Assembly (NCBI GenBank): GCA_024238995.1
Contig: JANBVL010000007.1
Span: 1 to 34,005 of the forward strand
Source: Patescibacteria group bacterium
GTDB lineage: Bacteria > Patescibacteriota > Minisyncoccia > Minisyncoccales > JANBVM01
Length of the DNA: 34,005 bases
Direction: 5' to 3'
How positions within the stretch are numbered: position 1 is the first letter of the stretch; every line of letters starts with the position of its first letter. This document shows, piece by piece, positions 1-34,005 of this stretch. The position numbers and the translations under genes are program-made. Below the pieces are notes generated by a model that saw only the letters and a list, made by a program, of their open reading frames with translations, did not search any database and was not told where the DNA came from.

Positions 1-258
1 ATGGGACCTGAACAAGCGGTAAAAATTATCTTTAAAAAGGATTTAAACAAAAGCAAAAAGCCCGAAAAATTAGAAAAGGAAAAGATTGAACAATTAAAAG
101 AAATGTTTTTGAATCCTTACCAAGCTGCTAAACTTGGCCAGGTTGACATGATAATAAACCCAAAAGATACAAGAATTGTTTTAACAAAATGCTTAAAATC
201 TTTGTTTAATAAGAGAGAAAGCAAGATTCCTAGAAAACACGGCAATATTCCTCTATAA
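1..258 (+). CDS. Acyl-CoA carboxylase carboxyltransferase (PccB-like), C-terminal 85 residues, 5' truncated
   Basis: This is the C-terminal tail of a biotin-dependent carboxyltransferase of the propionyl-CoA / acyl-CoA carboxylase beta family. These enzymes move CO2 from carboxybiotin to an acyl-CoA. The fragment opens with MGPEQAVKIIF, matching the conserved MG-x-E-x-AV-x-I-(I/V)-F stretch of the second crotonase-like half. It continues with NPYQAAKLGQVDMII and the R-E/D-T-R type segment (PKDTRIVL), and ends with the family's typical C-terminus KRESKIPRKHGNIPL. The ATG at base 1 is internal, so the true start lies left of the window. nusA follows 91 bp downstream behind its own promoter-like sequence. 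The family is clear from the terminal motifs, but the acyl-CoA substrate cannot be told from this part. Confidence 0.85.
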   Translation: MGPEQAVKIIFKKDLNKSKKPEKLEKEKIEQLKEMFLNPYQAAKLGQVDMIINPKDTRIVLTKCLKSLFNKRESKIPRKHGNIPL

Positions 259-266
259 ATATTTTG

Positions 267-295
267 TTGACAGATTAGTTTTTATTTGGCAGAAT
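267..295 (+). promoter_or_regulatory. Putative sigma70 promoter of nusA
   Basis: A perfect TTGACA (267-272) is followed after 17 bp by CAGAAT (290-295, four of six matches to TATAAT). Transcription would start near 302, giving a leader of about 48 nt for nusA that opens with the hairpin at 303-319. Confidence 0.55.
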
Positions 296-302
296 AATAC
301 TA

Positions 303-325
303 GTCCGTTAAACACGGACATTTTT
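303..325 (+). terminator. Hairpin plus T-run between the carboxylase gene and nusA (terminator or leader attenuator)
   Basis: GTCCGT (303-308) and ACGGAC (314-319) form a 6-bp stem with a 5-nt loop, followed by ATTTTT. It could end the upstream carboxylase transcript. It also lies immediately downstream of the predicted nusA start point, so it could act as an attenuator in the nusA leader. The stem is short, so efficiency is uncertain. Confidence 0.5.
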
Positions 326-349
326 ATTAAAAATTTCGATTATTTAAAT

Positions 350-1615
350 ATGGACATGAAAAATTTTGCTTCAGCTATTGCTCAAATTGCTGAGGAGAAA
401 GGAATTTCTTCTGAAAAAGTTTTTGAGACAATTGAGCAAGCACTGGCTGCAGCATATAAAAAAGATTACGGACAAAAAGGACAGATCATTAAAGCAGAAC
501 TTGATTCTAAATCAGGCGAAGTTAAGTTTTGGCAGGTAAAAACAGTTGTTGATGAAAAGATGATTTACTCTGAAGAAGAACTGGAAGAATTAAAAGAGAA
601 AAAGCAGGAGATAAAAGAAGATGCTGATAAAAAAACCCAAGTCCGCTTTAATGAAGAAAAACATATCATGATTGATGAAGCTAAGAAAATAAAAGCTAAA
701 ATCAAGCCAGGAGAAGAATTAATTATTCCTTTGGAGCCACGAGAAGATTATGGACGAATTGCTGCTCAAACAGCAAAGCAAGTTATAATGCAAAGAATAA
801 GAGAGGCTGAAAAAGAAAGCATATTTGATGAGTATAAATCAAAAGAAGGTGAAATTATTTCTGGTATTGTCCAAAGAGTAGAAGGAAAAAGTGTGTTTTT
901 TGATATTGGAAAAACATTAGGAGTGCTGTCAAGAGAAGAACAAGTTCCCGGAGAATTTTACAGGCCTGGTCAAAGATTAAAACTTTATATTTTAAAAGTA
1001 GAAATTACTTCTAAAGGGCCAAGGATTTTTCTATCCCGTGCTTATCCAAAGTTAGTATCAAAACTTTTTGAATTAGAGGTGCCAGAAATATCTTCTGGCT
1101 CAGTTGAAATTAAATCAATAGCTAGAGAAGCTGGCTCAAGAACAAAGATCGCTGTTTTATCTCTAGAGGAAGGAGTTGATCCAATTGGAGCAGTTGTTGG
1201 CCAACGAGGAACCAGAGTTCAAGTTGTAATAAATGAATTAGGAGGTGAAAAAATTGATATTATTGAATATTCTGATGACCCTGAGACATATATTTCTAAC
1301 TCTTTAAGTCCTGCTAAAGTTGAAGAAATTAAAATTATGCCGAAGAATACAGCGTTAGCAGTTGTGCCTCATGGTCAACTATCTTTGGCAATTGGAAAAA
1401 ATGGTCAAAATGTCAGATTAGCTGCTAAATTAACTGGCTGGAAAATTGATGTTAGAGGCCCGTCTAGTGAAGGAACGAAAATTGAAAAAGAAACAGAAAA
1501 AATAAAAGAGAAATCAGACAAAAAAAAGAAAGAAGAGAAAAAGAAAGAAAAGAACTCCTCTTCTGCTGTTAAAGAAAAAATAAATAATAAAACTTTAAAA
1601 AAAGATAAAGAATAA
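350..1615 (+). CDS. nusA: Transcription termination/antitermination factor NusA
   Basis: NusA binds RNA polymerase and nascent RNA to control pausing, termination and antitermination. The domains are in the usual order: N-terminal RNAP-binding domain (about 1-155, with an acidic Glu/Lys-rich stretch near 73-105), S1 domain (about 165-230, [21 protein letters not shown]), KH1 with GQRG at 284-287, and KH2 with GKNG at 349-352. The last 50 residues are a Lys/Glu tail in place of the acidic repeats of gammaproteobacterial NusA. At 421 aa it is slightly longer than Gram-positive NusA because of this tail. The ATG at 350 has no Shine-Dalgarno sequence (TTAAATATG); a second in-frame ATG lies at 356. 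clpP starts 13 bp after the stop and is probably co-transcribed. The common partners rimP and infB are not adjacent. Confidence 0.96.
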
Positions 1616-1628
1616 TCTACAAATTAAT

Positions 1629-2216
1629 ATGAACTTAATTCCAACAGTTATTGAAAAAACTAAATATGGAGAAAGAGCATATGATATTTATTCAAGATTG
1701 TTAAAAGAAAGAATAATTTTTCTGGGTGCGCCTATTATAGACACTGTGGCAAATTCAATTATTGCCCAAATGCTTTTTTTAGCTTCTCAAGATCCAAAAA
1801 AAGACATTCAGCTGTATATTAATTCTCCAGGAGGGATTCTAACTTCTGCTTTAGCAATTTATGACACAATGGAATATGTAAAATGTCCTGTTTCAACGGT
1901 CTGTATTGGCTCTGCTGCTTCAGGAGCTGCAGTGCTTTTAGGGGCTGGAGCGAAAGGGAAAAGGTTTGCTCTGCCCAATTCTCAAATCTTACTTCATCAG
2001 GTTGCTGTAAGCGGAATAAGCGGCCAAGCAGTAGAAATTGAAATCGCTGCCAAGCAGATTGTGAAATTAAAAGAGCAAGTTAATAAAATCTTAGCCGAAC
2101 ATACTGGTCAAAAATTAGAAAAAATAGAAAAAGATACTGATAGAGATTTTTATTTATCAGCTGAAGATGCAAAAGTTTATGGACTTATTGATCAGGTAAT
2201 TAAAACAAAAAAATAA
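1629..2216 (+). CDS. clpP: ATP-dependent Clp protease proteolytic subunit ClpP
   Basis: Serine peptidase subunit of the Clp protease; it forms tetradecameric barrels that degrade proteins unfolded by ClpX or ClpA/C-type ATPases. At 195 aa it has family-typical length. The catalytic serine is Ser98 in GSAASGAA, the histidine is His123 in ILLHQ, and the aspartate is Asp173 in the DTDRD segment by comparison with E. coli ClpP. The oligomerisation region [13 protein letters not shown] and the C-terminal [12 protein letters not shown] stretch are intact. The N-terminus ([24 protein letters not shown]) matches the processed end of other ClpPs, so little or no propeptide is expected. No Clp ATPase gene is in the window. 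It sits 13 bp after nusA and 7 bp before the PKD protein gene, suggesting one transcript. Confidence 0.97.
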
Positions 2217-2223
2217 TCTTTTA

Positions 2224-3285
2224 ATGAATCCAATAAAATCCAAAAAGTTTTGGTTCACGATATTAGCCCTTATTTTAATAGGGCTTTTAATTTATTTTCT
2301 GTTCCTAAAAAATGGAAATACTCAAAATGGAACCATTCCTTCAAATGGAGCTATTGGAGAGAGAAAAGATAAAAACCCACCAGCATCCCAAATCAAATCA
2401 CCTTATAGCAATACTTGGCAAAATAAAGCTTTTGTAATTGAGGCTTTAGATGAAGATCTGGAATCAGGACTAGATCATAATGCCTGTGAAGTTAAGATTG
2501 TAACTTATGATAATAGTAAAGAATATTCTACTGGTTGGTTTAAAAGAAAATGTAATCGTAATTTAAGCGTTTCTGTTGGTAAGGGAAAAATGTGTGGATT
2601 TGAAGGAAAACAAGCTTGCTGGATATATATTCGTTCAAAGGACAAAGATACAAATCAACATAGCCCTAGTTTAGAAAATAAATCGATTGCTTATTTTAAT
2701 ATTGATTGGACCAAACCTTTTGTTGAAAAGGTATTTACTGTCAGCACTCAACAAGATCAAATATATCCTATAAACATTGAACAAGACATAAAATATAACT
2801 TTAAGACAAATACATCTGATGATTTTAAGGTTATAGGGTGTAATCTCTATATCAATGATCAAGACAAGGGAATGATGCTGTCATCTGGCTCCTGCGGGAA
2901 AGAATGTGTTCTTGAAAAAGAATTTACTCCAACTCAAACTGGTTTTTATAAGATTTTCGCTGTTTGCAAAGACGCTGCAGGAAATGTTTCAAAAAGCGAA
3001 ACCATTGATGCAAAGACAAACCTAGCTCCAGAAATAACGTCGTGCAGAGTTAGTCCTGCAACAGGAGGCACAAATACTGAATTTAGTTTTTTTGTTGAAG
3101 TATCAAATCCAGATAATGATATTCTTAATTTTAGTTGGAGTTTTAATGACAATGAAAGTTCAGATATTGAAAATCCAAGCCATTATTATATAACTTCTGG
3201 TACTTATAAACCGCAGGTGATTGTTTCTGATGATCAGGGCGCTAGTGATGCTTGTGTTACTGCCTGGGTCAGTGTACAAAATTAA
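2224..3285 (+). CDS. Membrane-anchored surface protein with C-terminal PKD domain
   Basis: A 353-aa protein with one N-terminal transmembrane helix (about residues 10-28, preceded by a Lys-rich cytoplasmic end), so the rest should face outside. After a low-complexity spacer (about 30-55) comes a central region with several Cys residues and Ig-like beta character. Residues about 268-353 form a PKD-type domain, with the typical core NFSWSFNDNES and the ending GTYKPQVIVSDDQGASDACVTAWVSV. PKD domains are usually extracellular adhesion or spacer modules. No catalytic motif is visible. It is followed after 3 bp by the first FN3-pilin gene, suggesting a surface-appendage unit. Exact function is unknown. 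Confidence 0.75.
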   Translation: MNPIKSKKFWFTILALILIGLLIYFLFLKNGNTQNGTIPSNGAIGERKDKNPPASQIKSPYSNTWQNKAFVIEALDEDLESGLDHNACEVKIVTYDNSKEYSTGWFKRKCNRNLSVSVGKGKMCGFEGKQACWIYIRSKDKDTNQHSPSLENKSIAYFNIDWTKPFVEKVFTVSTQQDQIYPINIEQDIKYNFKTNTSDDFKVIGCNLYINDQDKGMMLSSGSCGKECVLEKEFTPTQTGFYKIFAVCKDAAGNVSKSETIDAKTNLAPEITSCRVSPATGGTNTEFSFFVEVSNPDNDILNFSWSFNDNESSDIENPSHYYITSGTYKPQVIVSDDQGASDACVTAWVSVQN

Positions 3286-3288
3286 AAT

Positions 3289-3981
3289 ATGAAAAAAAAT
3301 ATTCTTGTTATTTTTTTAACCATAGTGTTGGGATTAATATTTTTTAATGCTGATTTTTGTCTAGCACTAAATGATCCAGAAAACCTTAACGTGGAAAGTA
3401 TTGACGAGGCAAAAGCTACTTTAGGATGGGATTGGTCTGAAAACGGTGGAACGCTTAAGCAGTTTAAATTTTTATACAAAGCAACAAATTCAACTATCTG
3501 GACAGCAAGATATCCTGTAGCAGGTTCAGGAACAATAACATATGATCTAATGGGGCTTTTAGAAGGCACTATTTATCAATGGAGAATTTTAGCTCAAGCA
3601 GAAAATCCAGCAAATGACAGCAGTCTTATTGATGGACCTCCATTTGAAACAACTATTGATTCCCCTCCACCTCCTGAAGCTCCTGAAGAAAATGGTGATG
3701 ATTGGCTTTCATTACAAAACATGGAATTAAGAAACCCCTTAAGTCAAGATAGTTTTGAAGATGCCTTGGACGCTGCTTTGAACTCTCTGACTTTAGCCTC
3801 TTTTGCCATTGCTCCAATTTTAATAATTTATGCTGCCTTTTTAATGATTTTTGCAGCTGGTGACGCAACTAAGATTAAAAGAGGCAAAGACATAATCTTT
3901 TGGACAATAATTGCTCTTGGAATCATTTTATTCGCAAAGGGTCTGCCGTCGATAATTAAAGCAGTATTTATCAGCCAATAG
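3289..3981 (+). CDS. FN3-domain protein with C-terminal T4SS-pilin-like two-helix module (paralogue 1)
   Basis: A 230-aa protein in three parts. A signal peptide (about 1-26, cleavage likely after CLA) is followed by one fibronectin type III-like domain (about 28-122; Trp and Tyr core residues, ending GTIYQWRILAQAENP), then a Pro-rich linker (about 122-135). The C-terminal module has two hydrophobic helices (about 166-189 and 203-226) separated by a basic turn (GDATKIKRGKD). This two-helix module resembles the VirB2/TrbC-like pilin family widespread in Patescibacteria genomes (T4SS pilin). The inference is a membrane-inserted or polymerising pilin-like subunit displaying an FN3 domain. The next gene is a close paralogue, and the same architecture recurs at 24720 and, without FN3, at 33366. 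Confidence 0.75.
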   Translation: MKKNILVIFLTIVLGLIFFNADFCLALNDPENLNVESIDEAKATLGWDWSENGGTLKQFKFLYKATNSTIWTARYPVAGSGTITYDLMGLLEGTIYQWRILAQAENPANDSSLIDGPPFETTIDSPPPPEAPEENGDDWLSLQNMELRNPLSQDSFEDALDAALNSLTLASFAIAPILIIYAAFLMIFAAGDATKIKRGKDIIFWTIIALGIILFAKGLPSIIKAVFISQ

Positions 3982-4042
3982 TAAAAGTGTTTCTAATTGC
4001 TTTAACAAAACAAAAAGTGCTAATATTAATTAAAATTAAACT

Positions 4043-4729
4043 ATGAAAAAAAATTCTCTTGTTATTTTCGCAGTTGCTATTTTAGGATTAATATTTTTCA
4101 ATACTGACATTTGTTTGGCACTAAATAATCCAATGAACCTTATCGTGGAAACTATTGGTGAAGGCAGCGCTATTCTTCAATGGGAATGGGAGCAGTACGG
4201 AAATAGTGGCACGCTTAAACAATTTAAGCTTTTATATAAAGACATGGATTCAACTGCTTGGACAGCAAAATATCCTGATGAAGGTTCAGGCATAATAACA
4301 TATAACTTAATGGGGCTTTCAGAAGGCACTATCTATCAGTGGAGAATTCAAGCTCAAGCAGAAAATCCAGAAGATCACAGCAGTATCGTTGATGCAAACG
4401 AACCATTTGAAACTACTTCTGCTGTTCCTCCTCCTAACGGAGAAGGTGATAATGGTGGATTTTTACAAGACATATCATTGGAAAATCCTTTAAATCAAGA
4501 CACTCTTTGGGATGCGATAAATGCTGTTTTGAATTTCTCGATTATAGCTTCTTTTGCCATTGCTCCAATTTTAATAATTTATGCTGCCTTTTTAATGATT
4601 TTTGCAGCTGGTGATGCAACTAAGATAAGCAGGGCTAAAGAAATAATCCTTTGGACGGTAGTTGCTCTTGCGGTCATTTCATTTGCAAAGGGCTTACCAT
4701 CAGTAATTAAAGGAGCATTTCAAAGATAA
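4043..4729 (+). CDS. FN3-domain protein with C-terminal T4SS-pilin-like two-helix module (paralogue 2)
   Basis: A 228-aa paralogue of the preceding gene with the same signal peptide, single FN3-like domain, short Pro-rich linker and two-helix pilin-like module. Parts align throughout: signal peptide MKKNSLVIFAVAILGLIFF, FN3 ending GTIYQWRIQAQAENP, and helices about 164-187 and 201-224. The first helix segment, SFAIAPILIIYAAFLMIFAAG, is identical in the two proteins, and its DNA is identical over 65 bases although the flanks differ. The 61-bp gap from paralogue 1 contains no clear terminator. The function is inferred to match paralogue 1: a pilin-like subunit carrying an external FN3 domain. 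Confidence 0.75.
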   Translation: MKKNSLVIFAVAILGLIFFNTDICLALNNPMNLIVETIGEGSAILQWEWEQYGNSGTLKQFKLLYKDMDSTAWTAKYPDEGSGIITYNLMGLSEGTIYQWRIQAQAENPEDHSSIVDANEPFETTSAVPPPNGEGDNGGFLQDISLENPLNQDTLWDAINAVLNFSIIASFAIAPILIIYAAFLMIFAAGDATKISRAKEIILWTVVALAVISFAKGLPSVIKGAFQR

Positions 4730-4758
4730 ATCTTATTTACAACGCCCTTATAGTGGGT

Positions 4759-4786
4759 TTGACTTTTAGAGGATCTTTGATATAGT
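4759..4786 (+). promoter_or_regulatory. Putative sigma70 promoter of rny
   Basis: TTGACT (4759-4764), 16-bp spacer, TATAGT (4781-4786). The predicted start near 4793 leaves a leader of about 115 nt before the rny ATG. A weak CCC/GGG hairpin just upstream (about 4741-4760) may help end the pilin transcript. Confidence 0.55.
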
Positions 4787-4907
4787 TAAAGTGTAATTTA
4801 TAATTTAATTTTAGGATTTGGAACTATTAAAACAATGTCAGTATCTAAAAAAATAACTTTGAATTTAGCTGAAATTGTGCTAAGTAGCCAATTTCCTGTT
4901 TTAAAAT

Positions 4908-6437
4908 ATGACTCAATTAACCTTATTAATCTTAGGGATTCTTTCCATTTCAACTGGAACTGTACTAGGATATTATGCTCGCCAGTCCATAGCTAGAAGA
5001 GACTGGAAAACAATTGAAGCAAAAATACAAAAAAAGATTGAAAAAACAGCTCAAGAAGCTGGTAAAATAATTTCTAATGCTAAAAATAAAGCTTCTTTGG
5101 TTTTAGAAGATACTAAAAAAGAAGCTTATACTACTAGAAAAAGACTAATTAGAGGTGAACAGTTGCTTCTAAAAAGAGAAGATGTTTTAGATAAAAAAAT
5201 ATCTAATTTTGACGTTAAAGAAAAAGAGTTTGGAGAAAAAGTAGAAAAAGTAAAACAAATCAAATCATCTTTAGAAGATTTAAAAATTCAAATGGCTGAC
5301 AAGCTTGAAAATGTCGCAGGTTTGAATAAAAAACAGGCGAAAGAGGAATTATTTAAAACTTTAGAAGATCAGCATCAATTAGACATCTTAGAAAGAATAA
5401 GGAAACTAGAAAATGAAGGCTATGAAAGATATGAACAAAAAGCAAAAGAAATTCTAACTACTGCAATTCAAAAATATGGCCTTCCCCAAGCTCAAGAAAC
5501 TACTACCACTACTATTGCTCTGCCGAATGAAGATCTTAAAGGAAGAATTATTGGCAAAGAAGGAAGAAACATTAGAGCCCTTGAATCACTAACTGGTGTT
5601 GAAATTATTGTTGATGAAACACCGGAAACAGTTCTCATTTCTGGATTTGACCCAGTAAGACGACACACGGCGAAATTAGCTTTAGAAAAATTAATGTTAG
5701 ATGGAAGAATTCAGCCAGCAAGGATTGAAGAAAAGGTGAAAGAAGCAACTCAAGATATTAATGCTCAAATCAAAAAAGCAGGAGAAGTAGCTGCTTATGA
5801 ATTTGGCCTTGTTGGTTTAGATCCAAAGCTAATGCAGCTTTTAGGAAGACTAAAATTTAGAACAAGTTATGGCCAGAATGTTTTGCTTCATTCAATTGAA
5901 GTAGCGTATCTATCTTCATTTTTAGCTGATGAAATAGGCGCCAATTCTTTGGTTTGTAAAAAAGCAGGATTATTCCATGATATTGGAAAAGCAGTTGATC
6001 ATCAGGTTGAAGGATCTCACGTTGATATTGGAATCAAGATTTTAGAGAAATTTAAAATAGAAAAAGAAGTGATTGATGCAATGAAATCTCATCATGAAGA
6101 ATACCCAGATTCAAGTCTTGAATCAGTATTGATCCGAGTCGGAGATCAAATCTCAGGAACCAGACCTGGTGCAAGAAAAGATACTTTAGAAAACTACCTT
6201 AAAAGATTATCAAGTTTGGAAAATGTTGCTTTGGCTTTTGATGGTGTTGATAAAGCTTGGGCGCTTCAGGCAGGGAGAGAAATAAGGGTTTTTGTTAAAC
6301 CAGAGCACATTGATGATTTAGGAGCAAAAAATCTAGCCAAGAATATTGCCAGGAAAATCCAGGATGAATTGAAATATCCCGGAGAAATCAAAGTAAATGT
6401 AATCAGAGAAACCAGGGTGATTGAATACGCAAAGTAA
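4908..6437 (+). CDS. rny: Ribonuclease Y
   Basis: Membrane-tethered endoribonuclease that starts mRNA decay in many bacteria lacking RNase E. The 509-aa protein has the full family plan: an N-terminal transmembrane helix (about 4-22), a long charged coiled coil (about 28-190), a KH domain (about 205-265, GKEG at 216-219) and a metal-dependent HD domain (His328, then His357-Asp358 in AGLFHDIGKAVD). The C-terminal region ends with the typical YPGEIKVNVIRETRVIEYAK. The ATG at 4908 is preceded by TTAAAATATG with no Shine-Dalgarno. The gene has its own promoter-like sequence and ends at a strong bidirectional terminator, so it looks monocistronic. Confidence 0.96.
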   Translation: MTQLTLLILGILSISTGTVLGYYARQSIARRDWKTIEAKIQKKIEKTAQEAGKIISNAKNKASLVLEDTKKEAYTTRKRLIRGEQLLLKREDVLDKKISNFDVKEKEFGEKVEKVKQIKSSLEDLKIQMADKLENVAGLNKKQAKEELFKTLEDQHQLDILERIRKLENEGYERYEQKAKEILTTAIQKYGLPQAQETTTTTIALPNEDLKGRIIGKEGRNIRALESLTGVEIIVDETPETVLISGFDPVRRHTAKLALEKLMLDGRIQPARIEEKVKEATQDINAQIKKAGEVAAYEFGLVGLDPKLMQLLGRLKFRTSYGQNVLLHSIEVAYLSSFLADEIGANSLVCKKAGLFHDIGKAVDHQVEGSHVDIGIKILEKFKIEKEVIDAMKSHHEEYPDSSLESVLIRVGDQISGTRPGARKDTLENYLKRLSSLENVALAFDGVDKAWALQAGREIRVFVKPEHIDDLGAKNLAKNIARKIQDELKYPGEIKVNVIRETRVIEYAK

Positions 6438-6455
6438 AATTAATTCTTAATTAAT

Positions 6456-6482
6456 AAAAACAGCGCAATTTGCGCTGTTTTT
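6456..6482. terminator. Bidirectional intrinsic terminator between rny and the minus-strand tRNAs
   Basis: The A-run and CAGCGCA arm (6456-6467) pairs with TGCGCTG plus a T-run (6471-6482) through a 3-nt loop, giving a 12-bp stem flanked by A and T tracts on both sides. It can terminate rny on the plus strand and the tRNA transcript, which arrives from the right, on the minus strand. Confidence 0.85.
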
Positions 6483-6487
6483 GGTTG

Positions 6488-6559
6488 AGCGGGTGAAGGG
6501 AATCGAACCCTCATCCTCAGGTTGGAAACCTGATATAATAGCCGCTATACTACACCCGC
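6488..6559 (-). tRNA. tRNA-Gly (anticodon TCC)
   Basis: The complement folds as a standard tRNA: acceptor stem GCGGGTG (5' end at 6559) with CACCCGC and discriminator T (6488), T-arm GAGGGTTCGATTCCCTT, and anticodon loop TTTCCAA with anticodon TCC at 6526-6524. CCA is not encoded. It lies 9 bp downstream of tRNA-Pro and shares its promoter. Confidence 0.95.
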
Positions 6560-6568
6560 TTATTATAG

Positions 6569-6639
6569 TCGGGGTACCCGGATTCGAACCGGGACTAAAT
6601 CCTCCCAAAGGACTCGTGCTACCGTTACACCATACCCCG
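6569..6639 (-). tRNA. tRNA-Pro (anticodon TGG)
   Basis: The complement gives acceptor stem CGGGGTA / TACCCCG with discriminator A (6569) and 5' end at 6639. The T-arm is CCCGGTTCGAATCCGGG, and the anticodon loop TTTGGGA carries TGG at 6607-6605 on an AGTCC/GGATT stem with one G-T pair. CCA is not encoded. Confidence 0.93.
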
Positions 6640-6656
6640 TATATTTCCGCTTTAAA

Positions 6657-6685
6657 ATTTTAACAATTTGTTTTTGTTTGGTCAA
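6657..6685 (-). promoter_or_regulatory. Promoter of the tRNA-Pro / tRNA-Gly transcript
   Basis: Read on the minus strand: TTGACC (6685-6680), 17-bp spacer, TAAAAT (6662-6657). The start would be near 6650, about 11 bp before tRNA-Pro. It is divergent from the histidine kinase -10 only about 10 bp away, so the two promoters probably compete for RNA polymerase. Confidence 0.7.
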
Positions 6686-6691
6686 TGAATG

Positions 6692-6700
6692 TGGTAAAAT
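6692..6700 (+). promoter_or_regulatory. Extended -10 promoter of the histidine kinase gene
   Basis: TGGTAAAAT has the TGn extension directly before TAAAAT (6695-6700); no good -35 is seen 17 bp upstream. The start near 6707 would give only a few nucleotides before the ATG at 6711, so the mRNA would be close to leaderless. Confidence 0.5.
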
Positions 6701-6710
6701 AAAAAATCTT

Positions 6711-7661
6711 ATGAATGTAATCAAGAAAATTCTTTCAGAATTAGATATTGCTGGTCAATGCAAAAAATATAACCTTTCTTTGTGGCAATGTCCCCAATTT
6801 CTATTTTTAATAATGGGGACGATCATTATTATTTCAAGCTTGTTCACTTATGCTTTTGGCACCCGATACATTGAAGATCCTTTAATGGTCGCCCTTATTA
6901 TACAAGCTTTAGCGCTAATTTTATTTGTTATTGCTGTTATTATTACCAGGAGTTTTGAAAGATTGGCAGAAGCAAACAGATTAAAATCAGAATTTGTTTC
7001 AATTGTTTCTCATCAACTACGCTCCCCTCTTTCTAATTTAAAATGGACAATTGAACTTTTAATGTCTGGAAAACTAGGCAAAATAGAAGAAAAACAAATT
7101 GAATACTTTAGAATAATAAAAGAAAACAGCAATAGAATGCATGAATTAGTGGCTGATCTGTTAACGGTTTCAAGAATTGAAACAGCAAAACTGCCTTTCA
7201 AAGTACAACAATTCTCGATGGAAGAACTTGTCAGAGAAATAATTAATGAATACAAGCCACTTGCCAATGCATATAATGTAGAGGTTATTTTTAAAAACCA
7301 AAAGCAACTACCAAAAGCTTTTTCTGATCCTTCGCGCATTAAATTAGTTATAGAGAATTTTTTAGACAATGCTATTAGATACGTAAAAGACAAAGGCAAA
7401 GTTGAAATGGAGCTTATTAAAAAAAATGATCATGTTCATTTTTCAATAAAAGACAATGGCGTTGGCATTCCTGAAAAAGATAAAAAATACATTTTTCAAA
7501 AATTCTTTCGTTCAGAAAATGTTTTAAAACAGCAAACCAAAGGTTCAGGATTAGGATTATATATTTCAAAAGCCATTATTAAAAAAGCTCAAGGAAAAAT
7601 TGGCTTTCATTCAAAAGAAGGAAAAGGGTCGACATTTTGGTTCACATTACCAACAAAATAA
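6711..7661 (+). CDS. Membrane sensor histidine kinase
   Basis: A 316-aa sensor kinase that should phosphorylate a response regulator, most simply the next gene's product. Two transmembrane helices (about 29-49 and 58-80) bracket a very short external loop, so there is no large periplasmic sensor domain. The HisKA dimerisation domain carries the phosphoacceptor His101 in SHQLRSPL. The HATPase domain shows the N box NFLDNAIRY (216-224), G1 DNGVGIP (248-254) and G2 GSGLGLYI. I chose ATG 6711; an upstream in-frame TTG at 6678 would put the promoter -10 inside the gene. The gene is divergent from the tRNAs and followed by the regulator and the pil operon. Regulation of pilus function is an inference from position. 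Confidence 0.9.
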   Translation: MNVIKKILSELDIAGQCKKYNLSLWQCPQFLFLIMGTIIIISSLFTYAFGTRYIEDPLMVALIIQALALILFVIAVIITRSFERLAEANRLKSEFVSIVSHQLRSPLSNLKWTIELLMSGKLGKIEEKQIEYFRIIKENSNRMHELVADLLTVSRIETAKLPFKVQQFSMEELVREIINEYKPLANAYNVEVIFKNQKQLPKAFSDPSRIKLVIENFLDNAIRYVKDKGKVEMELIKKNDHVHFSIKDNGVGIPEKDKKYIFQKFFRSENVLKQQTKGSGLGLYISKAIIKKAQGKIGFHSKEGKGSTFWFTLPTK

Positions 7662-7675
7662 TTTTACTATTAATC

Positions 7676-8044
7676 ATGAAAACAATACTTTTTATAGATG
7701 ATGAATCTTCTCTTCAAAAAACAGTTGGAGAAAGTTTAACCCAAGAAGGCTATAAAGTAATACCTGCCCTTGATGGAGAAATAGGTTTGAAATTAGCCAA
7801 AGAGAAAGGGCCTGACTTAATTCTTCTTGATCTTATTCTGCCTAAAGCTCATGGATTTGAAGTGCTTAAAAAAATAAAAGAAGATGCTGATACAAAAAAT
7901 ATTCCGGTAATTGTTTTAACCAATGTTGAAGGAATAGAAGAAATAGATAAAGCAATTGAGTTGGGGGCAATAACCTATCTGGTAAAATCTCAATACAGCT
8001 TAAAAGAACTTACAGAGAAAGTTAAAAAAATTATTGAGCAATAA
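7676..8044 (+). CDS. Single-domain (CheY-like) response regulator
   Basis: A 122-aa receiver domain with no output domain. The acidic pocket is Asp8-Asp9 (LFIDDE), the phosphoacceptor is Asp52 (LLDLILP), and the switch residues are Thr82 (VIVLTN) and Lys104 (YLVKS). It starts at ATG 7676, 14 bp after the kinase stop; an extended reading from 7637 would overlap the kinase and adds a non-conserved N-terminus. It must act by protein-protein contact rather than DNA binding. Its place directly before pilB, 18 bp away, makes a PilG/PilH-like role in controlling the pilus motor plausible but unproven. Confidence 0.92.
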   Translation: MKTILFIDDESSLQKTVGESLTQEGYKVIPALDGEIGLKLAKEKGPDLILLDLILPKAHGFEVLKKIKEDADTKNIPVIVLTNVEGIEEIDKAIELGAITYLVKSQYSLKELTEKVKKIIEQ

Positions 8045-8062
8045 ATAGCTTAAAGTCAAATC

Positions 8063-9808
8063 ATGAAAGTAGAGCCCCAACAATTAAAAGCATTTTTAAT
8101 TGATGCTAATTTAATTACAGAAAAACAATTTGACGAAGTTCTTAAAAAAGCTAAAAAAACCAAGCAAAAAGTTGGTGATGTTTTAGTTTCAGAGGGCTTG
8201 ATAAAGCAGGACCAGTTGATAAAACTAGAAGCATATATTCTTGGGATTCCCTTTGTTAATTTGGAAAAAGAAACAATTGATCCTAAGATTTTAAAAATAA
8301 TTCCAGAACCAATTGCCCGCTCCAATAATATTGTTGCTTTTAGAAAAACAGGGGAAAAATTAGAAGTAGCAATGTTAGACCCGAATGATTTGAGAACCAT
8401 TGAATTTATTAAAAAAACAACTGATCTTAAAATTCTTCCCCGGCTCACAAGTCCAAGTTCTATTAAAAGCGTTCTGCTCCAATACCAAAAAACTCTAGAA
8501 GCTGAATTTGGAGAAATTATTAAAAAAGAAGTTGGAGTAATAAAGCCAGTTGAAGAGAAAAAAGTAGAAGAAAAAGCTGAGCTTGAAAAAATGGCAGAGG
8601 AATTGCCTGTCATTAGAATCGTGGATACCTTAATGAAACATGCGATATTGCAGCGCGCCTCAGATATTCACATTGAACCGACAGAAAAAGAAATTCTAGT
8701 AAGATACAGAATTGATGGCATTTTAAGAGATGCAATGACTTTGCCAAAATTAGCTTCATCAGGAATTGTAGCAAGAGTAAAAGTGCTTTCTAATTTAAAA
8801 TTAGACGAACACCGTTTACCTCAAGATGGACGTTTTAAAATAGAGACTGAAGATTACAAATATTCTATAAGAGTATCAATACTTCCTGTTTTTGATGGCG
8901 AAAAAGTGGTAATGAGGCTTTTGCCAGAAACAACCAAAGCATTTTCTTTGGAACAATTAGGCTTATTAGGAGAAAGCTTGGAAAAAGTTCATCATACCTT
9001 AAGAAAACCGACAGGAATGGTTCTGATTACAGGGCCTACTGGCTCTGGAAAAACGACCACTCTTTATTCAATGATGGAGATTTTAAATAGTCCAGGCATC
9101 AATATTTCCACTGTTGAAGATCCTATTGAATATAGAATGCCAAGAATCAATCAAACTCAAGTTAATGCGAAAATAGGGCTTACTTTTGCAAGTGGCTTGA
9201 GGTCATTACTGCGACAAGACCCAGATATTATCATGGTTGGAGAGGTAAGAGATAATGAGACTGCCAAGCTTTGCATTAATGCTTCTTTAACAGGACATTT
9301 AGTGCTTTCCACTTTGCATACTAATTCTGCTGCCGGAGCTTTTCCAAGATTAATTGATATGGAAAGCGAGCCGTTTTTAATTTCATCAACACTCAACTGT
9401 ATTCTAGCCCAAAGATTAGTAAGAAGGCTTTGCAATGAAAAGGAAAAATACAAACTTAAAGATTCTGAATTAAAAGAAGTTTCAAAGTATTGTGATCTAG
9501 ATTCAATCTTAAATTTATTAAGAAAGGAAAAGATCGTAGGCCAGAGAGCAAGTTGGAAAAACATTCCTTTCTATAAACCAAAACCAAGCAAAGAATGCTC
9601 TGATGGCTACAAAGAAAGAATTGGAATTTTTGAAGTTTTAATGGTTACAGCAACCATTAAAGAGCTTATTGTAAGCCAAGCAACTTCTGATCAAATCCAC
9701 TCACAGGCAAAAAAAGAGGGCATGAGAACCATGGTTGAAGATGGCTTTATCAAAGCAGCCCAAGGTATAACTTCAATTGAAGAGGTTTTAAGAGCAATTG
9801 TTGAATAA
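8063..9808 (+). CDS. pilB: Type IV pilus extension ATPase PilB (GspE family)
   Basis: Hexameric cytoplasmic ATPase that powers pilin polymerisation. The 581-aa protein has an N-terminal MshEN/T2SSE-N domain (about 5-145), then a linker and the N2D and catalytic domains. Visible motifs are the Walker A GPTGSGKT (324-331), Asp box EDPIEY (352-357), Walker B IIMVGEVRD (389-397) and His box TGHLVLSTLHTN (410-421). The C-terminal metal-binding insert usual for PilB/GspE (two CxxC pairs) is degraded to lone Cys457, Cys477 and Cys512, although the following GYKERIGIFEVL is conserved. pilC follows after 9 bp. No pilT-like retraction ATPase is in the window. Confidence 0.94.
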   Translation: MKVEPQQLKAFLIDANLITEKQFDEVLKKAKKTKQKVGDVLVSEGLIKQDQLIKLEAYILGIPFVNLEKETIDPKILKIIPEPIARSNNIVAFRKTGEKLEVAMLDPNDLRTIEFIKKTTDLKILPRLTSPSSIKSVLLQYQKTLEAEFGEIIKKEVGVIKPVEEKKVEEKAELEKMAEELPVIRIVDTLMKHAILQRASDIHIEPTEKEILVRYRIDGILRDAMTLPKLASSGIVARVKVLSNLKLDEHRLPQDGRFKIETEDYKYSIRVSILPVFDGEKVVMRLLPETTKAFSLEQLGLLGESLEKVHHTLRKPTGMVLITGPTGSGKTTTLYSMMEILNSPGINISTVEDPIEYRMPRINQTQVNAKIGLTFASGLRSLLRQDPDIIMVGEVRDNETAKLCINASLTGHLVLSTLHTNSAAGAFPRLIDMESEPFLISSTLNCILAQRLVRRLCNEKEKYKLKDSELKEVSKYCDLDSILNLLRKEKIVGQRASWKNIPFYKPKPSKECSDGYKERIGIFEVLMVTATIKELIVSQATSDQIHSQAKKEGMRTMVEDGFIKAAQGITSIEEVLRAIVE

Positions 9809-9817
9809 ATTTTAAAA

Positions 9818-11035
9818 ATGCCAAGATATTTTTACAAAGCAAAATCTTTTAAAGGAAAAGAGAAATCAGGATTCTTAGAAGCAAAAGATACCCACCAATT
9901 ATCCCAAACACTACATAGTCAGGGATTTGTTTTAATTAAAGCCCAATTAGGAGAAGAATTAAAAAAGAAAAACATGAATATAGTTCTTCCTACTTTTGGT
10001 GGAGTGCCTTTAACTGAAAAAATGTTTTTTACCAGAAATCTGAAAGTAATGATTGCTGCAGGACTTCCTTTGCCTAGGGCAATAAATGCTTTATCAAAAC
10101 AAGTCAAAACTCCTGAATTCCAAAAAGCTTTGTCAAATATCAGAGAAAGAATAACTCAAGGAAAAAATCTTTCTGAAGCTTTAAGCCACTATCCAAACAT
10201 TTTCCCTGAGCTTTTTGAAAGCATGATTAAAGTAGGTGAAGAATCAGGAACTTTGGAAAAAGTTTTAGAAACACTAAGCGCGCAAATGGAAAAAGAACAT
10301 AATTTGAAAGCTAAAATTAAGAACGCAATGATTTATCCAGCGATCATTGTTTCAGCAATGCTTGCTGTTGGAGCTTTAATGCTTATTATGGTTGTTCCAA
10401 AACTGGCAGAAACTTTTGAGGATCTGAACATGGAACTGCCAACTGCCACAAAAATTGTTATTGCTTTCGGAATTTTTCTGACAAATAATTGGCACTTTGT
10501 TCTCTTGGGATTAATAGTTCTAGTTATTGTTTTAAAAAGAGTCATAAAAATAGAATCAATTAAAAAAATACTTGACAGGATGCTTTTAAACATACCAGTC
10601 ATTTCTTTTATTATTAAATCAACAAATTCAGCTTATGTAACAAGGAATTTAAGTTCTTTAATTGGAGCTGGTGTTTCTCTGCCCAGATCTTTAGAAATTA
10701 CCTCTGGCACCTTGGATAACTTTTATTATAAAAAATCAATAGCTGAAGCAGCAGAAAAAGTAAGAAAGGGTTCTAAACTATCTGAAGTTTTGGCAACCTA
10801 TAAAAACGTTTATCCTTCTATTGTCCTGCAAATGATAGCTGTAGGGGAAGAAACTGGTGAAACTTCTCATGTTTTATTGGAATTAGCAGATTTTTTTGAA
10901 GAAGAGGTGTCAAATGCAACAAAAAACCTGGCATCTGTAATTGAGCCAGTGCTCATGATTATTATTGGAGTTGTTATTGGATTTTTTGCGGTTTCAATGA
11001 TTCAACCAATGTATAGCATGCTGGGAAATGTATGA
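9818..11035 (+). CDS. pilC: Type IV pilus inner-membrane platform protein PilC (GspF family)
   Basis: The 405-aa platform protein couples the PilB motor to pilin insertion at the cytoplasmic membrane. It contains the two repeated T2SSF domains (about 65-190 and 270-395), each with the hallmark G-E-E-(S/T)-G-x-L-like segment (VGEESGTLEKVL and VGEETGETSHVL). Three transmembrane helices are visible at about 172-196, 215-240 and 375-397. The length is normal. The stop overlaps the start of the next prepilin gene in an ATGA arrangement, indicating translational coupling. Confidence 0.95.
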   Translation: MPRYFYKAKSFKGKEKSGFLEAKDTHQLSQTLHSQGFVLIKAQLGEELKKKNMNIVLPTFGGVPLTEKMFFTRNLKVMIAAGLPLPRAINALSKQVKTPEFQKALSNIRERITQGKNLSEALSHYPNIFPELFESMIKVGEESGTLEKVLETLSAQMEKEHNLKAKIKNAMIYPAIIVSAMLAVGALMLIMVVPKLAETFEDLNMELPTATKIVIAFGIFLTNNWHFVLLGLIVLVIVLKRVIKIESIKKILDRMLLNIPVISFIIKSTNSAYVTRNLSSLIGAGVSLPRSLEITSGTLDNFYYKKSIAEAAEKVRKGSKLSEVLATYKNVYPSIVLQMIAVGEETGETSHVLLELADFFEEEVSNATKNLASVIEPVLMIIIGVVIGFFAVSMIQPMYSMLGNV

Positions 11036-11937
11036 TGGTGCTAACTAAAAAGCGAAAAGCAAGAATCAAGAATAATAATGGGTTTACACTGATTGAATCA
11101 TTAATAGTGCTTGGAATCTTTATACTAATGACAGCTGTGGCAATTCCAGCTTACAGAAGCTTTCAAAAACAAGCTGATTTAATAAACACTACAGAAGCAA
11201 TAATTAATACTTTAAGACTTGTTCAAAGCAAAACTTTGGCCTCAGAACAAGCCAGTCAATGGGGAGTTCATTTTTCAAGCTCAGAATATACTTTATTCAA
11301 AGGAACAGATTATGCTTTGCGTAATAGTTCTTTTGATAAGAATTATACTGTGCCCAATTTAGTTGAAATTCATGAAATTAGTTTAGAGGGCAGTGGTTCA
11401 GATATAGTTTTTGAAAGAATTACAGGCCAAACAAATCAATTTGGAAGTATCTCTTTAAGATTAAAGGCTAATATTCTAGAAACAAAATCAATTGTTGTTG
11501 AATTGTCTGGCCAGATATTTTCCCAGCAGACTATACCTGATGACAGTGCAAGGATTAAAGATTCAAGACACGTTCATTTTAACTATAATCGCCAGATCAA
11601 TACTTTAACCGAAATCCTTATTTTAACTTTTACTTATGACAGCTCAAGTGTTTCAGAAGACATCATAATTACTGACAATATGCGAGATGGTCAAATCTTC
11701 TGGGAAGGCAAGGTAAATGTTAATGAAGAAATGCAAAAAATCAAAATTCACACTCATAGTCTTAATGATCCGGCTTTAGATACAAGTTTTTGTATTCATC
11801 GAGACAGACAATATAATAATAAGGCTTTAAAAATTGAAATTAGTTCAGATTCAACGGGAGATTTGATTAATTATGATGAAATCGATCAAACAACTCAAGG
11901 AAGTTCAATTTATGTTTCAGAACCTATTTGGCAATAA
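11032..11937 (+). CDS. Prepilin-like protein, FimT/GspH type (minor pilin 1)
   Basis: A class III signal peptide is clear: Lys/Arg-rich leader, cleavage site NNNG/FTLIESL with Gly at -1 and Glu at +5, then a 20-residue hydrophobic helix. The mature protein (about 275 aa) is long for a GspH/FimT minor pilin, and its C-terminal half is beta-rich without recognised motifs. The start ATG 11032 overlaps the pilC stop; a second ATG at 11035 is possible. It is the first of four adjacent prepilin-like genes in FimT-PilV-PilW-PilX order, the usual composition of a pilus-priming minor-pilin complex. Confidence 0.85.
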   Translation: MMVLTKKRKARIKNNNGFTLIESLIVLGIFILMTAVAIPAYRSFQKQADLINTTEAIINTLRLVQSKTLASEQASQWGVHFSSSEYTLFKGTDYALRNSSFDKNYTVPNLVEIHEISLEGSGSDIVFERITGQTNQFGSISLRLKANILETKSIVVELSGQIFSQQTIPDDSARIKDSRHVHFNYNRQINTLTEILILTFTYDSSSVSEDIIITDNMRDGQIFWEGKVNVNEEMQKIKIHTHSLNDPALDTSFCIHRDRQYNNKALKIEISSDSTGDLINYDEIDQTTQGSSIYVSEPIWQ

Positions 11938-12415
11938 GCCCAATAATCAAGGAATGTCGTTGATAGAAATATTAATAGTTATTTTTATTGTATCTGTTGC
12001 TTTAAGCAGTGTTCTGGGTTTAACCTCTTTTTCTTTAAGCGCTGTTAGTTTTACAAAACAAAGCTATAGAGCAAACATAATAGCCCAGCAATTATTAGAG
12101 CAAGTCAGAAACTTCAGAGATGAAACAAACTGGGATGCTGATGGCTTGGGAGTATTAATGAGAGATACTGATTATTATATTATCAAGACTGGCAGTCCTG
12201 AAGAATGGCAGATGATCCAAGGCACAGAAACTATTGACGGCTTTACAAGAAAAGTTATTTTCAACCAAGTAGGAAGAGATGGTAGTGATAATATTGTTGA
12301 AAGTGGTGGGGCTATTGATCTAAATACAAAAAAGATAATTGCTACTGTTTCATGGGGAGAATTAAATAAATCCCATCAAATAGAATTAATAACCTATTTA
12401 ACTAATTGGAAATGA
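11912..12415 (+). CDS. Prepilin-like protein, PilV/GspI type (minor pilin 2)
   Basis: A 167-aa prepilin with cleavage site NNQG/MSLIEIL (Glu at +5) and a hydrophobic N-terminal helix that continues into a globular region with WxADGLG- and DTDYYI-like segments. The start is taken at ATG 11912, which gives a 14-residue leader ending in Gly; an in-frame ATG at 11873 would lengthen the leader and the overlap with the previous gene. Even so the gene overlaps its predecessor by 26 bp. PilV or GspI identity rests on order and size, not on residues unique to the family. Confidence 0.8.
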   Translation: MFQNLFGNKPNNQGMSLIEILIVIFIVSVALSSVLGLTSFSLSAVSFTKQSYRANIIAQQLLEQVRNFRDETNWDADGLGVLMRDTDYYIIKTGSPEEWQMIQGTETIDGFTRKVIFNQVGRDGSDNIVESGGAIDLNTKKIIATVSWGELNKSHQIELITYLTNWK

Positions 12416-12927
12416 TTAACAAAAAAGGATTTACCCTCACAGAAGCCCTGTTATATATTGCAGTTTCATCAATACTCATTCTGTCTATTTCTTCTTTTTT
12501 TCTCTGGACTAACCGTTCTAATATTAAAATGAAAGTATCGAAAGAGGTTTTAAACAACAGCAAAATTGCTATGGAGAAAATGTCTTATGAAATAAAGCAT
12601 GCGAAAAGTATTTACACCTCCACTTCTGTTTTTTCAACTCACCCTGGCCAGTTGTCTTTGGAAACTTCAAATTATGCCCAATCAAATGAAGAAACAAGTT
12701 ATATTGATTTTTTTATTTGCGAGCAAAGGCTTTGTTTGAAAAAAGAAAATCAAATTCCAATTATTTTAACTTCTGACAAAGTAGAAATTAAGAATCTAGA
12801 ATTCAATCAAGTTGCTACAAGTTCTGTTCAGATAAATTTACAAATTGATTATTTAGCCCCAACAGATAAACCAGAATACCAGGCCTCAATCAATACAACT
12901 TCTACCGTATCAATTAGAACTTATTAA
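12412..12927 (+). CDS. Prepilin-like protein, PilW/GspJ type (minor pilin 3)
   Basis: A 171-aa prepilin with a short leader MINKKG and cleavage before FTLTEALLYIAV (Glu at +5). The conserved helix is followed by a domain with a CEQRLC Cys pair. The start ATG 12412 overlaps the previous stop as ATGA; an upstream in-frame TTG at 12406 is less likely. Position and the KMSYEIKHAKSI stretch after the helix are typical of PilW/GspJ-like minor pilins. Confidence 0.82.
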   Translation: MINKKGFTLTEALLYIAVSSILILSISSFFLWTNRSNIKMKVSKEVLNNSKIAMEKMSYEIKHAKSIYTSTSVFSTHPGQLSLETSNYAQSNEETSYIDFFICEQRLCLKKENQIPIILTSDKVEIKNLEFNQVATSSVQINLQIDYLAPTDKPEYQASINTTSTVSIRTY

Positions 12928-12931
12928 ATAT

Positions 12932-14212
12932 ATGACACATATAAAACACATAGCAAAAAATAAAGGAGAAAAAGGATTCGCTCTTATTTATGCCGCTGTT
13001 TTAGTTTTGGCAATAATAATTACTGCAGCAACAAGTATTGCTGCCTTAACTTACAATGAACAGATTTTATTCAGGGATATGATTAAATCAACTCAATCAT
13101 ATTATGCTGCTGAATCTGGGCTGGAAGATATGGTGTTAAGATTAGAGAACGGAATGAACCTGCCCAGTTCTTATAGCTTTAACGTTGGCACAGCTTCTGT
13201 CAGCAACACTATTTCTGATGAGATTGGCGGTTCAAGAACAATAATTGCTGAGGGTAATTTATTAGAAAAAATCAGAAAACTTGAAGTAGTTTATCAAACA
13301 TCAAGTCATGAAGTGGCTTTTTATTATGGAGCACAGGTCGGAGAAGGAGGAATGGAAATGGGAAATGGTTCTCAAGTTTTAGGTAATATTTATTCTAATG
13401 GCAATGTTGTTGGCGGAGGCACAATTGAAGACACAATTATTGTTGCTCATAATGGTAATAGGATTGAAGGATTAAATATTGGCCAGAATGCTAAAGCTTA
13501 CAGCTGTAAAGATTGTAAAATTCAAGGAGATTTAACTTATGTTACAGGAGGGACGATTGATAACTGTGATGTTAGTGGTTCTATCACTGAACAATCTGAA
13601 GAAATACAGCCAAAAAGCCTTCCAATCCCTGAATCTAAAATCAATGAATGGAAGCAAGACGCAGAAGCAGGAGGAATAATTGAGGGTGATTATATTATTG
13701 ATGGTAGGGATATTCAGGACTTTGGACCAAAAAAAATTACTGGTCAGCTTATTGTTAATAATAATGCTGTTTTAAACATGACAGGATCTATTTGGGCAGT
13801 TGGTGGCATAAGAATTGACAATGGAGCTACAATCCAGCTCGATACAACCTCTTATGGCTCTTTAAGCGGAATCTTGCTGACTGATGGTAAAGTGAAAATA
13901 AAGCCCGGGGTAATTCTTTTAGGAAGCGGACAATCAGGCAGTTATTTGCTGATTCTATCAACTGATCCTGAAACAGAAAACAAAACTAATCCTGCTATTG
14001 ATGTTGACAATAATGCTGATGCAGCTATTTTCTATACAACCCGAGGTTTAATAGTTTTAAGAAACAACGTTCAGGCCAAAGAAGTTACAGGCTATAAAAT
14101 TTATCTTGATAATAATGCTGTAATTGCCTACGAAGCAGGCTTGACAAGTGCAGACTTTTCTTCAGGGCCAGCTGGTTCCAAAGAGGTAGTCAGCTGGAAA
14201 GAGGTAGAATAA
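12932..14212 (+). CDS. PilX/GspK-type prepilin-like protein with long repeat-rich C-terminal region
   Basis: The 426-aa protein starts with a prepilin-like leader (GEKG/FALIYAAVLVL) that lacks Glu at +5, as is usual for GspK-type tip pilins. The helix is followed by the motif QSYYAAESGLEDMVLRL, characteristic of PilX/GspK N-termini. From about residue 125 on, the sequence is rich in Gly, Asn and short hydrophobic strands (GNIYSNGNVVGGG, NNNAVLNMTGSIWAVGGIRIDNGATI), suggesting a beta-helix or bactofilin-like fold rather than a pilin globular head. Asp/Asn-rich loops may bind metal, which is speculative. It ends the minor-pilin group; a 77-bp gap with a promoter then precedes pilM. Confidence 0.78.
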   Translation: MTHIKHIAKNKGEKGFALIYAAVLVLAIIITAATSIAALTYNEQILFRDMIKSTQSYYAAESGLEDMVLRLENGMNLPSSYSFNVGTASVSNTISDEIGGSRTIIAEGNLLEKIRKLEVVYQTSSHEVAFYYGAQVGEGGMEMGNGSQVLGNIYSNGNVVGGGTIEDTIIVAHNGNRIEGLNIGQNAKAYSCKDCKIQGDLTYVTGGTIDNCDVSGSITEQSEEIQPKSLPIPESKINEWKQDAEAGGIIEGDYIIDGRDIQDFGPKKITGQLIVNNNAVLNMTGSIWAVGGIRIDNGATIQLDTTSYGSLSGILLTDGKVKIKPGVILLGSGQSGSYLLILSTDPETENKTNPAIDVDNNADAAIFYTTRGLIVLRNNVQAKEVTGYKIYLDNNAVIAYEAGLTSADFSSGPAGSKEVVSWKEVE

Positions 14213-14235
14213 CAACCTTGCTCTGAATAAAATCC

Positions 14236-14254
14236 TTTAATTCTTTGAATTAAA
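14236..14254. promoter_or_regulatory. AT-rich dyad overlapping the pilM promoter
   Basis: TTTAATTC (14236-14243) and GAATTAAA (14247-14254) form a perfect 8-bp inverted repeat with a TTT centre, lying across the -35 element at 14245-14250. It may be a regulator binding site; it lacks the G/C pairs and T-run of a good terminator. Confidence 0.35.
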
Positions 14255-14272
14255 AATGTAAAATAGTAAGAT
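14245..14272 (+). promoter_or_regulatory. Putative promoter of the pilMNO operon
   Basis: TTGAAT (14245-14250), 16-bp spacer, TAAGAT (14267-14272). The start would be near 14279, about 11 nt before the pilM ATG. An alternative -10, TAAAAT, lies at 14259-14264. Confidence 0.45.
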
Positions 14273-14289
14273 AAAAAGATAAAAAAATA

Positions 14290-15414
14290 ATGCTGGAATA
14301 TTTTAATATAAAAAGAGAAATATTTGGGTTAGACATTTCTGATTTATCCTTGAAGATTATTCAACTTAAAAAAAATAAGCAGGGATTAGAACTTGCTTGT
14401 TTTGGAGAAACAAAAATAGAACCAGATGTTATTAAAAACGGAGAAATAAAAGATACGAATAAACTGGCAAGAATAATTGAAACAGGCATCAGACAAGTGA
14501 AAGGAGAGAAAATAAACACAAAATATGTAATTACTTCTTTGCCAGAGGAAAAAGCATATCTTCAAGTAATCCAGATGCCAAAAGTGCCAGAAGAAAATCT
14601 GAAATCAGCTGTTATTTATGAAGCTGAAAATTATATTCCAACCCCTCTAGATCAAGTTTATTTAGATTTTCAGATTGTGCCTTCTTTAACAGATAATTTA
14701 GACCATTATGATATTTTAATTGCTGCTCTTCCTAAGCTGACTGTTGATCCTTATGTTTCGTCTTTAAAACTGGCAGGATTAGAACCAGTTGCTTTAGAGA
14801 TCGAATCATTAGCTATTGCCAGAGCCATAATAGAAAATCAAAAAGCAGAATCTCCTGTGCTTTTAATTGATTTCGGGGCAACAAAAACAAGCTTCATAAT
14901 ATTTTCTGGTCGTGCTTTAAGATTCACTTCTTCAATTTCAGTTTCTTCAACTCATTTTACTGAAATTATTTCAAAAGCTTTGAAAATAACAATAAATAAA
15001 GCCGAGGCTTTGAAAATAAAACATGGATTAACCGGAAAAACTAATATAGATAATAAAGGAAAGGCAAAGGGCAAGGAACAAAAAAAAATATTTGAAGCTT
15101 TAATTCCAGTTTTAGTTGATTTAACCCAACAAATAAAAAAGCGTTTGGAATATTACCGAACTCATGCCAGTCATGAACATTTAAATCCTGAGAATAAAGA
15201 GGTTTCAAAGATTTTCCTATGCGGAGGAGGCTCCAATTTAAAAGGTCTTGATGAGCTTTTATCAATGGAATTGAAAATACCTGTTGAAATTGGAAATCCT
15301 TGGATAAATATTTCAGGGAAAAAACAGATCCAATTTGAAAAAGAGCAATCTTTAGCATATACAACGGCTTTAGGTCTTAGCCTAAGAGCAATGAAAGAAA
15401 ATAACGAAATTTAA
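14290..15414 (+). CDS. pilM: Type IV pilus assembly protein PilM (actin-like ATPase)
   Basis: PilM is the cytoplasmic FtsA/actin-like ring protein that binds the N-terminus of PilN and links the PilB motor to the membrane PilN-PilO complex. The 374-aa protein has the phosphate-1 motif FGLDISDLSLKIIQL near the N-terminus, phosphate-2 VLLIDFGATKTSF and the adenosine motif IFLCGGGSNLKGLDELL. The PVALEIESLAIARA stretch is typical of PilM. Length and order (pilM-pilN-pilO) are standard. The stop directly abuts the pilN ATG. Confidence 0.94.
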   Translation: MLEYFNIKREIFGLDISDLSLKIIQLKKNKQGLELACFGETKIEPDVIKNGEIKDTNKLARIIETGIRQVKGEKINTKYVITSLPEEKAYLQVIQMPKVPEENLKSAVIYEAENYIPTPLDQVYLDFQIVPSLTDNLDHYDILIAALPKLTVDPYVSSLKLAGLEPVALEIESLAIARAIIENQKAESPVLLIDFGATKTSFIIFSGRALRFTSSISVSSTHFTEIISKALKITINKAEALKIKHGLTGKTNIDNKGKAKGKEQKKIFEALIPVLVDLTQQIKKRLEYYRTHASHEHLNPENKEVSKIFLCGGGSNLKGLDELLSMELKIPVEIGNPWINISGKKQIQFEKEQSLAYTTALGLSLRAMKENNEI

Positions 15415-15969
15415 ATGATTAATCTACTCCCCTTAAAACAAAAACGATCGCTTTTGCAAGAAGAACGTTTCAGATTAACGCTTATTCTAGGTACTCTTTT
15501 TTTAGCTTTTTTAATTTGTTTGTCTCTAATCCTTTTTTTAATTAAGAACTATACGCTGTGGGATCTGGAAGCTCAAAAAATATTAATTCAGGAAAAAGAA
15601 AAAACGCTTTCTTTGAGCCAAGAATTAGAAAAAGAAATGAAAGAAGCAAATCTCTTCCTATCTAATTTAGTTTCTTTTTATGATGAAAAAGTAAGCGCGG
15701 CTCAAATTTTAGAGATTATTAACAATACTCTTCCTTCTGGAGTATATTTAACTAGTTTTGATTTCGTTATTCCTGCAATTAAAGGAAAAGAAAAACCGCG
15801 CATCGCACTTAGAGGGTTTTCTCCTGACAGAGAAACTTTATTAACTTTTCAAGTAAACCTTAAAAAGGAGAAAAGGTTTTCTGAAATTTATTTTTCTCCT
15901 GAAAGCTGGATAGAGCCAGAAAACGTGGAGTTTAATGTTACTTTTAGATTTAACAATGAAATAAAATGA
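15415..15969 (+). CDS. pilN: Type IV pilus assembly protein PilN-like
   Basis: A bitopic membrane protein of 184 aa. The N-terminal INLLPLKQKR matches the conserved IN-L-LP PilM-binding motif of PilN. One transmembrane helix (about 20-46) is followed by a coiled coil (about 50-85) and a periplasmic alpha/beta domain with the typical LPSGVYLTSFDF and ALRGFSPDRETLLTF stretches. It is coupled to pilM (adjacent ATG) and to the next gene (ATGA overlap). Confidence 0.9.
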   Translation: MINLLPLKQKRSLLQEERFRLTLILGTLFLAFLICLSLILFLIKNYTLWDLEAQKILIQEKEKTLSLSQELEKEMKEANLFLSNLVSFYDEKVSAAQILEIINNTLPSGVYLTSFDFVIPAIKGKEKPRIALRGFSPDRETLLTFQVNLKKEKRFSEIYFSPESWIEPENVEFNVTFRFNNEIK

Positions 15970-16541
15970 CATTAGAAAATAAAGCAAAATTATCACTTAT
16001 TATTTTTCTTGGCATAAGCATTCTAATAATAGTTTTTTCTATTTATCCTCTTTTCAAAAGCATTAATGACAATGCAGTAGAGCTGTCATTTAAAAAACAA
16101 GATGTCCTATATTTAGATAATAAACTTGAAAACATTGATGAATTTAAAAGAAATTATAAAGAGATAAAGGGTAATTTGGAAAAAGGTGAAAATCTGTTTG
16201 CCACATCAGAAGCGCCAGTAGATTTTATCGGCTTCTTAGAGGAAATTTCAAAAAACACTTATGTTTCTATTAAAATGGCCCCTTCCCCTTTAGCCAAATC
16301 TTTAAATGACCCTTGGTTTTCAATGGTTTTTCAGATTAAAACCGTTTCTAGTTTTAGAAACTTCTTAGAATTTATTGAAAAATTAGAAACAGGCCCTTAT
16401 CTAACTCAGATTAAAAGTTTAAACATTGTTCGCTTAACAAAAGAAAATCTAAGAGCAGAAAGCCTAAGCGGATATTCTATTGGTGATGCCCGAGGGGATT
16501 TTTCTGTTAAAGTCTTTGCAAATAAAACATTAGGATTATGA
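15966..16541 (+). CDS. pilO: Type IV pilus assembly protein PilO-like
   Basis: A 191-aa bitopic protein: one N-terminal transmembrane helix (about 10-29), a coiled coil (about 35-75) and an alpha/beta domain, the plan of PilO, which dimerises with PilN. The FLEEISKNTYVSIKM and FRNFLEFIEKLETGPYLTQIKSLNIV segments match the PilO C-terminal fold. Start and stop overlap the neighbours by 4 bp on both sides (ATGA). Assignment rests on order and architecture more than on invariant residues. Confidence 0.82.
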   Translation: MTLENKAKLSLIIFLGISILIIVFSIYPLFKSINDNAVELSFKKQDVLYLDNKLENIDEFKRNYKEIKGNLEKGENLFATSEAPVDFIGFLEEISKNTYVSIKMAPSPLAKSLNDPWFSMVFQIKTVSSFRNFLEFIEKLETGPYLTQIKSLNIVRLTKENLRAESLSGYSIGDARGDFSVKVFANKTLGL

Positions 16542-16840
16542 AGAAATTAAAAATAATTAGATTTGAAGAATTGAAAGCTATTATTAAAAAACTGCCTAAA
16601 AAACTAGCAGAAAAAGCTTTTTTAAGTTTTTTGGGCCTCTTTATACTTTCAATGATCTTTGGCATGCTTATTTTCTACAGATATAGAGTTGAGCCAGAAG
16701 AAACAATACCAGAAACTAGCAAGGTTGGTCTTCAATTCAAGTCAGACCTATATCAGCAAGTGCTTGAAATATGGCAAAACACTGAACAAAAGTTTGAAAA
16801 AACTGATACTAAACAATATCCAAATCTTTTTGTCAGATAA
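16538..16840 (+). CDS. Small membrane protein at the end of the pilMNO operon
   Basis: A 100-aa protein with a basic N-terminus, one transmembrane helix (about 29-50) and a short charged C-terminal tail of about 50 residues. It is translationally coupled to pilO by an ATGA overlap, so a role in the pilus is likely. It occupies the place of pilP but is too short and lacks a lipobox or the PilP beta domain, in keeping with the absence of a PilQ secretin. I do not recognise a family. Confidence 0.7.
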   Translation: MKKLKIIRFEELKAIIKKLPKKLAEKAFLSFLGLFILSMIFGMLIFYRYRVEPEETIPETSKVGLQFKSDLYQQVLEIWQNTEQKFEKTDTKQYPNLFVR

Positions 16841-16859
16841 TAAAGGTAGGGCCTGGGAT

Positions 16860-16887
16860 TTGATTTTTTCTGATTTTAAGATAAAAT
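16860..16887 (+). promoter_or_regulatory. Putative promoter of the tRNA-Arg / rpsO operon
   Basis: TTGATT (16860-16865), 16-bp spacer, TAAAAT (16882-16887). The start would be near 16894, some 18 nt before the tRNA. Confidence 0.55.
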
Positions 16888-16911
16888 GATGATATCCTTA
16901 TTCGCATACAA

Positions 16912-16983
16912 GTCCCCGTAGTTCAACGGATAGAACACCTGCCTTCTAAGCTGGATATGGGGGTTCGATTCCCTCCGGGGACA
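16912..16983 (+). tRNA. tRNA-Arg (anticodon TCT)
   Basis: Acceptor stem GTCCCCG (16912-16918) pairs with CGGGGAC (16976-16982), with discriminator A at 16983 and no encoded CCA. The anticodon loop CTTCTAA (16943-16949) holds TCT at 16945-16947. The T-arm GGGGGTTCGATTCCCTC is clear. The anticodon stem CCTGC/GCTGG has one T-T mismatch (16940 with 16952). rpsO begins 30 bp later with no terminator in between. Confidence 0.93.
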
Positions 16984-17013
16984 CTAAAAATCAAGGTAAA
17001 AATATTAAACATC

Positions 17014-17280
17014 ATGTTAAAAACAAAGAAAAAAGAAAAAATCATTAAAGATCACAAAAAGCACGAACAAGATACTGGATCACCAGAAGTGCAGATTGCA
17101 TTGCTTAGTGAACAGATAAAAGAGCTTTTAAGTCATTTAAAAAAACACCCGAAAGACCTTCATTCAAAGAAAGGTTTACTCAAAATGGTTTCAAAAAGAA
17201 GAAATCTTTTAAAATTCCTTAAGAGTGAAAGCACAAGAAGGTATAATACCATTATTAAAAAAGTGGGACTTAAAAGATAA
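17014..17280 (+). CDS. rpsO: 30S ribosomal protein S15
   Basis: An 88-aa S15, normal length, which binds the central domain of 16S rRNA early in small-subunit assembly. Signature stretches are DTGSPEVQIALLSEQI near the start, then HLKKHPKDLHSKKGLLKMVSKR and RRNLLKFL. The start is ATG 17014; a longer in-frame reading from 16957 would begin inside the tRNA-Arg gene and is rejected. The leader between tRNA-Arg and the ATG is only 30 nt. The NYN gene follows after 2 bp, then pnp. Confidence 0.97.
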   Translation: MLKTKKKEKIIKDHKKHEQDTGSPEVQIALLSEQIKELLSHLKKHPKDLHSKKGLLKMVSKRRNLLKFLKSESTRRYNTIIKKVGLKR

Positions 17281-17282
17281 TT

Positions 17283-17786
17283 ATGACAATGAAGCATGCC
17301 AACCAAAGAGTTGCGCTCTTAATTGATGTCCAAAATCTTTATCACTCTGCAAAAAATCTTTACAGTGCACGAGTTAATTTTAGTGAAATTTTAAAAAAAG
17401 CAGTAAGCAAAAGAAGCTTAATAAGAGCTTTTGCTTATGTGGTTAGCACAAAAACTGGTGAAGAAAAGCCTTTTTTTGAAGCTTTGACTAAACTTGGAAT
17501 TGAAACTAAAGTGCGCGAACTGCAAGAATTTTATGGGGGGCTGAAAAAAGCAGATTGGGATGTTGGAATTGCTGTTGATGCAATTAGGATATCATCTAAT
17601 GTTGACACTATCGTTCTAGCATCAGGAGATGGTGATTTTCTGCAGTTAATTGAATATTTAAAACACAGAGGAAAAAGAGTTGAAGTTATTGCCTTTGGAA
17701 GATCAGCTTCTTTAATGCTTAAAAAAGGAGCTGATGAATTTATTGATATGGATAAAAACTCAGGAAAATATCTTTTGAAAAAGTAA
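17283..17786 (+). CDS. NYN domain (LabA/DUF88-like, PIN-fold) protein, putative RNase
   Basis: A 167-aa protein made almost entirely of one NYN domain, a PIN-like metal-dependent nuclease fold. The acidic pocket is visible: Asp15 and Asn18 in LLIDVQNLYHS, Asp91 and Asp93 plus Asp99 in DWDVGIAVDAI, and Asp116 and Asp118 in VLASGDGDFLQLIEYL. The domain ends VEVIAFGRSASLMLKKGADEFIDMD. The start ATG 17283 is 2 bp after rpsO; an ATG at 17289 is also possible. Lying between rpsO and pnp, it is likely co-expressed with PNPase, suggesting a role in RNA turnover or processing. The target RNA is unknown. Confidence 0.88.
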   Translation: MTMKHANQRVALLIDVQNLYHSAKNLYSARVNFSEILKKAVSKRSLIRAFAYVVSTKTGEEKPFFEALTKLGIETKVRELQEFYGGLKKADWDVGIAVDAIRISSNVDTIVLASGDGDFLQLIEYLKHRGKRVEVIAFGRSASLMLKKGADEFIDMDKNSGKYLLKK

Positions 17787-17803
17787 CAGTTAATAATAAT
17801 TTT

Positions 17804-19936
17804 GTGGCTGAAAAATTAAAATTAGAAATTGCTAAAAGAGATTTAATAGTTGAAATTTCGAACCTAGCAGAACAAAGTAATGGTTCTGTTTTTGTTCAAT
17901 ATGGAGAAACAATGATTTTAGCAACTGCAGTAATGTCAGAAAGAGAAACTCGTCTTGATTATTTCCCTCTTAGTGTTAATTATGAGGAAAAATTCTATGC
18001 AGCTGGAAAGATTAAAGGTCCAAGATACGTTAAAAGAGAGGGCAGGCCAACAGACGAAGCAATATGTAATTCAAGGTTAATTGACAGGGCTATCAGGCCA
18101 TTGTTCGATCAAACACTAAAAAGAGACATCCAGGTTATAACAACTATTCTTTCCTGGGACGGAGAAAATGATCCTGACACTTTAGGACTCTTAGCATCAT
18201 CTTTAGCTCTTTCAATATCTGACATACCATGGCAGGGACCTTTGGCAGCAGTTAGAGTAGGAAGAGTTGAAGATAAATTTATTTTAAATCCAACCTATGA
18301 ACAAACAGAGAAAAGCAACATGAGTGTTGTTTTTTCTGCAGTAGAATCAGAAAAAGAAATTTTAGTGAACATGATAGACGGAAACTTTAATGAAATAGAT
18401 GACTCTTTAATTTTAGATGCTTACAAGTTTGCAGAACCTTATCTTAAAAAAATAATTGATTTTGAGAATAAAATTATACGGGAGAAAGGGAAAGAAAAAA
18501 TTATTATAGCAAGCCCTGTGAAAGAAATTGAGCTTGAAAATGAAGTCAGTAAGATTTTAGAAGGCAAGCTTGAAAAAGCGCTTTTTCAAAAAGATAAGAA
18601 ATTAAGGAAAAGCGAAGTTGGTCAGTTAAAGGGACGGGTAATTGTTTTTGCAAAAGATAATTATCCAGAGAAAATCAATCTTGCTGTTGAGATTTTTGAT
18701 GAACAAGTAAAAAAAATCGTCAGAGCTAGTATTTTGGAAAAAGAAAAAAGAATTGATGGAAGAAAGTTAAGCGAAATACGAAAACTTGATTCTAAAGTAG
18801 GACTTATACCAAGAAGCCATGGCTCTGGGCTTTTTCTAAGGGGACAGACAAAATCTTTATCAATTCTTACGCTGGGCGCTCCTGGCGATGTTCAATTCCT
18901 TGAAGGCATGGAAGTTGTAGGAAAAAAACGTTTCATGCATCATTATAATTTTCCTCCTTATTCTGTAGGAGAAGCAAGGCCAATCAGAGGGCCAGGCAGA
19001 AGAGAAATTGGTCATGGTATTTTAGCTGAAAAATCTTTAGCTCCTTTAATTCCCTCTTCTGATGAATTTCCTTATACAATAAGAATTGTTTCTGAAATAC
19101 TTTCTTCTAATGGTTCAACTAGCATGGCTTCAGTATGCAGTTCTTCTTTGGCACTAATGGATGCTGGGGTGCCGATAAAAGCGCCTGTGGCTGGAATCTC
19201 TATTGGTTTAATTGTTGAGCCTGGAGTAAAGTTCCCATCCAGCAAAACTAATTACAAGCTTTTAACTGACATTCTGGGGTCTGAAGATCATAATGGTGAT
19301 ATGGATTTTAAATTAGCTGGTACTAAAAAAGGAGCAACAGCAATTCAGATGGATATTAAAGTGGGTGGGATTACAGAAAAAATATTTAAAGAATCTATAG
19401 AAAAAGCTAAAAAATCAAGGCTTGAGATTTTAAATGAAATGGGAAAAACTATAGAAAAAGCAAGGCCAAAGCTATCACCTCATGCTCCAAGGATATTAGT
19501 TATTCAGATTAATCCAGAAAAAATTGGCAAGGTTATCGGCCCAGGAGGAAAAATAATAAATGAAATAATTGAAGAATGCAATGTTTCAATTGACATTGAA
19601 GAAACAGGAAAGGTTTTCATTACTGCAGAAAAAGAAGAAGCTGCCGAAAAAGCTGTTTCATGGATAAAAAACATTACCAAAGAAGTTAAAGTTGGAGAGA
19701 TATTCCAGGGCAAAGTAATACGAATACTTGATTTTGGCGCTTTTGTTGAAATCCTTCCCGGACAAGATGGTTTGATTCATATTTCTAAATTAGCTCCATA
19801 CAGGGTGCAAAAAGTTACAGACATTGTTAAAATAGGAGATATGGTAGAAGTTAAAATAATTTCTATTGACGAGGAAGGAAGGATAAACCTCTCTCTTAAT
19901 GATGAAAAACATGCAAGAGCAAAAAAACGAAGATAA
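17804..19936 (+). CDS. pnp: Polyribonucleotide nucleotidyltransferase (PNPase)
   Basis: Phosphorolytic 3'-5' exoribonuclease, a homotrimer. The 710-aa protein has the full set: two RNase PH domains (about 1-215 and 300-535) split by an all-helical linker, then a KH domain (about 545-605, IGKVIGPGGKIINEII) and an S1 domain (about 612-685, GEIFQGKVIRILDFGAFVEILPGQDGLIHISKL). FLRGQTKSLSILTLG and GEARPIRGPGRREIGHG in the second RNase PH domain are family hallmarks. The start is GTG 17804 (MAEKLKLEIAKRDL). The last 38 bp overlap the next gene. rpsO upstream is the ancestral neighbour. Confidence 0.97.
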   Translation: MAEKLKLEIAKRDLIVEISNLAEQSNGSVFVQYGETMILATAVMSERETRLDYFPLSVNYEEKFYAAGKIKGPRYVKREGRPTDEAICNSRLIDRAIRPLFDQTLKRDIQVITTILSWDGENDPDTLGLLASSLALSISDIPWQGPLAAVRVGRVEDKFILNPTYEQTEKSNMSVVFSAVESEKEILVNMIDGNFNEIDDSLILDAYKFAEPYLKKIIDFENKIIREKGKEKIIIASPVKEIELENEVSKILEGKLEKALFQKDKKLRKSEVGQLKGRVIVFAKDNYPEKINLAVEIFDEQVKKIVRASILEKEKRIDGRKLSEIRKLDSKVGLIPRSHGSGLFLRGQTKSLSILTLGAPGDVQFLEGMEVVGKKRFMHHYNFPPYSVGEARPIRGPGRREIGHGILAEKSLAPLIPSSDEFPYTIRIVSEILSSNGSTSMASVCSSSLALMDAGVPIKAPVAGISIGLIVEPGVKFPSSKTNYKLLTDILGSEDHNGDMDFKLAGTKKGATAIQMDIKVGGITEKIFKESIEKAKKSRLEILNEMGKTIEKARPKLSPHAPRILVIQINPEKIGKVIGPGGKIINEIIEECNVSIDIEETGKVFITAEKEEAAEKAVSWIKNITKEVKVGEIFQGKVIRILDFGAFVEILPGQDGLIHISKLAPYRVQKVTDIVKIGDMVEVKIISIDEEGRINLSLNDEKHARAKKRR

Positions 19937-22262
19937 TAAAAAAGAATTAAAATTTTTAAAAGCTAAAGTCAGAGCTCCTTTAGAAGAGGCTCAGGAAAGA
20001 TTAAGAAAATCTTCTATTAATGAAGAACGAAGCTCTTTTTCTCAACAAGAACAAAAACCTACTCCTGCGCCAATAGTTCAAACTCCGCCCTCACAAAAAC
20101 AACCTGAAAAAATATTAGAACCAACTCCAATCCCAGCACCAACACCAGCACCAGCACCAACTCCAAGCCCAACTCCGGCACCGACTCCAAAACCAACACC
20201 GCAAGTTTCAGAACAACAAGCAAAACAAGAATTAGAAAAAGCTCTAAAACAAGAACCAAGCTTAAAAGATGTAATGCCTGCACCTGAAAAACCTAAGATA
20301 GAGCCTGAAAAACCAATACCACAACCTGTTTATGAAAAACCAGAGGCACCTCCAGCTCCAAAAGAAGAAAAATTAGAGCACTTAAAAAGAGGGGAGATTA
20401 GAACAATGCAGAAAGATATTAAAAGCCAAAGAGAGTTTGAGGCAAAACAAGAAAGGCAAAAAATTGTAGGATTGCAACAAGAGAGACAAAAGCCAGCATT
20501 TGAAAAAATTGAACCCCAAGAACCAAAACCAACAATACCAGAAGAAACCCTTATCCCTCAACCACCAACGCCCCCCTCTCCTTTAAAAAAGATTTTAACC
20601 AGAGCGGGTTTTTTTATTATTTTATTTTTAATTATTGGATTTGGTTATTGGTTTTTTTCTCAAAGACAACAGCCAGTAACTGATGAAGAGGCCTCTCAGC
20701 AAGAACAGGAAATTGTTGAACAAGAACCAGAAAAAGAACCAGAAATTGCAGTTTCTAAATCTTTAATTTCTGTTAAAGATACATTAACTTTTAATGCAAC
20801 AAGCTCTGAAAGTTTAAGTAAAATCTATGCTCAAATCATTACCCAATCTTTAACAGAAAATGAGTTTGTGCGCATCGTTATTAAAAATGAAGATGAAAAA
20901 CGATTATTAACACTTAATGAAATTGCAACTGCTTTTGGCATTACAGTGCCCTCTGATGTTTCAGAAAGCTTAAAAACTGATTCTTTAAATCTATTAGTTT
21001 ATTCTCAGGAACATGGTAAAAGAGCTGTAATGATTTCAGAAATTGAAAGTAAGCAGAATTTAAATACAGCGCTTTTGGCTTGGGAAAATGAAGTAATCGC
21101 GAATGGGTTAAATGTTTTAGGACAAACAATTCCAACTATTTCTACAAACTTCAGAGATTATGCTTTTGAAAATGTTCCTTTCCGCTTTTTAACAATATCA
21201 ATGAATGATTTAGGAATCTGTTATGTTGTATATAATAATTACTTCGCCCTGAGTTCTTCTTTCAAAAGCATAGAAGAAACAATAAAAGCCTTTAAACAGC
21301 AGGCAGTTATAAATGAACTGAAAGATAAGGCTGGCCAGTTATTTATTGTGGGATTTAAAGGGAAAACAGTTGATTCAGATCTTGAACAATTTTTTAAAAA
21401 ATATAAACCAGGCGGAGTGCTACTTTTGTCTGAAAACATTGAAAATGAAGAACAATTAAAAGCTTTAACTGCTGATCTTCAGGCTCTTTCAGAAAAAGAA
21501 ACAGGTCTGCCTCTTTTCATTGCTGTTGATCAAGAAGGGGGTCAAATATCAAGAATTGACTTTTTAACAGAAAAAACCAAACAATCTGAAATCACAAGCG
21601 AGAATTACGCTTATGCAGTTGGACTTAAAAGAGGTGAAGAGCTTAAAAATTTAGGAGTAAACCTTAATCTGTCTCCTATTTTGGATGATGCTCAAACTAA
21701 TGACTTTGTTTATGAACGTTCGTTTCAAAAGCTAGTTGAAACCATAGGCAATCTGGCAAAATCCATTATTACAGGACAAAAAGATGCCGGCATTTTAACT
21801 GCTATCAAGCATTTCCCTGGCTATGTGAATATTGATTTTAATCCTGAAGATAGATTAGCTACAACTAATCTCCCAGAAATATCTCAGTTCAAAACAGCGC
21901 TTGAATCAAATCCTGAAATAGTAATGAGCTCGAATGTAATTTATTCTGATCTTGATCCTAATCTGCCTTTTTCATTTTCTTCAACAAGTATTGAGTTTTT
22001 AAAAAGTGAATTAGGTTCTGACATTTTAATTATTTCTGATGATTTAAGCCAAAGCTCATTGCTTAATAATTTTACTTTAAAAGAAATAATGACTAAACCA
22101 ATTTTGGCTGGAAATGATATTTTGATTTTTTCTGGCTGGCGAAGTCCGGTCAATCAAGCTTTGGATGAATTTTTAAAAGCTGTAGAAAACCAGGAAATTT
22201 CACAAGATATTATCAATAATGCTTACTTAAAAATTTCTCAGCTTAAAACTAATTTAGAATAA
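19899..22262 (+). CDS. Membrane-anchored protein with Pro-rich cytoplasmic region and external GH3 (NagZ-like) domain
   Basis: A 787-aa multidomain protein. Residues 1-230 are charged and strongly Pro-rich (PTPAPAPTP-type repeats at about 54-102), with no signal peptide. One transmembrane helix follows (about 236-254), then an unrecognised external alpha/beta region (about 285-465). Residues about 470-787 are glycoside hydrolase family 3, NagZ-like: IAVDQEGGQISRI (541-553), NLNLSPILD (588-596), AIKHFPG (635-641) and IISDDLS (711-717) with the likely nucleophile Asp. The loop after KHFPG lacks the DxH acid/base dyad of NagZ (EDRL instead), so activity is uncertain. The start overlaps pnp by 38 bp; ATG 19911 is an alternative. 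A role in peptidoglycan binding or turnover is inferred. Confidence 0.82.
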   Translation: MMKNMQEQKNEDNKKELKFLKAKVRAPLEEAQERLRKSSINEERSSFSQQEQKPTPAPIVQTPPSQKQPEKILEPTPIPAPTPAPAPTPSPTPAPTPKPTPQVSEQQAKQELEKALKQEPSLKDVMPAPEKPKIEPEKPIPQPVYEKPEAPPAPKEEKLEHLKRGEIRTMQKDIKSQREFEAKQERQKIVGLQQERQKPAFEKIEPQEPKPTIPEETLIPQPPTPPSPLKKILTRAGFFIILFLIIGFGYWFFSQRQQPVTDEEASQQEQEIVEQEPEKEPEIAVSKSLISVKDTLTFNATSSESLSKIYAQIITQSLTENEFVRIVIKNEDEKRLLTLNEIATAFGITVPSDVSESLKTDSLNLLVYSQEHGKRAVMISEIESKQNLNTALLAWENEVIANGLNVLGQTIPTISTNFRDYAFENVPFRFLTISMNDLGICYVVYNNYFALSSSFKSIEETIKAFKQQAVINELKDKAGQLFIVGFKGKTVDSDLEQFFKKYKPGGVLLLSENIENEEQLKALTADLQALSEKETGLPLFIAVDQEGGQISRIDFLTEKTKQSEITSENYAYAVGLKRGEELKNLGVNLNLSPILDDAQTNDFVYERSFQKLVETIGNLAKSIITGQKDAGILTAIKHFPGYVNIDFNPEDRLATTNLPEISQFKTALESNPEIVMSSNVIYSDLDPNLPFSFSSTSIEFLKSELGSDILIISDDLSQSSLLNNFTLKEIMTKPILAGNDILIFSGWRSPVNQALDEFLKAVENQEISQDIINNAYLKISQLKTNLE

Positions 22263-22269
22263 TAAAAAT

Positions 22270-22659
22270 ATGGATAAAAAAGCTACCCAACAAATACAAG
22301 AAAAATTAATAAAAGAAAAAGCTCAAATTGAAAAACAGCTTAAGTCTTTTGCTGATAAAGACGAGAATTTAAAAGGAGATTGGGACACTAGATTTCCTAA
22401 ATGGGATGGTGGTTCTGGCAGTTCAGCGTTAGAAACTGCAGCTGATGCAGTTGAAGAATACAGCAGTCTTTTGCCAATAGAACACAACTTAGAACTTAGA
22501 CTTCAAAATATTGATGAAGCTTTAAAGAGAATAAAAAAAGGCACTTATGGAACTTGTGAAAAATGCAAAAAACAGATTTCCAGTCAAAGATTGAAAATCA
22601 ATCCAGAAGCAAAGTTCTGCATAGATTGCCAACAAAAACTTAAAAATCATAAATCTTAA
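22270..22659 (+). CDS. DksA/TraR-family zinc-finger protein
   Basis: A 129-aa protein with an N-terminal coiled coil (about 1-90) and a C-terminal four-cysteine zinc finger: Cys96, Cys99, Cys117 and Cys120 in the pattern CxxC-x17-CxxC. This is the DksA/TraR layout. DksA-type proteins insert the coiled coil into the RNA polymerase secondary channel. The classical acidic DxxDxA tip is not clear here; between the helices lies a Gly-rich WDTRFPKWDGGSGSS segment instead, so a general DksA-like or a different RNAP-binding role are both possible. It is the last gene of the rpsO-pnp operon and ends at a strong terminator. Confidence 0.85.
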   Translation: MDKKATQQIQEKLIKEKAQIEKQLKSFADKDENLKGDWDTRFPKWDGGSGSSALETAADAVEEYSSLLPIEHNLELRLQNIDEALKRIKKGTYGTCEKCKKQISSQRLKINPEAKFCIDCQQKLKNHKS

Positions 22660-22666
22660 ATCACTT

Positions 22667-22692
22667 AAAAAAGCTGCTTAACGCAGCTTTTC
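22667..22692. terminator. Bidirectional terminator between the DksA-like gene and the M23 peptidase gene
   Basis: An A-run plus GCTGC (22667-22677) pairs with GCAGC plus TTTT (22683-22691) through a TTAAC loop. T-rich tracts follow on both strands (TTTTCTTCTT on plus, TTTTTT on minus). It serves the convergent genes on either side. Confidence 0.85.
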
Positions 22693-22718
22693 TTCTTGAA
22701 TATGTTTTTAAAAGGCAT

Positions 22719-23792
22719 TTATCTAAATGGATTACTGGAGCCTCTGACACTAAAGTGAACATGACAACCAGTTGACATGCCAGCCCCTGCTGTTCCTGGC
22801 ATACCGCCCATTAAAGCAATTGTCTGGCCTTGATACACAGTCTCTCCTGGACTAACCAGGCTTGTCCTAATATGACCGTACATTGTTACAACTCCATTCG
22901 GATGAAGAATCGTAATATGATTCCCTGCTCCGCTAAAAGCCCAGCGAGAAGTAGATTGAGTTAAATTTACCCTTAAAACCTGTCCTCCTGCTGCAGCACG
23001 AATTGCTTCTCCGCATTTACCATGGCTAAAATCAATTGCATTATACCAGTGAAGGTTTTGAGTGATTCTGCAAGGAGCAGATATAGGACACATAAAATAG
23101 CTTTTACTAAGTGGCACCCATGTTCTGGCATATTGAGTTATTACAGGCATTGTTCCATTTGGAATGATCAAAATATCTCCAACAAATATGTCGGCTTCCC
23201 CAGAAAGCTGGTTATATGAAGTTATTTCCTCTGATTTAGCCTTATAAATTGCGGCTATATCACTTACAGTCTCTCCAACTTTCACATGGTGAATAACACC
23301 TGTAACTGGAGGAATTATTAACTTCTGACCAGGTCTTATTAAAACAGTATGAGTTAGTTCGTTAGCCCACATCAGAGTTTCCAAAGAAACATCAAATGCT
23401 CTAGCAATTTGCCAGAGAGTATCTCCGTCTCCAACAGTATATTCAATAATTTCTCTTCTTTGGACATCTTCAATATCTAAACCGCCTATCAAGGCGCCTA
23501 AAACCTGTGGGGTTAAAACGTAAGGAGGAATAGCTGCTTTGAAACTATTGTCGTCAATAGTAACAAACTCTGGCAGCTCTGCTTTTGGCTTTTGCATTGC
23601 ACTTACAAAAATATCTCTCACGCTGGCAATTTCAGGTATATCAGTTGGTAGAAATACAATATCTTTGCTTTTTTTTGAAGCATTTAAAAAAACCAAGAGA
23701 ATCAAAACAACCGCCACCACAAGCGGCTTTGAGGACTCTTTTAAACCTTGTTTTAAACACTTAAAAATCTTATCTGACAGCTTATCAGTCAT
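22719..23792 (-). CDS. LysM and M23-family peptidoglycan hydrolase, membrane-anchored
   Basis: A 357-aa protein with an N-terminal transmembrane anchor (about 22-37), two LysM wall-binding domains (about 117-161, EYTVGDGDTLWQIARAF; about 167-211, HHVKVGETVSDIAAIY) and a C-terminal M23 metalloendopeptidase domain (about 235-350). Zinc ligands are likely His248 and Asp254 in LHWYNAIDF and His346 in the HVHF motif (344-347), with His307 in MYGH as the catalytic His. All key M23 residues appear intact, so it should cut peptide cross-links. It is convergent with the operon that holds the GH3 protein. It could trim the wall for envelope machines or act in cell division. Confidence 0.93.
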   Translation of the reverse strand: MTDKLSDKIFKCLKQGLKESSKPLVVAVVLILLVFLNASKKSKDIVFLPTDIPEIASVRDIFVSAMQKPKAELPEFVTIDDNSFKAAIPPYVLTPQVLGALIGGLDIEDVQRREIIEYTVGDGDTLWQIARAFDVSLETLMWANELTHTVLIRPGQKLIIPPVTGVIHHVKVGETVSDIAAIYKAKSEEITSYNQLSGEADIFVGDILIIPNGTMPVITQYARTWVPLSKSYFMCPISAPCRITQNLHWYNAIDFSHGKCGEAIRAAAGGQVLRVNLTQSTSRWAFSGAGNHITILHPNGVVTMYGHIRTSLVSPGETVYQGQTIALMGGMPGTAGAGMSTGCHVHFSVRGSSNPFR

Positions 23793-23803
23793 ACTTTTAC
23801 CTT

Positions 23804-23840
23804 ATTATATATATTTTCTACTATTGGGAGAGGTTGTCAA
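23804..23840 (-). promoter_or_regulatory. Tentative promoter of the LysM/M23 gene
   Basis: On the minus strand a perfect TTGACA (23840-23835) is followed by an AT-rich tract (23817-23804) with several TATAAT-like hexamers. None sits at the ideal 17-bp spacing with a good match, so the exact -10 is unclear. Confidence 0.35.
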
Positions 23841-23854
23841 GCCAAGCAATTACA

Positions 23855-23882
23855 TTCAAATTATGGTATTTTGTGGTAAAAT
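23855..23882 (+). promoter_or_regulatory. Extended -10 promoter of rsmA
   Basis: TTCAAA (23855-23860), 16-bp spacer, and TGGTAAAAT with -10 at 23877-23882. The same TGTGGTAAAAT string occurs before the histidine kinase gene. The start near 23889 leaves about 4 nt before the rsmA ATG. Confidence 0.5.
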
Positions 23883-23892
23883 TAAGTGGATT

Positions 23893-24720
23893 ATGAGTGT
23901 AAAAAATGTGAAAAATCTGTTGAAAAGCTATGGGATAAGGCCTTTGAAAAAACTGGGCCAGAATTTTTTAATTAATGAAAAAGTTTTTGAAAAAATACTA
24001 AAAACTGCTGATTTATCTAGTAAAGATGTGGTTCTTGAGATCGGACCTGGTATTGGAAATCTGACTTTGAAATTAGCAAGAAAAGCTAAAAAAGTGATTG
24101 CAATAGAAAAGGACAAAAAAATGTGTGAAATCCTTGTTCAGGTTTTAAAAGATGAAAATATTGAGAATGTTCAAATAATTAATCATGATATTTTAAAACT
24201 AGACATTAGCCCTTATATCAAGCCACCTTATAAGTTGGTAGCTAATTTGCCTTATTACATTACTTCTCCTGTTATTAGGAAATTCTTAGAATTTCACAAA
24301 CCTCCAAAATTAATAGTCTTAATGATCCAAAAAGAAGTTGCTCAAAGAATATGTGCTAAGCCTGGCAAAATGAGTATTTTAGCAGTTTCAGTTCAGTTTT
24401 ATGCTAATCCAAAAATAATTTCTTACATCTCAAAAAAATCATTCTGGCCACAACCTAAAGTAGATTCTGCAATTATTAAGATTGTTCCTAAAAAAATTAA
24501 GGTTTCAGATGAATTTGTTAAAAAATTCTTTAAAATCATTAAAGCTGGATTCTCTCAGCCAAGAAAACAATTAGTAAATAATTTTTCAAAAAAATTAGGT
24601 CTTAAAAAAGAAAAAATTAAGGGCTGGCTTTTGGAAAATAATGTTAAACCAAGTCAAAGAGCAGAAACTTTAAGTGTTGATAAGTGGAAAAGATTAACAA
24701 AAAGTTCTAAAATTCAATAA
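23893..24720 (+). CDS. rsmA: 16S rRNA (adenine1518-N6/adenine1519-N6)-dimethyltransferase
   Basis: RsmA (KsgA) dimethylates two adjacent adenines in the 3' terminal hairpin of 16S rRNA late in 30S assembly. The 275-aa protein shows the SAM-binding motif I EIGPGIGNLTLKLA (49-62), the acidic motif II AIEKDKKM, and the catalytic motif NLPYY (118-122). The N-terminal PLKKLGQNFLIN is typical. ATG 23893 is chosen: an open frame continues upstream to 23539, but that part is antisense to the M23 gene and lies before the promoter. The stop codon overlaps the next start by 1 bp (TAATG), an unusual coupling to a surface protein. Confidence 0.96.
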   Translation: MSVKNVKNLLKSYGIRPLKKLGQNFLINEKVFEKILKTADLSSKDVVLEIGPGIGNLTLKLARKAKKVIAIEKDKKMCEILVQVLKDENIENVQIINHDILKLDISPYIKPPYKLVANLPYYITSPVIRKFLEFHKPPKLIVLMIQKEVAQRICAKPGKMSILAVSVQFYANPKIISYISKKSFWPQPKVDSAIIKIVPKKIKVSDEFVKKFFKIIKAGFSQPRKQLVNNFSKKLGLKKEKIKGWLLENNVKPSQRAETLSVDKWKRLTKSSKIQ

Positions 24721-26435
24721 TGAGTAAATTTTTAAAAATTATTTTTATTTTATCTTTTTTAATTCTTTTTCCGTTTTTAGTTCAAGCTGATGATTGCACT
24801 AATCCCGTTTCCCCTGATGATAATGAAATCAATGTTGATCCTTCAGAAGACATTACTCTTAACTGGTGTAGTGATGCAAGCGCAAATTCTTATTATGTCA
24901 GAATTTATGATGCTGGAGAAATTAGCTTTGAAGAAGAAATAACTACTGACTCTAAAATTACTATACCAGAATGGTATGAAGTTTTTACTGGAGATACGAG
25001 CTATGAGTGGGAATTTGCTTCCTGTGCTAATAGCGATCTTACTAAGTGCGGAGAAAGTTGCGGCGATGACCAAACAGTTTCTGAGTGTGCCGATTATAAC
25101 GGAAAATGGAGTTTCGAAACAAAAGATATGGAGCTTACTCCACCAAAACTTGTCAGTCCCTTATATGATCCAGATGAACTAAGTCAAATTCCTTTAGTAA
25201 ATTTAGATGATTCATTGGAATGGGAGCAAACTGAAACACAAGGCTGGTGGGCCCGTTCTTTTATTTATGAAATAAAAAAAGGAGTGGATACGGTAATTGG
25301 AGAAACCGCAACTCCATCTTATACTGTGCCGTTTAGTAGTATTTGGGATTCACTTGAATATGACACTGAATATGAATGGTACGTTAAATCTTGTTATGAC
25401 AGAGACGGAACTAATTGTAATGAAGATTTTAGTGATTCTTGGTTTTTTAGAACTGCTGGGACACCTCCAACTAATTTAACTATTGACAATAGTATCATCC
25501 CAGTTAAGTTTGATTGGGATGATGTTGAAAAAGCCCCCTCATATAGATATGAAATTTCTGATAATAGTCAAATTGTAGTTACTTCTGCTGTAGAAAATTC
25601 AGAAGTTTATGTCGATTATCCCAATCTAGTTCAAAATGAAACGTATTCGTGGAAAGTTAAAACTTGCGTTGACGACCAGGGTAATTATTGCGGAGATTGG
25701 AAAAATGGTTCTAATTTTACTACCTTCGAACTTGATATGCCTTGTTTTCCCGAAGGTAGATTGAATGAAGATTGCCCTTCTCCTGAAAACGACGGCAGTC
25801 TTTTTACTTATCAAAAAACTATTTCCTGGGAATCAGTTGAAGGAGCAAAAGCTTATCAATATCACATTGATTATATTGAACAAAGCTTAGAAGAAGCTGA
25901 TAATATAAACTGTGTATCTGGTCAAGTTCTAGTTGAAGATACGATCACTACTAAGCCCTCTGCTCGCATTCCTTTAAAATGTTTAGGCACATATAATTGG
26001 TATCTTCAATCTTGTCTTGATACGGAATGCGATGAAACGAGCGACCCAAATCCTCCTGTATTAACTTTTTCATTTATTCAGCCTACTCCTCCAGCTCAAT
26101 TTGGTCTTGTGCCTTGCGGTAGAGTTTCGGATGATCCTGATACCCTATGGAACGAGAGAGATCCATGTGAGATTAAGCATGTTTTTTTGCTTTTTAAAAA
26201 TATTATCGATTTCGTTTTATGGAGAATTGGATTAATCGCCCTAGCTTTATTAATAATATTTACTGCAGTTGTTTCATATTTTTCATTGGGAGCACCAGGT
26301 ACTGTCGTTAATGTAAAACAAATCTGGCAAAGAGCTGGGACAGGTTATTTAATAATGTTTTTAGCTTGGTGGATTATAAACATACTTGTAAATATTGTAG
26401 GGTTTACAGATATATGGTGGTCGCTTCCTTTTTAA
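24720..26435 (+). CDS. Secreted four-repeat FN3-like protein with C-terminal pilin-like two-helix module
   Basis: A 571-aa protein. A signal peptide (1-23, cleavage after VQA) is followed by four FN3-like repeats of about 100 residues. Each ends in a Y-x-W-x3-(S/T)-C motif: YEWEFASC at 95-102, YEWYVKSC at 218-225, YSWKVKTC at 309-316 and YNWYLQSC at 425-432. The repeats carry additional Cys residues, suggesting disulfides. The C-terminus has two hydrophobic helices (about 488-522 and 540-562) joined by a basic turn, like the T4SS-pilin-type module of the genes at 3289 and 4043. It overlaps the rsmA stop by 1 bp and precedes the VirB6-like gene by 28 bp. A large surface or tip subunit of the T4SS-like appendage is the likely role. 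Confidence 0.75.
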   Translation: MSKFLKIIFILSFLILFPFLVQADDCTNPVSPDDNEINVDPSEDITLNWCSDASANSYYVRIYDAGEISFEEEITTDSKITIPEWYEVFTGDTSYEWEFASCANSDLTKCGESCGDDQTVSECADYNGKWSFETKDMELTPPKLVSPLYDPDELSQIPLVNLDDSLEWEQTETQGWWARSFIYEIKKGVDTVIGETATPSYTVPFSSIWDSLEYDTEYEWYVKSCYDRDGTNCNEDFSDSWFFRTAGTPPTNLTIDNSIIPVKFDWDDVEKAPSYRYEISDNSQIVVTSAVENSEVYVDYPNLVQNETYSWKVKTCVDDQGNYCGDWKNGSNFTTFELDMPCFPEGRLNEDCPSPENDGSLFTYQKTISWESVEGAKAYQYHIDYIEQSLEEADNINCVSGQVLVEDTITTKPSARIPLKCLGTYNWYLQSCLDTECDETSDPNPPVLTFSFIQPTPPAQFGLVPCGRVSDDPDTLWNERDPCEIKHVFLLFKNIIDFVLWRIGLIALALLIIFTAVVSYFSLGAPGTVVNVKQIWQRAGTGYLIMFLAWWIINILVNIVGFTDIWWSLPF

Positions 26436-26442
26436 AAATTTA

Positions 26443-26451
26443 TGATATAAT
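26443..26451 (+). promoter_or_regulatory. Extended -10 promoter before the VirB6-like gene
   Basis: TGATATAAT has a perfect TATAAT (26446-26451) with the TGn extension; no clear -35 is present. The start near 26458 would lie about 6 nt before the ATG at 26464, giving an almost leaderless internal transcript. Confidence 0.5.
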
Positions 26452-26463
26452 AATTAAATTAAT

Positions 26464-29028
26464 ATGCTTCAATTGTTTAAATTATTTTCTAATTTTAAAA
26501 AACGTTTGAACTCTGTTTTTTCTTATAATAGGAAAATTCTGATTCTAGGAATAATTCTAGGAATATTTTTATGTGTTTTTAATTTCCAAGCTGCTGAAGC
26601 TCTTTATAGTTTAAAGGATCTCAAGAATGACATATTAGGTCCAATAATATATATTTTTACTCTTCCTATCCGGATGGTTTTTGTTGTTCTAGTTCTTGTC
26701 ATAGGAATTCTAGGCTTAGTAGCTTCAAGTATATTTACCTTTGTTGCTTCCCTATTAAGCTGGTTAATACAAGAATCTTTATCAATCAAGGTGGTCCCAG
26801 GGCCCGATACATTTGAAGCAGTTAACGTAGGGTTTGAATTTACTAGGAATTTTGCCAACATGTTTATCATTTTAATCTTAGCTATGATCGGCTTGGCAAC
26901 AATTCTTAAAATGAGAGAGTATGAAGCACGAAAAATATTGCCCAAGCTCCTTATGGTTGCTCTTTTAATTAATTTCACACCGGTCATGGTTGGATTCATT
27001 GTTGATATTGCAAATCTTTTCACTAATTTTTTCTTTACAGAAGTAAGTAATGCTTTTGGCCCTATTGACATCGGTATTGATATAATGGAAGACATGAAAG
27101 ACCTGCTAGATCCAGATTTTAGCGTTGCTAATCCTAAAGATGTTGTTAACGTTGTAATTCCCATCGTCATAAAGGGAATTATAATGATCATCTTTTACAA
27201 CATTGCTACTTTTGTTTATCTTTTAGTTTTCCTTTTGTTTTTTGTTCGATTTATAATACTTTGGGTTCTGGTAATTTTAGCGCCAATTGCTTTCTTATCT
27301 CAAATCTTACCAGAATCTCCAACAGTTAAAGCGCTTTTTCCTAGCATATTACATTGGAATAAATGGTGGGAAACACTTATCCAGTGGGCAGTTATAGGCA
27401 TACCTCTTGGTTTTTTCCTTTATCTTTCTGCTTTCATTTTAGACGGAAGGGCAGTGCTAGAACTAAATAATCCTGATAGTCCTTTTGGTGCTATTATTGG
27501 AGCTATCTTAGGACCAATGATCGCAATATTTATACTAATTGTTGGAATAATGATTTCTATTGAATCTGCGCCAGGAATTGCCCAACGGATATATGGAGGA
27601 GCTAGTAAGCTTGGAAAAAAGGTAGCAAAAATAACAGGAAAGAGAGCAGCATTACCGATTGCAGGAAAAGCTGGAGCAGGAATTCAAGCATGGGGAGAAA
27701 GACAAAGGCTGGCTGGTGTTAAAACCCCAGGACAAATAGCAAAAGCAGGAAGGCTTAGAAAATGGGGTTGGGCTTTACGCCGAAAAACAGGAACAATCAC
27801 AGAGAAAACTGGAAGAAGAATGGTGGTAGCAAAACAAGAATCAGAGACAGCAGATGTAGAAGTTGCAAAAAAGACGACGAAAGGAAAAGCAGAGGGAAAA
27901 CAAATGGTTAAATTGCAATCAGCTCTGACTAAAAGCGCTCTTCCTGGCGCTACCCCTAAAATAATCGGGACAATGGAAGCTATGATGGAAGATGGAACTT
28001 TAGAAAAAGCTGAAAAGGCTGGTATTTTTGGAACAAAAGAATATCAGAAATACGTCAAAGAAGCTGGAAATAGAAACAGAAAATCACTTCAACTTTATGA
28101 TATGAAAAGGGCGGCTCAAGTAGTAGAACCAGAAAAATGGCAAAAAGGACAAACCAGCATTGATGAAGGTAAAGCTGAAATTGAGAAGGCAGAAATAGCT
28201 ATCAATCCAATAGAAAAGCTAATGCTTCGTAAAAAAGGCGAGGAACTTATTCATAAAGGAGAAGAAATAAAGAAGGAACCAATAAGGAAAATGCTGGCTG
28301 GGATAAAACCTTCGGATATGAAATTAATGTCAGAAAAATCTCTTACAGACGACACTGTAAAGAAAGCCATGGTAGACACGCTTAACGGCAACCAAATGGC
28401 TGAAATTGGTAAAAATTTTGGCAGACACATTGTAGAAGGCATACAAAAAGAAATTGAGGGGAAAGAGACTGTTGAGAAAGTCGCTGAGAAAAATCCTCCT
28501 CTTACTCTTTGGCTTCATGGAAATGCCGCACAGAATTTAGGATTTAAACTCCCCGGTAAACACTTAGAACGAAGGGAAGTGAAAGAAGTGGTTAACAAGG
28601 CACAGAAAAGAATAGAAAATAAGGCTACAATAGGAAAAAGGGAAATGAAGATAAAATACACAGGCAAAGAAACATTAATGTTTAGAGATTATTATAGAAA
28701 AGACATATCAGAAAAAGAAAAGGGGCTGATTAAACAAATTGTGACTGAAGAAAAGAAAACAATTCCTCCGGAAGCTGAAATTAAAAGAAGAATTGGAAAA
28801 ACCGAAAAGAGATTTGGTAAAACGGATGAATCATTGAAGCCGTATCGAGAAAATTTGAAAAAAGCTAAGAAAGCCTGGAAACAAGCGAATAGGCCAACGT
28901 CAGGCGATATATATAAGCTTCTAAAAGAAACTGAAAGAAGATTTGAAAATATGGAAAGAAAAGTAAAGAAAACTCAAGAAGCTATAGAAAAAGAAATTGA
29001 ATCAAAATTAGAAGATCTTTGGAAATAA
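26464..29028 (+). CDS. VirB6/TrbL-like polytopic membrane protein with long charged C-terminal extension
   Basis: An 854-aa protein. Residues 1-370 hold about nine hydrophobic segments (about 24-43, 57-80, 82-104, 127-148, 158-182, 228-256, 257-280, 303-326, 343-367), the plan of VirB6/TrbL-type inner-membrane channel components of type IV secretion systems. The KWWETLIQWAVIGIPLGFFLYL segment is typical of patescibacterial members. From about 375 to the end the protein is soluble, rich in Lys, Glu and Ala and mostly helical, ending in a coiled coil, about 480 residues more than classical VirB6. Its neighbours prgI and virB4 support a T4SS role. The channel function is inferred from architecture. 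Confidence 0.75.
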   Translation: MLQLFKLFSNFKKRLNSVFSYNRKILILGIILGIFLCVFNFQAAEALYSLKDLKNDILGPIIYIFTLPIRMVFVVLVLVIGILGLVASSIFTFVASLLSWLIQESLSIKVVPGPDTFEAVNVGFEFTRNFANMFIILILAMIGLATILKMREYEARKILPKLLMVALLINFTPVMVGFIVDIANLFTNFFFTEVSNAFGPIDIGIDIMEDMKDLLDPDFSVANPKDVVNVVIPIVIKGIIMIIFYNIATFVYLLVFLLFFVRFIILWVLVILAPIAFLSQILPESPTVKALFPSILHWNKWWETLIQWAVIGIPLGFFLYLSAFILDGRAVLELNNPDSPFGAIIGAILGPMIAIFILIVGIMISIESAPGIAQRIYGGASKLGKKVAKITGKRAALPIAGKAGAGIQAWGERQRLAGVKTPGQIAKAGRLRKWGWALRRKTGTITEKTGRRMVVAKQESETADVEVAKKTTKGKAEGKQMVKLQSALTKSALPGATPKIIGTMEAMMEDGTLEKAEKAGIFGTKEYQKYVKEAGNRNRKSLQLYDMKRAAQVVEPEKWQKGQTSIDEGKAEIEKAEIAINPIEKLMLRKKGEELIHKGEEIKKEPIRKMLAGIKPSDMKLMSEKSLTDDTVKKAMVDTLNGNQMAEIGKNFGRHIVEGIQKEIEGKETVEKVAEKNPPLTLWLHGNAAQNLGFKLPGKHLERREVKEVVNKAQKRIENKATIGKREMKIKYTGKETLMFRDYYRKDISEKEKGLIKQIVTEEKKTIPPEAEIKRRIGKTEKRFGKTDESLKPYRENLKKAKKAWKQANRPTSGDIYKLLKETERRFENMERKVKKTQEAIEKEIESKLEDLWK

Positions 29029-29061
29029 AAAAAAGGAGTAAAGTTATAAACCTTACTTCCT
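29027..29061 (-). terminator. Intrinsic terminator of the minus-strand repeat-protein gene
   Basis: Read on the minus strand, AGGAAGTAAGGTT (29061-29049) pairs with AACTTTACTCCT (29045-29034), with one G-T pair and one bulged A. An eight-T run follows (29034-29027) that overlaps the stop codon of the convergent VirB6-like gene. It is a strong Rho-independent terminator in the minus direction only. Confidence 0.8.
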
Positions 29062-29087
29062 ATGGATTGAATCCCTATGAATAGACA

Positions 29088-29639
29088 CTATGGAGTGGGA
29101 GTGGCAGCTCTTATCGCTATGTAATCATCAATATCTGACACTGTAATTCCACGAGCAGAAGATGCAATAATCAAGGAGATATCGGCAACCGTCAAACCAC
29201 TGTCAATAGCTTTCTGCTGAGCTGGTACACTCGCAAATCGTATTAGAGCTGTTGGAGCTGCTGAAGTTGCTGGAGTTGCTGGAGAGGGAGTTGAGGGGGT
29301 AGCTGGAGTAGCTGGAGTAGCTGGAGTAGCTGGAGTTGGAGAGGGAGTTGAGGGGGTAGCTGGAGTAGCTGGAGTTGGAGAGGGAGTTGAGGGGGTAGCT
29401 GGAGTAGCTGGAGCTGGAGTAGCTGGAGCTGGAGGAGTCGGTAACTGTGTCAATATAGAATCACTTTCTCTTTGAACTTCAGTCACTTCGTCTTTTAAAT
29501 CCTGAGTTTTCAAGATTTGGTCAAGAGTTTTCTCTAATTCCTTTACCACTTTTTTCTCCTTCTTGAGTGTCTTTTTTAACAATTTTTCTTCTTTCTTTGA
29601 TTTTGTTTTAATTCTTTTAATTGTATTTCGTGATGTCAT
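29088..29639 (-). CDS. Lys-rich coiled-coil protein with Pro/Ala/Thr tandem repeats and short C-terminal domain
   Basis: A 183-aa protein of unknown family. Residues 1-60 are highly basic and helical (KKEEKLLKKTLKKEKKVVKE). Residues about 67-127 are a low-complexity PAT/PST linker made of 13-residue units. Residues about 130-178 form a small helical domain (PAQQKAIDSGLTVADISLII). There is no signal peptide or membrane helix, so it is predicted to be cytoplasmic unless exported by the surrounding T4SS-like apparatus. It has its own near-consensus promoter, a dyad in the 5' leader and its own terminator, all inside a cluster running the other way. Real coding is supported by codon structure and by flanking signals; function unknown. 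Confidence 0.65.
   Translation of the reverse strand: MTSRNTIKRIKTKSKKEEKLLKKTLKKEKKVVKELEKTLDQILKTQDLKDEVTEVQRESDSILTQLPTPPAPATPAPATPATPSTPSPTPATPATPSTPSPTPATPATPATPATPSTPSPATPATSAAPTALIRFASVPAQQKAIDSGLTVADISLIIASSARGITVSDIDDYIAIRAATPTP
29264..29435. repeat. In-frame tandem repeats (39-bp units with nested 9-bp units)
   Basis: Two exact adjacent 39-bp copies occupy 29335-29373 and 29374-29412. A third copy at 29275-29334 is longer by two extra 9-bp GTAGCTGGA units and has one variant codon; degenerate 9-mers continue on both sides. All unit lengths are multiples of three, so copy-number change keeps the reading frame of the minus-strand gene. The repeat is far more GC-rich than its surroundings. 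Confidence 0.9.
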
Positions 29640-29660
29640 TTTTTTTCACCATTTTTAGAC

Positions 29661-29683
29661 TTCGGCATAAAATTTATGCCGAA
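29661..29683. promoter_or_regulatory. Perfect 10-bp inverted repeat between divergent genes
   Basis: TTCGGCATAA (29661-29670) and TTATGCCGAA (29674-29683) flank a 3-nt centre. It lies in the predicted 5' leader of the minus-strand repeat gene, just downstream of its start point, and upstream of the plus-strand promoter. No T-run follows on the minus strand, so an operator or an RNA-stabilising 5' hairpin is more likely than a terminator. Confidence 0.6.
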
Positions 29684-29712
29684 TTACTAACCAAATGATA
29701 ACATTATATTAT
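29684..29712 (+). promoter_or_regulatory. Putative promoter for the second half of the T4SS-like cluster
   Basis: TTACTA (29684-29689), 17-bp spacer, TATTAT (29707-29712). The predicted start is near 29719, 16 nt before the ATG at 29735. It overlaps the divergent minus-strand promoter completely, so the two should be mutually exclusive. Confidence 0.4.
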
Positions 29713-29723
29713 AAATTTGTCAA
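29695..29723 (-). promoter_or_regulatory. Near-consensus promoter of the repeat-protein gene
   Basis: On the minus strand: TTGACA (29723-29718), 17-bp spacer, TATCAT (29700-29695), eleven of twelve consensus matches. It is the best sigma70-like promoter I see in the window. The leader would be about 50 nt and contain the inverted repeat. Confidence 0.7.
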
Positions 29724-29734
29724 TAGCTAAATTT

Positions 29735-30151
29735 ATGCCTAAAAATTTAACAAAAAAACAATACTGGGAGCTATTCCAAAAGCTCTCTGACGAATTAAAA
29801 ACCCAACTTTTATCTGAAGAAACAGCCAGAAGCATTCTTGATATTTGTGACAGGTATAAAGTAGAACAGGTTCCGCAAATTGCCAGCACAACTGGCGATG
29901 TTTTGCTGGGCATATTAAGGCCTGATGAATTTCAAGAAACCATTGAGCAGAAATTAGAATTAGATAAAAATGTAGCAAAAAAAATAGCTCAGGAAATTAA
30001 CCGCTTCATTTTCTTTCCTGTGAAAAGAAGCTTGGAAGACATTTATAATATGGAAATCACTCCACCAGCTCAGATGGAAATTCCAGGGCCAATAAAGAAA
30101 GAGTCTGTAAAAACAGGAAAAAAAGATACTTATAGAGAACCTGTAGAATAA
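29735..30151 (+). CDS. Small helical protein of the T4SS-like cluster, function unknown
   Basis: A 138-aa soluble, largely helical protein: LTKKQYWELFQKLSDELKTQLLSEETARSILDICDRYKVEQ, then a conserved-looking segment around VLLGILRPDEFQETIEQKLELDKNVAKKIAQEINRFIFFPVK and a Pro-rich charged tail. I chose ATG 29735; an in-frame TTG at 29717 would lie in the promoter region. Proteins of this look occur next to prgI and virB4 in patescibacterial genomes, from memory of the family rather than a search. It is followed by prgI after 2 bp. It may be a cytoplasmic adaptor of the apparatus, which is inference. Confidence 0.65.
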   Translation: MPKNLTKKQYWELFQKLSDELKTQLLSEETARSILDICDRYKVEQVPQIASTTGDVLLGILRPDEFQETIEQKLELDKNVAKKIAQEINRFIFFPVKRSLEDIYNMEITPPAQMEIPGPIKKESVKTGKKDTYREPVE

Positions 30152-30153
30152 TT

Positions 30154-30555
30154 ATGAGATTTACTGTTCCTCAATTTATTGAACATGAGGCTAAAATAGT
30201 GGGGCCTTTAACTTTTAAGCAGTTTACATATATTGGCATTGCAGGAGCAATCTGTTTTATTCTATATTTTAGTGTTTCTTTCCCATTATTTCTTTTAGCT
30301 TCTGTCGTGCTAGTTGGAGGAGGCATGGCATTGGCATTTTTAAAAATTGGGGGAAGATCACTTCCTGGTGTTATTGGAAGCTTTCTAAGGTTCAAGCTTA
30401 CGCCTAAAATGTATTTGTGGAAGAGAAAACAAGGAACAATTTCAATCTTGAAACAAAAAAAGGCAGAGAAAAAAGAAGAAGAAACGTCTTTAAAGATTGT
30501 TAAGAAAAGCCAGTTGAAAAATATTCAAACTGAAATAGAAACAAAAACTAAGTAA
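30154..30555 (+). CDS. PrgI-family T4SS membrane protein (VirB3-like)
   Basis: A 133-aa protein with the PrgI layout. It has an N-terminal FTVPQFIEHEAKIVGPLTFKQF segment, two close transmembrane helices (about 24-44 and 46-65), and a downstream basic cytoplasmic part with the family-like FKLTPKMYLWKRK, ending in a charged tail. PrgI proteins take the place of VirB3 in Gram-positive-type systems and accompany the VirB4 ATPase. The gene is 2 bp from its upstream neighbour and 1 bp from the next, so it is tightly co-transcribed. Confidence 0.88.
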   Translation: MRFTVPQFIEHEAKIVGPLTFKQFTYIGIAGAICFILYFSVSFPLFLLASVVLVGGGMALAFLKIGGRSLPGVIGSFLRFKLTPKMYLWKRKQGTISILKQKKAEKKEEETSLKIVKKSQLKNIQTEIETKTK

Positions 30556-30556
30556 T

Positions 30557-31189
30557 ATGGCAAATGCAGCTACTCAACAAGTAATAGAAATAGACAAGAT
30601 TAAGGAAGGAGTAATTATTTTAAGGAATAAAGCTTTAAGGGGGGTATTAATGGTTTCCTCAAGTAATTTTGCATTGAAATCAGAAGAAGAACAAAATGCC
30701 ATAACTTTTCAATTTCAGAATTTCTTAAATTCCTTGGATTTTTCCATTGAAATGGTTGTTCAATCGAAAAAACTAAACATTACTGGTTATTTGGAAAAAT
30801 TAAAAGAATTAGAAGCTAAACAAAAAAATGAACTTTTAAAGATTCAAATTACTGAATACCAGAAGTTTATTAGAGAGATGATAAGAGGCAGCGCAATAAT
30901 GTCTAAGCAGTTTTTTGTGATAGTACCTTTTAGCTTAATTGAACTGCCAAGATTAACTGCTGAAGAGAAAAAACAAAAAACCTCATCTTTAACAGAAGAA
31001 AAATTCCAAAGAGCAAAGAACCAGCTTTGGCAAAGATTGGAGTTTGTTGCTTTGGGTCTGAGACGATGCGGTCTTCAGTCTGTTCCCTTAAACACTTCTG
31101 AATTAATTGAACTTTTCTGGAGTTTATACCATCCAGAAGAAGCTGAAGTCGGGTATTATCCAGACATACCGCCTGAATTAACAATGTAA
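30557..31189 (+). CDS. Free-standing VirB4/TraC N-terminal-like domain protein
   Basis: A 210-aa soluble protein without an ATPase motif. It has features of the N-terminal domain of VirB4/TraC: IKEGVIILRNKALRGVLMVSSSNFALKSEEEQNAI, then FQNFLNSLDFSIEMVVQSKKLNI, and the later QFFVIVPF strand and LGLRRCGLQSVPLNTSELIELFWSLYHPE. In most type IV systems this domain is fused to the ATPase; here the ATPase is the next gene, 12 bp downstream, in effect a split VirB4. It probably works in a complex with that ATPase. Confidence 0.75.
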   Translation: MANAATQQVIEIDKIKEGVIILRNKALRGVLMVSSSNFALKSEEEQNAITFQFQNFLNSLDFSIEMVVQSKKLNITGYLEKLKELEAKQKNELLKIQITEYQKFIREMIRGSAIMSKQFFVIVPFSLIELPRLTAEEKKQKTSSLTEEKFQRAKNQLWQRLEFVALGLRRCGLQSVPLNTSELIELFWSLYHPEEAEVGYYPDIPPELTM

Positions 31190-31201
31190 CCACATATTAA
31201 C

Positions 31202-32989
31202 GTGATTCAATTCCCATTTTTTAAAAAGAAAAAACAAGAAATTCCTGAGCAGCTTTTTGAAGCACCGACAATAGATATTAAAGATATCATTGCTCCTTCT
31301 TCTTTAACTGCTACCTCAGATCATTTGAAGCTGGGCAAAAAAATGGCTAGGTCTTTTTTCATTTTTTCTTATCCAAGATATTTAAGCACAGGCTGGTTTT
31401 CTCCGATTATTAATATGGATACTCCAATGGATATTGCTATCCATGTTCATCCAATTAACACTAGTTTGGTTTTAAAGCAATTAAGAAAAAAAGTGACAGA
31501 AGTAGTAGCTGAAATTAGTGAAAGAGAAGAAAAAGGACTAATCAGAGACCCAACATTAGAAATTGCTTACCAAGATTTAGAAGCCTTAAGAGATAAGCTC
31601 CAAACAGCCCAGGAAAGAATGTTTAGATTTGGTGTTTATTTAACAGTTTATGGAGATACTGCCCAGCAATTAAGGAATATTGAAACTAAATTAAGGTCAA
31701 TTCTAGAATCACGCTTAATCTATATTAAACCATCTCTTTATCAGCAAATGGCAGGATTTAATACTTCAGCCCCTTATGGACTAGACCAGCTTCAAGTTCA
31801 CACGACAATGAATACTGGACCTTTATCTTCAATTTTCCCTTTTGTTTCTTTTGATTTAAGCTCTAATGAAGGAATACTTTATGGCGTAAATAGGCATAAT
31901 AATTCTTTGATTCTGTTTGATAGGTTCAGTCTGGAAAATGCGAATGAGATAATTTTCGGTAAATCGGGAAGCGGAAAGTCATATTTTGTAAAAACAGAAA
32001 TTTTAAGATATTTAATGACTGGAGTTGAAGTAATGGTTCTTGATCCTGAAAATGAGTATAAATACTTAGCTGATGCAACAGGGGGCTCATTTTTCAATAT
32101 CTCACTGGCCTCAGATAATCATATTAATCCATTTGATTTGCCTATACCAAGACAGGATGAAAAACCAGAAGATGTGTTGCGCTCAAATGTAATTAATTTG
32201 GTAGGTCTTTTAAGAATAATGTTAGGTGGATTAACGTCTGAAGAAGATGCAATCATTGACCAGGCTCTAACTGAAACTTATGCTGCAAAAGATATCACTC
32301 CTGAAAGCGATCCTTCTGCTTGGAATGAAAGAATACCTTTAATGGAAGATTTTGAGGAAATTTTAAAAAACATGGAAGGCGCTGAATCTTTAGTAAGGCG
32401 TGTTAGAAAATTCACAAAAGGAACATTTTCCAAGTTTTTCAATCAACCAACCAATATCTCAATGGAAAAACCATTTATTGTTTTTGGAATAAGGGATATT
32501 GAAGACGAACTAAGACCAATGGCTTTGTTCATTGTTATGAGATATATTTGGAATAAGATAAAAACTGAAATGAAGAAAAGAATACTATTGGTTGATGAGG
32601 CTTGGTGGATAATGCAAAATGAAGATGGAGCATCGTTTCTTTACGGGATTTGTAAGCGTGGCAGAAAATACTGGCTAGGAGTCACTACTATCACTCAAGA
32701 TGTTAATGATTTTATGAAATCTTCCTATGGACAGCCAATTATCACTAACTCATCTTTACAAATCATAATGAAGCAATCTCCAGCAACAATTGATGTTGTC
32801 CAAAAGACCTTCAATCTAACTGAAGGAGAGAAGTATCTGCTATTGGAAGCAGAAGTTGGTGAGGGAATATTCTTTGCCGGGCAAAAACATGTTGCTATAA
32901 AATCAGTTGCATCATATGCTGAAGACCAAATAATCACTACCAGTCCTAAAGAAGCAGCTAAGATTAAAGAGATTAAAGAGGGAATATAA
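31202..32989 (+). CDS. virB4: VirB4-type conjugation/secretion ATPase
   Basis: A 595-aa ATPase of the VirB4/TraC class, which energises pilus assembly and substrate transfer at the cytoplasmic face. The Walker A GKSGSGKS is at 253-260, Walker B ILLVDEAWWIM at 461-471, and a sensor-like TTITQD at 495-500. The motor domain is preceded by a VirB4-type N-terminal part (about 25-240) with the SFFIFSYPRYLSTGWFSPIINMD segment. The start is GTG 31202 (GTGATTCAA); no nearby ATG fits. The N-terminal domain of typical VirB4 seems partly supplied by the upstream gene. The small membrane gene follows after 2 bp. Confidence 0.92.
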   Translation: MIQFPFFKKKKQEIPEQLFEAPTIDIKDIIAPSSLTATSDHLKLGKKMARSFFIFSYPRYLSTGWFSPIINMDTPMDIAIHVHPINTSLVLKQLRKKVTEVVAEISEREEKGLIRDPTLEIAYQDLEALRDKLQTAQERMFRFGVYLTVYGDTAQQLRNIETKLRSILESRLIYIKPSLYQQMAGFNTSAPYGLDQLQVHTTMNTGPLSSIFPFVSFDLSSNEGILYGVNRHNNSLILFDRFSLENANEIIFGKSGSGKSYFVKTEILRYLMTGVEVMVLDPENEYKYLADATGGSFFNISLASDNHINPFDLPIPRQDEKPEDVLRSNVINLVGLLRIMLGGLTSEEDAIIDQALTETYAAKDITPESDPSAWNERIPLMEDFEEILKNMEGAESLVRRVRKFTKGTFSKFFNQPTNISMEKPFIVFGIRDIEDELRPMALFIVMRYIWNKIKTEMKKRILLVDEAWWIMQNEDGASFLYGICKRGRKYWLGVTTITQDVNDFMKSSYGQPIITNSSLQIIMKQSPATIDVVQKTFNLTEGEKYLLLEAEVGEGIFFAGQKHVAIKSVASYAEDQIITTSPKEAAKIKEIKEGI

Positions 32990-32991
32990 TT

Positions 32992-33342
32992 ATGGCAGAA
33001 AAAACAAGTTTACTTAGTCCAGAAGCAGTTTTAATGATGAGTGTGGGAATAATACTCGATCTTCTTAGTATAATCTGCGCTATTCTTATTATAGCTTTGG
33101 GTGTTGGCTTGATCCTTTCTAAAATTGTTTATGCTATTGGCTTTGTAATTGTTACTATTTGGTCAATATTCCGAGGTGGTGGCATTCAACGAGGCAAAGG
33201 AAAAATGAGCAAACAAGTATCAAAAGGATTAGGTAAGTTTTTTAAAAAATATGGTAAAAATTTAGCTGTTAAAGCAATCCCTGCTATTGGAGACGTTGTT
33301 CCTCTTTGGACGATTACTATTTACACTGAACTTAAAAGTTAA
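32992..33342 (+). CDS. Small membrane protein of the T4SS-like cluster
   Basis: A 116-aa protein with two hydrophobic segments (about 12-36 and 38-61) and a basic Gly-rich cytoplasmic tail (RGGGIQRGKGKMSKQVSKG), ending VPLWTITIYTELKS. I do not recognise a family. It is 2 bp after virB4, so it belongs to the same transcript, and the last bases contain the -35 region of the next gene's promoter. It may be an accessory membrane component of the channel. Confidence 0.65.
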   Translation: MAEKTSLLSPEAVLMMSVGIILDLLSIICAILIIALGVGLILSKIVYAIGFVIVTIWSIFRGGGIQRGKGKMSKQVSKGLGKFFKKYGKNLAVKAIPAIGDVVPLWTITIYTELKS

Positions 33343-33349
33343 GTATAAT
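33320..33349 (+). promoter_or_regulatory. Strong promoter of the terminal pilin gene
   Basis: TTTACA (33320-33325), 18-bp spacer and a perfect TATAAT (33344-33349). The -35 is inside the preceding gene. The start near 33356 leaves about 10 nt before the ATG at 33366. Confidence 0.65.
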
Positions 33350-33365
33350 ATATATATAAAATAAA

Positions 33366-33770
33366 ATGTTGAAATTTGATAAGAAAATTATATTAGCAAT
33401 TATTTTGATCTCCTTTTTAGTGATACCTAGTATTTGTTCAGCAGTAATAGACTTAAATTTAAAATACCCGACACTTGGCCCAGAGGATAACAAGTTTGAT
33501 TTAAATGAGAATCAAGATATTAATGAAATAGTTGCTTGGTTATATTACTTTATTATAAGTGTTTCTGGTTTTGCGGCATTTGCAATGTTGGTAAGAGGAG
33601 GTTTTATGTGGCTTAGTTCTGCTGGAAATCCATCTGTTCTTGGAGAAGCTAAAGATATAATAAGCTCTGCTATTTTTGGATTAATAATAATATTAACTTC
33701 ATTTCTAATTTTACAAGTAATTAATCCTGAATTAACTACTCTTAGTATAGAGTCGCTAAGAGACATTTAG
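33366..33770 (+). CDS. T4SS-type pilin-like protein (VirB2/TrbC-like), candidate major subunit
   Basis: A 134-aa protein with a signal peptide (about 1-26, cleavage after CSA), a short Asp/Asn-rich mature N-terminus and two hydrophobic helices (about 55-80 and 94-118) separated by the polar loop SAGNPSVLGEAKDI. This is the common patescibacterial T4SS-pilin layout, comparable with the C-terminal modules of the FN3 proteins at 3289, 4043 and 24720 but without an FN3 domain. Its own strong promoter and its own terminator suggest high, independent expression, as expected for a major pilin. It could instead be a channel component. Confidence 0.78.
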   Translation: MLKFDKKIILAIILISFLVIPSICSAVIDLNLKYPTLGPEDNKFDLNENQDINEIVAWLYYFIISVSGFAAFAMLVRGGFMWLSSAGNPSVLGEAKDIISSAIFGLIIILTSFLILQVINPELTTLSIESLRDI

Positions 33771-33789
33771 AAACTAAAAAAAGAAAAAA

Positions 33790-33850
33790 ACTTCAAAGAT
33801 TTATAGAAGAATTCAATGTCTTCCATAAACTTGAAGCTGTTTTTTTTATT
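33790..33850. terminator. Long bidirectional terminator between the pilin gene and jag
   Basis: An imperfect 17-20 bp stem is formed by 33791-33810 and 33819-33838 around an ATTCAATG loop. It is followed on plus by eight T (33840-33847) and preceded by an A-rich tract that gives a T-run on minus. It ends the pilin transcript and the convergent jag transcript. Confidence 0.8.
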
Positions 33851-33879
33851 CCTTCTTTTGTGATTTACTGATTATTAAA

Positions 33880-34005
33880 TTATGAATACGGTCTAATAAT
33901 CACTTTTCTTTCCGGTTCTTTGCCAATGCTATCAGTGGCGATATCTGCTCTTTCTGATAATTCCAGATGAATTATTCTGCGTTCATAAGCTGGCATAGAA
34001 GGCAG
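33880..34005 (-). CDS. jag: Jag (KhpB/EloR) C-terminal R3H domain, 5' truncated by the window edge
   Basis: The minus strand from 34005 reads 41 codons to a TAA at 33882-33880. The peptide contains MPAYERRIIHLELSERADI followed by ATDSIGKEPERKVIIRPYS, which matches the R3H domain end of Jag: the M-x-x-Y-E-R-R-x-I-H core, then the S-x-G-x-x-P-x-R-x-(V/I)-x-I-x-P ending. Jag is an RNA-binding KH-R3H protein, usually encoded next to yidC and rnpA/rpmH. Only the last part of the gene is present, so the rest of the protein and the neighbours cannot be judged. Confidence 0.85.
   Translation of the reverse strand: MPSMPAYERRIIHLELSERADIATDSIGKEPERKVIIRPYS

Follow-up and report, generated by a model that had tools for sequence, protein, structure and literature searches.

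The stretch of DNA analysed here (the window; 34,005 nucleotides from a Patescibacteria group bacterium) contains a T4SS-like gene cluster on its plus strand. A VirB6-like polytopic membrane protein with a long, charged C-terminal tail is encoded at positions 26464–29028; this open reading frame matched no Pfam or NCBIfam family and was labelled by its topology and its position, which is conserved in relatives. Gene X (29735–30151), delineated by alignment and homology, encodes a conserved helical protein with a C-terminal D.YREP[IV]E motif, and homology places its true start at the ATG at 29735. It was found in 112 of 184 genomes of the order and in 165 of 287 genomes of the class sample; its AF2 model has a pLDDT of 76, and a fold search of the PDB gave no match. 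Gene X is followed, also on the plus strand, by genes for a PrgI/VirB3-like protein (30154–30555; PF12666, E 2.2e-7, above the cut-off), a TrsD-like or VirB4 N-terminal-domain-like protein (30557–31189; NF045975, E 1.7e-8, and NF041427 (TrsD), E 6e-4, both below the curated cut-off) and a VirB4-like ATPase of the CD1110/FATA kind (31202–32989; NF045971, E 1e-112, above the cut-off; PF19044). The PrgI/VirB3 and TrsD-like homologues adjoin virB4, as in Patescibacterial T4SS clusters. Such systems are widespread among Patescibacteria and, to our knowledge, are without recognisable coupling proteins and relaxases. The one member tested, a cultivated Patescibacterium, cannot do without its T4SS (PMC10633639).

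The VirB6-like gene and gene X flank a minus-strand open reading frame (29088–29639) that starts with ATG and encodes a Lys-rich protein of 183 residues. The sequence-only reading had claimed that this gene splits the secretion cluster in two, and the boundaries at 29028 and 29735 bear this out. A GGUGA Shine-Dalgarno-like site precedes the ATG by about 7 nt. In codon-use scoring, trained on the window sequence only, the gene scored 0.149 per codon, similar to its neighbours (0.08 to 0.24 in 14 of 15 other segments of the window), and the score was positive in all three segments of the frame. The two other minus-strand frames scored negative; one plus-strand frame reached 0.147, with 4 stops. 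The protein consists of a basic helix (residues 1–65), a Pro-Ala-Thr (PAT) linker (about 66–128) and a small C-terminal part (129–183). In an AF2 single-sequence model a helix is predicted for residues 2–65 (mean pLDDT >80 over residues 1–50) and the linker is disordered, in line with the architecture proposed earlier; the proposed C-terminal domain was modelled as three short helices at low confidence. The protein is predicted to be soluble and, as anticipated, to carry no export signal: neither a transmembrane segment (maximum 19-residue hydropathy 1.43) nor a signal peptide-like segment was detected. It matched no Pfam family, including PF01145 (SPFH/Band_7), and no DNA-binding domain or family in Pfam or NCBIfam. 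Its N-terminus is the Lys-rich helix, and a membrane anchor of the SPFH kind is absent from it.

The linker is encoded by tandem repeats of 9-nt and 39-nt units (29246–29428, minus strand), identified with Tandem Repeats Finder and from direct-repeat spacings. The 39-nt unit is present in 2.6 copies at 98% match, nested within a 9-nt array (29260–29428), and the copy spacings are multiples of 3, so that the repeats are in frame as had been claimed. A sigma-70-like extended −10 promoter (TTGACA-17-TATCAT with TG; 29695–29723, minus strand) is predicted from its 11/12 consensus match. Its description as the best promoter of the window holds in that, of the three 11/12 sites (the others are at 4777 and 33320), this one alone combines a perfect −35, the 17-nt spacing and the TG; the total number of promoter-like sites in the window was no higher than in shuffles. 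The dyad reported just past the start point proved to be a perfect 23-nt palindrome with 11-bp arms, TTCGGCATAAAATTTATGCCGAA (29661–29683), located in the 5′ leader directly past the predicted start point, where it may act as an RNA hairpin or as an operator. Its folding energy as RNA is −14.6 kcal/mol (z −6.1), and none of 200 shuffles was as good. Even with as many as 3 mismatches allowed, the 642-kb genome contains no second copy of the palindrome, and the palindrome was for that reason rejected as a genome-wide operator. It was likewise rejected as a conserved feature, since the divergent regions of relatives contain no counterpart beyond scattered cases; its half-site recurs at the start of gene X. 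On the 3′ side of the stop, a bulged hairpin followed by U8 (29018–29061, minus strand; −10.4 kcal/mol, z −2.05) resembles a terminator, and was missed by a simple terminator scan because of the bulge. All parts of the self-contained unit described by the sequence-only reading were thus recovered, including its own terminator, and on these features the gene looks real, an opposite-strand unit with transcription of its own that interrupts the T4SS-like cluster. The proposed full overlap of its promoter with that of the downstream half of the cluster is an inference: in the 95-bp divergent region, gene X showed no strong promoter on the plus strand.

Searches for homologues of the protein found none in its own genome and none that was convincing among 60 relatives. 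Viral contigs yielded a single match, over the low-complexity linker, and phage records searched with the C-terminus yielded nothing convincing. Sequence matches in the PDB (thiolase, designed-filament) were read as chance, and NCBIfam matches to BimA, Vip and others represent Pro-rich low complexity, far below the cut-off. Conservation of the C-terminal 50 residues, raised earlier as a point to check, was not observed; the sole repeated match was to CTP synthase (29–38% over about 42 aa, E 0.004–0.16, in many genomes), which we read as a single coincidental match recurring across copies of a conserved enzyme. Comparison of the C-terminus with the window's PilB/GspE-like ATPase gave a shuffle z of 3.0, yet no BLASTP alignment.

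The refuting condition set by the sequence-only reading, lack of a conserved reading frame in relatives, gave a mixed outcome: the frame is not conserved, even within the genus, but the site and its strand are kept across the order. A minus-strand gene was present at the junction of the VirB6-like gene and gene X (the slot, as defined here) in 53 of 69 relatives of the window's order, an occupancy of 77%, and in 0 of 216 cases at the three following junctions of the same order (Fisher p 1e-43, uncorrected for relatedness). The window gene fits this definition in strand and in flanking genes. Gap sizes at this junction fell into classes, with medians of 1499 nt for slots with SPFH genes, 625 nt for those with short genes and 21 nt for empty ones, and the longest open reading frame was on the minus strand in all 19 short-class gaps. 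The slot gene is missing at fifteen loci of the order. In the sampled other orders of the class it is absent: the VirB6-like gene and X are adjacent there, and none of 19 scorable loci had a slot gene. The data leave little doubt that a conserved opposite-strand slot, fixed in its orientation, exists at this junction.

The occupants of the slot have been exchanged repeatedly. About two thirds (33–35 of 53 occupied loci) are divergent SPFH/Band_7 membrane proteins (the stomatin, flotillin and HflK/C group), in the same slot and on the same strand as the window gene, and a Band_7 match was obtained for 33 of 71 slot proteins. These divergent copies are distinct from the canonical stomatins encoded elsewhere in the genomes. 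The other occupants, that of the window included, are short, mutually unrelated and mostly charged-helical, in some cases with a Pro-rich linker or a single transmembrane helix (a transmembrane segment in 7 of 19). On the VirB4 tree the occupant class changed at least 14 times, and in a same-genus genome whose VirB4 is 86% identical an orthologue of the window's slot protein was unrecognisable. Some slots hold genes for a Y1 transposase (loci L057 and L147), an IS-type integrase (L063), or SLT, zinc-ribbon or TM2 proteins. The VirB6-like proteins are longer beside short occupants (median 897 versus 739 aa, p 0.0005); correcting for relatedness leaves only 3 independent pairs with good support, and we therefore make no claim from this difference.

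The reading that we favour, at slightly under an even chance, is that the window cassette occupies a conserved slot in the chromosomal T4SS of a single Parcubacterial order and has a T4SS-accessory, scaffold-like function. The slot would be an accessory site of high turnover, specific to the order, within the known Patescibacterial T4SS, and its product is probably a membrane-proximal scaffold for the machinery. Insertion, within the order, of a gene that had its own promoter and terminator would have interrupted an originally continuous VirB6-X-PrgI-TrsD-VirB4 operon, so that gene X would have needed its own start. Divergent SPFH/Band_7 proteins are the commonest occupants; in several lineages, the family of the window among them, they would have been replaced, or the slot filled, by short helical proteins, of which some have flexible Pro-rich linkers. 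As scaffold or organiser, the occupants may gather or confine those T4SS components that sit in the inner membrane. In the window protein, the basic helix would associate with itself or attach either to the membrane or to acidic stretches in T4SS tails, and the PAT linker would space it from the small C-terminal part; contact between any slot protein and the T4SS is putative. SPFH proteins build rings and cages on membranes (PMC12624060, PMC11260169), and in Agrobacterium tumefaciens T4SS components and SPFH proteins are enriched in the same membrane fraction (PMC8656257). Counting against a scaffold, the T4SS of A. tumefaciens is localised and works without the SPFH genes (PMC8656257). Further points against it are that the occupants are non-homologous, that transposase, integrase, SLT and zinc-ribbon genes also accumulate in the slot, as expected of a site tolerant of insertions, that some loci of the order lack a slot gene, and that the heptad a/d pattern of the window protein's N-terminal helix was no better than in shuffles. 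Among the functions guessed at earlier, a scaffold fits best by analogy, because SPFH proteins usually fill the slot; for a regulator or a substrate of the apparatus, positive support did not emerge. Unlike the SPFH proteins, the window protein has neither an SPFH domain nor a transmembrane segment, and it may be at most their functional stand-in. It is a rather doubtful extension that, in one order, the T4SS was reorganised around a scaffold module open to exchange, in which a dedicated SPFH protein first confined the inner-membrane translocon and was then repeatedly displaced by non-orthologous small helix-plus-linker proteins doing the same job, possibly tuned to different host cells.

The non-homology of the occupants, even within a genus, and the transposase, integrase, zinc-ribbon and TM2 genes in some slots would also be expected of a neutral, insertion-tolerant site. 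An ancient insertion would have created an operon boundary and a divergent promoter region on which gene X now depends; the occupants would have no role in the T4SS, and the orientation would persist because transcription of X is not disturbed by a gene that runs on the minus strand and ends in its own terminator. This explanation is possible, if on the unlikely side: that two thirds of the occupied slots hold SPFH proteins, in divergent forms found mainly here, is not expected by chance, and the occupancy is high for genomes of 0.5–0.8 Mb. Nor does it seem probable that the gene is a chance open frame across a low-complexity repeat. No convincing homologue was found and the middle third is of low complexity, but the promoter, GGUGA site and terminator are in the right order, the codon score is positive throughout and most relatives carry a gene on the same strand at the slot, which makes this very improbable.

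Extreme turnover beside conserved machinery, as well as the solubility, disordered linker and lack of a signal peptide-like segment of the window protein, would suit a species-specific T4SS substrate, an effector sent to the host cell, with fast-changing short proteins as cargo encoded beside their exporter. We consider this improbable: the commonest occupants are membrane-anchored SPFH proteins, implausible as cargo, transmembrane segments occur among the short occupants too, and the window protein lacks a basic C-terminus (4 K/R and 5 D/E in residues 129–183). More improbable again is a cytoplasmic regulator acting at the palindrome on its own gene as well as on the X-PrgI-VirB4 unit. The divergent layout, the position of the palindrome past the predicted start point, the half-site at gene X and the basic N-terminus are consistent with it; against it stand the absence of a DNA-binding family, the palindrome's lack of conservation in the divergent regions of relatives and the SPFH proteins as usual occupants.

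The preferred reading, an exchangeable T4SS accessory, makes the slot, with its divergent SPFH protein as the most frequent occupant, a concrete and unstudied candidate T4SS component across a whole order; the small replacement proteins point to where to look if SPFH is missing, and functional partners may be found by position once sequence homology is gone. The cluster itself is known: PMC12102498 describes a chromosomal Patescibacterial T4SS related to monoderm (MPF-FATA) conjugation machinery, with which the window cluster shares VirB4-like ATPase, PrgI, TrsD-like and pilin-like genes, a gene labelled VirB6-like by topology and position, and a KsgA gene nearby. SPFH or slot genes go unmentioned in its main text, and, unlike the cluster as described there, that of the window's order is split by the opposite-strand gene.

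The minus-strand ORF at 29088-29639, which encodes 183 amino acids, resembles the other genes of the window in codon use, and does so across its N-terminal, linker and C-terminal parts; the window is one entire contig of a genome totalling 642 kb. A sigma-70-like promoter (TTGACA-17-TATCAT with an extended −10 TG) was predicted at 29723-29695 on the minus strand, matching the consensus at 11/12 positions. The sequence-only reading had called it the best in the window; this score is also reached by two other sites, but the label is fair because only here are a perfect −35, 17-nt spacing and the TG combined. The dyad claimed just after the start point of the gene is a perfect 23-nt palindrome (29661-29683; RNA fold −14.6 kcal/mol, z −6.1) between the −10 and the ATG, followed by GGUGA about seven bases 5′ of the ATG on the minus strand. 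The half-site AAATTTATGCC (29670-29680) is present again at 29729-29739, at the gene X start codon. Downstream of the slot gene, a terminator-like bulged hairpin followed by U8 (minus strand; −10.4 kcal/mol, z −2.05) bears out the proposed terminator, and the linker-coding tandem repeats are in frame, their periods being divisible by three.

The predicted structure also matched the proposed helical N-terminus, flexible linker and small C-terminal part. In the single-sequence AlphaFold model, residues 2-65 form one helix, of high confidence to about residue 50; a disordered linker follows, and the C-terminal part consists of three short helices modelled with low confidence. No convincing homologue was found in the own genome, relatives, viral contigs, phage records or PDB sequences. 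A 787-aa ORF (19899-22262, plus strand) contains a transmembrane segment and a region of repeats rich in Pro, Thr and Ala; its low-complexity linker is similar in composition to that of the slot protein.

Upstream of the slot lies a large membrane protein (26464-29028, plus strand), named VirB6-like by topology and position and recognised by no family model in profile searches. On the 3′ side, also on the plus strand, are the small conserved gene X, PrgI/VirB3 (PF12666), a TrsD-like gene, a VirB4-like ATPase and a pilin-like gene. The cluster agrees with the T4SS described for Patescibacteria (PMC12102498).

A gene X match was present in 112/184 genomes of the window's order, and the relatives found in this way are recorded as Parcubacteria, Ca. 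Nealsonbacteria, Ca. Wildermuthbacteria or Patescibacteria. Genes were called in 90 retrieved loci around gene X, and the 69 with both VirB6-like and gene X were counted. At least one minus-strand gene lay between them in 53/69 and the two were directly adjacent in 15, although single assignments may be wrong because gene calling was greedy by ORF length. The three following junctions held no minus-strand genes (68, 72 and 76 cases). Gap lengths, used as a check on these calls, separated into classes: the median was 1499 nt with SPFH (Band_7) proteins, 625 nt with short proteins and 21 nt when empty. In the short class the longest ORF was on the minus strand in 19/19 gaps, and a plus-strand ORF had a clearly better codon score in 0/19 (closest tie, locus L051). 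Loci of family f43, which belongs to the order, where a different large protein, not VirB6-like, directly precedes gene X, were excluded; in one (L079:5630-7624) this ORF reads like a penicillin-binding protein.

Among 70 slot ORFs and, in addition, the window's, 33 gave a Band_7/SPFH match (PF01145); by length and BLAST similarity, 35 loci were classed as SPFH and 18 as others. Against PF01145, the slot SPFH proteins (∼300-530 aa) score far below the canonical stomatins that these genomes encode at other sites; in the window's genome a single canonical stomatin lies on a different contig, and a divergent SPFH protein is absent. Non-SPFH occupants are short, mostly helical and charged, with a transmembrane segment in 7/19 and a very Pro-rich stretch in 6/19, and show no recognisable kinship among themselves except between near relatives (L160/L161). 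Some slots further contain an IS200-type transposase, an IS-type integrase, zinc-ribbon proteins or an SLT transglycosylase, an enzyme of the same class as VirB1. One (L063:5080-7806, genome G008) combines an SPFH protein with a plus-strand IS-type integrase and a minus-strand SLT transglycosylase. VirB6-like proteins have a median of 897 aa with short slot proteins versus 739 aa with SPFH, a difference not independent of relatedness.

On the VirB4 tree, three states (SPFH, short, empty) required at least 14 changes and were still clustered (0/200 shuffles as low). The window, same-genus G001 and same-family G004 form a supported clade with short occupants throughout. G001 is 86% identical to the window in VirB4 and in the TrsD-like protein and 51% in gene X; in its slot, however, lie a helical protein of 132 aa and further ORFs, none with recognisable homology. 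The 177-aa slot protein of G004 has marginal similarity at best (E 0.07; shuffle z 4.4). The order has a conserved opposite-strand slot, here holding a real-looking gene, whose occupants are exchanged.

The slot is specific to the window's order. From the class's other orders, 20 loci were selected for how strongly they matched gene X; in these, gene X as a rule directly follows VirB6-like. L208 has a plus-strand gene between them, and in L212 gene X is masked by an antisense ORF, which left this locus unscored. Minus-strand slot genes numbered 0/19 in the scored loci against 54/70 within the order (p 4e-10, ignoring relatedness). The simplest history is that, within the window's order, an operon that had been continuous took up an insertion.

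We infer that the occupant serves the T4SS. A scaffold role may be suggested by analogy, because SPFH proteins are the main occupants and published reports describe SPFH rings and cages (PMC12624060, PMC11260169). This reading is weakened because T4SS localisation and function in Agrobacterium do not need SPFH proteins (PMC8656257), and because the window's helix has a heptad coiled-coil pattern no better than its shuffles. Its strongest rival is that the slot is a neutral insertion site. The earlier suggestion of a regulator found little favour: no DNA-binding domain was found and the palindrome is unique. A role as substrate, also suggested earlier, would be a candidate alternative. No account of the slot was found in the T4SS survey's main text (PMC12102498) or in the mainly open literature covered.

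Gene X (29735-30151, plus strand), without a Pfam, NCBIfam or PDB fold match, is a promising candidate for a T4SS component not described before. It is helical and conserved class-wide; its tail is disordered and has an invariant D.YREP[IV]E-like motif at the end, and in other orders its domain occurs within larger ORFs (200-650 aa).
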